Below, one piece after another: positions 1 through 64,000 of a stretch of 64,000 nucleotides of DNA. Where the stretch lies: the NCBI RefSeq assembly GCF_004078655.1, contig NZ_RZNC01000003.1:124001-188000 (forward strand). Direction: 5' to 3'. Numbering within the stretch: the stretch's first letter is position 1; every line of letters begins with the position of its first letter. Under the pieces are notes generated by a model. The model was not told the origin of the DNA, did not search any database, and saw only the letters and a list, made by a program, of their open reading frames with translations. This DNA is from Labedella populi. Its GTDB lineage: Bacteria > Actinomycetota > Actinomycetes > Actinomycetales > Microbacteriaceae. Both the position numbers and the translations under genes were made by a program.

Positions 1-1437
1 CACTCCGGGCGGAAGCGGTGGGCCGTGAGCGACCTTTCCGTCGTGATCGAACCCGGCGAACGCGTCCTGGTACTCGGGGCGTCCGGCGCCGGCAAGTCGA
101 CGTTGCTCGCGGGTATCGCCGGTCTGCTCGGGGGCGAGGACGAGGGCGAGTCCTCGGGCCACCTCCTCGTCGACGGTGTTGACGCGCGCGCGGCCCGGGG
201 GCGCACGGGCCTCGTGCTCCAAGATCCGGATGCGGCGGCCGTCTTCTCCCGTGTGGGCGACGACGTCGCGTTCGGATGCGAGAACCTCGGCGTCGACCGT
301 GAGGAGATCTGGCGGCGGGTCCGTCGATCACTCGACGCCGTGGGCCTCCGGGTGCCCCTCGAGCGCCGCACCGACGCCCTCTCGGGAGGGGAGAAGCAGC
401 GGCTCGCGATCGCGGGTGTGCTCGCGATGGAGCCGGGAGCGATCCTCCTCGATGAGCCGACGGCCAATCTCGATCCCTCCGGCGTCCTCGAGGTCCGCGA
501 CGCGATCGAGCGGGCCGTCGTGGCCGAGGGCACGACCCTCCTGGTCGTGGAGCACCGAACCGAGGTGTGGGCGGACCTCATGACGCGCGTCATCGTCCTC
601 GACGCCGACGGGGGAGTGCTCGCGGACGGCCCACCGCTCACGGTGTTCGAGCAGGAGGGCGAGGGCCTCGCGGCGGCCGGCGTCTGGGTGCCCGGTCGGT
701 CGATCGATCTCCCGCTCGCGGTGCCGGGCGATATGGCGGGCACCGCGGCGCTCAGCGCAACCCGCCTCGCGATCGGTCGACCGGGCGCCCCCGTCGTGAG
801 GACCGATCTCGAGATCGAAATCGCCACGGGCCGGTCGACTGTGGTCGTCGGCGAGAACGGAGCCGGCAAGTCGACCCTCGCGCTCACTCTCGCGGGACTC
901 ATCCCGGAACGCTCCGGCAGCGTGGTCGCCGCAGAACCGCTCGCGGGTCGGCGGGGGCGCCGGCCGTCGCACTGGTCCTCTCGCGAGCTCCTCACGCGCA
1001 TCGGCACGGTGTTCCAGGATCCTGAACACCAGTTCCTGTCAGCGACCGTGCGCGACGAGCTCGCCGTCGGACCGTTGGCCCTCGGCCTCGGGCGTGCGGA
1101 GACGGATCGCCGAGTCGACGAGATGCTCGAGGTACTCGGTCTCGATCGGCTCGCACTCGCGAATCCGTTCACGTTATCGGGCGGCCAGAAGCGTCGACTG
1201 TCCGTCGGCACCGTGCTGGCCGCGGGCCCGTCGGTCATGGTCCTCGACGAGCCGACGTTCGGTCAGGACCGTGCGAGCTGGATTCGACTCGTGGCACTGC
1301 TCCAGCAGGAGGTGCGGACGGGAGCGACCGTCGTGGCCGTGACCCACGACCAGGGCGTCGTACAGCACCTGGGGCAGTCGATCCTCGATCTGGGTAGTGG
1401 CGCGGGGGATCGCGCCCCGCAGCGGAGGGCCGCGTGA
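1..1437 (+). CDS. ECF/CbiO-type ABC transporter ATP-binding protein with two ATPase domains (5' end outside window)
   Basis: The ATPase subunit of an energy-coupling-factor importer, which takes up vitamins or metals. Two ABC domains lie in tandem: Walker A GASGAGKST then GENGAGKST, signatures LSGGEKQR and LSGGQKRR, Walker B ILLDEP and MVLDEP, with switch histidines in VEHR and VTHD. The frame is open to base 1 and reads HSGRKRWAVSDLS before the first GTG at 25. That fits the usual start of an ABC domain, so the true start lies upstream and the GTG is internal. It overlaps the EcfT gene by 4 bp (GTGA). The fused double ATPase resembles YkoD-type thiamine-precursor systems. The substrate-binding S component is not in the window, so the substrate is unknown. 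Confidence 0.9.
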   Translation, partial: HSGRKRWAVSDLSVVIEPGERVLVLGASGAGKSTLLAGIAGLLGGEDEGESSGHLLVDGVDARAARGRTGLVLQDPDAAAVFSRVGDDVAFGCENLGVDREEIWRRVRRSLDAVGLRVPLERRTDALSGGEKQRLAIAGVLAMEPGAILLDEPTANLDPSGVLEVRDAIERAVVAEGTTLLVVEHRTEVWADLMTRVIVLDADGGVLADGPPLTVFEQEGEGLAAAGVWVPGRSIDLPLAVPGDMAGTAALSATRLAIGRPGAPVVRTDLEIEIATGRSTVVVGENGAGKSTLALTLAGLIPERSGSVVAAEPLAGRRGRRPSHWSSRELLTRIGTVFQDPEHQFLSATVRDELAVGPLALGLGRAETDRRVDEMLEVLGLDRLALANPFTLSGGQKRRLSVGTVLAAGPSVMVLDEPTFGQDRASWIRLVALLQQEVRTGATVVAVTHDQGVVQHLGQSILDLGSGAGDRAPQRRAA

Positions 1438-2228
1438 TCGCGGCTCCTGCGCGGGTGCCGGAGACCCGGCGTGACGTGTTCCTCGACGGTGTCAATCCGG
1501 TCTCGAAGATCCTCGCGATGATCGTCCTCTCGATCCCACTCCTCTTGACGATCGACTGGGTGAGCTCGACGGTCGCCATCGCGATCGAGCTGGCCCTCGT
1601 CCCGGTGTGTGGCGTCGCTTTCGCCGACGTCCTCCGCCGGTGCGTCCCTCTGCTCGCCTTCGCCCCCATCGCGGGCGTCAGCATGCTCCTCTACGCGGAG
1701 CCCGGGGGGCGCGTGTACGCCCGGTTCCTGCTCGCGACCGTGAGCGACGACTCGATCGCCCTCGCCATCGCGGTCGCACTCCGCGTCCTCGCGCTCGGCC
1801 TGCCCACGATCCTTCTGTTCTCGCGCGTCGACGCGACCGAGCTCGCCGACGCGCTCGCCCAGGTCGGCCGTCTGCCTGCCCGATTCGTCCTCGGCGTCGT
1901 CGCTGGCGTGCGACTGCTCGGACTCTTCCTGGAGGACTGGCGGAGCATGGAGCTCGCGCGACGGGCCCGGGGAGTGGGGGATTCCGGAGCATTGCGGCGC
2001 TTCTTCTCCATGGCGTTCGTGATGCTCGTCTTCGCCGTCCGCCGGGGCTCGAAGCTCGCGACGGCCATGGAGGCGCGAGGCTTCGGGACAGATGCCCCAC
2101 GCACCTGGGCGCGCCCGTCGACGCTCTCCTGGCGGGACGCCGTGTTCCTCCTCGGGTGCCTCGCCGTCATGGGTGCGGCGATCGGGTCCGCCGTCGCGTC
2201 GGGCAGCTTCCGCTTCGTGGGGTCCTGA
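1434..2228 (+). CDS. ECF transporter transmembrane (T) component, EcfT/CbiQ family
   Basis: A 264-residue membrane scaffold that couples the ATPases to the S component. It has several hydrophobic segments, for example around residues 22-75 and 100-125. It carries the two conserved A-R-G coupling motifs of the family: ARRARGVGD near residue 177 and AMEARGFG near residue 209, which contact the ATPases. The GTG start overlaps the stop of the upstream ATPase gene, so the two are translationally coupled. The family assignment is firm. The substrate cannot be deduced. Confidence 0.9.
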   Translation: MIAAPARVPETRRDVFLDGVNPVSKILAMIVLSIPLLLTIDWVSSTVAIAIELALVPVCGVAFADVLRRCVPLLAFAPIAGVSMLLYAEPGGRVYARFLLATVSDDSIALAIAVALRVLALGLPTILLFSRVDATELADALAQVGRLPARFVLGVVAGVRLLGLFLEDWRSMELARRARGVGDSGALRRFFSMAFVMLVFAVRRGSKLATAMEARGFGTDAPRTWARPSTLSWRDAVFLLGCLAVMGAAIGSAVASGSFRFVGS

Positions 2229-2229
2229 C

Positions 2230-2862
2230 GTGGCGGAACCCGACGAGCAGCCGGCCGGCGTGGATCCTCGCGGACCGAGATCCGCCGACGTATTCCAGCG
2301 TTCCGAGGCCGTCGTCCTGATCGACGGACCGAGCGGCGCGGGAAAATCGACGTTCGCGTCGCGACTCGTGGGAGATTGGCCGGGACCGGTCGAGCCGATC
2401 CTCGTTCGCATGGACGACGTCTACCCCGGATGGGGCGGTCTCGACGCGGCTTCCGTCCAGGTGTTCCGGCACCTGCTCGTTCCGCGCTCGCACGGTGAGC
2501 CGGGGCGTTGGCGGCGCTACGACTGGGTGGGTGCGCGCCCGGCGGAGTGGCATGTCGTCGCGACGGGCCGTCCTCTCGTCGTTGAGGGCTGCGGGTCACT
2601 GTCCCGGGCGGCGGCGCCCCTCGCCGACCTGCGCGTCTGGATCGATGCGCCGGCGGAGGTCCGGAAGGATCGCGCCCTCGCCCGCGATGCGGGCGGATTC
2701 GACGAGCACTGGGACATGTGGTCGTCGCAGGTCGCGCGATTCGAGCGTCGAGAGGACCCCCGTTCGCTCGCCGACGTCGTGATCGTCAACGCGGACGGCG
2801 AAGCCGACGCCTGGCTCGACGCGGTGATCAGCGGGACTGCAGATCCTCGACGAAGGCCCTGA
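2230..2862 (+). CDS. P-loop nucleoside/uridine kinase-like ATP-binding protein
   Basis: A 210-residue cytoplasmic P-loop protein with Walker A GPSGAGKST at residues 33-41. It has a DDVYPGW segment typical of small uridine-kinase-like or AAA kinases, and an RVWIDAP strand followed by a basic lid (RKDRALARD). The reading frame is open far upstream, but the GTG at 2230, one base after the EcfT stop, gives the first plausible start and suggests co-transcription with the transporter. A salvage kinase for the imported compound is possible but not shown. Its last 35 bp overlap the convergent carboxypeptidase-like gene tail to tail. Confidence 0.75.
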   Translation: MAEPDEQPAGVDPRGPRSADVFQRSEAVVLIDGPSGAGKSTFASRLVGDWPGPVEPILVRMDDVYPGWGGLDAASVQVFRHLLVPRSHGEPGRWRRYDWVGARPAEWHVVATGRPLVVEGCGSLSRAAAPLADLRVWIDAPAEVRKDRALARDAGGFDEHWDMWSSQVARFERREDPRSLADVVIVNADGEADAWLDAVISGTADPRRRP

Positions 2863-4057
2863 TCACGGGAACCGGATGGGTGATCCTCCACAGCACGCCG
2901 GGGTCCTCGAGGCGTTCGTCGAGCTTCACCGGTGCCGTGGTCGTTCGGCCGCCGGCGGTGATCTCGGCGGACCCGACGATGCGCCCGGAGCCCCCCGTGA
3001 CGAGAGGGTCGAGTGTCGTCTCGATCGTGGGGGCCGACGAGACCCAGCGCGGGCTCGTCACGGATGCCCCGACGGAGGCCGTGACCGTCGGGCCCCACTC
3101 CGTGTCGTACCGCACGAGCGGTGTGCCCTCGGCGACCAGCGGGGCCTCGACGACGGCGGTCGACGCCTGCTCGGCCAGGGCGGTCACCGCCGTCTCGAGC
3201 GCGTCCCAGTCGGGCTGGCGCAGGATGGCGCCGTACAGCTCGTACGTCTCCTCGCCGACGTCGACGGAGAGCCGGAACAGGAGGCAGATCCCGGCCGCGT
3301 CGGTGTAGCTGCGGGAGATACCCGTGACGCCGAGCTCCGGGAGGTACGTGGTGGTGTTCTCGATGCCACGACGCGATGGGAGACCCGTCACCTCGCTCGC
3401 GAGGACGGAGGCCACCGCCGGGTCCGCGAGCGCGAGGGCCGCGACGGCCGCGAGGTCTTCCGCCGTCCCGACGCTCTCGGCGGAGAGACCCGTCGCGTCG
3501 GCGACGGTGATGCCGTCGAGACCGTTCCCATCGAGCCACGACCGGGCCGCGACGAGATACTCCTCGAGCGACCCGAATGCCCACCGCGCGAGCGTGTCCG
3601 CGTGGTTGTTGCTCGAACCGAGGAGCAGAGCCTGGAGCATCCCGCGCTCGCTCCACGCGTCGTCGGTGTACACCGTGACGGTTCGGGCTCCGGCTGCGCG
3701 GTAGTCGCGGTAGGTCAGGAAGTCGTTCGAGGTGATCGGGACGACTGCTCCCTCCTCATCGGCGGAGAGGGGACGGGCGTCGAGGACGACGAGGGCGGTG
3801 ATCACTTTCGTGGCGGCCGCCATCGGGACCGGCGCGGTGTCGCCGGCGACGGATATCGGGGAGTCCTCCGGGCGCTCGGTCACGGCGCTCGCACCGGTCT
3901 CGGGCAGAACGGGAGGGGACCCGGCCGGGGCGGCCGGTTCGAGGTGCGTGGCCCGTGCCTCCGGGAGGGGACCCAGGAGGGTCGCCGGCCCGTAGAGCCC
4001 GACCGCCAGGATGGCGAGGGTGCCGGCCGTGACGCCGATGAATCGCCTTACGCCCAC
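2828..4057 (-). CDS. D-alanyl-D-alanine carboxypeptidase-like protein (S11 fold) lacking catalytic residues
   Basis: A 409-residue protein with a short basic N-terminus and one membrane-spanning or signal segment (about residues 5-30), so the rest is probably extracytoplasmic. The body aligns by eye to S11 carboxypeptidases (DacA/DacC), which trim peptidoglycan stem peptides. The SxxK nucleophile motif reads AATK (Ala81 to Lys84, codons at 3806-3817). The SxN motif is kept (SSNN). The KTG box reads SRS within GISRSYTDAAG (about 3297-3325). Two of the three signature motifs are therefore lost and carboxypeptidase activity is unlikely. The frame is intact and codon use is normal, suggesting a conserved non-enzymatic role, perhaps peptidoglycan binding (inference). 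The start is GTG. Confidence 0.8.
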   Translation of the reverse strand: MGVRRFIGVTAGTLAILAVGLYGPATLLGPLPEARATHLEPAAPAGSPPVLPETGASAVTERPEDSPISVAGDTAPVPMAAATKVITALVVLDARPLSADEEGAVVPITSNDFLTYRDYRAAGARTVTVYTDDAWSERGMLQALLLGSSNNHADTLARWAFGSLEEYLVAARSWLDGNGLDGITVADATGLSAESVGTAEDLAAVAALALADPAVASVLASEVTGLPSRRGIENTTTYLPELGVTGISRSYTDAAGICLLFRLSVDVGEETYELYGAILRQPDWDALETAVTALAEQASTAVVEAPLVAEGTPLVRYDTEWGPTVTASVGASVTSPRWVSSAPTIETTLDPLVTGGSGRIVGSAEITAGGRTTTAPVKLDERLEDPGVLWRITHPVPVIRAFVEDLQSR

Positions 4058-4118
4058 GACGGTGACCCTGGACGTCTCGACATGGCCTCAGGCTAACCCG
4101 GCGACGTGCGGTCGGGCG

Positions 4119-4469
4119 TCAGCCCCACCCGAGTCGGTGCAATTCGTCGTCGTCGAGCCCGAAGTAGTGACCGATCTCATGGATGAGGGTCACCCGGATC
4201 TCCTCGCGCAGAGCGTCGAGGTCGCCGGCGTGATGCAAGAGCGGTTCCCGGTAGATGCTGATGGTGTCGGGAAGCTCACCGAACCCGTACTGACCGCGCT
4301 CGGTGAGTGCGACTCCGTGATACAGCCCGAGGAGGTCGAGGGAGCCGTCCTCCGGTCGGTCCTCGACGATGATGGCGACGTTGTCGAGGTCATCGACCAC
4401 GTCGTCGGGGAGCGTGTCGAAAACCTCCTCGACGAGGTCCTCGAAGTCGTCGGAGGTCATGTCGATCAC
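4119..4469 (-). CDS. Minimal zinc metallopeptidase family protein (DUF1025-like, HExxH)
   Basis: A small acidic protein of about 116 residues ending in HEIGHYFGLDDDEL. This is the HExxHxxG zinc motif of single-domain minigluzincin-type metallopeptidases, common in Actinobacteria. No signal peptide is visible. I chose the GTG at 4469: a TAGGAT box with an embedded AGGA lies 8-9 nt before it. The frame also has a GTG at 4493 and an ATG at 4460. It lies between the carboxypeptidase-like gene and the Ser/Thr kinase, all on the same strand. The substrate is unknown. Confidence 0.85.
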   Translation of the reverse strand: MIDMTSDDFEDLVEEVFDTLPDDVVDDLDNVAIIVEDRPEDGSLDLLGLYHGVALTERGQYGFGELPDTISIYREPLLHHAGDLDALREEIRVTLIHEIGHYFGLDDDELHRLGWG

Positions 4470-4519
4470 GGTCACCGATCCTAGCCGCGCCACCTGCGCG
4501 GCTCGGCGCGGTCCCAGCC

Positions 4520-6067
<1,548 letters not shown>

Positions 6068-6203
6068 TCATTCTCCTCGAGTGCTTCTCCCGTGCCGGGC
6101 CCACGGGCCCGGACACACTGCTCCCTCCTCCGAAGTGTGACGGACGTCGGCCGGGGAGGCGACGCCTTGACAGCGGCGCGCGAGCGAGTCCTCGAGCCCG
6201 AAC

Positions 6204-6232
6204 GGGGGGGGGGGGGGGGGGGGGGAGGGGGG
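6204..6232. repeat. Poly-G tract: 22 G, one A, 6 G
   Basis: A homopolymeric run in the 234-bp region between the divergent kinase gene (start 6067) and the membrane-protein gene (start 6302). It is 137 nt from the kinase start codon and 70 nt from the other. Nothing similar occurs elsewhere in the window. It could be a slippage-prone regulatory tract or a sequencing/assembly artefact. Confidence 0.9.
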
Positions 6233-6301
6233 CTACCGGCATCTCACGACACCCCAGCGGAATCCCGGGCCGATTGCGCTCGGCGCGGTAGCGTTCGGCG
6301 C

Positions 6302-7081
6302 ATGGACTGGTGGAATGATCTCACGACCTGGTTGACCGCGGCGGACACCCGCCCGGTCCTCTTCACCGCGGCGACGATCGTGCTCGCGATCATCGTCTCC
6401 GGCCTCGTGTCGGCGTCGATCGCCAAGGCGGCCGTCCGCCGCCTTGTCGATCAGCGCGAGCGCGAGCAGAAGGCCGCGGCCATCGCCGCGCTCATCGACG
6501 CCGCGACCGAGGCGTCGGTGTGGAACTCGTTGACGCCGGGAGAGCAGGTCCTGGCCGACCGCGCGGTCGGCCAGGCCGACATCCTTCTCCGCCTCCTCCC
6601 GATCAAGACCGCCCCCCTCGCGGCGGACTGGGCGGCGCACCAGCTCACGGAGATGAAGCGCAACTCGGCCACCTTCGGCTACGAGCTCGAGCCCGCGCTC
6701 GTCGAGTTCCGCGACCGACTCCTCGACTGGCAGCAGCGCCCGTCGAAGGCGAAGCGGCTCTTCCAGAACGACATCGAGCGTTGGTCCTTCTCGTCCGACG
6801 ATTCGGAGCGTGATCTCGCGCGCCGCCAGGACACGTGGGTGGCATCGCAGCACAAGAAGGCGCACGACTCGTCGCGTTCCGAGGTCTCGGCCCCGTCGCC
6901 GTCCACCGCGTCGGGGTCGACCGCCGTCGGCGCTGCATCCTCGTCAGCCGCGACGGAACGGAAGCTCCCCGAGCCGAGCACGGACACGCAGACCCAGAAG
7001 CTCATCGAGGACGTCGCCGCGATCGACCAGCGCATCGCGTCGACCTCGAAGCCCCGTGGGTCGGAGGAACGCTCCGCCTGA
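6302..7081 (+). CDS. Membrane-anchored protein of unknown function
   Basis: A 259-residue protein. One N-terminal hydrophobic helix (about residues 17-45) is followed by a cytoplasmic, helix-rich charged region to about 185 and a disordered Ser/Thr/Ala-rich C-terminus. I recognise no catalytic motif. No Shine-Dalgarno sequence precedes the ATG, but TAGCGT (6289-6294) sits 7 nt upstream, consistent with a leaderless transcript. The frame is open far upstream, but that part has no coding character. It is followed by a strong bidirectional hairpin. The function is unknown. Confidence 0.75.
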   Translation: MDWWNDLTTWLTAADTRPVLFTAATIVLAIIVSGLVSASIAKAAVRRLVDQREREQKAAAIAALIDAATEASVWNSLTPGEQVLADRAVGQADILLRLLPIKTAPLAADWAAHQLTEMKRNSATFGYELEPALVEFRDRLLDWQQRPSKAKRLFQNDIERWSFSSDDSERDLARRQDTWVASQHKKAHDSSRSEVSAPSPSTASGSTAVGAASSSAATERKLPEPSTDTQTQKLIEDVAAIDQRIASTSKPRGSEERSA

Positions 7082-7092
7082 GCGGATGCGCA

Positions 7093-7146
7093 CACGACGA
7101 AGGCGGTCGATACCCGGGAGACCGGGGATCGACCGCCTTCGTCGTG
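7093..7146. terminator. Bidirectional terminator hairpin (19-bp perfect stem)
   Basis: Arms 7093-7111 and 7128-7146 are perfectly complementary, with a 16-nt loop. The hairpin lies between two convergent genes (ending 7081 and 7187), as expected for a shared terminator. Confidence 0.85.
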
Positions 7147-7186
7147 GGTGCGCTGTGTCGGGGCCGCCGGCACCGTGTCGAGCAGG

Positions 7187-8014
7187 TCAGGCGGTGCGCC
7201 ACCACTCGTCGCTCGGCGTGACGGGCACCGTGCGCTTGTGTCGCGTCGCCAGGAAGCGCGCCTCGATGGCTTCGGCGACGTCGGCGTCGACGTCGGCGCC
7301 CTCGAGGTAGTCGTCGATGTCGACGTACGTGAGACCGAGGTTCGCTTCGTCGGTCTGACCGGGCGTGTCGTCGAGCAGATCGGCCGTCGGAGCCTTTTCA
7401 TAGAGGCGAGCCGGGGCGTCGAGCCGGCGGAGGAGCGCCTTGCCCTGTCGCTTCGTGAGCCCGCTGAGCGGGAGGATGTCCGCCCCGCCATCACCGAACT
7501 TCGTGAAGAACCCGGTGACGGCCTCCGCGGCATGATCGGTACCCACGACGAGGAGCGAGCGTTGTCCGGCGATGGCGTACTGCGCCACCATCCGGGCGCG
7601 CGCCTTGACGTTGCCCTTGGTGAAGTCGGTCATCCTGTCGCCGACAGCATCCTGGTACTCGTCGAAGACGCCGTCGACGCCGCGCTTGACGTTGAAGGTG
7701 ATGCTGCGATCGGGTCGGATGAACTGCAAGGCGAGTTGAGCGTCGTCCTCGTCGTGTTGAACGCCGTACGGGAGCCGCACGGCGATGAACTCGGCGTTGG
7801 CGCCGCCGTCGCGCAGCCGTTCGACGGCGAGTTGACAGAGGCGACCGGCGAGCGAGGAGTCCTGCCCACCGCTGATGCCGAGCACGAAGCCCGTGGCCCC
7901 GGTGGTCGTGGCGTAGTCGACGAGGAACGAGACCCGGGTCTCGATCTCTTCGGCTGCGTCGATGCTCGGCCGCGAGCCGAGCTCCTCGATGATGGCTCTC
8001 TGAAGATCACGCAT
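7187..8014 (-). CDS. nadE: NH3-dependent NAD+ synthetase
   Basis: A 275-residue cytoplasmic enzyme catalysing the last step of NAD synthesis: amidation of deamido-NAD with ATP and ammonia. The N-type ATP pyrophosphatase P-loop SGGQDSS is at residues 48-54. Further family segments are [14 protein letters not shown], the [14 protein letters not shown] stretch, and the lid with DDTPGQTDE. It has the length of the short E. coli-type enzyme, with no glutaminase domain. TAGGCT lies 6 nt before the ATG, so translation may be leaderless, although GAGGA in between could act as a ribosome site. It stands alone beside the mevalonate operon on the same strand. Confidence 0.96.
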
Positions 8015-8037
8015 GTCCTCAGCCTAGCCAGCCGCGG

Positions 8038-9123
8038 TTACGGGACGGTTTCGTCTTCGCCGCCGTGCACGTGCAATGAGAGCCGACGGATGTCGGCGAG
8101 CTCCCACTGGCGGAACATGGGGTCGAGATCCGTGGTTTCGTCGGCGAGGACGATGCCGCAATCCCCGCCCCCCGCCCCGGACGATTTCGCGGCGGCGCCG
8201 ACGTACTCGGCCGAGTCGCACAGAAGGGTGAGGTCCGGCGTCTCGATCGGAATGCCGGCGCTCACTCCGAGCCGCACGAGCAGCCGCCGGGCGCGGTGCA
8301 ACTGCCGTTGGGCGGCCGCGAGGTCGTCGGCGTCGAAAGCGGCGACGAGCGTGTCGACACACGCCCTGCTGTCGTCGAGGAAGGCCTCGTAGTGGCTGTC
8401 CTCGTTCAGTTTGCGCTTCTGGATCGAGTCCACCAGCTGTGCCGTGGAGGCGGGCTCGCCGGTCCATCCCACGACGAGGCGTGCCCGGGAGAGCGGCGGG
8501 AGCCGTCGCACCGACAGGCCGGGCCACAGCTCGGCGACGAGATCGGTGATGCTCGTGTCGGAGAGCCGTGCGGTCATCCAGGATCGGTCGGGGGAGGAAT
8601 AGGCGATCCAGCCGCCGTACATGCTCGCCGCGACGTCGCCGCCGGAGGCGAGCGGGTTCACCGAGACCGTCGCGAGGAGTGCGAGCTTGACGCGCGACAG
8701 TTCGTCGAGCCCGAGGTCGTAGAAGCGGTCGAGCGCCGTCACGGTCGCGACCGTCACCGCGGCGCTCGAACCGAGGCCGAACTTCCGGCCGGAACGGTCG
8801 TCGAGTTCGCTCGTGATCGTCAGATCGTAGAAGTCGAGGTCCCGGCCGCGTCCGACGGCGAATTCCTCGACGACGCGGATGGCCGCGAGGACGTAGTCGA
8901 AGGGCCTCTGATCACGGTCGATGACGAGCCGTTCGCCGTCGCGTCGCCACACGACAGGTCGGTGCCCGAACTGGTCGGAGACGAGTCGACCGAGACCGTC
9001 CGACGCTTCGAGCGTCACGGTGACGAAGCGGTCGACGGCGATGAGAACCGCGGGGTACCCGGGTTCCACGACCGCGTACTCGCCAGCGATGAACAGCTTC
9101 CCCGGCGCGGAGACGGTGATCAC
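8038..9123 (-). CDS. Phosphomevalonate kinase
   Basis: A 361-residue GHMP-family kinase that phosphorylates mevalonate-5-phosphate in the mevalonate route to isopentenyl diphosphate. N-terminal substrate segment APGKLFIAGEYAVVEPG, ATP-binding motif KFGLGSSAAVTVA, C-terminal glycine-rich motif KSSGAGGGDCG. The long form and the GEYAVVEPG variant distinguish it from mevalonate kinase. The GTG start at 9123 overlaps the stop of the decarboxylase gene by 4 bp (GTGA), so it is the third gene of a coupled operon. The open frame extends further upstream, but that part is out-of-frame decarboxylase coding sequence. Confidence 0.93.
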   Translation of the reverse strand: MITVSAPGKLFIAGEYAVVEPGYPAVLIAVDRFVTVTLEASDGLGRLVSDQFGHRPVVWRRDGERLVIDRDQRPFDYVLAAIRVVEEFAVGRGRDLDFYDLTITSELDDRSGRKFGLGSSAAVTVATVTALDRFYDLGLDELSRVKLALLATVSVNPLASGGDVAASMYGGWIAYSSPDRSWMTARLSDTSITDLVAELWPGLSVRRLPPLSRARLVVGWTGEPASTAQLVDSIQKRKLNEDSHYEAFLDDSRACVDTLVAAFDADDLAAAQRQLHRARRLLVRLGVSAGIPIETPDLTLLCDSAEYVGAAAKSSGAGGGDCGIVLADETTDLDPMFRQWELADIRRLSLHVHGGEDETVP

Positions 9124-10094
9124 GTCTCCGCCTGCGAGACCGCGACGCCCGGGCCGGGGAGGGACGTCGTCACGCCGGCGATGTCGAGAGCAGCCACGGC
9201 GTCGCGCACCGTGTCGAGGTGTGTCCGTCGGCACAGGATCTTGACGTTCGGACCGGCGTCCATCGTCGCGTAACACTCGGTCCCCGAGACGCGCAGGTCA
9301 CGCACCAGCTGCAGGACGCGCACACTGTCGGGCTGCCAATAGGACACCGGAGGGGTCGCCCCGAGCATCGACGCGTGCATCCGCATGGCGTTGGACTCGG
9401 TGAGTTCTCCGACCCGCGTGAAGTCCGCCCGCGCGACGGCGTCGAGCATGTCGGTGAAGTCGGTGCGGGAGGACTCGACCCACGCCGGGTAGTACGGCGA
9501 GGTCTCGGCGGTCAGCTGCATCGCCGCTCGGCTCGAGATCGTCTTCGTGCCCGCGTCGACGACGGCGACGACCATGGCGAGGTCCAACCCGGGATCGACG
9601 ATCGGTTCCGCGAATGATGAGGCGTCGTCGGTCCCGGCGTGCCATACGGCGAGACCGCCGAAGACGCTCCGCGCGGCGGACCCGGACCCCTTGCGCGCGA
9701 GGATCGAGAGGTCTCGCGGGGTGAGGTCGATTCGCGCTGCGGCCGTGGCGGCAGCGGCGAGGGCTGCGAAGCCCGACGCCGACGACGCGAGCCCCGCGGC
9801 CGTCGGGACGCTGTTGTGGGAGACCACCGTCGCGTGATCGGAGCGATCGCCGAGTCGGCGCACGAGGTCGAGGAATCGCGTCACTCGGCTCTCCGCTTCG
9901 CCGTTCAACCGGGATCCGTCGAGAACGACCGAGTCGCTCTCGGCACCCCACTCGACGGTCGTGCGGGTGAGATACGCGTCGAGCGTCAGCGACAGACTGC
10001 TCGTCGCCGGCAACGCGATGGCGGTGTCACGCTTCCCCCAGTACTTGATGAGGGCGATGTTCGAGTGGGCGACCGCCGTCGCTCGGGCCGTCAC
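9120..10094 (-). CDS. mvaD: Diphosphomevalonate decarboxylase
   Basis: A 324-residue GHMP-superfamily enzyme that makes isopentenyl diphosphate from diphosphomevalonate in an ATP-dependent decarboxylation. Diagnostic N-terminal motif NIALIKYWGKRD, then PATSSLSLTLD, ASSASGFAALAAA (ATP site), and the C-terminal TMDAGPNVK segment. The GTG start at 10094 overlaps the mevalonate kinase stop by 4 bp. It is the middle gene of mvk-mvaD-pmk. The family call is certain because the KYWGKRD motif is specific. Confidence 0.96.
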   Translation of the reverse strand: MTARATAVAHSNIALIKYWGKRDTAIALPATSSLSLTLDAYLTRTTVEWGAESDSVVLDGSRLNGEAESRVTRFLDLVRRLGDRSDHATVVSHNSVPTAAGLASSASGFAALAAAATAAARIDLTPRDLSILARKGSGSAARSVFGGLAVWHAGTDDASSFAEPIVDPGLDLAMVVAVVDAGTKTISSRAAMQLTAETSPYYPAWVESSRTDFTDMLDAVARADFTRVGELTESNAMRMHASMLGATPPVSYWQPDSVRVLQLVRDLRVSGTECYATMDAGPNVKILCRRTHLDTVRDAVAALDIAGVTTSLPGPGVAVSQAET

Positions 10095-11041
10095 GTGACC
10101 GGCACCATCGTGTCGTACACCCAGGAACGAGTGGCACCGGCGACGTGGAGAGCTCTCGTCACGTCGGCGGCGATCGCCGGAGTCGGAGCGAGGGCGACGA
10201 CGCACCCTCCCTGGCCCCCACCGGTGAGCTTCGCGCCCAGCGCGCCGGCCGCGGTCGCGGCGGTCACGAGGACGTCGAGCTCCCGAGAACTGACTCCGAG
10301 CTCGCTCAGGATCCCGTGCGCTTCCGACATCCGTACCCCGAGAGCCTCGCCTCGCGCTTCGGCGAGATCGGCGACGGCGTCCTCGGCCAGACGGCCGAGC
10401 CTGTCGAGGCGCGACTCGGCCCAGACCGGACGTTCCTCGCGCAGTCGTCGCAACCCCGCGACGGCGACGCGCGTGCGACCTCTGACGCCGGTGTCGGCGA
10501 TCACGAAGCTGCCTTGGAGCGTCATCGGGAGCGCTGCGGTGATGCCTCCGGCGAAGAGCACCGGGACTCGGGAGTTGGTGGCGACGGCGTCGAGTCCGCT
10601 CGGCGTACCGTGCGCCACTCGCTCGGCCACCTGGACGAGGTCGTAGTGCTCGCGGTCGGAGATCCGTCGGTGCGCCATATCGGCGAACGCGTGCACAAGC
10701 GCTCCCGCCGCGGCAGCGCTCGACCCGAGGCCCCGTTCAGCCGGGATGGAGCTCTCGATGTCGATGAGCAGGCCGTCGAGCGGGACATCGAACGCGCCGC
10801 TCGCCGCATTGATCGCCGCGATCGGACCGGCGAGAGTGGACGGAGCGTCGGCGAGAGGGCCGGAGAAGTATTCGGACCTGATCCGAGCCGCACCGCCGAC
10901 GGCGTGTACCTCGACGTCCATCGACAGGGCGGGCAGCGGCAGAGCGATCGCAGAGTGCCCGTAGACGACGGAGTGCTCACCCATGAGGATGAACTTCGCG
11001 CGGGTGTGCCCGGTTCCGAGCGCAGCGCCACGTCGTTCCAC
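10091..11041 (-). CDS. mvk: Mevalonate kinase
   Basis: About 316 residues, a GHMP kinase phosphorylating mevalonate and first gene of the operon. Motifs: GEHSVVYGHSAIALPL near the N-terminus, PAERGLGSSAAAAGAL for ATP, a GTPSGLDA segment with the catalytic aspartate, and KLTGGGQGGC near the C-terminus. I chose the GTG at 11041 because AGAGG lies 8 nt upstream; a GTG at 11047 is also in frame. HMG-CoA synthase, HMG-CoA reductase and IPP isomerase genes are not in the window, so the upper pathway must be elsewhere. Confidence 0.94.
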   Translation of the reverse strand: MERRGAALGTGHTRAKFILMGEHSVVYGHSAIALPLPALSMDVEVHAVGGAARIRSEYFSGPLADAPSTLAGPIAAINAASGAFDVPLDGLLIDIESSIPAERGLGSSAAAAGALVHAFADMAHRRISDREHYDLVQVAERVAHGTPSGLDAVATNSRVPVLFAGGITAALPMTLQGSFVIADTGVRGRTRVAVAGLRRLREERPVWAESRLDRLGRLAEDAVADLAEARGEALGVRMSEAHGILSELGVSSRELDVLVTAATAAGALGAKLTGGGQGGCVVALAPTPAIAADVTRALHVAGATRSWVYDTMVPVT

Positions 11042-11180
11042 TACCACTGCCTCTCGCTCTGAGTCCGGCAGCGATCGTTCGCCTGCCGTTCACGACTGTA
11101 CCGGGTGCATCGGACGGCGTCGGGGGACCTGCCGCGAAGGGGTTCGGTGCGTCGAGGCGACCGGGTTGGCCCTCTCTGAG

Positions 11181-11253
<73 letters not shown>

Positions 11254-11311
11254 CGACCGCCATACAGGATAGCCCACCCCTCGATTCAGCCATGTGGTGC
11301 CGAGGGCCGGA

Positions 11312-11530
11312 TCAGCCGGCCACGAGCGCGATCACCCCGAGGATCACCGATGCCGCGGCGATGAGAAGCGCGACGGTGATGAGCACGAGGTGGACGCGGT
11401 AGAAGCTCGTCCGGGAGCCGTCGGCGGCCCGAGCTCGCGGGTCGTGGGCGATGCGTGAGAGGAAACGCGGCCAGACGACGACGTTGAAGGCGGCGTTCAC
11501 GAACAAGGCGATGGCGAGGGCGACGAGCAT
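11312..11530 (-). CDS. SCO4848-family small membrane protein
   Basis: A 72-residue protein with two hydrophobic helices (about residues 1-20 and 45-70) separated by a charged loop containing RIAHDPRARAADG. This matches the small actinobacterial SCO4848 membrane family from memory. The ATG at 11530 is preferred. An in-frame GTG at 11539 directly abuts a TAGGCT box and has no room for a ribosome site. It lies between tRNA-Arg and the divergent orn gene. The function is unknown. Confidence 0.75.
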   Translation of the reverse strand: MLVALAIALFVNAAFNVVVWPRFLSRIAHDPRARAADGSRTSFYRVHLVLITVALLIAAASVILGVIALVAG

Positions 11531-11667
11531 GATGACCACAGCCTAACCGCGGCCTGCCACGCCTCGCTCCGACATCTCGCCTCGTGAGCGCGTGAGCGCG
11601 TGACCGGGGGGCCGCGTGGTCGGGCTGAGGGGGAGCGGCGTCGGTGCCCGCGGATAGGATCGAACCC

Positions 11668-12288
11668 ATGAGCACTGGCAAGGACCTTCTCGTCTGGATC
11701 GACTGCGAGATGACGGGACTCGACCTCTCGGTGGATGAGCTCGTCGAGATCGCGGTCGTTATCACGGACTTCGAACTGAACCCCGTGGACGAGGGCTTGA
11801 ACGTCGTCATCAAGCCGAGCGAAGCCGCCCTCGCCAACATGGGGCCTTTCGTCACGGACATGCACACGTCTTCGGGTCTCATCGAGGAGATCCCGCATGG
11901 CGTCGATCTCGCCGAGGCGGAGTTCCAGGTGCTGCAGTACGTGGTGAGCCACATCCCGGAGGCGCAGAAGGCACCGCTCGCGGGCAACTCCATCGGCACC
12001 GATCGCGCGTTCCTCGCGCGATTCATGCCGCGGCTCGACGCTCACCTGCACTACCGGAACATCGATGTGTCGTCCGTGAAGGAACTCGCTCGGCGCTGGT
12101 ACCCCCGGGCGTATTTCAACGCACCGTCGAAAGACGGCGGTCACCGCGCCCTCGCCGATATCCTCGAGTCCATTCGGGAGCTCGCCTACTATCGGGCCGC
12201 CGTCTTCGTCCCGTTGCCCGGTCCGACGTCGGACGAGGCGAAGGCGGCCGCCGAGTCGACGGTGAACGCGTTCGCCCCAAAGGTGTAA
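11668..12288 (+). CDS. orn: Oligoribonuclease
   Basis: A 206-residue 3'-to-5' exonuclease that degrades di- to short oligoribonucleotides, including c-di-GMP breakdown products. DEDDh motifs are visible: DCEMTGLD near the N-terminus, then GNSIGTDRAFL, and HRALADI at the C-terminus with the catalytic histidine. The size matches the family. Start at ATG 11668: TAGGAT (11655-11660) lies 7 nt upstream, which fits a leaderless mRNA, though AGGA inside it could serve as a ribosome site. It is followed 50 bp later by tRNA-His on the same strand. Confidence 0.96.
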   Translation: MSTGKDLLVWIDCEMTGLDLSVDELVEIAVVITDFELNPVDEGLNVVIKPSEAALANMGPFVTDMHTSSGLIEEIPHGVDLAEAEFQVLQYVVSHIPEAQKAPLAGNSIGTDRAFLARFMPRLDAHLHYRNIDVSSVKELARRWYPRAYFNAPSKDGGHRALADILESIRELAYYRAAVFVPLPGPTSDEAKAAAESTVNAFAPKV

Positions 12289-12337
12289 TACACTCTTTGA
12301 GTTGCCTCTCGCCGGTTCCGCCGGCGAGCAGGACATG

Positions 12338-12413
12338 GTGGGTATAGCTCAGCTGGTAGAGCGCCTGGTTGTGGTCCAGGAGGTCGCGGGTTCAAGCCCC
12401 GTTACTCACCCCA
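12338..12413 (+). tRNA. tRNA-His (anticodon GTG), CCA encoded
   Basis: Acceptor GTGGGTA pairs with TACTCAC; anticodon stem-loop CTGGTTGTGGTCCAG gives anticodon GTG; T-arm GGGTTCAAGCCCC; encoded CCA at 12411-12413. The base before position 1 (12337) is G, as needed for the G-1 identity element of histidine tRNAs. Confidence 0.95.
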
Positions 12414-12522
12414 AATCTTTTGTCTGTGACACGAGGCTTTCTGTCTGTGACGCGACGCTGACGGTCGAGCCACATGATCGCTGTGCCGTCGAGGGCTGAT
12501 TGCAGATTGTCTGACTCCTCGG

Positions 12523-12849
12523 TCAGGAGCTATACCAGAGACACTCCAACGCGTCCTCCATGGACCAGAAGCGGCCGCGATCGACGAAGCGGGTGTGTAC
12601 GGGGGAGTAGCGCTTCGCGAGGTAGACCTCGCCTCCGGCCGTGTCGAGGAGCTCGACGTGCCCGATCACGGCGAACGAGTCGGTCGACACTCGCCAGAGA
12701 CGTTCGCCTCGAGCGTCCACACGGACCCGGCCGCCGAAGGCCCGGGCCGCGCCGCTCGACCAGCCGCCGTCGCTCGGTCCATCCGTCGCGACAGGATCGT
12801 CGCCGCGACGGGTGCCGGCGCTGATGCGGGATTCGCTCGTGATCTGCAT
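12523..12849 (-). CDS. Small conserved protein of unknown function
   Basis: A 108-residue soluble protein with no recognised domain. The C-terminal half (HVELLDTAGGEVYLAKRYS to the end) looks structured and ends with ALECLWYSS; the first 45 residues are Gly/Ser-rich and probably disordered. The ATG at 12849 has GAGAGGA at good spacing, which separates it from the longer open frame that continues upstream. It is divergent from the SSB-like gene across a 266-bp gap in which I see nothing definite. Confidence 0.6.
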   Translation of the reverse strand: MQITSESRISAGTRRGDDPVATDGPSDGGWSSGAARAFGGRVRVDARGERLWRVSTDSFAVIGHVELLDTAGGEVYLAKRYSPVHTRFVDRGRFWSMEDALECLWYSS

Positions 12850-13115
12850 GCTGTCGTCCTCTCGACTCGGCGGCCGGCCCCGCGCTGGTGTTGACCCCAG
12901 GCTAGGGACGACCACCGACATCGACTCCGTCCCGCGGACCACCCGTCGTCCACAGCCCGCGGGGGCGGCTCGTCCCACACGGTGGCCGCGTGGAGCGAGT
13001 GAGACGGACGCCCGTCGCGGGAGACTCGTGGCAGCGGTCGTCGCCCCGTCGGACCCGGCACTCACGACGGGACGACGACCGCCCGACGGCCGTCGTCGGG
13101 AGAAGAGGCGAGAGG

Positions 13116-13496
13116 ATGAACGTGGCCGACCGGATCACCGTGAGCGGAACCGTCGAGACGGTTCCGCGTTCCGTGAGCACCACCGCGTCTCTCGACGTCG
13201 CGACATTCCGGCTTCGAGCCCATCACGACCGCTCCTCTCCAGTGCATCCCCCGACCGGTGAGCCCCCGGGGATGTTCGTCGTCACCGCTCTCGGTTCTCT
13301 CGCCACTGCGATCGATGACCGAATCGGCCTCGGCGACGTCGTCGTCGTCGCCGGGGTGCTCCATCTCCGCGCCATCGGGGACGACTCGGCGGTGGTCGCC
13401 GAACTCACCGCGGATGTCATCGGCCTCGACATCGGCCGGCACGGAACGGTCGCCGCGGTCGGGGAATGCGACGATGGTCGCATCGTCCGCTCCTAG
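13116..13496 (+). CDS. Single-stranded DNA-binding protein-like (OB-fold), short paralogue
   Basis: A 126-residue protein. The order of segments follows an SSB OB fold: ITVSGTVETVP (strand 1), VATFRLRAHH, FVVTALGSLATAI, GDVVVVAGVLHLR, then VAELTADVIGLDI. It lacks the acidic Asp/Phe C-terminal tip that canonical SSB uses to recruit partners, so it is probably an accessory paralogue rather than the replication SSB. A purine-rich AGAGG region precedes the ATG. Its stop codon TAG is the first half of a TAGACT box for the next gene. Confidence 0.7.
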   Translation: MNVADRITVSGTVETVPRSVSTTASLDVATFRLRAHHDRSSPVHPPTGEPPGMFVVTALGSLATAIDDRIGLGDVVVVAGVLHLRAIGDDSAVVAELTADVIGLDIGRHGTVAAVGECDDGRIVRS

Positions 13497-13547
13497 ACTC
13501 GACCTTGGTCGCGCTGCCGATGCGCGATCCAGAAAGAGGGAGCAGTC

Positions 13548-14051
13548 GTGGAGCCCGTTCGTCTCGAACACACTCGTCGTCGGCGTTCCGTGAGGAGTGG
13601 GGCGGTCCGCGTCCTGGTCGGTCTCGCGATCACCGTGTCGCTGGCCGGGTGTACCCAGGCGCCGACGGATGACCCGACGAGCGCCGCGCCTGAGCCGACA
13701 CGGACGGCGCCGGCTCCCGCGGTCACCCTGCTGCCGGACGCTTCAGCCGAGGAGAACAAGCCGTTCTTCGACCAGGTCAACGCCGCCACCGCGGAGAATC
13801 CCGACGCGGGGGGACGCGACTTCATCGACGCCCTCGTCGCGGCGGGGTTCGACAAGGCCACCATGGAGGTCACGAAAGACGCGACGACCCTCGGCGCCCG
13901 AGCGGAGTCGATCCAGTTCAGCGTGCGCTGGAGCGATGGGTGCCTCATCGGGCAGTTCGGCCCCGCCGTCGACGGCTACCACTCGACTGTCCAGCCCGTC
14001 CTCGGTGGGGACCGGTGTCTCATCGGGGAGACACGAGCCATCGACTGGTAG
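13548..14051 (+). CDS. Lipoprotein of unknown function (DUF6993-like)
   Basis: A 167-residue exported lipoprotein. A basic N-region (RRRRSVRSG), a hydrophobic segment and lipobox LAGC at about residues 32-35 predict lipid anchoring on the outer face of the membrane. After a Pro/Thr-rich linker comes a compact domain with two cysteines (DGCLIGQF and DRCLIGETR) that could form a disulfide. It has a GTG start with AGAGGGAG upstream. TAGACT at 13494-13499 is a likely -10 box. The length and the paired cysteines fit an actinobacterial DUF6993 lipoprotein (recalled, not searched). Confidence 0.75.
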   Translation: MEPVRLEHTRRRRSVRSGAVRVLVGLAITVSLAGCTQAPTDDPTSAAPEPTRTAPAPAVTLLPDASAEENKPFFDQVNAATAENPDAGGRDFIDALVAAGFDKATMEVTKDATTLGARAESIQFSVRWSDGCLIGQFGPAVDGYHSTVQPVLGGDRCLIGETRAIDW

Positions 14052-14109
14052 CACCGCCGCCGTGGGCGGCGTGCAGCCGCCCGCTCCGGCCCCGTAGACT
14101 GGCACGGAT

Positions 14110-15792
14110 ATGGCCGAATACATTTACTCGATGGTCCGCGCCCGCAAAGCGGTCGGAGACAAGCTCATCCTCGACGACGTCACGATGGCGTTCCTGCCGG
14201 GCGCCAAGATCGGTGTCGTCGGCCCGAACGGTGCCGGAAAGTCCACGATCCTCAAGATCATGGCGGGACTCGACACCCCGAGCAACGGTGAGGCCAAGCT
14301 CACCCCGGGATACTCCGTCGGCATCCTGATGCAGGAACCCGAGCTCGACGAGTCCAAGACGGTCCTCGAGAACGTCCAGGAGGGCGTCGGCGAGATCAAG
14401 GGCAAGATCGACCGCTTCAATGAGATCTCTCTGGCCATGGCGGAACCCGACGCCGACTTCGACGCCCTCCTCGCCGAGATGGGCGTACTGCAGGAAGCCA
14501 TCGACGCAGCCGACGCGTGGGACCTCGATTCTCAGCTGGAGCAGGCGATGGATGCTCTCCGCACACCCCCGGGCGACGCCAACGTCGCGAACCTCTCGGG
14601 CGGTGAGAAGCGCCGCGTCGCGCTCTGCAAGCTCCTCCTCCAGAAGCCCGACCTGCTGCTCCTCGACGAGCCCACCAACCACCTGGACGCCGAGAGCGTG
14701 CTGTGGCTCGAGCAGCACCTCGCGAAGTATCCCGGGGCCGTCCTCGCCGTGACCCACGACCGGTACTTCCTCGACCACGTGGCCGAGTGGATCGCCGAGG
14801 TCGATCGCGGTCACCTGTACCCCTATGAGGGCAACTACTCGACGTACCTGGAGAAGAAACAGGAGCGCCTGCAGGTCCAGGGCAAGAAGGACGCGAAGCT
14901 CGCCAAGCGGCTGTCGTCCGAACTCGAGTGGGTCCGGTCCAACGCGAAGGGGCGTCAGGCCAAGTCGAAGGCCCGTCTCGCCCGCTACGAGGAGATGGCA
15001 GCCGAGGCGGAGCGCACCCGGGTCCTCGACTTCGAGGAGATCGTCATCCCCGTCGGTCCACGACTCGGCAGCCAGGTCATCGACGCGTCGAAGCTCCAGA
15101 AGGGTTTCGGCGACCGGATGCTCATCGATGGGCTGAGCTTCACACTTCCGCGCAACGGCATCGTCGGCGTCATCGGCCCAAACGGTGTCGGAAAGACGAC
15201 GTTGTTCAAGACCGTCGTCGGGCTCGAGCCGCTCGACGGCGGAACCCTCAAGATCGGTGAGACGGTCGACATCTCCTACGTCGACCAGAGCCGTGGCGGT
15301 ATCGATCCGAACAAGAACCTCTGGGAGGTCGTCTCCGACGGCCAGGACTACATCCAGGTCGGCAAGACCGAGATCCCCTCGCGTGCCTACGTCTCCCAGT
15401 TCGGGTTCAAGGGGCCGGACCAGCAGAAGAAGGCCGGTGTGCTCTCCGGTGGTGAGCGGAACCGGTTGAACCTCGCGCTCACGCTCAAGCAGGGCGGCAA
15501 CCTGCTGCTCCTCGACGAGCCGACGAACGACCTCGACGTCGAGACCCTCGGCAGCCTCGAGAACGCCCTGCTGGAGTTCCCCGGTTGCGCCGTGGTCATC
15601 ACCCACGACCGGTGGTTCCTCGACCGGATCGCGACGCACATCCTCGCCTATGAGGGCACCGAGGAGGACCCGGCGAACTGGTACTGGTTCGAGGGAAACT
15701 TCGAGGCGTACGAGGAGAACAAGATCGAGCGACTCGGGCCGGACGCCGCAAAGCCGAATCGGTCCGCCTACCGGAAGCTCACGAGGGACTGA
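14110..15792 (+). CDS. ettA: Energy-dependent translational throttle protein EttA (ABC-F)
   Basis: A 560-residue soluble ABC-F ATPase that binds the ribosomal E site and gates entry into elongation according to energy state. Two ABC domains (Walker A GPNGAGKST and GPNGVGKTT; signatures LSGGEKRR and LSGGERNR) are separated by the P-site tRNA interaction linker (about residues 240-320, rich in Lys/Arg). There are no transmembrane segments. The length and near-universal motifs match EttA. TAGACT lies 9 nt before the ATG. The thioesterase gene starts on the last base of the stop codon. Confidence 0.96.
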   Translation: MAEYIYSMVRARKAVGDKLILDDVTMAFLPGAKIGVVGPNGAGKSTILKIMAGLDTPSNGEAKLTPGYSVGILMQEPELDESKTVLENVQEGVGEIKGKIDRFNEISLAMAEPDADFDALLAEMGVLQEAIDAADAWDLDSQLEQAMDALRTPPGDANVANLSGGEKRRVALCKLLLQKPDLLLLDEPTNHLDAESVLWLEQHLAKYPGAVLAVTHDRYFLDHVAEWIAEVDRGHLYPYEGNYSTYLEKKQERLQVQGKKDAKLAKRLSSELEWVRSNAKGRQAKSKARLARYEEMAAEAERTRVLDFEEIVIPVGPRLGSQVIDASKLQKGFGDRMLIDGLSFTLPRNGIVGVIGPNGVGKTTLFKTVVGLEPLDGGTLKIGETVDISYVDQSRGGIDPNKNLWEVVSDGQDYIQVGKTEIPSRAYVSQFGFKGPDQQKKAGVLSGGERNRLNLALTLKQGGNLLLLDEPTNDLDVETLGSLENALLEFPGCAVVITHDRWFLDRIATHILAYEGTEEDPANWYWFEGNFEAYEENKIERLGPDAAKPNRSAYRKLTRD

Positions 15793-16268
15793 TGCGGGTC
15801 CACGTCCCGGTCCACCTCCGCTGGGGCGATCTCGACGCGTACAATCACGTCAACAACGTCGAGGTCCTGCGTCTCCTCGAGGAGGCGCGGGTCCGCGCGT
15901 TCTGGCGGAGCAGCGACGACAGCGGCGGGGTCGACCAGGGCATGGCTCTCATCGAGGCAGAGGCGGGATCCGACACCATCACGCTCATAGCCCGCAACGA
16001 GATCGTCTATCTCGCACCCATCGCCTATCGTCGCTCGCCTCTCGACGTCCAGATGTGGATCTCACACCTCGGGGGTGCGAGTCTCGATGTGAGCTACGAC
16101 GTGCGGGGCACCGGCGACACCGCCGATCATCTCTATGCGCAAGCAGTGAGCACCATCGTTCTCGTGGACGCGGCGAGCGGTCGGCCGCGCCGGATCACCG
16201 ATGAGGAGCGGAGCGCGTGGTCCGCGTACCTGGGCGAACCGCTGCAGCTCTCGCGTCGGCGCTCCTGA
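15792..16268 (+). CDS. Acyl-CoA thioesterase, 4HBT/FadM-YbgC family
   Basis: A 158-residue hot-dog-fold thioesterase. The catalytic segment RWGDLDAYNHVNN near residue 10 carries the conserved Asp and HVNN of 4-hydroxybenzoyl-CoA-type thioesterases, and the NEIVYLAPI strand follows. It probably hydrolyses acyl-CoAs in the cytoplasm. Its ATG shares one base with the ettA stop (TGATG), so it is translated by coupling. The substrate chain length is unknown. Confidence 0.88.
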   Translation: MRVHVPVHLRWGDLDAYNHVNNVEVLRLLEEARVRAFWRSSDDSGGVDQGMALIEAEAGSDTITLIARNEIVYLAPIAYRRSPLDVQMWISHLGGASLDVSYDVRGTGDTADHLYAQAVSTIVLVDAASGRPRRITDEERSAWSAYLGEPLQLSRRRS

Positions 16269-16299
16269 TGTCTCTTCCTGCCAGAGGCCCCCGTCGCTC

Positions 16300-17169
16300 T
16301 CAGCGGAGGGCGGGGATGCGGATCATGCCCTCTTGCGCGACGCTCGCGACGAGCGACCCCTCACGCGTGTAGAACGCCCCGCGCGACAGTCCCCGACCGC
16401 CTGACGCGCTCGGAGAGTCCTGGACGTACAGCAGCCATTGATCGACTCGCGCACGCCGGTGCCACCACATCGCATGGTCGAGACTCGCGATCCTGGCTCC
16501 CGGAGTGGCCCACGGGATCCCGTGCCGGCGCAGCACCGGCTCGAGGATGGAGTAGTCGCTCGCGTAGGCGAGCGCGGCCTGGTGGAGGAGGGGCGAGTCC
16601 GGGAGCGGGCTCGTGGAACGGATCCAGAGGGCCTGCCGGTCGGTGTGCTCACCATCGACGGAGAGGTAGATCGGGGAGGGGATGTGCCGCATGTCGAACG
16701 GCCGATCATTCGCCCAGGTCCGGGCGACGGGATGGTCGAGGTCGCCGAGGACCTCTGCGGCCGACGGCAGGTCCTCCGGTGCCGGTAGGCCCCGCGGCAT
16801 GTCCTCCTGGTGCTCGAGACCTGGGTCCTCGTCCTGGAACGAGGCGATGAGCGAGAGGATGGGGACGCCCTTCTGATACGCCTGGGTGCGACGGGTCGAG
16901 AAGGAACGCCCGTCGTGGATCCTGTCCACGGCGAAAGTGATCGGAAGCTCGGAGTCGCCGGCGCGGAGAAAGTAGCCGTGCATGGAGTGGACGGAGCGTT
17001 CCTCATCCACCGTGCGCATGGACGCCGTGAGCGCCTGCGCGAGTACCTGACCGCCGTAGACGCGACCGTGCGGCATCTTCTGCGACGGCCCGGTGAAGAT
17101 GTCCTCCTCGGTCCTCGCCCCCGTGTCGGTCAGGTCGAGCGTCTGAAGCAGGGACTCGATCGGGTTCAA
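16300..17169 (-). CDS. tesB: Acyl-CoA thioesterase II
   Basis: About 289 residues with two hot-dog domains, the TesB architecture. Conserved segments: GRVYGGQVLAQAL and HSMHGYFLRAGD in the first half, SLDHAMWWH near residue 235, and a C-terminal SRGAFYTREG. I favour the TTG at 17169 because a perfect AGGAGG lies 6 nt upstream. The alternative GTG at 17184 would put that ribosome site inside the coding sequence. It is convergent with the FadM-type thioesterase and divergent from the next gene. Confidence 0.92.
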   Translation of the reverse strand: MNPIESLLQTLDLTDTGARTEEDIFTGPSQKMPHGRVYGGQVLAQALTASMRTVDEERSVHSMHGYFLRAGDSELPITFAVDRIHDGRSFSTRRTQAYQKGVPILSLIASFQDEDPGLEHQEDMPRGLPAPEDLPSAAEVLGDLDHPVARTWANDRPFDMRHIPSPIYLSVDGEHTDRQALWIRSTSPLPDSPLLHQAALAYASDYSILEPVLRRHGIPWATPGARIASLDHAMWWHRRARVDQWLLYVQDSPSASGGRGLSRGAFYTREGSLVASVAQEGMIRIPALR

Positions 17170-17224
17170 CTGCGGCCTCCTCACGGCACCGTCGGCAGCG
17201 TCCGTCCCGTAAGTTTAGGAGCAC

Positions 17225-17884
17225 ATGAGTGCCACGATCTCCTTCCTCACCGCCGAAGCCGTCACCGACATGCGGACGTTCCTCTCGCGTGCCGCGCGCG
17301 TCGACGACACCGCCGTTCACCTCGTGATCCGAGGCGACGTGCTGGCGGTGTCGGTCGCCGCGTTCTCACCCAAAGGGCTCCTCGACCGCGGGTTCACCGT
17401 CCTCGGGCTGCGGACGGTGCGCGTCGTGCCGAGCGGCGACCTGGACCTCGTCGTGGCGCTCCGTGCCGTCCTCGACCGGCTCGCCACTCCGGAACTCGCA
17501 TCGGGAGAGAGACTGTCGATCACCCTCCCGGACCAGCAGATCACGACCGTGTGGACGGGCATCTCCCCGCCACGCTCCGGGTGGTTGCCGGTCGGGTCCC
17601 TCCCGTCGGGCACGCTCGCCGATCACGCGCGCCGCGGCGCGGTCGAAGTCGCCAAGGCGGTGCCCACTGCTGCCGGAGACCACATCGTGCACTCGGTCCG
17701 CCTCGCCGTCTGGACGCGATCGGTCGAGGGCCGCGACGACATTCCCGCGGGAGCGGCGTTCGCCGCCGATGCCTTCGGTTTCCTCGCAGATCCCCACGAG
17801 GAGGTTCCGGTGTTCGTGAACGGACCCTGGGTGCGTTTGAGTCCTCACCGCGGTCACATCCTGGCGCGCCGCGGAGTGATCTGA
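17225..17884 (+). CDS. Conserved hypothetical protein
   Basis: A 219-residue soluble alpha/beta protein with no motif I recognise. It has hydrophobic strands at VHLVIRGDVLAVSVAAF, a middle GISPPRSGWLPVGSL segment and a C-terminal RGHILARRG. AGGA precedes the ATG, and TAAGTT 9 nt upstream may be a -10 box. It is divergent from tesB. The 134 bp after it hold nothing I can identify. The function is unknown. Confidence 0.7.
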   Translation: MSATISFLTAEAVTDMRTFLSRAARVDDTAVHLVIRGDVLAVSVAAFSPKGLLDRGFTVLGLRTVRVVPSGDLDLVVALRAVLDRLATPELASGERLSITLPDQQITTVWTGISPPRSGWLPVGSLPSGTLADHARRGAVEVAKAVPTAAGDHIVHSVRLAVWTRSVEGRDDIPAGAAFAADAFGFLADPHEEVPVFVNGPWVRLSPHRGHILARRGVI

Positions 17885-18018
17885 GCCGGCGCGCCCCTCC
17901 GTCAGCTGCCTGTCGCCCCGCCGTCCGCCGCTGCTTCGCGAATCGACGAGGAAGAGCCCGCCGAAGGATCATCGCGCCTGCCCGCAGAGCGACGCCTCGG
18001 GCTCCTGCTCCGCCGTGA

Positions 18019-18411
18019 TCACTCCTCGAAGGTGTTCACCATCGCGTGCGCCGCCCGCTCCAGGTAAGACCACAGTTCCGCCTCGTGCAGCGGGGAGAGT
18101 CCGAGGGTATCGACGGCCGCTCGCATGTGCAGCAACCAGCGGTCGCGCGCGTCCGGGTTCACCCGGAAGGGCATGTGCCGCATCCGGAGCCGCGGGTGAC
18201 CGCGCGTCTCGCTGTAGGTCGACGGGCCACCCCAGTACTGCTCGAGGAACAGCAGGAGCCGCTCCGCGGCCGGGCCGAGGTCCTCCTCCGGGTACATCGG
18301 CTTCAGGACCGGGTCACCGGCGACACCGCGGTAGAACTCGACCACGAGTTTCTCGAACGTCGGTCTGCCTCCCACGTCGTCGTAGAAGCTCTTCGCCAGG
18401 AGGTCGTTCAT
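18019..18411 (-). CDS. glbO: Group II truncated haemoglobin
   Basis: A 130-residue 2-over-2 globin that binds haem and probably O2 or handles reactive nitrogen species. Visible family features: FYRGVAGDPVLKPMYPE, LEQYWGGPSTYSETRGHPRLRMRH with the proximal histidine, and Trp G8 in RDRWLLHM. The ATG overlaps the MscS stop codon (ATGA), so it is translated with the channel gene. The open frame extends far upstream, but only as the shadow of mscS. Confidence 0.94.
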   Translation of the reverse strand: MNDLLAKSFYDDVGGRPTFEKLVVEFYRGVAGDPVLKPMYPEEDLGPAAERLLLFLEQYWGGPSTYSETRGHPRLRMRHMPFRVNPDARDRWLLHMRAAVDTLGLSPLHEAELWSYLERAAHAMVNTFEE

Positions 18412-19430
18412 TCGCGGGGTGTCGCTTTCGGTTTCGTGGTGCGTGCTTTCTTGGTCGCCGCCGGCGGCTCGATCACGCCGACGGGCTTCGTACGCGGCGG
18501 CCGCGCGCCGGTGACGCTTGCCGCGCCGTCGAAGCCGGACAGGACCACGCTCTTGACGGACGGCAGTCGCACATCCATCTCGTCCATCGCCGACTTGAGC
18601 CGCGCGCGCAACTCGCGGGCGACGTCGTCCTTCGCGCTCGTTCGGGTCTTCATCACGAGGCGGACGACGAGGGCGTCCTCGGAGATCGACTCGATGCCCC
18701 ACGATTCGGGCTTGTCGATGATCCGTGTCCGCCACTTCGGCTCCTTCGCAAGAGCCGCTGCCGTGTCGAGAAGACGGTCCTGCACCGCGTCGACATCGAC
18801 GTCGTAGGGCACGGCGAGGTCGATGATGACGCGCGCCCAGCCCTGCGACATGTTGCCGACGCGGAGGATCTCGCCGTTCCGGACGAACCACAAGGTGCCA
18901 TTGACGTCGCGCACCTGCGTGATCCGGATGCCGACCGCCTCGACCACTCCCGTCGCCGGACCCAGGTCGACCACGTCGCCGACGCCGAGCTGGTCCTCCA
19001 TGACCATGAAGAGGCCGTTGAGGACGTCCTTCACGATGTTCTGTGCACCGAATCCGAGACCGGCTCCGAGAGCCGCGGTGAGGAGCGCGAGCGATCCGAT
19101 GAAGTTCTCGTTGACCGTGTTGACGATCGCGACGACCGCGATCACGGCGACGACGACGTTGACGATGTTCGAGAGCACCGTGCCGATCGTGCGGGTGCGC
19201 TGGACGAGGCGAACCGCCGCGAGCGGGGAGACGTTCAACTCCTTGGTGTCGTCGGCGTTGTTCGAGCGCTTGACGCCGTTCACGATGCGATCGACGACGC
19301 GCCGGATACCGAGTCGGAGGAGCCACACCGCGATGAGCGCGACGAGCACGATCAGGACGATCGCCGTGATCTTGCCGAGGAAGGTCGCGAAGAACGCGTT
19401 CATCGCTGCAGTGATCTCCGTGAGGTTCAT
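18408..19430 (-). CDS. mscS: Small-conductance mechanosensitive channel, MscS family
   Basis: A 340-residue membrane channel releasing solutes on hypo-osmotic shock. Hydrophobic helices lie at about residues 20-45, 85-105 and 112-135. The last is the pore helix with the Gly/Ala-rich GAGLGFGAQNIVKD motif and leads into the beta domain (QLGVGDVVDLG). The C-terminus is basic and Pro-rich. TAGACT lies 7 nt upstream of the ATG, suggesting a leaderless message, though GGAGG-like pairing is absent on this strand. It is coupled to glbO downstream. Confidence 0.95.
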   Translation of the reverse strand: MNLTEITAAMNAFFATFLGKITAIVLIVLVALIAVWLLRLGIRRVVDRIVNGVKRSNNADDTKELNVSPLAAVRLVQRTRTIGTVLSNIVNVVVAVIAVVAIVNTVNENFIGSLALLTAALGAGLGFGAQNIVKDVLNGLFMVMEDQLGVGDVVDLGPATGVVEAVGIRITQVRDVNGTLWFVRNGEILRVGNMSQGWARVIIDLAVPYDVDVDAVQDRLLDTAAALAKEPKWRTRIIDKPESWGIESISEDALVVRLVMKTRTSAKDDVARELRARLKSAMDEMDVRLPSVKSVVLSGFDGAASVTGARPPRTKPVGVIEPPAATKKARTTKPKATPRE

Positions 19431-19466
19431 CGGAGGAAGTCTATCGAGCGTCCTCCGGGAACGGAC

Positions 19467-19502
19467 TGAGCGCCGGACGCCCGCGAGGGCGTCCGGCGCT
19501 CA
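19467..19502 (-). terminator. Intrinsic terminator of pepN
   Basis: A perfect 16-bp stem (19467-19482 with 19487-19502) and a GCGA tetraloop (TCGC on the minus strand). It lies 25 nt beyond the pepN stop and before mscS. Confidence 0.85.
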
Positions 19503-19527
19503 GCCCGGATGGCGCGACTGCTCGGCG

Positions 19528-22074
19528 TCAGAGAGCGTCGCGAGCCTGCGCAGCGATCGCGCGTTCGACACCCGCGAGGTTCTCGAGGACGAGACGGCGC
19601 AGCGCCGAGGGCTGCTCGGGGTTCGCGTCGAGCCACGCGCGCGTCGCGTCCGCGAGAGCCTGGTCGGCGAGGGCCGACGGGTACATCCCCGCGACGAGGT
19701 ACTCCGCGATCTTGTAGCTACGAGACTCCCACACGTCCCCGAGCGACGAGAAGTACCGTTCCACGAAGGGCCGGAGCACTTCCGTGTCGGCGGCGCGCTG
19801 GAAACCGAGTCCCGTCGAGCGGACGATCGTGTTCGGCAGCTTGTCCGAGTCGAAGACCGACGACCACGTGGCCGACTTGCCCTCCGCCGTGGGGATCGCC
19901 GCGCGGGCGTGCGCCGCCGACTGCTGTCCCGTCGCCGTGTTGTCCGCGGCGAGCTCGGCGTCGATCACGGCCTCGTCGGCGCGACCTCCGGCGGCGAGCG
20001 CGATGAGGAGCTCCCAGCCGAGGTCGGTGTCGATGTCGAGCCCGTCGAGCGTCTCTGATCGGTCACGGAGCGTCTCGATGATGTCGAGGTGCTCGTCCGT
20101 CGATGCGAGCGCAGCGAAGAACTTGACGAACTGGAATTGCGCGTCGCTCCCCGCCTCCGCTCCTTGTGCGAGCTTCCAGAGCGCGGACGCCGCTGCGGCG
20201 TTCGCCGCCTCGCGCTTCTCCGGAGCGATGTAGGCGCTCACCGCGAGCAGCAACTGGTTGAGTGTCGTACGGATGGTGGTCGACTCGGTCTCGCTCGCGA
20301 TGTTGCCGAGCACAAGCGACACGTAGTCGCTCGCCGGCGTCTCCGCGTCGCGAGTCGCGTCCCACGCCGACCCCCAGACGAGCGAGCGGGCAAGGGGATT
20401 CTCGATGGCCGACAGGTGCGCGATGGCCGTGGCGAGCGACTGGTCGTCGAGCCGGATCTTCGCGTACGCGAGGTCGTCGTCGTTCAAGAGGACGAGGTCC
20501 GGGCGGGTGAGACCGATGAGCTCGGGCACGGGTGACGCGTCACCGTCGATGTCGATCTCTACGCGGTGAGTGCGCACGAGCGAGTCACCCTCGAGCGAGT
20601 AGAACCCGATCGCGAGGCGGTGCGGCCGCAGCGTCGGGTAGTCCTCCGGGGCGGATTGCTCCACGACGAAGGAGGCGATCGCGCCGTCGTCGTCCGTCTC
20701 GATCGCGGCGCGCAGCGTGTTCACGCCCGCCGTCTCGAGCCAGAGCTTCGACCAGGAGCGGAGTTCGCGACCGCTCGTCCGCTCGAGCTCGTCGAGGAGG
20801 TCGGTGAGTTCGGTGTTGCCGTACGCGTGCTTCGCGAAGTACGCGGAGACCCCGGCGAGGAAGTCCTCCTGACCGACCCAGGCGACGAGCTGCTTCAGGA
20901 CGGACGCGCCCTTCGCGTAGGTGATGCCGTCGAAGTTGACCTGGACGTCCTCGAGGTCGCGGATCTCGGCAACGATCGGGTGCGTCGACGGGAGCTGGTC
21001 CTGCCGGTACGCCCACGACTTCTCCATCGCGGTGAACGTCGTCCACGCCTCGGTCCACTCGGTGGCCTCGGCCACGGCGAGCGTCGACGCGTACTCGGCG
21101 AACGACTCGTTGAGCCAGAGGTCGTTCCACCACTTCATCGTCACGAGATCGCCGAACCACATGTGGGCGAGTTCATGGAGGATCGTGACGACGCGGCGCT
21201 CCTTGACGGCGTCCGTCACCTTCGAGCGGAAGACGTACGTCTCCGTGAAGGTGATGGCGCCGGCGTTCTCCATGGCTCCGGCGTTGAACTCCGGCACGAA
21301 GAGTTGGTCGTACTTCTCGAACGGGTAGGCGAGTCCGAAGGCGTTCTCGAAGAACGCGAAGCCTTGGCGGGTCTTCTCGAAGATGTAGTCGGCGTCGACG
21401 AACTCGGACAGGCTCTTGCGAGCGTAGATGCCGAGCGGGATCGTGCGTCCATCGCTCGACGTCAGCTCGCTGTGCGTCGAGACGTAGGGTCCCGCGACGA
21501 GCGCCGTGACGTAGGACGACAGCACCGGCGTGGGGGAGAAGGTCCACGTGCTGACGCCCTCGCGGACCTCGACCGGCTCGGGCGTCGGCGAGTTGCTCAC
21601 GACGCTCCAGTACGACGGTGCCGTGACCGTGAAGGAGAAGGTCGCCTTGAGATCGGGCTGCTCGAACACCGCGAACATCCGGCGGGAATCCGGTACCTCG
21701 AACTGGCTGTAGAGGTAGACCTCGTCGTCGACGGGGTCGACGAAGCGGTGCAGTCCCTCGCCGGTGTTCGTGTACATCGCGTCGGCCACGATCGTGAGCT
21801 CATTGGTGTCCGCGAGATCGTCGAGCTGGATCCGGACGCCGTCGCTCACCGTCGCGGGGTCGAGATCCCGGCCGTTGAGCGTAACGGAGTGGACCGTCCG
21901 GGTGATCGCGTCGATGAAGGTCGAGGCGCCCGGCGTGGCGCTGAAGCGCACCGTCGTCGTGCTGAGGAACGTCTCGGGACCCGTCGTCAGGTCGAGCGTG
22001 ACGTCGTAGCTCGACGTCGAGACGATGGCCGCGCGCTCGATCGCTTCGGCTCTGGTGAGATTCTCTCCGGGCAA
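19528..22074 (-). CDS. pepN: Aminopeptidase N
   Basis: An 848-residue M1 zinc aminopeptidase, the usual size for actinobacterial PepN. The exopeptidase motif GAMENAGAITF and the zinc site HELAHMWFGD followed by NESFAEY are intact, and an ERAP1-like C-terminal helical domain follows. The open frame runs to 22623, but homologous sequence begins at PGENLTRAEA. The TTG at 22074 has AGGAGG exactly 6 nt upstream (22081-22086) and is the best start. It probably degrades peptides in the cytoplasm. It is divergent from the DsbA-like gene. Confidence 0.95.
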   Translation of the reverse strand: MPGENLTRAEAIERAAIVSTSSYDVTLDLTTGPETFLSTTTVRFSATPGASTFIDAITRTVHSVTLNGRDLDPATVSDGVRIQLDDLADTNELTIVADAMYTNTGEGLHRFVDPVDDEVYLYSQFEVPDSRRMFAVFEQPDLKATFSFTVTAPSYWSVVSNSPTPEPVEVREGVSTWTFSPTPVLSSYVTALVAGPYVSTHSELTSSDGRTIPLGIYARKSLSEFVDADYIFEKTRQGFAFFENAFGLAYPFEKYDQLFVPEFNAGAMENAGAITFTETYVFRSKVTDAVKERRVVTILHELAHMWFGDLVTMKWWNDLWLNESFAEYASTLAVAEATEWTEAWTTFTAMEKSWAYRQDQLPSTHPIVAEIRDLEDVQVNFDGITYAKGASVLKQLVAWVGQEDFLAGVSAYFAKHAYGNTELTDLLDELERTSGRELRSWSKLWLETAGVNTLRAAIETDDDGAIASFVVEQSAPEDYPTLRPHRLAIGFYSLEGDSLVRTHRVEIDIDGDASPVPELIGLTRPDLVLLNDDDLAYAKIRLDDQSLATAIAHLSAIENPLARSLVWGSAWDATRDAETPASDYVSLVLGNIASETESTTIRTTLNQLLLAVSAYIAPEKREAANAAAASALWKLAQGAEAGSDAQFQFVKFFAALASTDEHLDIIETLRDRSETLDGLDIDTDLGWELLIALAAGGRADEAVIDAELAADNTATGQQSAAHARAAIPTAEGKSATWSSVFDSDKLPNTIVRSTGLGFQRAADTEVLRPFVERYFSSLGDVWESRSYKIAEYLVAGMYPSALADQALADATRAWLDANPEQPSALRRLVLENLAGVERAIAAQARDAL

Positions 22075-22161
22075 CAGTGCCTCCTGTGATCTGGTCGGAT
22101 TCTGTCCATCGGCCAGCCTACTGCCGGCGTCCGAGTCGCTGGTCGGCGCTAGATTGTCGCT

Positions 22162-22827
22162 ATGACTTCCACCGACAGCACTGCCGCCGAGACCGCCGTC
22201 GACCCAGCCGTGGAGCCCGCTCTTGAGACCGTCGCCGTCGACTTCTGGTTCGATCCGTCTTGCCCGTGGGCGTGGATGACCTCCCGTTGGGTCGACGAGG
22301 TCGCGAAGCATCGCTCGCTCGATGTCACCTGGCACATCATGAGCCTCGCCGTGCTGAACGAGGACAAAGACGTGTCGGAGGAGTACCGCGCCTTCTTCCC
22401 GCGGGCGCTCCGGTACACCCGACTCGTCGCCGCGGCGAAGGAACTGCACGGCGATGCGATCGTCAAGCCGCTTTACGACGCCCTCGGCACCCGCATCCAC
22501 CCGGGCGGCAGCGTCGAGTCCGACGAGGTGATCTCCGGCGCCCTGGAGGAGGTCGGCCTTGGTGCCGACTTCGCCCGCTACGCCGACTCCGAGGAATTCG
22601 ACGAGCCGATGCGCGCGAGCCACTTCGACGGGATCGGCCGCGTGGGACAGGATGTCGGCACGCCCGTCATCGCGGTCGACGGCGTCGCGTTCTTCGGTCC
22701 GGTCATCTCCCCGGCGCCGAAGGGCGACGAAGCGGTGGCGCTCTGGGACGGCGTCGTCGCTGCCGCGCGCTACCCCGGGTTCTTCGAGCTGAAGCGCTCC
22801 CGCACCGTCGGCCCGATCTTCGACTGA
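22162..22827 (+). CDS. DsbA-family / mycothiol-dependent nitroreductase-like protein (Rv2466c-like)
   Basis: A 221-residue thioredoxin-fold protein with an inserted helical domain. It resembles M. tuberculosis Rv2466c along its length: DFWFDPSCPWAW, HIMSLAVLNE, GTPVIAVDGVAFFGPV and GFFELKRSRT. Rv2466c reduces nitro compounds with mycothiol and uses a CPWC motif. Here the motif reads CPWA, so only the nucleophilic cysteine remains, implying a monothiol mechanism. TAGATT sits 6 nt before the ATG (leaderless candidate). It is cytoplasmic, with no signal peptide. Confidence 0.88.
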   Translation: MTSTDSTAAETAVDPAVEPALETVAVDFWFDPSCPWAWMTSRWVDEVAKHRSLDVTWHIMSLAVLNEDKDVSEEYRAFFPRALRYTRLVAAAKELHGDAIVKPLYDALGTRIHPGGSVESDEVISGALEEVGLGADFARYADSEEFDEPMRASHFDGIGRVGQDVGTPVIAVDGVAFFGPVISPAPKGDEAVALWDGVVAAARYPGFFELKRSRTVGPIFD

Positions 22828-22878
22828 GGGGTCCTGCGCAGCCGCCGAGAGGCCTCACTCGCGCTCTAAACTGGGCGG

Positions 22879-23355
22879 ATGCGCATCCACATCGCCACCG
22901 ATCACGCGGGCCTCGAGTTCTCCCGCACGCTCCAGGTCCACCTTGCCGAGGCCGGTCACGACGTCGTCGATCACGGTCCCACGTCGTACGAACCGCTCGA
23001 CGACTACCCGGGGTTCTGCATCGCCGCCGCCGAGGCGGTCGTGCGTGACCAGCAGTCGGGCGTGGAGGCGCTCGGTGTCGTCTTCGGAGGCTCGGGCAAC
23101 GGGGAGCAGATCGCGGCGAACAAGGTCGTCGGCGTGCGCGCCGCGCTCGTGTGGAATGAGAGCACGGCGCTGCTCGCCCGTCAGCACAATGACGCCAACG
23201 TGATCTCGATCGGCGCCCGCCAGCACAGCGTCGAGGAAGCCATCGGCTTCATCGACTCCTTCATCGCCGAGCCGTTCTCGCACGACGGGCGACACGTCCG
23301 CCGCATCGGTCAGATCGCCGCGTACGAACAGGCCCGCGACTCCGCCGATGCCTGA
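22879..23355 (+). CDS. rpiB: Ribose-5-phosphate isomerase B
   Basis: A 158-residue RpiB/LacAB-family sugar isomerase of the pentose phosphate pathway. N-terminal IATDHAGLEF substrate loop, VFGGSGNGEQIAANK with the conserved SGNG anion hole, and RQHNDANVISIGAR. TAAACT lies 6 nt before the ATG (leaderless candidate). The last 8 bp overlap the next gene, so both are probably co-transcribed. Confidence 0.95.
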   Translation: MRIHIATDHAGLEFSRTLQVHLAEAGHDVVDHGPTSYEPLDDYPGFCIAAAEAVVRDQQSGVEALGVVFGGSGNGEQIAANKVVGVRAALVWNESTALLARQHNDANVISIGARQHSVEEAIGFIDSFIAEPFSHDGRHVRRIGQIAAYEQARDSADA

Positions 23356-24343
23356 GGGGCATTCCGTCCACCGCATCGCTCGGCAGTTCCGGCACAACTT
23401 CGCGGGCAGGCATGTGGCGGCGTCCTCTCCCCAGGGCCGATTCGCCGAGGGCGCAGCGGTTCTCGACGGTCGTGAGGTCGTCGATGCCGTCGCCGTGGGC
23501 AAGCAGATGTTCCTCGAGTTCGACGGCGGGGTCTTCCTGCGTGTCCATCTCGGTCTCTACGGCGCCTGGGACTTCGCGGGGCGCATCGACTCGGACCCGA
23601 CGATCGCTTCGGCGGGCGGTCGCATGGGGCAGACCAATCAGCGCGGAACGGTGCTTCCCGCGGGTTCACTCGCGGACGGCGCGTTCGAGGACTCGCTCTC
23701 GAGCATCGGCGCGCCCCGACGCGCCCGCGTCCGGATGTCTGAGCAGACGAGCGCATTGCCCGAGCAACCCGAGGACTTCCCGCCGCCGCCCGTCGGAGCG
23801 GTGAGGGTCCGGCTGCTGACCGACGAGACCGTCGCCGACCTCCGTGGCCCGACCGTTTGTGAGCTGGTGGATGCGTGGGGGGTGCAGGCGGTCATCGACC
23901 GGCTGGGGCCCGATCCGCTCGTCGACGATGCAGAGACGGGCGAGAGGCGATTCGTCGAACGGGCGGGGAAGAAGGCCACGGCCATCGGCCTCCTCCTCAT
24001 GGACCAGTCCGTCGTGAGCGGGATCGGCAACGTCTACAGAGCGGAGCTCCTGTTCCGGGCACGCCTCAACCCCCACACGCCCGGGAAGCAGGTGCCGACG
24101 GATGTGCTGCGCGAGCTCTGGCGCGACTGGGTCGTGCTGCTGCGGCTGGGGGTGGAAACCGGACAGATGATGACGATGGACGGGCTCGAGGGCGACGACT
24201 ACGTCAAGGCCATGGCGAGCCGCGCCGACCGTCACTGGGTCTACAAGCGTGAGGGGTTGCCGTGCCGCGTCTGCGGGACGTCGGTCCTGCTCGAGGAGAT
24301 GGGGGCGCGCAAGCTCTACTGGTGCCCGGTCTGCCAGGCGTGA
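23348..24343 (+). CDS. Fpg/Nei-family DNA glycosylase (endonuclease VIII-like)
   Basis: A 331-residue base-excision repair glycosylase/AP lyase. It starts MPEGH, placing the catalytic Pro2 and Glu3, a variant typical of Nei rather than MutM (MPELP). A conserved lysine in GKQMF, a helix-two-turn-helix region (LMDQSVVSGIGNVYRAE) and a C-terminal zinc finger (CRVCG ... CPVC) complete the fold. It likely removes oxidised pyrimidines. It overlaps rpiB by 8 bp. Confidence 0.93.
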   Translation: MPEGHSVHRIARQFRHNFAGRHVAASSPQGRFAEGAAVLDGREVVDAVAVGKQMFLEFDGGVFLRVHLGLYGAWDFAGRIDSDPTIASAGGRMGQTNQRGTVLPAGSLADGAFEDSLSSIGAPRRARVRMSEQTSALPEQPEDFPPPPVGAVRVRLLTDETVADLRGPTVCELVDAWGVQAVIDRLGPDPLVDDAETGERRFVERAGKKATAIGLLLMDQSVVSGIGNVYRAELLFRARLNPHTPGKQVPTDVLRELWRDWVVLLRLGVETGQMMTMDGLEGDDYVKAMASRADRHWVYKREGLPCRVCGTSVLLEEMGARKLYWCPVCQA

Positions 24344-24376
24344 TCCGGCCGCTCCCTGAGGCGAGCGCGTGAACGG

Positions 24377-24413
24377 CGATGGGCCCGTCCGCGTGGCGGA
24401 GCGGGCCCATCGG
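24377..24413. terminator. Bidirectional terminator between nei-type gene and dps
   Basis: An inverted repeat (CGATGGGCCCG...CGGGCCCATCG with further pairing inside, one bulge). It sits between convergent genes ending at 24343 and 24428. Confidence 0.8.
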
Positions 24414-24427
24414 AGAGCGAGCGACGA

Positions 24428-24910
24428 CTACTTGCTGATGTGTGCCACGAGGAACCAACGGTCCTTCTCGAGGCCGCGGGCGATCTCGATCGCGACGTCC
24501 TGGCTCGCGGCGTCGATCTCTCCGAGTTCGTCGACGGCGACGTGGACTCCCGTGAGGGCCGCGTCGATCTGTGCGACGATCTCCGCGATGGTGCGGTCCG
24601 ACTGCTGGAATCCGGCCGTGAGCGTTCCGGTCGTGGTCTTCGCCGCGACGGTCGCGAGGCGCGCGTCGACGGGGAGGCCGAGGGCCACGATCCGCTCGGC
24701 GGCGAGGTCCGCCCACGCCTGGGCGTGAGCCACGACGTCGTCGAGGAGCTCGTGCACGCCGATGAAGTTCGCGCCTCGCACGTGCCAGTGCGCTTGCTTG
24801 CCGTTGACCACGATGGCGGTCAGGTCGATGACGAGGGGGCTGAGGAATTGTGCGACGCCGGCGGCGACGTCGGGACTGACGGAGGTCTGGGAAACGGTGA
24901 TGTCGGTCAT
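24428..24910 (-). CDS. dps: Dps-family DNA-protection / iron-storage protein
   Basis: A 160-residue four-helix ferritin-like protein that oxidises and stores iron and shields DNA. The ferroxidase-site helices carry KQAHWHVRGANFIGVHELLDD and, about 27 residues later, a second acidic helix, as in Dps. It ends RWFLVAHISK. The ATG at 24910 has AGGAG 6 nt upstream. A longer frame upstream lacks a ribosome site. A promoter-like pair lies upstream, and a candidate iron-regulator box lies about 110 nt away. Confidence 0.93.
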   Translation of the reverse strand: MTDITVSQTSVSPDVAAGVAQFLSPLVIDLTAIVVNGKQAHWHVRGANFIGVHELLDDVVAHAQAWADLAAERIVALGLPVDARLATVAAKTTTGTLTAGFQQSDRTIAEIVAQIDAALTGVHVAVDELGEIDAASQDVAIEIARGLEKDRWFLVAHISK

Positions 24911-24938
24911 GTGCTCTCCTTGAGTGTCGATGTGTACA

Positions 24939-24966
24939 ACCGTACTCGCGCCCACGCATTCCGCAA
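24939..24966 (-). promoter_or_regulatory. Candidate dps promoter
   Basis: On the minus strand TTGCGG (24961-24966) and TACGGT (24939-24944) are separated by 16 bp, giving a predicted start near 24932, about 22 nt before the dps ATG. Confidence 0.45.
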
Positions 24967-25012
24967 GGAAGAGAAGGCTGGGCTTAGTTTGCTCTGACCT
25001 GGACTTTTTTCG

Positions 25013-25031
25013 TTAGGTTAGCCTCAGCGAA
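25013..25031 (-). promoter_or_regulatory. Candidate DtxR/IdeR iron box upstream of dps
   Basis: TTAGGTTAGCCTCAGCGAA matches 16 of 19 positions of the recalled IdeR/DtxR consensus; the first 12 bases are perfect and the second half-site is weak. It overlaps the stop codon of the large membrane-protein gene and lies about 70-80 bp upstream of the predicted dps transcription start, a position more fitting for activation than repression. Confidence 0.4.
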
Positions 25032-28000
25032 GAGCTTGGAGCGCCCGTCCGACGGCGCGGAGGCTCTGCATGCGCTGCTCGTAGCGAGCAGCGAAGGTGA
25101 TGAGGAGCACGCCGCCGACTCCCGCCCAGACCCACCAGTACCCCGCGTCGTAGAGGCCGGAGATCCAGGGCCAGAGCTGCGCGAGACCGTGGAGAATTGT
25201 GACGACCGCGCCGATGACGAGCGGCGACTGCAGGCGCCACCGGGCGCCGGCGATCGTGACCACTACTCCCGTGGTTCCGAGGGCGATGACGCGCCACAGA
25301 TCCGCGTCTCCGAGATCGTAGGCGAGCGACGGCAGGAGGAGGATGAGAATCCCGGGCGCGAGGGTCGGCCAGGACCCGATCGTGAGATCGCGGTGGAGCG
25401 AGATCACACCCGCCACGACGGCGGCGACCCCGAGTGGGACGCTGACCCACTCGACGCTCTCCGCCGATGGAAGGGACGTGACGGCGATCGCCGTGCTCGC
25501 CGCGGCGCCGAGGACGGCCGTGGTCCGGGCGCTGGGCCGCTGACGCTGCGTGGGCGCCGGTGTCCCGCCGTGCGCGCCGTCCAGGCCATCCGGCGCGCGC
25601 ACGGTTCGGTCGAGCGAGAACGCGACGACGGTGACGGCGCACGTGATGAGCAGCCAGGGGCTGGCCTCGGCGCCGTCGGTCCTCCCGCTCGTGAGCGCGG
25701 TCGGCACGGCGACGCCCACCGCGACAAGTGCTGCCGTTGCGGCGATGTCGGAGAGGACGGGCGCGCGGCGGATGCGGGAGACTCCGAGCGCGGCAGCGAT
25801 CAGCACGAGCACGACCGGTCCGACCCATAGCGTCAGGTCGGCGGCGCCGTCGGGGGAGCCTGAAACGGATGAGGTTTCCCCGTTCGCCAGACGGACGACG
25901 ACGGGGAGCGCGACGGCGATCACTCCGGCGATCCAGACGATCGAGCGGAACCGGATCGTTCCGTCATCGCGAAGAGCGACGAGCGCGAGCCCGATGAGCA
26001 CGGCGCCGATGACGGCCGTCGTGATCGCTCGGGCCGGTGCTCCCTGAGCGGCGACACACGCGCTCGGGAGGATCGCGACGGCGAGCCCGGCGCCAAGCAG
26101 GACGTCGAGTCCCCCAGGCGATGACGGCCGACCCCGGAATGGGTGGTCCTGTCGCGATCCACGCCCGGCGACTCCCGCGACTCCGGCAACGGCGAGGAGG
26201 AGCCCGGCGACCGGGAGGGAGTAGTACTCGATGGCGGTGACTCGCTCGTCGGCGAGGAACCACCACAGCGCAGCGACGGCGAGAGCCGCTCCGACCCACG
26301 CGAGGTGACGGCGAGGCGCTCCGTGCTCCGGGGCCGCGAACGCGAGGAACGTGGGAACGAGCGCGAGCACGAGAAGCGTGAGACGGGTCAGCGGAGCCTC
26401 GTCGAGCACGGCCAGGACGAGAGTGACCGCGGCGGTCGCGGCGATGGAGGAGGTCGCGGCGCGGAAGAGGGCGGTCGGCGGGGGCGCCACTCTGACGATC
26501 CGACCGGTGACGAGGCGGACGGCTGAGAGCACCGAGAGGAGCGCAGCTCCCACGAGACTGCCCGGAAGCTCTGACGAGCCCGCACTCACGAGGACGCTCA
26601 CCTCAGCGGTCAGCAACGTCAGGAGGGTGATGCCCACGCCGATGCCGACCGATCGGATCGCTGTCGTTCGACCGAGGACCAGCCACGCGGCAGCGGCGGC
26701 GACGGCGAGCGTCGCCAGCACGAGACGCCAACCGACATCCGCGACAAGGTCGCCGGTCGCCCACACCGACACCGCGGCGGGGAGGAGGACGAAGACGGCG
26801 AGTCCGCCGAGTATCGCGACCTCGGGGGCGGGCGTGCGCCGGGCGACGAACGCGAGAGCGCCCAGGATCACGACCGCCGCGGTCGCCGTGCCGAAACCGA
26901 GGGGTGTCGCGTCCGGCCGCCGAGTGACAATGGCCGCCCACATCGGCAAGAGCGAGCCGACCCACAGCACGAGCCCGGCGCCGAGTGTGGACGTGACGAC
27001 CGCCCCCGCATACGCGAAGGCATGCGGGGCGCGTCGCGCGACGAGGCGCGCGGCACCCAGGAGTGCGAGCACGACCAGCGCGCCGAGGAGCCACGAGCCC
27101 GTGCTCGCAGACGCGAGGGCGGCAGCGGAACAAGCGGAGACGAGAGCCCCGATGAACGCGGTGACGCGTGCCGGGGGCTCGGGCCGGCGCCACCCCGAGA
27201 CCAGCAGGAAGAGTGCCGCTCCGATGATCGTGATGGCGACGGAGGCAAGCAGGGACGGCGCCAGCATCCCCGCACCGAGGAGCGCGAAGGTAGCGAGACA
27301 GACGGGTACCCAGGAGAGTGCAGTGACCAGCCGTCGGGAACCGAGTGCCGCCAGAGCGCCGATCGTGGCCGCGCTCGCAAGGGCTACTCCGACCACGAAC
27401 CAGAGAGCACCGGGTTCCGTATCGCCGACCGGTTCCAGGAGCGAGGCGCGAAAGGGGCGTGACACGAGCGCCCCGACGAGCGGGGGCAGGATGGCGGCGA
27501 GCACCGGTACCAGTGACAGTGCCGCTGCCGCCGCCACGACGGTTCCACTGACCCGGAAGGACCGTGACAACGGCGCGCGAACGGCGCGGGCGCCCCAGAG
27601 GATGGCACCGGCGGTGACCGTCATACCGGCGGCGTGGAGGCCGGACGCCTGCTCGGTCGTCTCCGCAGTGGCGACGATGGCGCGGCTCGTCAGTCCGACT
27701 GCCGCAACAGCGAAGCCCGCGGCCGCGATCACCGCCCAGGCGCGGCCCCGAGGCACGCGGAGCGACCCGTCTCGACCGTGCACCGTCAGGAGATGGATGA
27801 GCCATCCGACGCCCGCGAGACCGAATCCGAGCACCGCGCCGCCGTCGAGCGAGGGGAACGCGGAGACCGCCGCGAGGACCGCCAGAACGCCGCCCCCGAT
27901 CGACATGATGCGCAGGACCACGGCCTCGACGCGCGGAACACCGGGAACGCGTTCGACGAGGACGACCGTCAGTAGGGCGACCGCGGCGAGCAGCACGCTC

Positions 28001-29094
28001 GTCCATTCGGCCATGCTCGATACCGTCACGCCGAGGACGAACGCGAACAGGCCCGACGGTGCGATCACGGCGGCGGACACCGACGCGGCCCGGAGCCCCG
28101 TGAGCCGGGATACGCCGACGAGGACAGCGGACACGACGAGGAACGCGAGACCTGTATAGAGGCTCACGTCTACCGTGTCGGCGGAGAGGATCCCGTTGGT
28201 CCGCACGATCCAGACGTCGAGGAGGAGCAGGACGACCCCGATCACCGCGATGCCCTCGGCGGTGCCGTCGAGACCTCGGCGCCGCAGGAGCCAGGCGATG
28301 CCGAGGACGACGAGGCTCGCGCCCGCGGTCAGGATTGAGCGCGTCTCGATGCTCGCCACGACGTAGGCCAGTACGGCGAAGAAGATCGCGAAGACGGAGA
28401 CGAGCACGACTCCGGCGCTGAGGAGAAGCACCTGTGCGCTCGACCGACGTGGGACGCCCGGAGCGGGGCGCGTGAGACCGGCGCGAGCACCCGACGCGCT
28501 CGGATCCCTCAGTGCGCCGGACGCCGCGGTCGCTGTGTCGGGGGAGAGGATCGCCGGCGGCACGGGTCCGCCGGCCACGTCGGAAAAGGGAGCCGTGGAT
28601 GACCGGGCGCCGGATGACTGAGCAGCCGATGACTGCGCGCTCCACGACGCAGCACTCCACGAGGCGGCGCTCGGCGACGCAGCACTCCACGAGGCGGCGC
28701 TCGGCGACGCGGCGCTCGGCGACGCGGCGCTCGGCGACGCGGCGCTCGGCGACGCGGCGCTCGGCGACGCGGCGCCGCAGCGCTCGGCGACGCAGCTGTC
28801 TCGACCGGTGGGTGGAGGGCGGCGCCCGGAACGGTCGCCGCAGCCGACGCGGCACGCATTCGGGCGATCGTCGCCTGACGAGAGGCCTCCGCGTCGGCAA
28901 TCAATCGTCCGAGTTCGAGCAGTGTCGCGGCGTTCGGGGAGTCGAGATCGAGTCCGCAGAAGCCGCACAGTGGACGAATCAGCGGGCGGAAGCACGCCGG
29001 GCAGAGCGAGGTGTCGACGAGGTCGGCGGGCCGGGCGGGCCAGACGCGCGACGACGCCGGCGAGCGAGGATCCTGCGGGGAGGTCATGCCGCAC
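25024..29094 (-). CDS. Very large multi-pass membrane protein (SCO7613 C-terminal-domain type), main frame
   Basis: The frame encodes about 1,150 residues of near-continuous hydrophobic helices (from the LLLSAGVVLVSVFAIFF segment on), probably more than 30 transmembrane helices. Little but short loops separates them, as in the actinobacterial SCO7613-type proteins of unknown function. It is preceded by an AASPS pentapeptide repeat. In this frame the first ~100 residues (29094 to about 28790) look like non-coding shadow. The true N-terminus, a zinc ribbon, is in the adjacent frame from ATG 29087. The two join if one base is restored in the repeat near 28771-28780. As written the membrane part has no good start, so it is either a frameshifted gene or a sequence error. 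The stop overlaps an iron-box-like site. Confidence 0.7.
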   Translation of the reverse strand: MRHDLPAGSSLAGVVARLARPARRPRRHLALPGVLPPADSSTVRLLRTRSRLPERRDTARTRTIDCRRGGLSSGDDRPNACRVGCGDRSGRRPPPTGRDSCVAERCGAASPSAASPSAASPSAASPSAASPSAASWSAASPSAASWSAASWSAQSSAAQSSGARSSTAPFSDVAGGPVPPAILSPDTATAASGALRDPSASGARAGLTRPAPGVPRRSSAQVLLLSAGVVLVSVFAIFFAVLAYVVASIETRSILTAGASLVVLGIAWLLRRRGLDGTAEGIAVIGVVLLLLDVWIVRTNGILSADTVDVSLYTGLAFLVVSAVLVGVSRLTGLRAASVSAAVIAPSGLFAFVLGVTVSSMAEWTSVLLAAVALLTVVLVERVPGVPRVEAVVLRIMSIGGGVLAVLAAVSAFPSLDGGAVLGFGLAGVGWLIHLLTVHGRDGSLRVPRGRAWAVIAAAGFAVAAVGLTSRAIVATAETTEQASGLHAAGMTVTAGAILWGARAVRAPLSRSFRVSGTVVAAAAALSLVPVLAAILPPLVGALVSRPFRASLLEPVGDTEPGALWFVVGVALASAATIGALAALGSRRLVTALSWVPVCLATFALLGAGMLAPSLLASVAITIIGAALFLLVSGWRRPEPPARVTAFIGALVSACSAAALASASTGSWLLGALVVLALLGAARLVARRAPHAFAYAGAVVTSTLGAGLVLWVGSLLPMWAAIVTRRPDATPLGFGTATAAVVILGALAFVARRTPAPEVAILGGLAVFVLLPAAVSVWATGDLVADVGWRLVLATLAVAAAAAWLVLGRTTAIRSVGIGVGITLLTLLTAEVSVLVSAGSSELPGSLVGAALLSVLSAVRLVTGRIVRVAPPPTALFRAATSSIAATAAVTLVLAVLDEAPLTRLTLLVLALVPTFLAFAAPEHGAPRRHLAWVGAALAVAALWWFLADERVTAIEYYSLPVAGLLLAVAGVAGVAGRGSRQDHPFRGRPSSPGGLDVLLGAGLAVAILPSACVAAQGAPARAITTAVIGAVLIGLALVALRDDGTIRFRSIVWIAGVIAVALPVVVRLANGETSSVSGSPDGAADLTLWVGPVVLVLIAAALGVSRIRRAPVLSDIAATAALVAVGVAVPTALTSGRTDGAEASPWLLITCAVTVVAFSLDRTVRAPDGLDGAHGGTPAPTQRQRPSARTTAVLGAAASTAIAVTSLPSAESVEWVSVPLGVAAVVAGVISLHRDLTIGSWPTLAPGILILLLPSLAYDLGDADLWRVIALGTTGVVVTIAGARWRLQSPLVIGAVVTILHGLAQLWPWISGLYDAGYWWVWAGVGGVLLITFAARYEQRMQSLRAVGRALQALR
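28509..29087 (-). pseudogene. Zinc-ribbon N-terminal portion of the large membrane protein, split off by a frameshift
   Basis: From ATG 29087 the frame reads MTSPQDPRSP, then a zinc ribbon CPACFRPLIRPLCGFCGLD (two Cys pairs) and a helix LGRLIADAEASRQ. This is the usual N-terminus of SCO7613-type membrane proteins. It continues in good coding style to VETAASPSAA, then switches to an Arg-rich APRRR repeat until the stop at 28509. That repeat is the out-of-frame reading of the AASPS repeat that continues in the neighbouring frame. As it stands it would give a 192-residue soluble protein. Confidence 0.65.
28666..28793. repeat. 15-bp minisatellite (GGCGCTCGGCGACGC units)
   Basis: Perfect units at 28666-28680, 28696-28710, 28711-28725, 28726-28740, 28741-28755 and 28756-28770, with a variant unit at 28681-28695. 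Similar degenerate copies continue towards 28620. The last unit (28771-28793) is 23 bp instead of 15, which breaks the reading frame. The array encodes Ala-Ala-Ser-Pro-Ser in the membrane-protein frame. Confidence 0.92.
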
Positions 29095-29204
29095 ACTTTG
29101 CCAGACGCCCTCTGCCGATCTCGTGCGCCGTTCGCATCCTGTGGTGAATCGCTCCTCCCCAGTTCACGGGGTCCAGAGTGTGGAGCCGGCGCTACGGTTG
29201 CAGG

Positions 29205-29744
29205 ATGACCGTCGCCCCCACAGCATCCGTCATCGCACTCCCCGGGATTCCCGCTCCGCGGATCCATCCCGACGCGTTCGTCGCCGCCGGGGCGAGGATC
29301 GTGGGCGATGTCGAGATCGCCGCCGGTGCGAGCGTCTGGTACAACGCCGTCATCCGCGCGGATCGCGCTCCCGTCGTCCTCGGGGAGCGGAGCAACGTGC
29401 AGGACGGCGCTGTGCTCCATGTGGATGCGGGCAGCGGTGTCACGATCGGAGCCGGCGTGTCGATCGGGCACAACGCGGTCGTGCACGGGTGCCGCGTCGA
29501 CGACGGCTCGCTCATCGGGATGGGGGCCGTCGTCTTGAGCGGGGCGGTCATCGGCGCGCAGAGCCTCGTCGCCGGGGGAGCGGTCGTGCTCGGTGGCACG
29601 CACGTGCCGTCGAGGAGCCTCGTCGCCGGCGTGCCCGCCGCTGTCCGCCGCGCCCTCCGCGACGACGAGGTCGAGGGACTGCGCGTGAACGCCGAGACCT
29701 ATGTCGCGTACATCGCGGTCCACCGGGAGGCGAGCACGGGCTGA
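29205..29744 (+). CDS. Gamma-carbonic-anhydrase-like hexapeptide-repeat protein
   Basis: A 179-residue left-handed beta-helix protein of the gamma-carbonic anhydrase/YrdA type. Hexapeptide repeats run through residues 35-140. All three putative zinc histidines are present (GAVLHVD, IGHNAVVHGC), so hydration of CO2 is possible, although many relatives show low activity. ATG 29205 has TACGGT 6 nt upstream and no ribosome site, a leaderless candidate. It is divergent from the membrane-protein gene. Confidence 0.88.
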   Translation: MTVAPTASVIALPGIPAPRIHPDAFVAAGARIVGDVEIAAGASVWYNAVIRADRAPVVLGERSNVQDGAVLHVDAGSGVTIGAGVSIGHNAVVHGCRVDDGSLIGMGAVVLSGAVIGAQSLVAGGAVVLGGTHVPSRSLVAGVPAAVRRALRDDEVEGLRVNAETYVAYIAVHREASTG

Positions 29745-29754
29745 CGGCGGCGGC

Positions 29755-29967
29755 TCAGCGGCGTCCCGGCGTTCCGCGCCGCCGGGTACCTGTCATCGCG
29801 GCGAGGCAAATGGCGAGGCCGACGAGGAAGGCGAGTCCGAGCCCGGGGCGTCCGACGATGAATGAGAGCAACGCCGCGATCACAAAAGCCACGCCGAGCA
29901 GCGACCAGAACGCCCGTGCGCGCTGGAGCCGGCGTCGTTCACGGTGCCCGCGTGTGCTCGTCGTCAT
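29755..29967 (-). CDS. Small two-helix membrane protein
   Basis: 70 residues: a basic N-terminus (RGHRERRRLQRAR), two transmembrane helices (about 20-38 and 42-60) joined by VGRPG, and a basic Arg-rich tail. TAGGGT lies 6 nt upstream of the ATG, consistent with a leaderless message. It is convergent with the carbonic-anhydrase-like gene, 10 bp away. The function is unknown. Confidence 0.65.
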   Translation of the reverse strand: MTTSTRGHRERRRLQRARAFWSLLGVAFVIAALLSFIVGRPGLGLAFLVGLAICLAAMTGTRRRGTPGRR

Positions 29968-30030
29968 GGCTCCACCCTAGGCTGCGGGTGCGGTCTGTCC
30001 CTCGCAGGGCATCCGGCGTACCGTGTGCGC

Positions 30031-30390
30031 ATGGATCGAGAGGAATCGTTACGGGAGATCGCTGAGCGGCTCGCGGTGTTGACGCTGAGCGAGGAGGACC
30101 TCGAGTTCGACTTCGTCCTCGACCAGCTCACCGGCTTGAAGGAGGAGATCCGCAATCTGTCGGTCGTGGCCCAGGAGACCGATGCAGCACTGATCGCGTG
30201 GCTGCAGGACCAACACGTTCGCGGCATGGTGCTCTACTCGGCCGCGCAATCGAATCTCCGGACCCAGCGCTCCCTCGGTCTCGCCGCGCCCTACGACCCG
30301 GCGACCCGCGCCGGGATCACGAGCCAGTTCGGGGCCTGGGCGGCGTCGGCACGGGATGAGGTACTCCGCCGCCTCGCCGACGAGCGATAG
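30031..30390 (+). CDS. Conserved hypothetical helical protein
   Basis: 119 residues, largely helical and acidic in the first half (MDREESLREIAERLAVL), with no membrane segment and no recognised motif. TACCGT lies 6 nt before the ATG (leaderless candidate). It is divergent from the small membrane protein. The 127 bp after it, up to tRNA-Gly, hold no gene I can support. Confidence 0.65.
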   Translation: MDREESLREIAERLAVLTLSEEDLEFDFVLDQLTGLKEEIRNLSVVAQETDAALIAWLQDQHVRGMVLYSAAQSNLRTQRSLGLAAPYDPATRAGITSQFGAWAASARDEVLRRLADER

Positions 30391-30517
30391 GGGTGTCTCG
30401 TGTTCGACGGCGAGCGCTCAGGGACCGAGGCATCCCGCTCAGCAGGAGTCCCGTCCGGAACCAGTGAAATCCGCGCCAGTCCGGGCGAAGAGATCCATTC
30501 GAGGCGACGAGATAGAG

Positions 30518-30588
30518 AGGGGATGACGGGAATCGAACCCGCACCATCAGTTTGGAAGACTGAGGCTCTACCATTGAGCTACATCCCC
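30518..30588 (-). tRNA. tRNA-Gly (anticodon TCC)
   Basis: A 71-nt minus-strand cloverleaf. Acceptor GGGGATG pairs with CATCCCC, D-arm GTAGCTCAATGGTAGAGC, anticodon loop CTTCCAA giving TCC, T-arm GCGGGTTCGATTCCCGT. CCA is not encoded. Confidence 0.94.
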
Positions 30589-30755
30589 AGGGCTCGTGAG
30601 CGGTGCCGCCACGAGCGCCTTGCAAGGTTACTACATCGTCGGGGGTGCCCCGTGCAGGGCGGTCCGACCGGCCCCCTTCATGTCGGCTAGACTGCTTCAG
30701 GTCCATTCGCACGACGCCGGCTACGCGAGGTCGTGTGACCACCGGCTCGCCGAGC

Positions 30756-30832
30756 CGGGGCGTAGCTCAGCTTGGTAGAGCGCCCGCTTTGGGAGCGGGA
30801 AGTCGCAGGTTCGAATCCTGTCGCCCCGACCA
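30756..30832 (+). tRNA. tRNA-Pro (anticodon TGG), CCA encoded
   Basis: Acceptor CGGGGCG pairs with CGCCCCG, anticodon stem CCCGC/GCGGG with loop TTTGGGA giving TGG, T-arm CAGGTTCGAATCCTG, discriminator A and encoded CCA. It lies 43 bp upstream of tig on the same strand, a common actinobacterial arrangement. Confidence 0.95.
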
Positions 30833-30875
30833 CGACCACCGACTTCGGATCCACCAAACAGGAGAACGTACAAAC

Positions 30876-32231
30876 GTGAAGACCACCGTCGAAAAGCTCA
30901 GCCCGACGCGCGTCAAGCTCGCGATCGCCGTGACGCCGGACGAACTGAAGCCCAGTATCGACCACGCCTACGGCCACATCGCCGAGCAGATCAACGTGCC
31001 CGGATTCCGCAAGGGCAAGATCCCGCCGCCCATCATCGACCAGCGCGTCGGCAAGGGCGCCGTTCTCGAGCACGCCGTCAACGAGGGCCTCGACAAGTTC
31101 TACCGTCAGGCCGTCACGAGTGAGGGCATCCGTACCCTCGGTCGCCCCGAGGCCGACATCACCGAGTGGCCGAGCGATAAGGACTTCTCCGGAGACCTGC
31201 TCGTCACCATCGAGGTCGATGTGCGTCCCGAGGTCGAGATCCCGGCGCTCGAGGAGATCACCGTCGAGGTCGAACCGGCCGCCGTCACCGACGCCGACAT
31301 CGACGAGGAGCTCGAGCGCCTCCGCACCCGCTTCGGAACGCTCGTGACCGTCGACCGCCCCGCCAAGTCGGGCGACTTCGCGCAGATCGACCTCATCGCG
31401 ACGATCAACGGCGACGAGGTCGACAACGCCTCGGGCATCTCCTACGAGCTCGGCTCCGGTGAGCTGCTCGAGGGAATCGACGAGGCGCTCGAGTCGCTCA
31501 CCGCCGGTGAGACGACCACGTTCTCCTCCGACCTCCTCGGCGGGGAGCACGCCGGCGAGACGGCCGAGATCACCGTGACGCTCACGGCGGTGAAGGAGCG
31601 CGAGCTCCCCGAGGCCGACGACGACTTCGCTCAGATCGCGAGCGAGTTCGACACCATCGCCGAGCTGCGTGAGAGCCTCACCGAGCAGGTCGAGCGTCAG
31701 AAGACCTTCGGGCAGGGCAATGAAGCGCGGACGAAGCTCATCGACGCGCTGCTCGAGAAGGTCGACGTGCCCGTTCCGCCGAAGCTCATCGAGGACGAGG
31801 TGCACCGCCACCTCGAGGGCGAGGGTCGCCTCGAGGACGAGACCCACCGTGCCGAGGTGACCGAATCGAGCGAGAAGACGTTCAAGACGCAGATCCTCTT
31901 CGATCAGATCGCCGAGTCCGAGAACGTCCAGGTCAGCCAGGAGGAGCTCACCTCCTACCTGATCCAGGGCGCGGCGCAGTACGGCATGGAGCCCGGCGAG
32001 TTCATCAAGGTGCTCGACGAGAACGGTCAGATCCCGCAGATGATGGGCGAGGTCGCGCGCAACAAGGCCATCGCCATCACGCTCGGCAAGGTCTCCGTCG
32101 TCGACACCGACGGCAAGCCCGTCGACCTCAGCGGCTTCATCCCCTCCGACGAGGACGAGGCCGACGACGAGTCGGTCGAGGCCGAGCCGGTCGATACGGA
32201 CGAGAAGCCCGCGAAGAAGGCCAAGAAGTAG
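30876..32231 (+). CDS. tig: Trigger factor (ribosome-associated chaperone)
   Basis: A 451-residue chaperone and peptidyl-prolyl isomerase docking at the ribosomal tunnel exit. The N-terminal ribosome-binding domain carries the signature in [17 protein letters not shown]-type PPIase domain (about 160-245) and the helical substrate-binding C-domain follow. The tail is acidic then Lys-rich. GTG start at 30876 with AGGAGA about 10 nt upstream. It heads the cluster tig, clpP1, clpP2, clpX that links folding to degradation. Confidence 0.96.
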
Positions 32232-32248
32232 TAACTCCTCTTCTGGTT

Positions 32249-32284
32249 GAAACGGCCCCCCGACTTCGGTCGGGGGCCCGTTTC
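32249..32284 (+). terminator. Intrinsic terminator after tig
   Basis: A 16-bp stem with one C-C mismatch, 32249-32264 against 32269-32284, closed by a TTCG tetraloop, 17 nt after the tig stop. Confidence 0.85.
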
Positions 32285-32389
32285 CGCGTCGGGAGCCTCG
32301 GACGGTGCGCCCACGGCGAACACGGCGACCGCGCCACGCTGCACCCGATAAGTTCGATACCGCAAGCGACAACTGAAACGGAGCGGCAC

Positions 32390-33004
32390 ATGGCAGAGCC
32401 TCTGATGGCCCAGAGTGTATTCGATCGACTTCTGAGGGACCGGATCATCTGGCTGGGCTCCGAGGTCCGGGACGAGAACGCGAACGAGATCTGCGCGAAG
32501 ATCTTGCTCCTCGCGGCCGAGGACCCCAATAAGGACATCTACCTCTACGTCAACTCGCCCGGTGGCTCGATCACCGCGGGTATGGCGATCTACGACACGA
32601 TGCAGTTCGTCCCGAACGACATCGTCACCGTCGGCATCGGTATGGCCGCGTCGATGGGTCAGGTGCTCCTCACGAGTGGCACCAAGGGCAAGCGTTACAT
32701 CACGCCCAACGCGCGTGTCCTGCTCCACCAGCCGCACGGCGGGTTCGGAGGGACGTCGAGCGACATCCAGACGCAAGCGCAGCTCATCATCGACATGAAG
32801 AACCGCCTCGCGCAGATCACCGCCGACCAGACCGGCAAGACGCTCGAGCAGGTCAACGCCGATGGTGACCGCGATCGCTGGTTCACGGCGCAGGAAGCCC
32901 TCGAATACGGCTTCGTCGACCACATCCGCGAGTCCGCGACCGACGTCATCGGCGGCGGCGGCACCGAGGTCGCCGACGGCGGCACCGGAAACCCCGCGGT
33001 CTGA
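32390..33004 (+). CDS. clpP1: ATP-dependent Clp protease proteolytic subunit 1
   Basis: A 204-residue serine protease subunit of the Clp barrel. Catalytic Ser88 in GMAASMGQ and His113 in LLHQPHGG; handle-region and hydrophobic-pocket motifs as in ClpP. ATG 32390 with GGAG upstream. Actinobacterial ClpP1 and ClpP2 form hetero-oligomers; clpP2 follows after 32 bp, so they share a transcript. The Gly-rich C-terminal tail ([12 protein letters not shown]) is unremarkable. Confidence 0.96.
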
Positions 33005-33036
33005 GCGGCGAGAGAACGAGAGACAGGACGAACCCC

Positions 33037-33705
33037 ATGCAGACCCCTACGTTCGCTGCAGCCGGCCGCTCCATGGAGATGCCGGGAGCGCGCTACATCC
33101 TCCCGAGCTTCGAGGAGCGCACGGCCTACGGCTACAAGCGCCAGGACCCGTACGCGAAGCTCTTCGAGGACCGCATCATCTTCCTCGGCGTGCAGGTCGA
33201 CGATGCGTCGGCCGATGACATCATGGCCCAGCTCCTCGTGCTCGAGAGCATGGACCCGGACCGCGACATCATCATGTACATCAACTCGCCCGGCGGCTCC
33301 TTCACCGCCATGACGGCGATCTACGACACAATGCAGTACATCCGTCCGCACGTGTCGACAGTCGTGCTCGGTCAAGCGGCCTCCGCCGCCGCCGTACTCA
33401 CCGCGGCGGGTACCCCCGGCAAGCGACTGGCCCTCCCGAACGCGCGCATCCTGATCCACCAGCCCGCTGTGGGCGAGTCGGGTCACGGCCAGGCGTCGGA
33501 CATCGAGATCCAGGCGGCCGAGATCCTCCGCATGCGCACGTGGCTCGAGGAGACGCTCGCGCGTCACTCCAACCGTTCGCAGGAGGAGGTCAACAAGGAC
33601 ATCGATCGCGACAAGATCCTCGGTGCCGCCGAGGCGCTCGAGTACGGCCTCATCGACCAGGTGCTCACCACACGGAAGAACCCGCTGGCCCTCACCCAGG
33701 GCTGA
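33037..33705 (+). CDS. clpP2: ATP-dependent Clp protease proteolytic subunit 2
   Basis: A 222-residue partner of ClpP1. The catalytic serine lies in GQAASAAAVL and the histidine in LIHQPAVG. The N-terminal YILPSFEERTAYG stretch and the C-terminal RDKILGAAEALEYGLID are typical of actinobacterial ClpP2. It follows clpP1 by 32 bp, and a hairpin terminator follows it before clpX. Confidence 0.96.
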   Translation: MQTPTFAAAGRSMEMPGARYILPSFEERTAYGYKRQDPYAKLFEDRIIFLGVQVDDASADDIMAQLLVLESMDPDRDIIMYINSPGGSFTAMTAIYDTMQYIRPHVSTVVLGQAASAAAVLTAAGTPGKRLALPNARILIHQPAVGESGHGQASDIEIQAAEILRMRTWLEETLARHSNRSQEEVNKDIDRDKILGAAEALEYGLIDQVLTTRKNPLALTQG

Positions 33706-33733
33706 CCCAGCTCCACCTCGACGCTCTATCACG

Positions 33734-33778
33734 ACGCTGCGCAATCGACCTCGAAAAGCCGAGGCGGTTGCGCAGCGT
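33734..33778 (+). terminator. Terminator-like hairpin after clpP2
   Basis: ACGCTGCGCAA (33734-33744) pairs with TTGCGCAGCGT (33768-33778). Inside, CCTCG pairs with CGAGG around an AAAAGC loop. The structure separates clpP1-clpP2 from clpX. Confidence 0.75.
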
Positions 33779-33854
33779 TGTCAGAGGGAGAGGCTAGGCT
33801 GACAGGACAGTGCCGATTCCACCGCCCGACGGCGATGGCGCTCACTAAATACCC

Positions 33855-33953
33855 GTGACGACGCTGTACCTGCTGGCGCTGAACCTGCTGGCGACGCTGT
33901 ACCTGCTGGCGACGCTGTACCTGCTGGCGACGCTGTACCTGCTGACGATGTAG
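33855..33953 (+). CDS. Possible clpX leader peptide: hydrophobic ATLYLL-repeat peptide
   Basis: GTG 33855 to TAG 33953 encodes 32 residues made almost entirely of the hexapeptide ATLYLL (three perfect copies plus variants), ending LLTM. It would form a single transmembrane helix. The stop is 13 nt before the clpX ATG, and the clpX ribosome site AGGGAGA lies directly after the stop. An 8-codon frame from ATG 33835 ends in TGA overlapping this GTG. No Shine-Dalgarno sequence precedes it, so translation is unproven. It could be a regulatory leader or a chance reading of a tandem repeat. Confidence 0.35.
33860..33946 (+). repeat. 18-bp tandem repeat directly upstream of clpX
   Basis: The unit GACGCTGTACCTGCTGGC occurs at 33860-33877, 33893-33910 and 33911-33928, and with one change at 33929-33946. 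A 15-bp shortened unit lies at 33878-33892. The array ends 20 nt before the clpX start codon. Confidence 0.93.
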
Positions 33954-33966
33954 AGGGAGAAACCGA

Positions 33967-35244
33967 ATGGCACGGATAGGCGAGAGCGCCGACCTCCTCA
34001 AGTGCTCCTTCTGCGGCAAGAGCCAAAAGCAGGTCCAGCAGCTCATCGCGGGCCCCGGTGTGTACATCTGCGACGAGTGCGTCGAACTGTGCAACGAGAT
34101 CATCGAGGAGCGGCTCGCCGAGGCCGGCGAGGAACCCACCGGCGACTTCGAGCTTCCGAAGCCGAAGGAGATCTTCTCCTTCCTCGAGGAGTACGTCATC
34201 GGACAGGTGGCCGCGAAGAAGGCCCTCTCGGTGGCCGTGTACAACCATTACAAGCGCGTGAAGGCGAAGACGGGGCTGACGAGCGCCGACGCTCTCGGTG
34301 ACGACATCGAGATCGCGAAGAGCAACATCCTTCTCATCGGCCCGACCGGTTGCGGCAAGACCTACCTCGCGCAGACCCTCGCCAAGCGACTCAACGTGCC
34401 CTTCGCCGTCGCCGACGCAACGGCACTCACCGAGGCCGGCTACGTGGGAGAAGACGTCGAGAACATCCTCCTCAAGCTCATCCAGGCGGCCGACTACGAC
34501 GTGAAGCGCGCGGAGACGGGCATCATCTACATCGATGAGGTCGACAAGATCGCTCGCAAGGCCGAGAACCCCTCGATCACGCGCGATGTGTCGGGGGAGG
34601 GCGTGCAGCAGGCGCTCCTCAAGATCCTCGAAGGCACGGTCGCTTCCGTCCCGCCGCAAGGCGGCCGCAAGCACCCGCACCAGGAGTTCATCCAGATCGA
34701 CACGACGAACGTGCTGTTCATCGTGGCCGGTGCGTTCGCCGGTCTTGAGGAGATCATCTCGTCCCGCGCAGGCAAGAAGGGCATCGGTTTCGGCGCCCCG
34801 CTGCACTCCAAGCTCGACGAGATCGACCTCTTCACGGAGGTCCTGCCGGAAGACCTCCACAAGTTCGGACTCATCCCTGAGTTCATCGGTCGACTCCCCG
34901 TCGTCACCACGGTCACTCCGCTCGATCAGCACGCGCTCATGGAGATCCTCACGGTGCCGCGCAACGCGCTCGTGAAGCAGTACCAGCGCATGTTCCAGCT
35001 CGACGGCGTCGAGCTCGACTTCGACCCGGGCGCCCTCGAGGCGATCGCCGATCTCGCCGTGCTCCGCAAGACGGGTGCTCGTGGGCTCCGCGCGATCATG
35101 GAAGAGGTCCTCGGGCCGATCATGTTCGAGGTCCCGTCCACGGACGAGGTGGCGCGGGTCGTCGTGACCCGGGAGTCCGTGCTCGAGAACGCGGCACCGA
35201 CGATCGTCCCGCACGCCCCGCGCCGCCAGGACAAGTCGGCCTGA
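33967..35244 (+). CDS. clpX: ATP-dependent Clp protease ATP-binding subunit ClpX
   Basis: A 425-residue AAA+ unfoldase that feeds substrates to ClpP. N-terminal zinc-binding domain with C13, C16, C35 and C38; Walker A GPTGCGKT, Walker [11 protein letters not shown], pore loop in [15 protein letters not shown], and the IGF-type ClpP-docking segment (KKGIGFGAP). It ends in a short basic tail. AGGGAGA precedes the ATG. It has its own leader containing the 18-bp repeat, unlike the preceding clpP pair. Confidence 0.97.
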
Positions 35245-35267
35245 CGCTCGGTCCTTCCGACGGCATC

Positions 35268-35297
35268 GGGTGCCACTCCTGTCGAGGAGCGGCGCCC
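35268..35297 (+). terminator. Terminator-like hairpin after clpX
   Basis: GGGTGCC-A-CTCCT pairs with AGGAG-C-GGCGCCC around a GTCG loop, between the convergent clpX and M3 peptidase genes. Confidence 0.7.
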
Positions 35298-35349
35298 AAT
35301 CTGGCAAGGCCGATTTCACCGGTCGGGGTACAGCGCCGACGCATGCCGC

Positions 35350-37389
35350 TCAGTCCTCGAGGAGGCCCCGGCGCCTGAGCAGCGGCGTGATGTCCGCGTC
35401 GCGACCGCGGAACCGGCGGTAGGACGCGATCGGATCTGCGGATCCGCCGATGCCGAGCACGTACTCGCGGAACCGGTCGCCGTTGGCGCGCGTGAGCCCT
35501 CCGTTCTCGCGAAACCACTCGACCGTGTCGGCGTCGAGGACCTCGCTCCAGATGTACGAGTAGTAGCCGGCGTCGTACCCGCCCGAAAATGTGTGGGCGA
35601 AGTAGGTACTCGCGTACCGCGGGGGTACGGCGGGGTTGTCGAGCCCCACGGCGGCCAGCGCGCGAGCCTCGAAACCGGCGACGTCGGTGATCTCCTCGTC
35701 CGCGTTCACACGGTGCCAGGCCTGGTCGAGGAGAGCTGCAGCGAGATATTCGCTCGTGTTGAACCCCTCGTTGAAGGCGGCCGATGCGTGCAGCCTCTCG
35801 ACGAGTTCGGCCGGCATCGGCTCGCCTGTCTCCACGTGAACGGCGTACCCGGAGAGGATCTCCGGCCAGAGCATCCACATCTCGTTGACCTGGCTCGGGA
35901 ACTCGACGAAATCACGGTGGACGTTCGTCCCGGAGAAGCGTGGATAGGTGACCGTGGCGAGCAGACCGTGAAGAGCGTGTCCGAACTCGTGGAACGCGGT
36001 CACGACCTCGTCGTAGCTGAGGAGGGTGGGCCGGCCGTCGGCGGGTTTCGGCACGTTGAGGTTGTTCACCACGATGGTCGGGTCGCCGAGCAGGTGGTTC
36101 TGGGCGATGAGCGAATTCATCCATGCGCCGCCCCTCTTCGAGTCCCGCGTATAGAGGTCGAGGAGGAACAGTCCACGCGCCGAACCATCCTCGTCGAAGA
36201 CCTCGAACACGCGCACCTCGGGGTGGTAGGCGACGAGATCGAATCGCTCCTCGAAGGAGAGTCCGTAGAGCTTCGACGCCGCGGTGAAGATGCCGTCGTG
36301 GTACACCCGCTCGGCTTCGAAATACGGGCGCATGGCAGCGGTGTCGACGGCGTACCGCTCGTGCCGCAACTTCTCCGTCAGGTGAGCCCAGTCCCAACTC
36401 TCGACCGTGCCGTCCGTGGACAGCCGCTCGAGCTCGCGCTGCTCGAGTCGTGCGTTGCGTGCGGCAACAGGGGCGAGCCGCTCGAGCATGTCGGCGACGT
36501 TCTGCGGGTTCTTCGCCGTCTGGTCCGCGGTGACGAAGGACGCATGATCCGCGAAGCCGAGGAGGCGTGCGCGCTCGGCGCGAAGTCGTACGATCTCGAG
36601 GAGGACGGCCCGGTTGTCGTGGTCGCCGCCGCGTGCGCCGCGCGACCGAGAGGCGGCCATGATGCGCTCACGCAGCGCTCGGTTCGTCAGCGACGCGAGA
36701 GTCGGGTGGCCCGTGGGCAGCACGAGCGTGATGACGTAGCGGCCATCGAGGCCGCGTTGCCGAGCGGTCTCGGCAGCGGCGGAGATCTCGCCGGCGCTCA
36801 ATCCATCCAGCTCAGCAAGGTCGTCGACGACGACGGCGAGATCGTTCGTGTCGGCGAGCAGATTCTTCTCGAACGTCGTCGTGAGGGAGGACAAGCGGGT
36901 GTTGTAGTCGGTGAGTCGCGCCTTCTCGGCCGACGAGAGACCTGCTCCGGCCAGGGTGAACTCGGTGTGGTACCGCTCGAGGAGGTGGCGCTCCTCGTCA
37001 TCGAGTTCGAGATCGTCTCGTCGTTCCCAGAGGGAGCGGATCCGGCGGTAGAGGCGGCCGTCGAGCCGGATCGAATCCTCGTGAGCGGCGAGCAGCGGCG
37101 CGACGCGCTCCTCGATCGCATTCGTCACGTCGTTCGAGTCGGCCGAGCTCTTGTTGTAGAAGACGTGGAGGACGCGGGAGAGCAGGACACCGGAACGCTC
37201 GAGGGCTTCGAGGGTGTTCTCGAAAGTCGGCTCTTCGCTCAGGGCGATGATCTCGGCGACCTCGGCCTTCTGCTCCGCGACGCCCCGTTCGATCGCCGGC
37301 AGGTAGTGCTCGTCCGTGATGAGCTCGAAAGGAGGAAGCTGGTAGGGGAGGCTGCTGGCCTGGAAGAAGGGGTTGTCCGATGTCGACAT
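35350..37389 (-). CDS. M3-family metallopeptidase (peptidyl-dipeptidase Dcp / oligopeptidase type)
   Basis: A 679-residue cytoplasmic zinc peptidase degrading oligopeptides. The HEFGHALHG zinc motif is near residue 463, followed by FVEFPSQVNEMW. It starts MSTSDNPFFQASSLPYQLPPF, typical of Dcp proteins. The GGAGGG before the ATG is a good ribosome site, and TAATGT just upstream of it could also be a -10 box. The length matches Dcp. It is convergent with clpX. Confidence 0.94.
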   Translation of the reverse strand: MSTSDNPFFQASSLPYQLPPFELITDEHYLPAIERGVAEQKAEVAEIIALSEEPTFENTLEALERSGVLLSRVLHVFYNKSSADSNDVTNAIEERVAPLLAAHEDSIRLDGRLYRRIRSLWERRDDLELDDEERHLLERYHTEFTLAGAGLSSAEKARLTDYNTRLSSLTTTFEKNLLADTNDLAVVVDDLAELDGLSAGEISAAAETARQRGLDGRYVITLVLPTGHPTLASLTNRALRERIMAASRSRGARGGDHDNRAVLLEIVRLRAERARLLGFADHASFVTADQTAKNPQNVADMLERLAPVAARNARLEQRELERLSTDGTVESWDWAHLTEKLRHERYAVDTAAMRPYFEAERVYHDGIFTAASKLYGLSFEERFDLVAYHPEVRVFEVFDEDGSARGLFLLDLYTRDSKRGGAWMNSLIAQNHLLGDPTIVVNNLNVPKPADGRPTLLSYDEVVTAFHEFGHALHGLLATVTYPRFSGTNVHRDFVEFPSQVNEMWMLWPEILSGYAVHVETGEPMPAELVERLHASAAFNEGFNTSEYLAAALLDQAWHRVNADEEITDVAGFEARALAAVGLDNPAVPPRYASTYFAHTFSGGYDAGYYSYIWSEVLDADTVEWFRENGGLTRANGDRFREYVLGIGGSADPIASYRRFRGRDADITPLLRRRGLLED

Positions 37390-37473
37390 CCCTCCACATT
37401 AGGGCGTCGGTGCGGGCAGTCCGCGAGCGTCACACAGCACTCACCCGGCCGGGCGTCGCAATAGGGTGAGAGC

Positions 37474-38325
37474 ATGACCGCCGCTTCGTCGACACCAGCA
37501 TCTCCAGCGACACCAGCAAAACCAGTCGCCGAGCGATACACCCACGGTCACCACGCGAGCGTGCTGCGTACGCACTCCTGGCGCACCGTCGAGAACTCCG
37601 CAGCATACCTCGTGCCCCACCTCGCTTCGGGCCTCGATGTCCTCGACGTCGGAAGCGGCCCGGGAACGATCACCGTCGACCTCGCCCGCCGCGTCGGCCC
37701 CGGCCGAGTCGTGGGCCTCGACTCCGTCCCGGATGTCGTCGCGACGGCGTCGGAGCTCGCGTCGGCCGAGGGCGTCTCGAATGTGGAGTTCGTGACGGGC
37801 GACGCCTACGCCCTCGACTTCCCCGACGACTCCTTCGACGTCGTCCACGCACATCAGGTGCTCCAGCACCTGGCCGATCCCGTCGCGGCGCTTCGGGAGA
37901 TGCGTCGCGTCGCGCGGCCCGGCGGCATCGTCGCCGCTCGCGATGTGGTCTACCTCGGAGCGTCGTGGTTCCCGCTGCTGCCCGGGCTCGACGACTGGAT
38001 GCGCATCTACCAGGACGTGGCCCGGGCCAACGGCGGCGATCCGAATGCCGGACGCACACTGAAGGCGCTCGCTCGCCGCGCGGGACTCTCCGACGTCGAG
38101 AGCACGGCTTCCATCTGGTGCTTCTCCGGTCGGGCCGACCGCGAGTGGTGGGGCGGGGCGTGGGCGGAACGCGCCGTCGCGTCGAGCTTCGCACCGCAGT
38201 CCATCGAGTCCGGCGCCGCGACCATGGAGGAGCTGCAGGCCGTCTCAGCCGCGTGGACGGCCTGGGTCGCCGACGACGACGCCTGGTTCTCCATGCCGCA
38301 CGGCGAGATCATCGCGCGCGTCTGA
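37474..38325 (+). CDS. Class I SAM-dependent methyltransferase
   Basis: A 283-residue UbiE/Methyltransf_11-type enzyme. SAM-binding motif I VLDVGSGPGTITVDLA, motif II region VEFVTGDAYALDFPDDSFDVVHAHQVLQHL, and a post-motif RPGGIVAARDV. The first 20 residues are Ala/Pro/Thr repeats and disordered. TAGGGT lies 6 nt before the ATG (leaderless candidate). It is convergent with the 77-residue gene, 20 bp away. The methyl acceptor is unknown. Confidence 0.85.
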   Translation: MTAASSTPASPATPAKPVAERYTHGHHASVLRTHSWRTVENSAAYLVPHLASGLDVLDVGSGPGTITVDLARRVGPGRVVGLDSVPDVVATASELASAEGVSNVEFVTGDAYALDFPDDSFDVVHAHQVLQHLADPVAALREMRRVARPGGIVAARDVVYLGASWFPLLPGLDDWMRIYQDVARANGGDPNAGRTLKALARRAGLSDVESTASIWCFSGRADREWWGGAWAERAVASSFAPQSIESGAATMEELQAVSAAWTAWVADDDAWFSMPHGEIIARV

Positions 38326-38345
38326 CATCGTCATTGCGACGGCGA

Positions 38346-38579
38346 TCACCAATCGTCGTCGGACTCCGACGCCGGGCTCGACTCGGCCCGACCATCGAGG
38401 GTGACGACGGTCCCGTCGTCGAGGGTCGCGAGGGGTCGCCCCTCGAGCCATGTAAGGGTCCAACTGCTGCCGGCGGCGGCGCCGAGCCGTTCCTCCGCCT
38501 CCCGCAGCGGAGTATGCAACTCGGCAGGAACGGCAGCGGGGGGCTGCGAGCCGACGGTCCACCGCGTGCCGAGTTTCAC
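38346..38579 (-). CDS. Small conserved protein of unknown function
   Basis: 77 residues, soluble, acidic at the C-terminus (ESDDDW). The middle part, SSWTLTWLEGRPLATLDDGTVVTLDG, looks like a small beta structure. Its GTG start overlaps the acetyltransferase stop (GTGA), so it is coupled to it and is the last gene of the valS operon. No known domain. Confidence 0.65.
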   Translation of the reverse strand: MKLGTRWTVGSQPPAAVPAELHTPLREAEERLGAAAGSSWTLTWLEGRPLATLDDGTVVTLDGRAESSPASESDDDW

Positions 38580-39118
38580 GAGGCGCCCGTCGGCGCGGTC
38601 TCGTCGGGCTCGTTGTGCTCGCTATGCTCGCTATGCGTACCGTGCGTACGGGGCCCCACCGACATCTCGTAGGTCACCCACGTCGTGCGCGTCGCGAGCC
38701 GGTCGTAGACGCGCTGGGCCGTCTCGTTGTCCGCAGCCGTGATCCACGACACACCCGAGTGCCCTTCGGAGCGGGCGAGGTCGCGCAGGAAGGCGAGGAT
38801 GTCGCTCGCGACACCGCGGCCCCGCGCGGACTCGGCGACGTACAAATCGTCGAGGTAGAGCGCCGTCGTCCCCTCGAGGGGCTGGGCGATGGTCCGCACG
38901 TGGGCGAGCGCGATGAGTGAGGGGGTGCCCGCGGCGGCGTCTGCGTCGGGGTCCTCGACGACGAAGGCGCGCAGCCCGTACTCGCCGTTCGTGATCCACT
39001 GCCACGTCTGCACGGCGCGCTCGTCCGTGATCGGTGCGTGGTAGAACGTCGCATAATCCTCGTAGAGGGTCAGCCACGGGAAAAAGTCGTCGGCGCGCGC
39101 TTGCCGGATCTCGGTCAT
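38576..39118 (-). CDS. GNAT-family N-acetyltransferase
   Basis: A 180-residue acetyltransferase with acetyl-CoA motif A near YLDDLYVAESARGRGVASDIL (RGRGVAS is the pyrophosphate loop). The C-terminal tail HSEHSEHNE comes from a 9-bp tandem repeat (38616-38633) and is likely disordered. It starts 24 bp after valS ends, so it lies downstream in the same operon. The substrate is unknown. Confidence 0.88.
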   Translation of the reverse strand: MTEIRQARADDFFPWLTLYEDYATFYHAPITDERAVQTWQWITNGEYGLRAFVVEDPDADAAAGTPSLIALAHVRTIAQPLEGTTALYLDDLYVAESARGRGVASDILAFLRDLARSEGHSGVSWITAADNETAQRVYDRLATRTTWVTYEMSVGPRTHGTHSEHSEHNEPDETAPTGAS

Positions 39119-39142
39119 CGGTCCGTCCTCACGTTCGTCTCT

Positions 39143-41728
39143 TCAGTGTTCCGTCGGGGCGAGCTCGACCCGGGTCACGGCGAGTTCCGGACCCTCCGAG
39201 ATCGACAGTTCGGCGATCCGGCCGACCGCCCGGAGGTCGTCGGCGACGGCCTGCAGGAGAGCGACGGATCCGGCCGGCGCGGCGATCGCGGCGAACGACA
39301 CCGGGGTCTTCTGCGAGGCCTTCGCGTCCGTCTTGGCGCGCCGCACGGATGTGAGCGCGAGGCTCGTGAGGGTCAGAAGCGCGGGGTCGCCGGCCTCGGC
39401 CACGGCGAGCTCCTCGACGGTCGGCCACGCAGCGGTGTGGATGGAGGAGTCGTGCCACCAGGACCAGGCCTCTTCCGTCGCGAACGGGATCACGGGAGCG
39501 AAGAGGCGTAGGAGGGTGTCGAGGGCGAGGCGGAGGGCGGCGACCGCCGAGGCCTGACCCGGAGTGCCCTCGGCGTACGCGCGCTCCTTGACGAGCTCGA
39601 GGTAGTCGTCGCAGAACGTCCAGAAGAAGCTCTCGGTGATCTCCAGTGCTCGTGCATGGTCGTAGGCGGCGAGGGCGGAGCTCGCGTCGGCGACGATACC
39701 GCGCAGCGTCGCGAGCATGCTCAGGTCGACGGGCTCGGTGACGGTCGCGCTCTCCGCGGCGGGGAAGGACAGGATGAACTTCGACGCGTTGAGGATCTTG
39801 ATCGCGAGGCGTCGGCCGATCTTCACCTGCGTGGGGTTCTGCGGATCGAATCCGGCGTCCGTGCCGAGCCGAGCGGATGCGGCCCAGTAACGGACGGCGT
39901 CCGAGCCGTGCTGCTCGAGGATTCCGGCGGGCGTCACGACGTTGCCCTTCGACTTCGACATCTTCTTGCGGTCCGGGTCGAGGATCCAGCCCGACAGGCC
40001 CGCATGGTCCCACGGCTTGCGGTCGAACTCGAGGGTCGAGCGCAGCATCGTCGAGAACAGCCACGTCCGGATGATGTCCTGACCCTGCGGACGGAGTGAG
40101 AACGGGAAGACGGCGTTCCACAACTCGGGGTCGGTGTCCCACTTGCCCGCGAGCTGCGGAGTGAGCGACGACGTGGCCCACGTGTCCATGACGTCGACCT
40201 CACCGATGAAACCGCCGGCGATCCCGCGCTGCGACTCGTCGTACCCGGTCGGCGCGTCGCTCGACGGGTCGACGGGCAGGGCGTCGGCGGACGGCACGAT
40301 GGGGGAGTCGTAGACGACGTCGCCGTTCTCGTCGAGCGGGTACCACAGAGGGATCGGGACGCCGAAGAAGCGTTGGCGCGAGATCAGCCAGTCGCCGCTC
40401 AGCCCGTTCACCCAGTTCTCGTAGCGCACGCGCATGAAGTCGGGGTGCCACTCGAGTTCGCGGCCGAATTCGAGGAGCCGCGCCTTGAGCTCCTCGTCCC
40501 GCGCGCCGTTGCGGATGTACCACTGGCGGGTCGAGACGATCTCGAGGGGGCGGTCGCCCTTCTCGAAGAACTTCACCGGGTGGGTGATGTTGCGGGGTTC
40601 TCCGATGAGGTCACCGGAGGCCGCGAGCTGCTCGATGACCGCTTGCTTGGCGCTGAACACCGTCTTGCCCGCGAGCGCCGTCCACGCCTCGAGAGCGGAC
40701 TCGCCGACGATCACGGCGGGGGCGTCGGCGATGATGCGACCGTCGCGACCCACGATGGTGCGGTTGGGGAGATCGAGCTCGCGCCACCACACGACATCCG
40801 TCACATCACCGAAGGTGCAGACCATCGCGATGCCGGCGCCCTTGTCCGGCTGGGCGAGGTGGTGAGCGAGCACGGGGACCTCGACGCCGAAGACCGGCGT
40901 CCTGACGGTCGTTCCGAAGAAGGGCTTGAACCGCTCGTCATCGGGGTGGGCGACGAGTGCGACGCACGCGGGAAGGAGCTCCGGACGCGTCGTCTCGATC
41001 TCGATTGTGCCGCCGTCGGGACGGTGGAACGCGATCCGGTGGTACGCGGCGGGCTGGTCCTTGTCTTCGAGTTCCGCCTGGGCGACGGCGGTGCGGAAGG
41101 TGACGTCCCAGAGCGTCGGTGCCATCGCCTGGTAGGCCTCGCCGCGCTCGAGGTTCGCGAGGAACGACTTCTGGCTGATGCGAAGCGAGTCCTGATCGAT
41201 CGTCCGGTAGCTCTGCGTCCAGTCGACGGAGAGGCCGAGCGTGCGCCACAGGGCCTCGAACTGCTTCTCGTCCTCGACGGTGAGGCGTTCGCACAGCTCG
41301 ATGAAGTTGCGGCGGCTCACGGGCACCTGGTCGGCGGCCTTGATGCTCTTGCCCTCACCGCCGTCGTGTGGCGGCACGAAGTCGGGCACGTAGGGAAGGC
41401 TCGGGTCGCAGCGCACGCCGTAGTAGTTCTGCACGCGGCGCTCCGTCGGCAGCCCATTGTCGTCCCAGCCCATCGGGTAGAAGACGGTGTGGCCGAGCAT
41501 GCGCTGGTAGCGCGCGATGACGTCGGTGTGGGTGTAGCTGAAGACGTGACCGATGTGGAGCGAGCCGGACGCGGTCGGTGGCGGCGTGTCGATCGAGTAG
41601 ACCGAGTCGTGCCCACGGGTGACGGCGGCGTCACGGTCGAACCGGTACGTCCCGTCCGTCTCCCACGTCGTGCCCCACTTGTCTTCGAGACCTTCGAGTA
41701 CGGGCTTGTCGGGCAGGGCGTTGCTCAT
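39143..41728 (-). CDS. valS: Valyl-tRNA synthetase
   Basis: An 861-residue class Ia synthetase charging tRNA-Val. The HIGH motif is in GSLHIGHVF, KMSKS in RKKMSKSKGNV, and the connective-peptide editing domain lies between, with an anticodon-binding helical domain after it. It lacks the long C-terminal coiled coil of E. coli ValS and so matches the shorter type. ATG 41728 begins MSNALPDKP; 12 extra codons are open upstream. The acetyltransferase and 77-residue genes follow. No T-box motif is visible in the 100-bp leader. Confidence 0.96.
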   Translation of the reverse strand: MSNALPDKPVLEGLEDKWGTTWETDGTYRFDRDAAVTRGHDSVYSIDTPPPTASGSLHIGHVFSYTHTDVIARYQRMLGHTVFYPMGWDDNGLPTERRVQNYYGVRCDPSLPYVPDFVPPHDGGEGKSIKAADQVPVSRRNFIELCERLTVEDEKQFEALWRTLGLSVDWTQSYRTIDQDSLRISQKSFLANLERGEAYQAMAPTLWDVTFRTAVAQAELEDKDQPAAYHRIAFHRPDGGTIEIETTRPELLPACVALVAHPDDERFKPFFGTTVRTPVFGVEVPVLAHHLAQPDKGAGIAMVCTFGDVTDVVWWRELDLPNRTIVGRDGRIIADAPAVIVGESALEAWTALAGKTVFSAKQAVIEQLAASGDLIGEPRNITHPVKFFEKGDRPLEIVSTRQWYIRNGARDEELKARLLEFGRELEWHPDFMRVRYENWVNGLSGDWLISRQRFFGVPIPLWYPLDENGDVVYDSPIVPSADALPVDPSSDAPTGYDESQRGIAGGFIGEVDVMDTWATSSLTPQLAGKWDTDPELWNAVFPFSLRPQGQDIIRTWLFSTMLRSTLEFDRKPWDHAGLSGWILDPDRKKMSKSKGNVVTPAGILEQHGSDAVRYWAASARLGTDAGFDPQNPTQVKIGRRLAIKILNASKFILSFPAAESATVTEPVDLSMLATLRGIVADASSALAAYDHARALEITESFFWTFCDDYLELVKERAYAEGTPGQASAVAALRLALDTLLRLFAPVIPFATEEAWSWWHDSSIHTAAWPTVEELAVAEAGDPALLTLTSLALTSVRRAKTDAKASQKTPVSFAAIAAPAGSVALLQAVADDLRAVGRIAELSISEGPELAVTRVELAPTEH

Positions 41729-41828
41729 GGGAACTCCGGTTCGATGTAGGCGGCACCGTGTCAACGTGCCTCATGTGGATGCGCCCATCCTACCGGCCGT
41801 GCTCACCGGCATGCCTCCTGGCTCCGTG

Positions 41829-43469
41829 TCAGATCGAGGGGCGCATGGGGACATCGGCGAGCAAGCGCCTCGTGTACTCGTGCTCCGGCGCCGTGAAGAC
41901 CGTCTCGGTCGGTCCCGTCTCCACGATGCGTCCCTCGTGCATCACGGCGACGCGATCGCTCATGTGGCGGATGACCGAAAGATCGTGCGAGATGAGGACG
42001 TAGGACAGGCCACGCTCGCGCTGGAGATCGTCGAGCAGATCGAGCACTCCGGCGGCGACGGTCGCGTCGAGCGCGGAAACGGGTTCGTCGAGGACGAGCA
42101 CCCGGGGTTCCGCGGCGAGTGCGCGCGCGATCCCGACCCTCTGCCGTTGGCCGCCCGACAGAGTCCGCGGGGAGCGGTCGAGGAGCGCCGGTTCGAGGGC
42201 CACGCCGGCGAGCGCCTCAGCGGCGCGCTCCCGGCGCTGTCGCGGGGAGAGCCCGCCGGGCAACGCGTCTGCAATGACGTGTTCGACGGTCCATCGGGGG
42301 TCGACCGTGCTCGAGGTGTCCTGCGAGACGAACCCGACGAGGCGTCTCCTCGGCCGACGGGATCTCTCGGGCACTCCCGACCAGGCCTCGCCCTCGAGAA
42401 GGACCGCTCCGGCGTCCGGTTCCGTGAGGGCCAGGAGGAGCCGACCGACCGTCGTCTTCCCCGAGCCGGATTCCCCGACCACTCCGAGCGTCTCGCCGGA
42501 CTGCACATGCACATCGACGCCGTCGACCGCCCGCGTGGCGTGGGAGCCGCGGCCGAACGACTTCTCGAGCCCGGTCGCGGAGAGGACCGGTCGGGCACCG
42601 GCGTCCGCAGGCATCTGGGAACTCGAGCCCGCCTGCGCAGGGACTGGCGCACTCTCCGCCTCGCGTGCGAGGAGGGCCGTGTGTCGGGGCACTCCCTCCG
42701 GCACCGCGTGGACGAGTTCACGGGTGTAGGGGTGCGCCCCGCCCGCGAGGATCACCGCGGTCGGCCCCTCGTCGATGACTCGGCCGTGCCGCATCACCAG
42801 CACGCGATCCGCGAGTGAGGCCACGACCCCGAGATCGTGGCTGATGAGGAGCAGTCCCGTCTCCGCGTCCCGCAAGTCGGCGAGCAGCCGCAGGATGCCG
42901 GCCTGGACGGTCATGTCGAGGGCAGTCGTCGGTTCATCGGCGATGAGCAGCCGGGGTTCCGCCGCGATTCCCGAGGCGATGAGGGAACGCTGCCGGAGCC
43001 CGCCGGACAACTCGTGGGGATACTGACGAGCGCGCAGTTCGGGACGCGGAACGCCGACGCGCGCGAGGAGATCGACGACGGCGCGCCGACGCGCACGCGC
43101 GGAGGTCCGCCGGTGCAAGCGGAGCGGATCGCCTACCTCGGCACCCACTCGGCGGAGCGGGTCCAGCGAGACGAGCGCGTCCTGCGAGATGAGCCCGACG
43201 ACATCGCCGCGGAGGCGCTGCAGTTCCCGCTCTGCGAGTCGCGAGACGTCGTGCCCCGCGAGTTCGAGTCGACGGGCGTCGACGTGCGACCCGGTCCCCG
43301 CGAGTCCGAGGATCGTTCGCGCCGTGACGCTCTTGCCCGAGCCGGATTCGCCGACGATGGCGACGCACTCGCCCGGAGCGATCGAGAACGAGACGTTGCG
43401 CACGACGCTCGTCCGGTCGCGACCGGCACCGAACGAGACCGACAGTTCCTCGACGGCGAGCAGGGTCAT
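41829..43469 (-). CDS. Dipeptide/oligopeptide-type ABC importer ATPase, DppD-DppF fusion
   Basis: A 546-residue protein with two ABC ATPase domains of the peptide/nickel family. Domain 1 (about 5-245): GESGSGKS, LSGGLRQRS, LLIADEPTTALD. Domain 2 (about 295-530): GESGSGKT, LSGGQRQRVGIA, VLVLDEP. Each is followed by a Dpp-type C-terminal extension (HPYTRELVHAVPEG, HEYTRRLLADVP). The ATG overlaps the stop of the DppC-type permease gene (ATGA). It is the last gene of a four-gene importer operon. Confidence 0.93.
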   Translation of the reverse strand: MTLLAVEELSVSFGAGRDRTSVVRNVSFSIAPGECVAIVGESGSGKSVTARTILGLAGTGSHVDARRLELAGHDVSRLAERELQRLRGDVVGLISQDALVSLDPLRRVGAEVGDPLRLHRRTSARARRRAVVDLLARVGVPRPELRARQYPHELSGGLRQRSLIASGIAAEPRLLIADEPTTALDMTVQAGILRLLADLRDAETGLLLISHDLGVVASLADRVLVMRHGRVIDEGPTAVILAGGAHPYTRELVHAVPEGVPRHTALLAREAESAPVPAQAGSSSQMPADAGARPVLSATGLEKSFGRGSHATRAVDGVDVHVQSGETLGVVGESGSGKTTVGRLLLALTEPDAGAVLLEGEAWSGVPERSRRPRRRLVGFVSQDTSSTVDPRWTVEHVIADALPGGLSPRQRRERAAEALAGVALEPALLDRSPRTLSGGQRQRVGIARALAAEPRVLVLDEPVSALDATVAAGVLDLLDDLQRERGLSYVLISHDLSVIRHMSDRVAVMHEGRIVETGPTETVFTAPEHEYTRRLLADVPMRPSI

Positions 43470-44389
43470 GAGGGCCTCCCCGACTGTCCCGACTGTCCCG
43501 ACTGTCCCGAGGGGCCCGACTGTCCCCAACCGGCCGACCGCGCGTCGAGGGAACGGCCGATCGTCGTGGTCGCAAGAGTCGTCGCGAGGATCAGGAGCCC
43601 CGGGAAGACCGTGAGCCACCACGCGGTCGTCAGGTACACGCGGGCCGATGCGAGCATCGCGCCCCACTCGGGCGCGGGCGGCTGCGCACCGAGGCCGAGG
43701 AAGCTCAACGAGGACGCCCAGACGACCGCTTGCCCGACACCGAGGGTCGCGAGTGCCAGGAGGGGCGAGAGCGCGTTCGGCAGGATCGTCCGCAGCACGA
43801 TCCGCGCGGGCGAGTGCCCGAGCAGTCGCGCGGACTCGACGTAGCCGGAGGCGCGAACCCTGAGGAGGCTCGTGCGGATGATGCGGGCGTACCCCGGGGC
43901 CGTCGACAGGCCCACGGCGACCGTGGCCGCGACCGGCCCCGGTCCGAGCACGAGGATGACGAGGAGCGCCGAGAGGAGTGCGGGGAACGCGAAGAGCACC
44001 TCGACGGTCCGGCCCACCACGGCGTCCGCGAATCGGCCGCCGAACACCGCGACGAGGGCGAGGAGGAGAGCCGTCGCGAGACCGATACCCGTCGCCGCCA
44101 GCCCGATGAGGAGCGACGATCCCGCGCCGTGCACGATTCTCGTGTAGACGTCGCGTCCGGACTCGTCCGTGCCGAAGGGATGCGCGAGCGAGGGCGGCTG
44201 GAAGGAGTCGAGCGGGGCGACGGCCGCGGGGTTCTGCGGTGCGAGGAACCCGGGCGCCACGCTCGCGACGACGAGGCTTACGGCGAAGACCACCGCCACG
44301 ACCTCGCCGAGGGTCACGCGGCGCCAGCGGCGACCCGGCGTTGGAACCGCGAGGAGGGGATCGACGGCCGGGGACGTTGTGTGCGTCAT
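43466..44389 (-). CDS. ABC importer permease, DppC type
   Basis: A 307-residue inner-membrane permease with about six transmembrane helices and an N-terminal FGTDESGRDVYTRIVHG segment, the DppC/OppC hallmark. The EAA-like cytoplasmic loop reads ESARLLGHSPARIVLRTILPN. The C-terminal tail is a GQS tripeptide repeat encoded by 9-bp tandem repeats. ATGA overlaps lie at both ends of the gene, showing tight coupling with dppB-like and ATPase genes. Confidence 0.93.
   Translation of the reverse strand: MTHTTSPAVDPLLAVPTPGRRWRRVTLGEVVAVVFAVSLVVASVAPGFLAPQNPAAVAPLDSFQPPSLAHPFGTDESGRDVYTRIVHGAGSSLLIGLAATGIGLATALLLALVAVFGGRFADAVVGRTVEVLFAFPALLSALLVILVLGPGPVAATVAVGLSTAPGYARIIRTSLLRVRASGYVESARLLGHSPARIVLRTILPNALSPLLALATLGVGQAVVWASSLSFLGLGAQPPAPEWGAMLASARVYLTTAWWLTVFPGLLILATTLATTTIGRSLDARSAGWGQSGPSGQSGQSGQSGRPS
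43482..43526. repeat. 9-bp tandem repeat (GACTGTCCC) at the 3' end of the DppC-type gene
   Basis: Units at 43482-43490, 43491-43499, 43500-43508 and 43518-43526 are perfect; 43509-43517 is a variant. It encodes Gly-Gln-Ser repeats just before the stop codon. Confidence 0.92.
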
Positions 44390-45342
44390 CGCGTCACGAT
44401 CCCGATGCGCGGGTCGATGATCCGCGTGAGCGCGTCCGTCACGACGGTGAGGATCACGTAGACGAGCGCCGAGACGAGCACGACCCCGGTCACGACAGGG
44501 ACGTCGCGGACCGTGACAGCCTGCAGCAGCGAACGGCCGAGGCCGGGTCTCGCGAAGATCGTCTCGACGACGACCGCGCCGCCGATGAGGTAGCCGAACG
44601 CCCACGCCGAGAGTCCGAGAGCGGGGAGCGCGGCGTGGCGGAGCGCGTGCCGGAATCGGAGGCCCGTCGCTGTCTCGCCGCGCGCCACTGCCGATGTCGC
44701 GAAAGGAGCAGAGAGGGCTTCGTCGAGCGAGCCCCTCATCACGTGGGCGAGGAATCCGGCGATCGGCACCGCGAGAGTGACGACGGGCAGCACGAGCCCT
44801 GCGGGAGTCCCCGTCGAGACGGGCGGGAACCATGCCAGCGCTGTGCTGAAGACCGCGATGAGGATCGTCGCGAGCCAGAAGTGGGGCACGGCCGACGCGA
44901 CGATCTCCACCGTGTCGCCGATGGCCGCGCCTGCGCGCGAACTGCGGGTGTGGGAAAGGGTGAGCGCGAGGGCCATCGCCCAGGCGAGCAGGAGCGCCAG
45001 GACGGCGAGAGTCGCCGTGCCGGGCACGGTGTCGGCGAGGATCTGGACGACGGGCTGCCGGAGCGCGTACGAGGTACCGAGGTCGAGCCGGAGGAGAGCG
45101 AGCATCGCGATCCCGTACTGCACGATGAGCGGCTGATCGAAGCCGTACCTCTGCCTCACGGCGTCGAGAGCCTCTTCCGATGCCTGGGAGCCGGGCCCAC
45201 CGAGGGCGGCCTCCGCGGGGTCACCGGGGACGAGTCGAGTGATGAAGAAGACGAGCGTCGCGGACGCCCACAGCACGACGGTCGCGCGCAGGACGGTCCG
45301 TGCCGTCCAACGCACGATCGCCTGCGCGCGGGAGCCGCTCAC
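44386..45342 (-). CDS. ABC importer permease, DppB type
   Basis: A 318-residue inner-membrane permease with about six helices. The N-terminal TLVFFITRLVPGDP segment and the VRQRYGFDQPLIVQY stretch are diagnostic of DppB/OppB proteins. The conserved cytoplasmic loop is GLRFRHALRHAALPA. GTG start, 5 bp after the binding-protein stop. It pairs with the DppC-type permease. The substrate could be peptides, nickel or another small ligand. Confidence 0.93.
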   Translation of the reverse strand: MSGSRAQAIVRWTARTVLRATVVLWASATLVFFITRLVPGDPAEAALGGPGSQASEEALDAVRQRYGFDQPLIVQYGIAMLALLRLDLGTSYALRQPVVQILADTVPGTATLAVLALLLAWAMALALTLSHTRSSRAGAAIGDTVEIVASAVPHFWLATILIAVFSTALAWFPPVSTGTPAGLVLPVVTLAVPIAGFLAHVMRGSLDEALSAPFATSAVARGETATGLRFRHALRHAALPALGLSAWAFGYLIGGAVVVETIFARPGLGRSLLQAVTVRDVPVVTGVVLVSALVYVILTVVTDALTRIIDPRIGIVTR

Positions 45343-45347
45343 CGGCG

Positions 45348-46988
45348 TCAGGACAGCCAGGCCGCGGCGAAGCTCGGCGTCGACACCGTGCCGAGCGCTC
45401 GTGCGTCGTGCACCGACGTCGAGAGCAGGAAGTGGTTCTGCTGGTCGTAGAGCGGAAGGATGTAGTACCCCTCGAGCACGTCGGCCTGCGCCTCCTCGTA
45501 GAGCGCGGCGCGGTCGGCCTCGTCGAGGGTCGCGCTCGCCTCGTCGAGGAGTGCGTCCACCGCGGTGTCGTCCACCTGAGCGTGGTTGGCGAAGTAGCCG
45601 CTCGGCGCAGGGACGATGCCGTCGGAGTGGTAGAGGATCCGCAGCACGTCGGGTCCGACCTTCGTGTACGGGGCACTCACGAGGTCGTAGTCGTTGGCGC
45701 CGAGTGCCGCGTACCAGCTCGCGAGATCGAGGAGGTCGAGCTGCACGTCGAACCCGGCGTCCTTCGCTCCGGCCTGAAGCTGCTCGAACAGTGAGACCTC
45801 TGCTGGAATCGATTGATTCGTGCTCACCGGGAAGGCCAGCGTGAGGCGTTCGCCGTCCTTCGTCCGCACGCCGTCGGAGTCCTTCTCGCTCCAGCCGGCC
45901 TCGTCGAGGAGGGTGTTCGCCTCGTCGAGGTCGTAGCCGAAGAGCGAATCATCGGAGTAGGCGGCCGGCTCGACGCTCGCGAGCGGTGAGAAGGAGCGCT
46001 CGGCCGTTCCCTGGAAGAGTGAGGACACGGCGTCATCGACGTTGACCGAGCGGATGAATGCCTCGCGCACGGCGACGTCGTCGAAGGGGGCCTTTCCCGA
46101 GTTCAGCTCGATGCGGTTCGAGGAGCCGGGGCGCGGGGCGTCCAGTTCGACGAGCGAATCGGAGCCCTCTGCCTGGACGAGGACGTCGGGCTGGACGTTG
46201 TCGATGACCTGGACCTCACCGGCCTGGAGTGCGGCGTATCGCGACGCCGAGTCGGGGATGAACCGCCACTCGATGCCGTCGAGGTACGCCGGGCCGTCGT
46301 GGAGCGCGTCGGCGGGGGGCGACGAGTAGTCGTCGTTGCGTGTCAGGGTCACGCGATCCTGCTTGGCCCACGAATCGACCACGAACGGGCCGGTGCCGAC
46401 GGGGCTCTCGCAGTTCTCCTCCATGCCCCGGGCGATCCCTGCCGGCGACTCGATCGCGAGCCACGGCTGCGAGAGCGACTCGAGGAGCGCACTGTCCGGC
46501 TCGCTCAGAGTGAAGCGCGCCGTGAGGTCGTCGACGGCCTCGACGGACGCGACCTTCTCGACCGCGAGATATCCCGTCGAGGACTGGGTCGCGGGGTCTT
46601 GCAGGTGCTCGACGTTGACCTTGACGGCCTCAGCGTCGAACGGAGTGCCGTCGGTGAATTCAACGCCATCGGCGAGCGTGAATTCCCACGTGAGCGCGTC
46701 GTCCGAGACGGTCCAGGACTCGGCGAGCCACGGCACGATCTCGCCCTCGGCGTCGCGAGACACGAGCGACTCGAGGAACTGCGTCGCGAGCAGGGCCTGC
46801 GGATAGTTGCCGCCGACGTGCGGATCGAGACACGTGGGCTCGGCGTCACCGCTCGCGTAGACGAGAGTGCCGCCGGTGGTCGGCCCGGTGGCGGTCGGCT
46901 CCGAGTCGCCCGCGCACGCGGAGAGCACAAGGGCCGACGCCGCGACGGCGGCGACGGGGATGAGTGAACGACGGGGTCGAGAGCGCAC
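45348..46988 (-). CDS. Solute-binding lipoprotein of the peptide/nickel ABC importer (SBP_bac_5 family)
   Basis: A 546-residue extracytoplasmic receptor that delivers ligand to the DppB/C permeases. With the GTG start at 46988 the signal is short and classical: basic RSRPRR, hydrophobic core, lipobox LSAC with lipidated Cys25. AAGAGGA lies 5 nt before this GTG. An ATG at 47018 is also in frame but lacks a ribosome site. Family features include WEFTLADGVEFTDGTPFDA and CLDPH near the N-terminus. First gene of the importer operon, divergent from the TetR gene. Confidence 0.93.
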   Translation of the reverse strand: MRSRPRRSLIPVAAVAASALVLSACAGDSEPTATGPTTGGTLVYASGDAEPTCLDPHVGGNYPQALLATQFLESLVSRDAEGEIVPWLAESWTVSDDALTWEFTLADGVEFTDGTPFDAEAVKVNVEHLQDPATQSSTGYLAVEKVASVEAVDDLTARFTLSEPDSALLESLSQPWLAIESPAGIARGMEENCESPVGTGPFVVDSWAKQDRVTLTRNDDYSSPPADALHDGPAYLDGIEWRFIPDSASRYAALQAGEVQVIDNVQPDVLVQAEGSDSLVELDAPRPGSSNRIELNSGKAPFDDVAVREAFIRSVNVDDAVSSLFQGTAERSFSPLASVEPAAYSDDSLFGYDLDEANTLLDEAGWSEKDSDGVRTKDGERLTLAFPVSTNQSIPAEVSLFEQLQAGAKDAGFDVQLDLLDLASWYAALGANDYDLVSAPYTKVGPDVLRILYHSDGIVPAPSGYFANHAQVDDTAVDALLDEASATLDEADRAALYEEAQADVLEGYYILPLYDQQNHFLLSTSVHDARALGTVSTPSFAAAWLS

Positions 46989-47051
46989 TGTAGTCCTCTT
47001 GAAGCGGGGAAGGTCCATCGGTCGAGGGATCAGACTCGGCGACGGGTTAAT

Positions 47052-47062
47052 GTACTGAGTAC
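47052..47062. promoter_or_regulatory. Candidate TetR operator (GTACTGAGTAC palindrome)
   Basis: A perfect 11-bp palindrome in the intergenic region between the divergent importer operon and the TetR gene. A further AGTAC core lies at 47074-47078. The position suits a repressor controlling both directions. This is inferred from symmetry and location only. Confidence 0.4.
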
Positions 47063-47149
47063 GGAAATAGCCTAGTACAGCCACGGGGCTGCGGTGCAGA
47101 GCGGACCTGGAGCAGGGTGCCCGGCGCACCGACAGGGCAGAATAGCCAG

Positions 47150-47785
47150 ATGGATCCTGAGAGCCCCCGCGTCGGACGGCCGCGCCGTTCCTCGCCGGTC
47201 ATGCTCGAGGAAGCGGCAGCGGAGCTCTTCCTCGAGCAGGGCTACGATCGCACGACGATCGATCAGATCTCCGCCCGCGCCGGCGTCGCCCGGACGACGT
47301 TCTTCAACTACTTCACGACGAAAGGCGACGTGCTCTGGGTCGAGCTCGACGCCGCCATCCCACGTCTTCGGGAGGCGCTCGAGGCCGTCGATCCGGGTTC
47401 ACGCGCGTTCGACGCCCTCGAGGTGGCGCTCCGCTCGACCGCAGCGGAGGTGCCGGCTGCTCGAGTGCCCTGGGCGGTCGCCCATCGCGCCCTCATGGGG
47501 ACGGGGCCAGAGCTCGCCTCCTCCGGACTCACCCGCTTCCTCGCGATCGTCGATGTGATCACACGCTTCCTCGCCCGGCGCGAGCCCGCCCTCGAGCCCG
47601 ACGAGGCGCGCGCCGCCGCGGCCGCGATCGCGGGCGGAGCGATGGCGGGCGCGGGCGCGTGGATCGAGGCGGGCACTGCGCGAGGGCCGCTCGCCGATGC
47701 CCTGTCCGCGGGAGTGCGGCCCGTACTCGACGGCTGGTCGACGGCGCTGCGCCGCCGAACAGCAGGAGGGGAACGGGCGCGGTAG
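47150..47785 (+). CDS. TetR/AcrR-family transcriptional regulator
   Basis: A 211-residue DNA-binding repressor. The N-terminal helix-turn-helix (about residues 22-68) reads AAELFLEQGYDRTTIDQISARAGVA, then RTTFFNYF, the family signature. The Ala-rich helical C-domain would bind an unknown ligand. It is divergent from the peptide-type importer, which is its likely target. Its stop TAG forms the first half of TAGACT, a probable -10 box for the ileS leader. Confidence 0.92.
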   Translation: MDPESPRVGRPRRSSPVMLEEAAAELFLEQGYDRTTIDQISARAGVARTTFFNYFTTKGDVLWVELDAAIPRLREALEAVDPGSRAFDALEVALRSTAAEVPAARVPWAVAHRALMGTGPELASSGLTRFLAIVDVITRFLARREPALEPDEARAAAAAIAGGAMAGAGAWIEAGTARGPLADALSAGVRPVLDGWSTALRRRTAGGERAR

Positions 47786-47788
47786 ACT
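47783..47788 (+). promoter_or_regulatory. Likely -10 box of the ileS leader, overlapping the tetR stop codon
   Basis: TAGACT whose first three bases are the stop codon of the TetR gene. Transcription from about 47795 would begin just before the T-box stem I sequence. No convincing -35 is visible. Confidence 0.5.
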
Positions 47789-47794
47789 GGCCGT

Positions 47795-48020
47795 ACGAGC
47801 ATCGATCCGGCATCACCGGGGAGCTTCCGGAAGAACGGGCCTCATCGCCTCAGTAGAACCGGACGGGGCAGGCCCGTCACAGCCGTTGGAGAGAGGCCCG
47901 GCCGTCCATCCGGACGGAGTCGGGGCGATGTCGTGAGACGTCGCCACCGGTGTCCGGGCAAGCAGGGTGGTACCGCGTCGGAGTACGGCGTCCTTGCGGA
48001 ACGAGACCGATCCGCAGGAG
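47795..48020 (+). promoter_or_regulatory. ileS T-box leader (translational type, ultrashort stem I)
   Basis: A T-box riboswitch senses uncharged tRNA-Ile. The conserved T-box bulge sequence AGGGTGGTACCGCG is at 47964-47977. Upstream the stem I region contains isoleucine ATC triplets (47801-47803 and in GGCATCACCGG) and the actinobacterial CCGGGGAGC...CCGGAAGAAC motif. There is no terminator with a U-run. Instead CCTTGCGGA (47992-48000) can pair with TCCGCAGG (48011-48018), sequestering the ileS ribosome site, which fits translational control as described for actinobacterial ileS. Confidence 0.9.
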
Positions 48021-48024
48021 AACG

Positions 48025-51000
48025 ATGAGCTACCCCCGATCCTCCGCTTCCCACGGACCCGCCGACGAGCCCGGTGAGCACGGCTCCGGTGAGCACGCGC
48101 CGGGAGCGTCCTTCGGCGTCACGTCGAACCCGGTCTTCCCGCAGGTCGAGGAGGATGTCCTCGCCTTCTGGAAGCAGGACGGGACGTTCGAGGAGTCGAT
48201 CCGACGCCGCGAGGGCGCAGCGGAATGGGTGTTCTACGACGGTCCACCGTTCGCGAACGGCCTCCCGCACTACGGCCACCTGCTGACCGGCTACGCGAAG
48301 GACCTCTTCCCGCGCTACCAAACGATGCGGGGCAAGCAGGTGCACCGGCGCTTCGGATGGGACACGCACGGTCTGCCCGCCGAGCTCGAGGCGATGCGCC
48401 AGCTCGGGATCACCACGAAGGACGAGATCGAGGAGATGGGCATCGGCGCCTTCAACGCCAAAGCCCGCGAGTCGGTGCTCGCCTACACGCAGGAGTGGCA
48501 GGACTACGTCACGCGCCAGGCGCGCTGGGTCGACTTCGAGAACGACTACAAGACCCTCGACATCACGTTCATGGAGAGCGTGCTGTGGGCGTTCAAGCAG
48601 CTCTACGACAAGGGCCTCGCCTACGAGGGCTACCGCGTGCTGCCGTATTGCTGGAACGATGAGACCCCCCTGTCGAACCACGAACTGCGCATGGACGACG
48701 ACGTCTACACGATGCGCCAGGACCAGTCGGTGACGGTGACGTTCCCGTTCGTGGGAGAGAAGGCCGAGGCTCTCGGGCTGACAGCGGTGAACGCCCTGGC
48801 CTGGACCACGACGCCGTGGACCCTTCCGACGAACATGGCCCTCGCCGTCGGTCCCGACATCGAGTACGCCGTGCTGCCCGCCGGTCCGAACGGGGCGGCG
48901 GACGGGAGCGAGGGCGGCGCAGCACGCTACCTGCTCGCACGCGACACGGTCGGCGCCTACGCGAAGGACCTCGGCTTCGAGAGCGCCGAGGCCGCCCTCG
49001 AAGCCGTTGAACGCACGGTGACGGGCGCCGAGCTCGGCGGCGTCCACTACGACCGGTTGTGGGACTACTACGCGGACACCGAGGCTTTCGGGACCGAGAA
49101 CGCCTGGCAGGTCCTCGTCGCCGATTACGTGGCGACGGGGGAGGGCACCGGCATCGTGCACCAGGCCCCCGCATACGGCGAGGACGACCAGATCGTGTGC
49201 GCGGCCGCCGGCATCCCCGTCATCCTGTCTCTCGACGACGCCGGTCGGTTCCTCCCGACCGTTTCAGACGTTGCGGGGCAGCGCTGGTTCGACGCGAACA
49301 AGCCGCTCACACAATCGCTGCGCGCCGCTGGTCGTCTGTTGCAGGTCAAGAGCTACGAGCACAGCTATCCGCACTGCTGGCGCTGCCGGAACCCCCTCAT
49401 CTACAAGGCCGTCTCGAGCTGGTTCATCCGAGTCACGGAGATCAAGGACCGCATGGTCGAGCTCAACGAGCAGATCAACTGGGTCCCGGACAACGTGAAG
49501 GACGGTCAGTTCGGCAAGTGGCTCGAGAACGCGCGCGACTGGTCCGTGTCGCGGAACCGGTACTGGGGTTCACCCATCCCCGTCTGGAAGAGCGACGACC
49601 CGACCTACCCGCGCGTCGACGTCTACGGCTCGCTCGACGAGATCGAGCGCGACTTCGGAGTGCGGCCGGATGACCTGCACCGACCGTTCATCGACGAGCT
49701 CACGCGCCCGAACCCCGACGACCCTACGGGGCAGAGCACGATGCGCCGCATCGAGGACGTCTTCGACGTGTGGTTCGACTCCGGGTCGATGCCCTACGCC
49801 CAGGTGCACTACCCCTTCGAGAATTCGGAGTGGTTCGACTCGCACAACCCGTCGGACTTCATCGTCGAGTACATCGGCCAGACGCGCGGCTGGTTCTACG
49901 TCATGCACGTCCTCGCGACGGCGCTGTTCGACCGGCCGGCGTTCTCGAACGTCATCAGCCACGGCATCGTCCTCGGAAGCGATGGCCAGAAGATGTCGAA
50001 GAGCCTCCGGAACTACCCGGACGTGTCAGAGGTCTTCGACCGCGACGGCGCCGACGCCATGCGGTGGTTCCTCATGTCGAGCTCAGTCATCCGCGGCGGC
50101 AACCTCGTCGTCACGGAGGAGGGCATCAGGGAGGGCGTGCGCCAGTTCATCCTGCCGCTCTGGAACTCGTGGTACTTCTTCGCCCTCTACGCCAACTCGG
50201 CACGGCCGGGCGGTTACGAGGCGACGTGGCGGACCGATTCGACGGATGTGCTCGACCGTTACGTCCTCGCGAAGCTGCGGACCGTGACCGACGAGGTGAC
50301 CGCGCACCTCGATGCGCTCGATTCCCCGCTTGCCGCGGGCGCCCTCCGCGACTTCGCCGACGTGCTCACCAACTGGTACGTGCGCCGCTCGCGCGATCGT
50401 TTCTGGGCGGGTACGAGCGAGCAGGGCGACGCGGGTTCCGACGCCTTCGACACGCTCTACACGGTGCTCGAGGTCCTCACGCGCTTGGCGGCGCCGCTTC
50501 TTCCCCTCACGACCGAGCGCGTGTGGAAGGACCTCACCGGTGGGCGCAGCGTGCACCTGCAGGACTGGCCCGATGTGAGTGCACTTCCGCAGGACGACGC
50601 CCTCGTGGACGCGATGGACTCCGTGCGCATCATCACGGGGTCGGTCCTGTCGTTGCGCAAGAAGGAGGGCCTGCGCGTGCGACTGCCCCTCGCCGAGCTC
50701 ACCATCGTGACGCGTGATGCAGAGGCGTTGTCGCCGTTCGAGGCGATCCTCCGCGACGAGCTCAACGTCAAGGCGGTCTCGGTCGTCGAGATGGATGAGT
50801 CGAGCGCCGGGCGCTTCGGGGTCACGTCGCGGCTCACCGTGAACGCTCGCGCCGCGGGTCCCCGACTCGGCAAGCGGGTTCAGGAGGCCATCCGCGGAGC
50901 GAAGAGCGGTGACTGGTCGGAGGTCGACGGCGTCGTGACGGCTGGGGGGATCGAGCTCGAGCCGCACGAGTACGACCTCGTGCTCGAGGCGTCGTCCGGA

Positions 51001-51384
51001 ACCGAGGGTGCGGCCGTCGCGGTCCTCCCCGCTGGTGGTTTCGTCCTCCTCGACACCCGGCTCACCCCGGAACTCGAGGCCGAGGGCCTCGCGCGCGATG
51101 TGATCCGCGCCGTGCAGGACACCCGGAAGGCTGCAGACTTCGACGTGAGCGACCGCATCCGGCTGCACCTCGTCTTCGCCGACCGCGAGGACGAAGCGGC
51201 GGTCGAGCGGTGGACTGGGGAGATCGCGCGTGAGACGCTCGCCGCGGAGATCGTCGCGGGCTGGAGCGAGAACCTGTCCGTCCCCGACGATGCCGAGCAC
51301 GTGGCCGTCGTCGCGGCGGGACGTTACGCGAACGTCGGCGCGACGACTATCGCGGTGAGCCGAGTGGAGGGTGGAGAACGATGA
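48025..51384 (+). CDS. ileS: Isoleucyl-tRNA synthetase
   Basis: A 1,119-residue class Ia synthetase of the longer, eukaryote-like type. The HIGH-type motif is HYGH in [18 protein letters not shown] is in [13 protein letters not shown]; an editing domain lies between. Start ATG 48025 with AGGAG 4 nt upstream, controlled by the T-box. The first 30 residues are Ser/Gly/His-rich and disordered. folC starts within its stop codon (ATGA). The long type is often associated with mupirocin resistance (family knowledge, not shown here). Confidence 0.96.
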
Positions 51385-52727
51385 CGGAAGACGCCGAGGC
51401 GGTCTACCAGGCGTTGCTCGGGCGGATCGGCGAGGGGTCCCCGCGCCGGCGGCTGGAGCCCACGCGGCGGGTGCTCGAGTTGCTGGGCGACCCTCAGCGC
51501 TCGTTCCCGATCATCCAGATCGCGGGCACGAACGGGAAGACGAGCACGAGCCGGATCACGGAGAGCATCCTGCGGTCGTTCGGACTGCGCACCGGACTCT
51601 TCACGAGCCCGCACTTCGTCTCATTCACCGAGCGCATCGCGATCGACGGCGAGCCCATCGCCGACGCGGCGATCGCGGCGAATTGGGACGACATCCTGCC
51701 GTACGTCGAGATGGTCGATGCGGAGCTCGAGGCGGCCGGCGAGAAACGCCTGACGTTCTTCGAGACGCTCACCGTGCTCGCTTTCGCCTCGTTCGCCGAC
51801 GCCCCCGTCGACGTTGCGGTCGTCGAGGTGGGCATGGGCGGCGAGTGGGACTCGACGAACGCGGCGGACGCAGCGATCGCCGTGTTCACGCCGATCGGGA
51901 TGGATCACCAGGCCCAACTCGGCAGTACCGTGCGCGAGATCGCGCGGACGAAGGCCGGGATCATCAAGCCCGGCTCCGTCGTCGTCACGGCGCCGCAGGC
52001 TCCGGAGGCGCTCGAGGAGATCGAGCGCGCCGCTGGACTCAGCGAGGCGACCCTCGTCCGCTCGGGCACCGAGTTCGATCTCGTCGATGACCGCGTCGCC
52101 GTCGGGGGCCAACTCATCACCGTCCGTGGTCGCGCCGGCAGCTACGACGAGTTGTACCTGCCGCTCTACGGCGACCACCAGGGTGTGAACGCGTCGGTCG
52201 CGATCGCGGCCGTCGAGAGCTTCATCGGCGGCGGCGATGTGCCTCTCGCGAGTGATCCCCTCGGCGACGGTGTCGGAGTCGCGACGTCGCCGGGTCGACT
52301 CCAGCTCATCGGCACGGATCCGACGATCCTCGTCGACGCGGCACACAACCCCCACGGCGCGCAGTCGCTCGTGGCGGCGCTCGGCCGGTATTTCGACGCC
52401 GAGGAGTTCGCGTTCGTCGTCGGCGTCCTCGCGGATAAGGATGCCGCAGGCATCCTTGCGACGCTGTCGCCGATCGCGTCCCGCTTCCATCTCACGCAGC
52501 CGGAGTCCGACCGTTCGATCCCGTGGGAGGACCTCACGAGCATCGCGCGTGCCGTCGGTGGCGTCGACGGCGTGGAGGCGGAGGGTTACGAACGTCTCGA
52601 GGACGCTCTCGAGGACGCGCGGACGTGGGCGGCGGCCGGCGACAAGCGCATGGTCGTGGTCACGGGCTCCATCGTGCTCGGCGGAGAGGCCGCGGCGTTC
52701 GCCGACGACCAGGGCTGGAAACCGTGA
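51381..52727 (+). CDS. folC: Folylpolyglutamate synthase / dihydrofolate synthase
   Basis: A 448-residue Mur-ligase-family enzyme adding glutamate to folates. P-loop [12 protein letters not shown], second motif [13 protein letters not shown], catalytic region [12 protein letters not shown], and the C-terminal VDAAHNPHG motif. It overlaps ileS by 4 bp and the DUF4233 gene by 4 bp (GTGA), forming a coupled T-box-controlled operon ileS-folC-DUF4233-ndk. Confidence 0.95.
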
Positions 52728-53104
52728 GCGCCGTTCGCTCGGGAGGTCGCCCGCGATCCGTGCGCGGGTCGCTTCTGTCCATCGTGATGGGGTTTGAGGT
52801 GATCGTGGTCTTCCTCGGAGCCCTCGTCGCTTTCGGACTCGACGCCCTCGATCCGACGACGGCGTTCGTCGGCGGGGGAGCGCTCGTGCTCGCGATGATC
52901 GTGACGCTCGGGCTCGTGCGGTTCCCGATCGGCGCCGTCATCGGGTCCCTGGTCCAAGCCGCTATCGTTGCAACCGGCTTTCTCGTCCCGATCATGTTCT
53001 TCATCGGGGGGACGTTCGCCGCGGTGTGGGTGTATTGCCTCGTCGTCGGCACCGGTATCGACCGGAGGAACGCGGCCGTGACAGACACCAGCCCCGAAAC
53101 CTGA
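52724..53104 (+). CDS. DUF4233-family membrane protein
   Basis: A 126-residue protein with about four transmembrane helices (from LLSIVMGFEVIVVFLGALVAF on). It lies between folC and ndk, exactly where the actinobacterial DUF4233 family is usually found. GTG start overlapping the folC stop. The function is unknown; the conserved location suggests co-expression only. Confidence 0.85.
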   Translation: MSAVRSGGRPRSVRGSLLSIVMGFEVIVVFLGALVAFGLDALDPTTAFVGGGALVLAMIVTLGLVRFPIGAVIGSLVQAAIVATGFLVPIMFFIGGTFAAVWVYCLVVGTGIDRRNAAVTDTSPET

Positions 53105-53114
53105 GGAGAAACCC

Positions 53115-53534
53115 ATGGACGTCGAAGAAACACTCGTTCTCGTCAAGCCCGACGGCGTCGCCCGTAACCTGACGGGCGAGATCCTGCGCCGGATCGAGGC
53201 GAAGGGGTACTCCCTCGTCGACATCCGGATGATCGAGCCGGACCGTGCACTGCTCGCCGAGCACTACGCGGAGCACGAGGGCAAGCCGTTCTACGAACCG
53301 CTCGTCGAGTTCATGCTCTCGGGCCCCGTCGTGGCGCTCCGCGTGGCCGGCAACCGGGTCATTGAGGGCTTCCGCGCCCTCGCGGGAACGACGGACCCGA
53401 CCACCGCGGCGCCCGGCACGATCCGCGGCGACTTCGGTCGCGACTGGGGTCTCGCCGTGCAGCAGAACCTCGTGCACGGTTCGGACAGCCCCGAGTCTGC
53501 GGCGCGCGAACTGGCTCTCTGGTTCTCCGCCTGA
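53115..53534 (+). CDS. ndk: Nucleoside diphosphate kinase
   Basis: A 139-residue enzyme that balances NTP pools by phosphate transfer through a histidine. It starts ETLVLVKPDGVARNL; the catalytic histidine is in NLVHGSDS, the family signature. The size is standard. AGGAGA lies upstream of the ATG. It is the last gene of the ileS operon and is followed by a strong terminator. Confidence 0.97.
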   Translation: MDVEETLVLVKPDGVARNLTGEILRRIEAKGYSLVDIRMIEPDRALLAEHYAEHEGKPFYEPLVEFMLSGPVVALRVAGNRVIEGFRALAGTTDPTTAAPGTIRGDFGRDWGLAVQQNLVHGSDSPESAARELALWFSA

Positions 53535-53556
53535 GTCGACGGACAGCAGCGATCGG

Positions 53557-53591
53557 CGAACGGCCCGGATCACGACGATCCGGGCCGTTCG
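53557..53591 (+). terminator. Intrinsic terminator after ndk
   Basis: A perfect 14-bp stem (53557-53570 with 53578-53591), 7-nt loop. It ends the ileS-ndk operon and faces the convergent HNH endonuclease gene. Confidence 0.85.
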
Positions 53592-53759
53592 GCGTTTGCG
53601 GCCGCGACACGTGCGGCGCTCGACACGTGTCCCACCGATTCCCGGTCCGGGACCTTCGCCTCGCGGGGCGCCTTCGCCGCGGCGAGTGCCTCACCTCCGC
53701 ACGGGGCGTTCGCGTAGGGGCGCGGCCGACATGAGCGCGCCGCAATGGAGGCGGAGCGC

Positions 53760-55130
53760 CTAGCCGGTGCGCGGGAGATCTCTTCGGGTTCTGGCCCTGG
53801 TGGCCGGGGTCCACTCGGGGTGTCCGGGTCCGCGAACGTGGGGGACGCCGTCGGGCATGGACAGTCGCCATGGCCCCGAGTCGATGCGTTGGTGGTGACC
53901 CCAGCAGAGAAGCACTCCGTTGTCCGTGTGGGTTGCGCCCCCGTGGCGCCAGGGGATGACGTGGTGGACTTCGCACCATCCGGCAGGAGTGGTGCAGCCG
54001 GGGATGACGCATCCTCCGTCGCGAGCGGTAATCGCTCGTCGTTGTGCGCCGGTGAAGCAGCGCTGCGCTGACCCCAGCGCGAGGATGCGGCCGGCGGCGT
54101 TGACGGTGACCGTGTGCATTCCGCGCGAGTCGATGAGCCGGTCGATGGTGTCCATCGACACCGGGGTGGCGTGCCCGTCGATGTAGCCGACGCCGGCACC
54201 GGACTCGAGCGACTCGGCGGTGACGGTGACGGTGACGGCGGGGGAGGAGCCGGCGAGTTCGGGGGCGTCCTTCACCCGCACGGCGGCGCTGAGGATGTCC
54301 GCGAGGGCGTCGTGTCGGCGCTGTGCCGGACTGCGGTCGTCAACTGAGGCGGGCGGCGCGTCGTCGTGGTCGGCGTCGGCATCCGAAAATGCGACCGTCC
54401 GTCCGTGAGCACTGAGGAGACGTTCGAGAGTGGCCCCGACCTCGCCCATGAGCAGGCCGCTCACCGGGATGAGGCCGTCTTCCGTTTCGCGTCCGAGGGT
54501 GAATGCACGTTGACGTCGAGCGCGGACCTCGGCGGGTCGTGCGCCGTCGGGATCGATCCTGAGGATGTAGGCCTTGACCTGATCGCGTACGAGTTCGACG
54601 CGGAGCGGTGGCGTGGCCTCCGACCCGGATGCGAGGTCGACGAGGCCCTCTTCCGCCGCGCGGAGCACGACGGGGTCGACCCGGCGGGCGACAGAATCCA
54701 GTTCGCGGACGAGCACGTCGGCGGCCTCGGTGCCGATGGCCGCCGCCGCTATCGCTGCCGCGATCGCGGGGTAGCGCGCGGACGTCGCCGCTCCGGAGAT
54801 CGCGACCCCTTGGCGGATGGCCGCGCCGACCCGGATGCGCCGCGCGGCCTCGGGCTCGGACACGCTCGTGAGTTGAGCGACGGCGTGTTTCGCGGAGGCG
54901 TAGCCCGCAGCACCCAGTGGATCGACGGGTGATGAGATGCGCTTCTCGGCCTCGGCGGCGTGAGACACGCGCAGCGCATCGACGAGGCGGCCGAGGTGCT
55001 CCACACGGGGAACGCGCTCCAGGTAGTGGGCGGGTGAAAGGCTCGCCGGAGAGGACGCGGCCCCGAGCGACGACAACAGCGCGATGGCTCTGTCGATCGC
55101 CTCGTCTGCCGCTGCGTTCTCTTCCCCCAT
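53760..55130 (-). CDS. DUF222 / HNH endonuclease domain protein (13E12-repeat-like)
   Basis: 456 residues. A helical DUF222 region (about 10-330) is followed by a C-terminal HNH nuclease: CVIPGCTTPAGWCEVHHVIPWRHGG, then NGVLLCWGHH, with the two zinc cysteines, HH pair, Asn and His present. Such proteins are multicopy and mobile-looking in many Micrococcales and mycobacteria; their role is unknown. ATG 55130 is the preferred start; GTG 55145 is possible. It sits between ndk and VKOR, interrupting a usually conserved order. Confidence 0.9.
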   Translation of the reverse strand: MGEENAAADEAIDRAIALLSSLGAASSPASLSPAHYLERVPRVEHLGRLVDALRVSHAAEAEKRISSPVDPLGAAGYASAKHAVAQLTSVSEPEAARRIRVGAAIRQGVAISGAATSARYPAIAAAIAAAAIGTEAADVLVRELDSVARRVDPVVLRAAEEGLVDLASGSEATPPLRVELVRDQVKAYILRIDPDGARPAEVRARRQRAFTLGRETEDGLIPVSGLLMGEVGATLERLLSAHGRTVAFSDADADHDDAPPASVDDRSPAQRRHDALADILSAAVRVKDAPELAGSSPAVTVTVTAESLESGAGVGYIDGHATPVSMDTIDRLIDSRGMHTVTVNAAGRILALGSAQRCFTGAQRRAITARDGGCVIPGCTTPAGWCEVHHVIPWRHGGATHTDNGVLLCWGHHQRIDSGPWRLSMPDGVPHVRGPGHPEWTPATRARTRRDLPRTG

Positions 55131-55201
55131 GAGACAAGTGAACACCCAACCACCGACATTGCCTCAGTACCTGTGTGGAGAGCTAAATCGAGAAGAGAGC
55201 G

Positions 55202-56011
55202 TCAGCACCCGGGGCCACTCGGACTTTCTTTGCAGTCGCCATCGACCAGCACGGTCTTCCCAACGACCACGACGGCGTCGACCGTGGTGGCGGCCGCGAC
55301 CGTGCCCTCGACGGTGATCCAGTCGCCGGCATCGAGGCTCACTTCAACGCTGTAGTCGACCGTGAGGCCGATGGTGATCGAGCCGCGATCCTCGAAGACG
55401 TGGGATGTCGCGGTCTCACTAAAGCGGGCGAGTTGTAGGTCTTCCCATGCGGCGCCGGGCGCCGAGAAGACCTCAGTCGATCCGTCACCCCAGTCCCAGT
55501 TGTACGAGGCGGGGGTGAAGCGTACAGCGACGGGACTGTCGAACAACGTGCCGTCCTGCCGGTGCGCCGTGGCACCCGCGATGAAGTTCGCGGGCAGTCC
55601 TCGAACCATCCACCCATCCGGCTCCATTTGAATCGATGGAGTCGCAGGCGCGAAGCTCGCGAGGTCACTGAGCGTGATTGCCCGGGCTTCGGACTGTCCG
55701 CATAAGACGGGGTCCTGGCAGGTTCCGAGCGCATCCCGAACCTCGCGAGGGTCGCCTGGGCTGTCTGCAAAATCCGGCGCCTCGGCATCGCCATCGCCAT
55801 CGCCATCGATGCCATCCCGAGGTCCCTGGATTGGCTCCGACGTCCTCTCTGCACGGAACTCGACCGAGCCGGGTCCAACGGTCCCTGTAGTGCAATCCTT
55901 GTTTCGGGCCGTGAGGACATCGCATGGCTTTAGGGCATAGGACGGACCCGGCGCCTGGCTCGAGGCGAGCACGAGCCCAAGAATTACAAGCAATATCCGT
56001 CTTCGGCCCAT
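55202..56011 (-). CDS. Secreted protein with PKD-like domain
   Basis: 269 residues with a cleavable signal peptide (RRR then a hydrophobic core, ending about SYA at residue 26). After an acidic Gly/Asp linker comes a domain with YNWDWGDGSTEVF, and HVFEDRGSITIGLTV about 35 residues later. This is the WDWGDG...HxYxxxG pattern of PKD/Ig-like domains. C-terminal beta strands and two Cys near the end follow. Its start overlaps the lipoprotein gene by 28 bp. Probably a cell-surface or secreted accessory protein; ligand unknown. Confidence 0.75.
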   Translation of the reverse strand: MGRRRILLVILGLVLASSQAPGPSYALKPCDVLTARNKDCTTGTVGPGSVEFRAERTSEPIQGPRDGIDGDGDGDAEAPDFADSPGDPREVRDALGTCQDPVLCGQSEARAITLSDLASFAPATPSIQMEPDGWMVRGLPANFIAGATAHRQDGTLFDSPVAVRFTPASYNWDWGDGSTEVFSAPGAAWEDLQLARFSETATSHVFEDRGSITIGLTVDYSVEVSLDAGDWITVEGTVAAATTVDAVVVVGKTVLVDGDCKESPSGPGC

Positions 56012-56526
56012 TGGTCCACTTTCGTTACAAGAAGCTCTACATCGTCCGCGGCGACGACCTCAAAGGAGATGAGGAGCGGGCTGCGGAGACGGCGCGCTCC
56101 GGTCGAGGTCTCCGCACCATCGGGATTGATCTCGCGAGTACGAGAAAGGTCGAGGCAAACGACGAGCGCGAGATCGCCGTTACCTCCCCACTGCACGGCG
56201 TCGACGAGCTTTTCTTCCGAGAAGGAGGATGTCCCGACGACCCGGGTCTCTGACCGCTGTTGATCGTCTGACACCAACTGGTTGAAGTACTCGGGCGTGA
56301 CGAGGTCTCTGAATTCATCGACCGCGGATGTCCCACCCGCATAACCGTCGAGGACACTGTTGAACCGCGTGAAGGCTTTGACCGCGTCGGAGAGGGCCGG
56401 TGTCGGCTCACTCGATGTCGTGGCCAATGGCCCCGGGGCCGGTGTCGTGGTGCAGCCGCTCATCGCGAGAGCAACAGCGCCCCATGGAATCCAAAGTCTC
56501 GACTTTCCAATTCGTGTTTCCCCCAT
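55984..56526 (-). CDS. Lipoprotein of unknown function
   Basis: About 180 residues, with a signal of basic residues plus hydrophobic WGAVALAMSGC; the lipobox cysteine is near residue 25. A Pro/Thr linker is followed by a compact domain with two cysteines (VVCLD and DGYCL). ATG 56526 has TACGGT 7 nt upstream, suggesting a leaderless mRNA; an upstream GTG (56535) is less likely. It forms an overlapping two-gene unit with the PKD-like protein. No domain recognised. Confidence 0.7.
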   Translation of the reverse strand: MGETRIGKSRLWIPWGAVALAMSGCTTTPAPGPLATTSSEPTPALSDAVKAFTRFNSVLDGYAGGTSAVDEFRDLVTPEYFNQLVSDDQQRSETRVVGTSSFSEEKLVDAVQWGGNGDLALVVCLDLSRTREINPDGAETSTGARRLRSPLLISFEVVAADDVELLVTKVDQWAEDGYCL

Positions 56527-56592
56527 TCGGATCACCGTAGAGGAGCGGGAAATGTCCGGCGGCGACTGTCCACAGGCGCCAGGAGCGGCGTG

Positions 56593-57189
56593 CTACAGGC
56601 TCCCGAGGACGTCGAGTCGCAAGTGCGCGAGGACCGCGATAACGACGAAACACAGCACCGTGACGAGGGGAACCCAGCGGAGCATCGCCCGGCCGATGCG
56701 GCGGCCCGCGGCTCCCGCGGGCAGGGCCCCCTCGGCGAGGACGTAGGCCGTCACGGCGAGGAAGCTCGGGATCGTGACCGACCACGTCACCATGCACCAC
56801 GGGCAGAGTGTACCGAGCACGAAGATGCTCTGGGAGATGAGCCACACGACGAAGGTCATCGCCCCGGCGAACCCGAGCCAGAAGAGTCCCCAGAACCAGC
56901 GGGCGAATCGTGCACCCGCCAGGAGCGCGACGCCGACGACGATGGGCGCGATCCACGCAGCGAGCCCGATGAGCGGATTCGGGAATCCGAAGAGCGAGCC
57001 CTGTGGAGAATCGAGGTTGGCGGAGCACTGCACGAGCGGACTGAAGTCGCACCCGGCCGCCTGGCCGGGATTCAGCAGCGCCTCGAACTTCTCGATCGTG
57101 AGAGAGAAAGCAGCCCACCAGCCGATCATTCCGGCGACGACGAGCAGGATGGCGATGGCGACGGGACGTCGCCGTTGTGAGGTCGGGAT
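56593..57189 (-). CDS. Vitamin K epoxide reductase family protein
   Basis: A 198-residue membrane enzyme with four or five helices that re-oxidises a DsbA-like partner using quinone, supporting disulfide formation outside the membrane. The loop cysteine pair is in GCDFSPLVQCSANL and the CXXC active site in TLCPWCMVTW. The GTG at 57189 is the likely start; CATAAT lies 6 nt upstream, so the mRNA may be leaderless. It is divergent from rne. A periplasmic DsbA partner is not in this window. Confidence 0.92.
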   Translation of the reverse strand: MPTSQRRRPVAIAILLVVAGMIGWWAAFSLTIEKFEALLNPGQAAGCDFSPLVQCSANLDSPQGSLFGFPNPLIGLAAWIAPIVVGVALLAGARFARWFWGLFWLGFAGAMTFVVWLISQSIFVLGTLCPWCMVTWSVTIPSFLAVTAYVLAEGALPAGAAGRRIGRAMLRWVPLVTVLCFVVIAVLAHLRLDVLGSL

Positions 57190-57491
57190 CACGGCTCGAT
57201 TATGACACCGCCACCTGGGCGCCCCGCGCCGCGAACATGCGGACGAGTCGGTCCGTGCGATAATGGCCACAGACGAGTTCGAACCCGCGCGTCGGACATC
57301 GTCGTCACGGTTTTTCAGGCTGTTGCCTGAAGTAGTCGGTCACGAAGGCCGACGGTGCGCGACCAGGGTGAGCCAGAGAGCCACACCGGTCGCCATGGAC
57401 ACAGGATTCGCTCGGGACCGCCTCGGCGGGAGCGAGCAGGGAAGATTCCCGGGACGGGGCGCGGCCCACCCGGACGAGGAGTGCACCAGCG
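57190..57491. other. Divergent intergenic region VKOR / rne
   Basis: 302 bp without a gene. It holds CATAAT close to the VKOR start on the minus strand, GATAAT (57258-57263) as a possible -10 for rne on the plus strand, and a perfect 7-bp hairpin with TGTT loop at 57315-57332 that would lie in the rne 5' untranslated region. No good coding frame is visible on either strand. Confidence 0.6.
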
Positions 57492-60146
57492 ATGGTGGAA
57501 GAATACGAACAGTCAGCCGGCGTAGCCGGAACCGAGGCCGACGCCCCCGACACGACCGCGGAGACGCCCGTAGAGGCGACCGAGGCGGAGTCACGTGAGG
57601 TCCAGCCCGACCGGGCCGCGTTCTCGGGGGATGGGTCGGGTGAGCCTTCCGACGCCGACGTCGCGGGTGCGCGCGACGAGACGGCGCCTCGAGTCGACGA
57701 TTCCTCCCACGATCGGGAGGCCGAGCAGTCCTTCGAGGGTGATGAGGAATCCGAGGCGCCGGAGAACCCGACAGAGTCGGAGGAGCCCGCCGACTCGGCC
57801 GACCCGTTCGCCGGAGTCACGATGAGCACGACGACGCTCATCTTCCACGCCCCCGCGGTCACGCCCCTCCCGCCGTTGCCGGCGCGTCAGCGCGCGGAGC
57901 GATTCGAAGAGGACGACGACGACGACCAGGACGAGGACGAGCGCGGTTCCAGCGTGCGTCGCCGGTCGCGTCGTCGCCGGGGCGACGAAGGTGGCCGGTC
58001 GAATGACCAGCCGTCCTCTCGCAACCGCCAGCAGCGTGAACCCGAGCTCATCACCGAGCCGCAGCGCGTCAAGGGATCCACTCGCCTCGAGGCGAAGAAG
58101 CAGCGGCGCCGGGATGGCCGCGATGCCGGCCGCCGGCGCGCGGTGGTCACCGAGGCCGAGTTCCTCGCCCGCCGCGAGTCGGTGGACCGCGCCATGGTCG
58201 TGCGCTCGAAGGACGGACGCATCCAGATCGGTGTCCTCGAGGACGGCGTCCTCGTGGAGCACTACGTCGCCCGCAACCAGGACGCGTCGCTCATCGGAAA
58301 CGTCTACCTCGGTCGCGTCCAGAACGTCCTCCCGAGCATGGAGGCCGCGTTCGTCGACATCGGCCGCGGCCGGAACGCTGTGCTCTACTCGGGAGAGGTG
58401 GACTGGGACGCCGCCGCCGAGAACTCGAGCGAAGGCAAGAACCAGCCCCGGCGCATCGAACTCGCGCTGAAGCCCGGCGACAAGGTGCTCGTGCAGGTAA
58501 CGAAGGACCCGGTCGGCCACAAGGGCGCCCGTTTGACCAGCCAGGTCTCGCTCCCCGGCCGTTACCTCGTCTACGTGCCGAACGGCTCGATGAACGGGAT
58601 CTCGCGCAAGCTGCCCGACACGGAGCGCGCGCGACTGAAGCGCATCCTCAAGGAGGTGCTGCCCGAGAGTTCCGGTGTCATCGTCCGCACGGCCGCCGAG
58701 GGCGCGACCGAGGAGCAGCTGACGGTCGACGTCAACCGGCTCACGTCGCAGTGGGCCGAGATCAGTCACTACGCGGAATCGGCTCAGGCGCCCGCTCTGC
58801 TCCACTCCGAGCCGGATCTGCTCATCAAGATCGTGCGCGACGTCTTCAACGAGGACTTCCAGCGCCTCGTGATCTCGGGTCAGGACGCGCTCCAGACGAT
58901 CGAGTCGTACGTCCGCCAGGTGGCGCCAGACCTCGTCGACCGGATCGAACGGTACGAGGGCCAGCGGGACGTCTTCGACGAGTTCCGCGTCAGCGAGCAG
59001 ATCGAGAAGGCGCTCGAGCGGAAGGTGTGGCTGCCCTCCGGCGGCTCGCTCGTCATCGACCGGACCGAGGCCATGACGGTCGTCGACGTCAACACGGGCA
59101 AGTTCGTCGGTTCGGGCGGAAACCTCGAAGAGACGGTCACGAAGAACAACCTCGAGGCGGCGGAGGAGATCGTCCGACAGCTGCGGCTGCGCGACATCGG
59201 CGGGATCATCGTGGTCGACTTCATCGACATGGTGCTCGAGAGCAACCGCGATCTGGTCCTGCGCCGCCTGGTCGAATGCCTCAGCCGGGACCGCACGAAG
59301 CACCAGGTCGCCGAGGTCACGTCGCTCGGACTCGTGCAGATGACCCGCAAGAAGCTCGGCCTGGGGCTGCTCGAGTCGTTCAGCGAACCGTGCGAGGCGT
59401 GCGCGAGCCGCGGCGTGATCGTGCACCACGAGCCCATCCCGAAGGGCGGCCGCCCGCAGCACACCAACGGATCGAACCAGAACGGCTCGGAGCGCCGCCG
59501 CAAGGGCGGCCAGAACGGGGCGGCGACCCCGCCTCCCGCGCCGAAGTCGGCCCCTCACGCGATCACGGACGACGCGAAGAACGCCCTCGCGCAGATTGCG
59601 GCGAGCACGATCCACCACACGACATCGACGGAGACGGACGGAGAGCACGTCCACATCACCGAGACGGTCGAGACGATCGAGACTCTGGAGGCCGTCGTCG
59701 ACGCGTCGCTCGTCGCGACGCGAGACGAGGCGGAGGTCTCGGAATCGGCCGATGCCACTCGGGGCGAGGTCGCGTCGATCGACGCGGCGCCCGAGGAGAG
59801 CGGCGTCGCCGACGGAGGTTCGACGGTCGAAGCCCCGGCGGAGCGCCCGCGGGAGGCCCGCAAGGGTCGCCGCAGCGGACGCGCCTCGAGCGAGAGCGTG
59901 CTCGGGCCCGTGGAATCACGCGCACCCGTTGAGGCGCCGCTCGCGATCCTCGACATCCCGATCGCGCCCGCCGGCGCGCCGGCGGGCGGGAAGGTCGACA
60001 AGCGTGCTGCTGAGGACCTGCTCGGGTCCGTGCTCGACGCGCTGCCCGAGCCCAAGCGCCCCGGTCAGGGTCGTGGACGCAGTCGACGCGTCACGACGGC
60101 TGCCCTCACCGGAACGCCCATCTCGCACGACGACGCGACGTCCTGA
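57492..60146 (+). CDS. rne: Ribonuclease E/G family endoribonuclease
   Basis: An 884-residue RNA-processing enzyme. The N-terminal ~200 residues are disordered: acidic, then Arg-rich. The catalytic core follows: S1 domain (YLGRVQNVLPSMEAAFVDIG, about 275-320), 5'-sensor/RNase H region, and DNase I-like site with catalytic aspartates in VVDVNTGKF and IIVVDFIDM. The Zn-link motif is CEACASRG. A second disordered C-terminal extension (about 660-884) probably scaffolds partners. N- and C-terminal extensions around a central core are typical of actinobacterial RNase E. Confidence 0.95.
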   Translation: MVEEYEQSAGVAGTEADAPDTTAETPVEATEAESREVQPDRAAFSGDGSGEPSDADVAGARDETAPRVDDSSHDREAEQSFEGDEESEAPENPTESEEPADSADPFAGVTMSTTTLIFHAPAVTPLPPLPARQRAERFEEDDDDDQDEDERGSSVRRRSRRRRGDEGGRSNDQPSSRNRQQREPELITEPQRVKGSTRLEAKKQRRRDGRDAGRRRAVVTEAEFLARRESVDRAMVVRSKDGRIQIGVLEDGVLVEHYVARNQDASLIGNVYLGRVQNVLPSMEAAFVDIGRGRNAVLYSGEVDWDAAAENSSEGKNQPRRIELALKPGDKVLVQVTKDPVGHKGARLTSQVSLPGRYLVYVPNGSMNGISRKLPDTERARLKRILKEVLPESSGVIVRTAAEGATEEQLTVDVNRLTSQWAEISHYAESAQAPALLHSEPDLLIKIVRDVFNEDFQRLVISGQDALQTIESYVRQVAPDLVDRIERYEGQRDVFDEFRVSEQIEKALERKVWLPSGGSLVIDRTEAMTVVDVNTGKFVGSGGNLEETVTKNNLEAAEEIVRQLRLRDIGGIIVVDFIDMVLESNRDLVLRRLVECLSRDRTKHQVAEVTSLGLVQMTRKKLGLGLLESFSEPCEACASRGVIVHHEPIPKGGRPQHTNGSNQNGSERRRKGGQNGAATPPPAPKSAPHAITDDAKNALAQIAASTIHHTTSTETDGEHVHITETVETIETLEAVVDASLVATRDEAEVSESADATRGEVASIDAAPEESGVADGGSTVEAPAERPREARKGRRSGRASSESVLGPVESRAPVEAPLAILDIPIAPAGAPAGGKVDKRAAEDLLGSVLDALPEPKRPGQGRGRSRRVTTAALTGTPISHDDATS

Positions 60147-60157
60147 CCTTGCGTCCC

Positions 60158-60198
60158 GAGCGGGCCGTGCCGGGGGATGACCCCGGCATGACCCGCTC
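60158..60198 (+). terminator. Terminator hairpin after rne
   Basis: GAGCGGG and GTGCCGGGG pair with CCCCGGCAT and CCCGCTC (60158-60175 with 60181-60198), with one small internal loop. It lies between convergent rne and DUF4031 genes. Confidence 0.8.
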
Positions 60199-60217
60199 AG
60201 GACTCGGCCGGGTCGGC

Positions 60218-60490
60218 TCAGTGCCCGCGACGGTCCTTCGCCCGCACGCGCAGCCCCGACGCGATGAGTCGGCGCGTGAGCTCGTTCGCCGACACCGGTT
60301 CCGCGCCGGCGGCGACCAGGCGGTCGTACTCGTGGCGTGGGACGTCGTAGTGGTCGATGTCGAAGCTCCGCCGCGGGATCCCCGCTGCCCCCGCGAAGGC
60401 GTGCAACTCCTCGATCGACGTGTCGCTCACGAGGTGCGACCAGAGTGTGTCGTGAGCGGGCCACTGCGCGGGATCGATCAGGACCGTCAT
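60218..60490 (-). CDS. DUF4031-family protein
   Basis: 90 residues, starting MTVLIDPAQWPAHDTLWSHLVSD, characteristic of the small DUF4031 family; the function is unknown. TAGACT sits 7 nt before the ATG and a second TAGACT 8 bp further up, so transcription is probably leaderless. It lies between rne and rplU on the opposite strand. Confidence 0.85.
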   Translation of the reverse strand: MTVLIDPAQWPAHDTLWSHLVSDTSIEELHAFAGAAGIPRRSFDIDHYDVPRHEYDRLVAAGAEPVSANELTRRLIASGLRVRAKDRRGH

Positions 60491-60547
60491 GCTCGTGAGT
60501 CTACGAGTCTACGAGTCGACGACCGGGCGCGCCGCGCCGGGGCTCAT

Positions 60548-60577
60548 TTGCCGCAATCGACTCCGATGGCGTAAACT
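60548..60577 (+). promoter_or_regulatory. Likely promoter of rplU-rpmA
   Basis: TTGCCG (60548-60553), an 18-bp spacer and TAAACT (60572-60577). It would give a leader of roughly 145 nt before rplU, leaving room for ribosomal-protein regulation, though I recognise no specific structure there. Confidence 0.55.
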
Positions 60578-60728
60578 CGACCCTTGGTGCGCGCAGCTTA
60601 TCCCTGTGTCCGAACCGAGGTTTTCTGACCGGACAGACTTTTCATCCCACGAGGTCTGGCGAGGGCAGTGACAATCCTTTCCAAATCGAAGCCAGTGAGC
60701 GCGAGCTCCCGGGAGAAGTAGGTACGAA

Positions 60729-61037
60729 GTGGTTTACGCAGTAGTGCGAGCCGGCGGTCGCCAGGAGAAGGTCGAAGTCGGCACCATCGTGACGATGGAC
60801 CGCGTCAAGGCGGACAAGGACGGCAAGCTCACGCTCGCCCCGGTCCTCCTCGTCGACGGCGAGACGATCACGTCCGACGCCAAGGCCCTCGAGAAGGTCG
60901 TCGTGTCGGCCGAGGTCATCGAGAACCTCCGCGGACCGAAGATCGTCATCCAGAAGTTCAAGAACAAGACCGGCTACAAGAAGCGTCAGGGGCACCGTCA
61001 GGAGCTCACGCGCGTCAAGGTCACCGGAATCAAGTAG
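60729..61037 (+). CDS. rplU: 50S ribosomal protein L21
   Basis: 102 residues: starts [18 protein letters not shown] and contains the RNA-binding [16 protein letters not shown] near the C-terminus, the L21 signature. GTG start with GGAGAAG upstream. Followed after 17 bp by rpmA, the standard pairing. Confidence 0.97.
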
Positions 61038-61054
61038 CCAGAGGAGAGACAGAC

Positions 61055-61312
61055 ATGGCACACAAGAAGGGTGCGAGCTCTACTCGCAACGGTCGTGATT
61101 CCAACGCCCAGCGCCTCGGCGTGAAGCGCTTCGGCGGACAGGTCGTCCTCGCGGGCGAGATCATCGTCCGCCAGCGCGGCACGCACTTCCACCCCGGCGT
61201 GAACGTCGGTCGTGGCGGCGACGACACGCTCTTCGCGCTGTCGGCCGGCTCGGTCGAGTTCGGACGCAAGGGTGGCCGCAAGGTCGTCAACATCGTGGCG
61301 GCCGCCGAATAG
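61055..61312 (+). CDS. rpmA: 50S ribosomal protein L27
   Basis: 85 residues: [17 protein letters not shown], with [10 protein letters not shown] and IIVRQRGT, all standard for L27, whose N-terminus reaches the peptidyl transferase centre. No cleavable N-terminal extension. AGAGGAGAG precedes the ATG. Confidence 0.97.
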
Positions 61313-61326
61313 TCGGTGGTCTTCCA

Positions 61327-61360
61327 GGCAAGGGCGAGCTTCGGCTCGCCCTTGCCGTTT
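61327..61360 (+). terminator. Intrinsic terminator after rpmA
   Basis: A perfect 13-bp stem (61327-61339 with 61344-61356), TTCG tetraloop, followed by GTTT. It separates rplU-rpmA from obgE. Confidence 0.85.
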
Positions 61361-61428
61361 CTCCGGGTCGCTCGTCGGTTCTCGTCCTCCGGACGGGCGA
61401 CTGCGGCCCGCATCTGCATATCTAGTAA

Positions 61429-63802
<2,374 letters not shown>

Positions 63803-63811
63803 AATCGTGGG

Positions 63812-64000
63812 ATGACCGAGACCGTCATCGCCGCTCCCATCCGCGAGCGTTTCACCGCGGCCCGCGCGGCCGCCGTCCGCCTCGCGACGACCACCGGAGC
63901 CGCGCGTGTCGAGGCCCTCACCGCCATCGCTGCCGCCATCGATTCCCACGCGGACGCCATCATCGACGCGAACGCTCTCGATCTCGCCAACGGTCGCGAA
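63812..64000 (+). CDS. proA: Gamma-glutamyl phosphate reductase, N-terminal part (gene continues past window)
   Basis: 63 residues are visible: ARAAAVRLATTTGAARVEAL, then AIAAAIDSHADAIIDANALD, the N-terminal helices of ProA, the second enzyme of proline synthesis (an aldehyde dehydrogenase superfamily member). The catalytic part lies beyond the window. It follows proB by 9 bp. A possible leaderless promoter of its own sits in the gap. Confidence 0.9.
   Translation, partial: MTETVIAAPIRERFTAARAAAVRLATTTGAARVEALTAIAAAIDSHADAIIDANALDLANGRE

Follow-up and report, generated by a model that had tools for sequence, protein, structure and literature searches.

In the S11 enzymes the KTG box binds the terminal carboxylate of the substrate and takes part in catalysis; the loss of this box should abolish carboxypeptidase turnover. 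PBP5 and PBP6 of Escherichia coli (DacA, DacC) and the K15 enzyme of Streptomyces have all their catalytic boxes intact, and PBP5 is anchored by a C-terminal helix. Folds of penicillin-binding proteins (PBPs) are usually regarded as enzymes and drug targets. Degenerate wall hydrolases are also known as regulators: this is the case for the LytM factors EnvC and NlpD and for the muramidase domain of SpmX. PBP2B of Bacillus subtilis belongs to a PBP class other than S11. When its transpeptidase is inactivated it shows a structural role independent of catalysis, according to the available excerpt of PMC5656894. Among actinobacterial S11 proteins, Rv3330 (DacB1) and Rv2911 (DacB2) of Mycobacterium tuberculosis have strictly conserved core catalytic residues; the helix of Rv3330 is C-terminal and both proteins are described as having no C-terminal domain of the PBP5 type, as far as the available excerpt of PMC4281109 goes.

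The window, which is the whole stretch of DNA analysed here, has 64,000 nucleotides and comes from Labedella populi. It contains an S11 gene whose boxes are different. The gene and its boxes are found in the following positions:

2828–4057, minus strand: coding sequence of a KTG-less Peptidase_S11 protein of 409 aa, a predicted pseudoenzyme (open reading frame; PF00768, 48.4 bits; AlphaFold pLDDT 93.0, pTM 0.84)
3806–3817, minus strand: former SxxK box, which reads AATK, residues 81–84, Ser lost and Lys kept (codons read directly; paralogue alignment)
3608–3616, minus strand: SxN box, kept, which reads SSN, residues 148–150 (codons; paralogue and solved-structure alignments)
3308–3316, minus strand: former KTG box, which reads SRS, residues 248–250, followed by YTDAAG (codons; paralogue and solved-structure alignments)

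The reading frame starts with GTG and runs through 409 codons with 0 internal stops; it is intact, as the preliminary description of this DNA had stated. Residues 75–261 match PF00768 (Peptidase_S11) with E 1.1e-12, and the score is above the curated Pfam cut-off of this family, 27.6 bits. A pipeline resting on Pfam would therefore name the protein a D-alanyl-D-alanine carboxypeptidase. For the clade of KTG-less proteins described below the label "carboxypeptidase" is probably wrong. When the residues of an active S11 enzyme are looked for in the Labedella protein, the Ser of SxxK is absent (Ala81) and Lys84 is present; SxN is present (S148-S149-N150) and KTG is absent (S248-R249-S250). The KTG-bearing paralogues align on these boxes as PIASITK, SANN and KTGTTDxAG. 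An alignment of the clade profile with solved S11 proteins places SxxK, SxN and KTG on the same columns (three alignments, by eye). Since paralogues and solved structures agree, the register of the motifs is fixed and a misalignment is excluded. Codons and alignments thus bear out what had been read from the letters of this stretch, AATK for SxxK and SRS for KTG, with SSNN and YTDAAG kept. Identical AATK and SRS replacements are found in three other Labedella genomes.

A structure was predicted with AlphaFold from 45 rows of the clade (mean pLDDT 93.0, pTM 0.84). The layout of the protein is as follows:

3974–4051, minus strand: N-terminal hydrophobic helix, residues 3–28, a signal anchor or signal peptide (model helix H3-28)
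3149–3889, minus strand: S11 (DD-peptidase) domain, residues 57–303 (alignment to the Streptomyces K15 DD-transpeptidase)
2903–3148, minus strand: C-terminal beta domain, residues 304–385 (strands E302 to E379; the alignments of PBP5 and Staphylococcus aureus PBP4 reach residues 378–388)
2834–2896, minus strand: C-terminal helical stretch, residues 388–408 (H388-393 and H395-408)

The hydrophobic moment of residues 395–408 is 0.46. The best solved match of the model is E. coli PBP5 (Z 27.6, rmsd 7.6, 332 residues). The S11 domain alone matches Streptomyces K15 with Z 25.2–25.6 and rmsd 2.4–2.5 over 241–245 residues. Among the matches listed there are 50 PDB entries with Z 22.0–27.6: they are D,D-peptidases or penicillin-binding proteins, together with one designed hydrolase. 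The predicted DD-peptidase fold is intact and PBP5-like, which is the outcome of the structure prediction that had been proposed as a check.

The distribution of the motifs was studied in two sets of genomes, which overlap. The first one contains 35 Microbacteriaceae genomes besides that of the window, 36 in all, collected without sequence patterns. A homologue is found in 29 of the 36, and 14 of the 36 have a KTG-less copy; Ser is also absent in all 14 of these genes. A second S11 protein with Ser, Lys and KTG is present in 9 of the 14 genomes. The other five (G004 and four of Labedella) have no PF00768 match besides the KTG-less gene. The second set comes from a scan of named genomes, which gave 125 relatives; the best 80 of the 125 were kept and read, and they carry 14 genus names. 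Contig ends truncate two of them, L091 and L127. The start codons of the homologues were picked by script as those nearest to the start of the query. KTG is absent in 80/80 of these homologues (best 80 of 125). Its position is occupied by SRS (61), TRS (8), SLS (6), SNS (2), ARS (2) and VRG (1). The residue at position 81 is G (45), S (21) or A (14) in the same best 80 of 125, so that Ser is absent in 59/80. None of these 80 (best 80 of 125) has lost the SxxK Lys or the SxN box; for SxN this 80/80 is partly a product of the search itself, whose patterns contain LLGSS and WAFG. In the 36-genome set one of the 14 KTG-less genes, L012, has lost Lys and SxN as well. The 43 KTG-bearing rows (29 and 14, two of the 29 being identical in sequence) keep Ser, Lys and KTG in every case; their SxN box varies in some rows, as SAC, SAG, SSS, SAS or SGS.

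We also searched beyond the family. In 23 genomes of the same order which belong to other families, a search with the protein at E 0.001 gave no match (0/23). The clade profile was run at E 1e-15 against 119 genomes sampled from the order: 10 matched, and two of the 10 lie outside Microbacteriaceae. All four out-of-family profile matches keep Ser and KTG, and orthologues outside Microbacteriaceae are rejected on the ground of both searches. An alignment with homologues had been suggested, which could have found Ser and KTG in all close relatives; this is not so, as KTG is absent in 80/80 (best 80 of 125). The conservation of Ala/SRS in a clade, which had also been considered, holds for the loss of KTG (80/80) but not for the loss of Ser, since 21/80 retain it (best 80 of 125). 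Judged from the sequences, the loss which defines the clade is that of KTG, not that of Ser.

The history of these losses was followed in two trees. The first one has 88 rows, with the motif columns removed and close relatives thinned; it includes 46 of the 80 named-genome loci, and L001, L002 and L037 were left out as duplicates. One branch with support 100 divides its 60 KTG-less rows from the 28 KTG-bearing ones. The second tree, thinned likewise, has 79 rows and an out-group from another family (L030 and L141 are among the rows left out). Its 39 KTG-less rows form one branch, again with support 100, beside the KTG-bearing proteins of the family. On the first tree the loss of KTG is one change. 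To explain which rows have Ser, a minimum of 7 changes is needed on this tree and of 6 on the second. The simplest account of the sequences would be a single loss of KTG in the ancestor of the clade, with a variable Ser position. Ser may have been lost repeatedly, or lost early and then regained. The clade is under selection: in 15 pairs of close KTG-less homologues dN/dS is 0.060–0.234 by a simple counting method, the ratios being rough in four of the pairs because their dS is 0.88–0.94. These values exclude a pseudogene in decay. A single locus, L123, has a broken frame among the best 80 of 125. The view of the preliminary description that this is a pseudoenzyme, and not simple decay, is supported by the loss of KTG in one clade, by purifying selection and by the intact predicted fold. 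The three roles that it had put forward, peptidoglycan binding, regulation of PBPs and scaffolding, are putative.

The genome of the window (3.42 Mb, 15 contigs, completeness 100) was searched for other carboxypeptidases. It has one PF00768 match, the gene in 2828–4057. Two strong S13 genes have intact boxes, STMK/SDN/KSG and STLK/SDN/KTG; there are also one weak S13 match and four PF00144 matches. The two intact S13 genes exclude that the KTG-less protein is the only carboxypeptidase of the cell. S13 is matched in all 13 other genomes with a KTG-less gene, by match alone, as the boxes were read in the window's genome only.

Upstream of the gene we find two neighbours on the same strand:

4119–4493, minus strand: Zincin_1 (PF06262) metallopeptidase homologue, conserved upstream neighbour (PF06262, 103.9 bits)
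4520–6067, minus strand: Ser/Thr kinase gene, a neighbour only in Labedella, outside the conserved system (PF00069, 145.2 bits)

The zincin gene is placed immediately upstream, on the same strand, in 78/80 loci (best 80 of 125). The gap has a median of 25.5 bp and is 100 bp or less in 71 of the 78; the zincin gene and the KTG-less gene are probably one operon. The exceptions are L127, which is cut by the start of its contig, and L086, with no zincin match in its flanks. On the downstream side a convergent gene for a P-loop kinase is found within 2 kb in 67/80 loci (best 80 of 125). The Ser/Thr kinase is present in the fetched flanks of 2/80 loci, both of them Labedella (best 80 of 125); in the 36-genome set all four Labedella genomes have it in the flanks as well. 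It is therefore not part of the conserved unit, and a kinase–pseudoenzyme system as such a unit is excluded. The adjacency of kinase and zincin protease on one strand, which had been pointed out from the window, is correct, but the kinase is a weak hint to function; the zincin is conserved but it also occurs without the gene.

This last point deserves some detail. No zincin match was found in the fetched flanks of the KTG-bearing homologues. Of 23 genomes in which the gene was taken to be missing from this locus (one genome is from another family), 22 have the zincin, which is thus not dependent on the KTG-less gene. Within 1.5 kb of 26 fetched zincin loci there was no match to the KTG-less protein. 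The zincin match lies directly against the P-loop kinase match in G007, G026 and G009: G007 and G026 have no KTG-less gene between the two, and the copy of G009 (L013) is elsewhere. In the other zincin loci there is DNA between zincin and P-loop kinase, or no P-loop kinase was found. It seems that the KTG-less gene has entered, or left, a stable neighbourhood.

Conservation along the protein was compared in 62 KTG-less and 41 KTG-bearing rows, which are related to each other. In the KTG-less rows residues 8–34, the helix and its juxtamembrane stretch, have a mean identity of 0.64 versus 0.46 for the whole protein, the KTG-less value being lowered by L035, which was given a wrong start. In the KTG-bearing rows the N-terminal stretch is instead below the mean (0.27 versus 0.375). 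The 11 genomes which have both copies give 0.48 for this stretch versus 0.40 for the whole protein in the KTG-less copy, and 0.35 versus 0.46 in the KTG-bearing one. The neighbourhood of SxN has a mean identity of 0.78 in the KTG-less rows; together with the N-terminal stretch it stands highest above the mean. The old SxxK and KTG neighbourhoods have 0.58 each versus the mean of 0.46. The motif neighbourhoods of the 41 KTG-bearing rows have 0.57, 0.48 and 0.59, well above their mean of 0.375. Expressed as a ratio to the whole protein, the SxxK and KTG neighbourhoods reach 1.24 and 1.25 in the KTG-less rows versus 1.51 and 1.57 in the paralogues. With the whole protein as the reference, these two neighbourhoods are thus under weaker constraint than their counterparts in the KTG-bearing proteins, but they are not free. 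Some residues are nearly fixed in the KTG-less clade and not in the paralogues: G12, G20 and W135 (62/62) and I16 (61/62). The same is true of R125, H152 and S250 (60/62 each), of which H152 and S250 are found beside the old boxes.

The protein is probably membrane-anchored by its N-terminal helix. The highest 19-residue hydropathy in residues 1–60 is 1.64, barely above the usual membrane threshold, and a stretch at residue 202, within the S11 domain, has a higher value of 2.0. An inner stretch with hydropathy of at least 1.6 is present in 41/80 proteins (best 80 of 125). Hydropathy thus does not single out the N-terminal helix. A motif AxA, similar to a signal-peptidase site, follows the helix in 58/80 (best 80 of 125), so that the helix may be cleaved, as a signal peptide under export constraint. 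A protein merely stripped of its job as an enzyme would not be expected to show a sharpened N-terminal helix and new fixed residues: these are the main ground for a membrane-tethered role in contact with a partner.

The interpretation which we favour, and which has in our opinion a reasonably good chance of being correct, is a clade-wide pseudoenzyme of Microbacteriaceae, probably tethered to the membrane, with a part in peptidoglycan metabolism as scaffold or regulator. That it is a pseudoenzyme is well supported by sequence, phylogeny, selection and predicted fold. We infer that catalysis would be lost in the KTG-less S11 proteins from their sequences and, more loosely, that they have a non-catalytic role. 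The clade would have its origin in a duplicated S11 D,D-carboxypeptidase whose KTG box was lost in the common ancestor and is now mostly SRS. With KTG gone, Ser may have become dispensable, and its position is today occupied by S, A or G. What would have been retained is the fold, together with the SxxK Lys, the SxN box and the C-terminal domain. The conserved helix would hold the protein in the membrane, facing the wall, where it could be a non-catalytic scaffold or regulator for the enzymes of peptidoglycan. The helix would contact a membrane partner, and the remodelled cleft may hold a wall ligand or a loop of the partner. The S13 enzymes, and in 9 of the 14 genomes a KTG-bearing S11, can supply the carboxypeptidase reaction, which would leave the KTG-less protein free for scaffolding or regulation. 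In Labedella Ser is also gone, and covalent chemistry at the old site is thus not expected. In the 21/80 members which keep Ser, with Lys and SxN in 80/80, residual acylation is possible, for example by a beta-lactam.

A bolder form of this reading can be proposed tentatively, as a minority possibility: the clade might be a dedicated lineage of membrane-embedded regulators, so far only found in Microbacteriaceae, which would sense wall precursors or active PBPs through the remodelled cleft and act through the helix; in Labedella it would have outlived every active S11.

Other explanations were considered. It is rather unlikely that the protein is a binder or sensor of a wall ligand, in which the cleft would hold a stem peptide, a wall polymer or a beta-lactam without turnover and signal through the helix. 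What sets this reading apart from a scaffold is that the protein would be there for its ligand rather than for a protein partner. Lys and SxN in 80/80 (best 80 of 125, SxN partly built in by the patterns) agree with a sensor, as does the conservation in the clade of H152 and R125 (60/62 each) and of R230 and R249 (54/62 each), but the KTG box, which holds the carboxylate, is missing. In 8/80 (best 80 of 125) R249 is replaced by L or N, so that no fixed new residue takes the place of the box. Furthermore the active S11 catalytic domains of Rv2911 and Rv3330 themselves bind peptidoglycan weakly (available excerpt of PMC4281109).

A retooled enzyme is quite improbable. In that case the Lys of SxxK, the Ser of SxN or the new Ser of SRS would run another reaction; K84 and S148 are present in 80/80 (best 80 of 125) and S250 in 60/62 rows. 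However the first position of SRS may be S, T, A or V, and L012 has neither Lys nor SxN, so that no complete alternative set is invariant. The supposed pseudokinases SelO and SidJ, of another family, turned out to be other transferases (excerpt of PMC10211241), but a switch of reaction in the S11 family was not found in the literature, among the matches listed. Even less credit can be given to the idea that a non-canonical site still supports the usual D,D-carboxypeptidase reaction, at least where Ser is present: such members are 21/80 (best 80 of 125), but all 21 are without KTG, the Labedella protein has neither, and the two intact-box S13 genes of the window's genome can cover the reaction. 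There is hardly any chance that the gene is decaying or that its sequence is in error, in spite of the broken frame of L123 (1/80, best 80 of 125), and a strain mutation or such an error is excluded, since the replacements are common to four genomes of the genus and to many genera, with dN/dS 0.06–0.23 in 15 pairs.

We return to the scaffold or regulator and to its place among known proteins. A description of the KTG-less S11 lineage was not found in the open-licence literature, among the matches listed. Present in 14 named genera, with KTG lost yet under selection, it offers a natural test of the roles that a PBP fold may have besides catalysis, and the orthologues which keep Ser, for example in Cryobacterium or Mycetocola, allow the loss of KTG and the loss of Ser to be separated. 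The KTG-bearing S11 paralogues of Microbacteriaceae (L015–L034 and L036–L044) have 313–466 aa, most of them near 400, and can be aligned with the query over most of their length, with 25–40% identity. They differ from it by the presence of SxxK and KTG in 29/29 rows and of SxN in most, and by an N-terminal stretch whose conservation is below that of the remaining protein. PBP5, PBP6 and K15 share the fold, but they have 14–19% identity to the query, and the C-terminal anchor of PBP5 contrasts with its probable N-terminal one. EnvC, NlpD and SpmX are similar in that a peptidoglycan hydrolase fold, though dead, has been retained as an activator or a scaffold; they belong to other folds and families. 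Rv3330 and Rv2911 are S11 proteins of actinobacteria as well; in contrast to the KTG-less clade their catalytic residues are intact, the helix of Rv3330 is at the other end and a PBP5-type C-terminal domain is missing (excerpt of PMC4281109). PBP2B is a precedent for a penicillin-binding protein which is needed without its catalysis, but it is a laboratory mutant of a division protein and not a natural S11 pseudoenzyme (excerpt of PMC5656894).

Some KTG-less homologues of the S11 gene depart further in sequence. One of them, L012 (genome G020), is decayed further: it has R for the Lys of SxxK, DSG for SxN and YRG for KTG, and it retains an open frame and the locus with the zincin gene (PF06262, the usual upstream neighbour) despite these losses. 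L035 (G010), also KTG-less, has long insertions rich in Ala, Gly and Thr, one of them directly past the former KTG strand. A single homologue was broken among the 80 which were read, the best 80 of 125 found: in Cryobacterium breve ERMR7:08 (L123) it is split into two frames, either by a true lesion or by an assembly error. In G009 the KTG-less homologue (L013) is not found at the usual zincin locus but elsewhere; that locus (L151) is empty of it in this genome.

Labedella is the only genus among the homologue loci compared in which a Ser/Thr kinase gene adjoins the S11/zincin pair. This kinase (window 4520–6067, minus strand) has a low-complexity C-terminal tail with repeated PEAPA and GNGN.

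Frames that match the S13 carboxypeptidase family or PF00144 are found in the window's own genome (G000):

C10:45945–47057, S13 gene, strong match
C1:918237–919388, S13 gene, strong match
C2, near 131167, 532-aa frame (L049), weak S13 match, 20.3 bits
C1:427946–428683 (L053), one among four PF00144 matches in G000

Judged by match places, two S13 genes are likewise present in each of the three other Labedella genomes, and 7 of the 10 non-Labedella genomes checked have a single one. The pair in Labedella may stand in for the active S11 enzyme that is lacking there. L049 has the boxes STSK and SDN, with a C-terminal end that appears SH3-like by eye; it is perhaps another penicillin-binding-like protein. 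The boxes of the L053 frame are STYK, SDN and KTG, and by eye it looks similar to a class A beta-lactamase.
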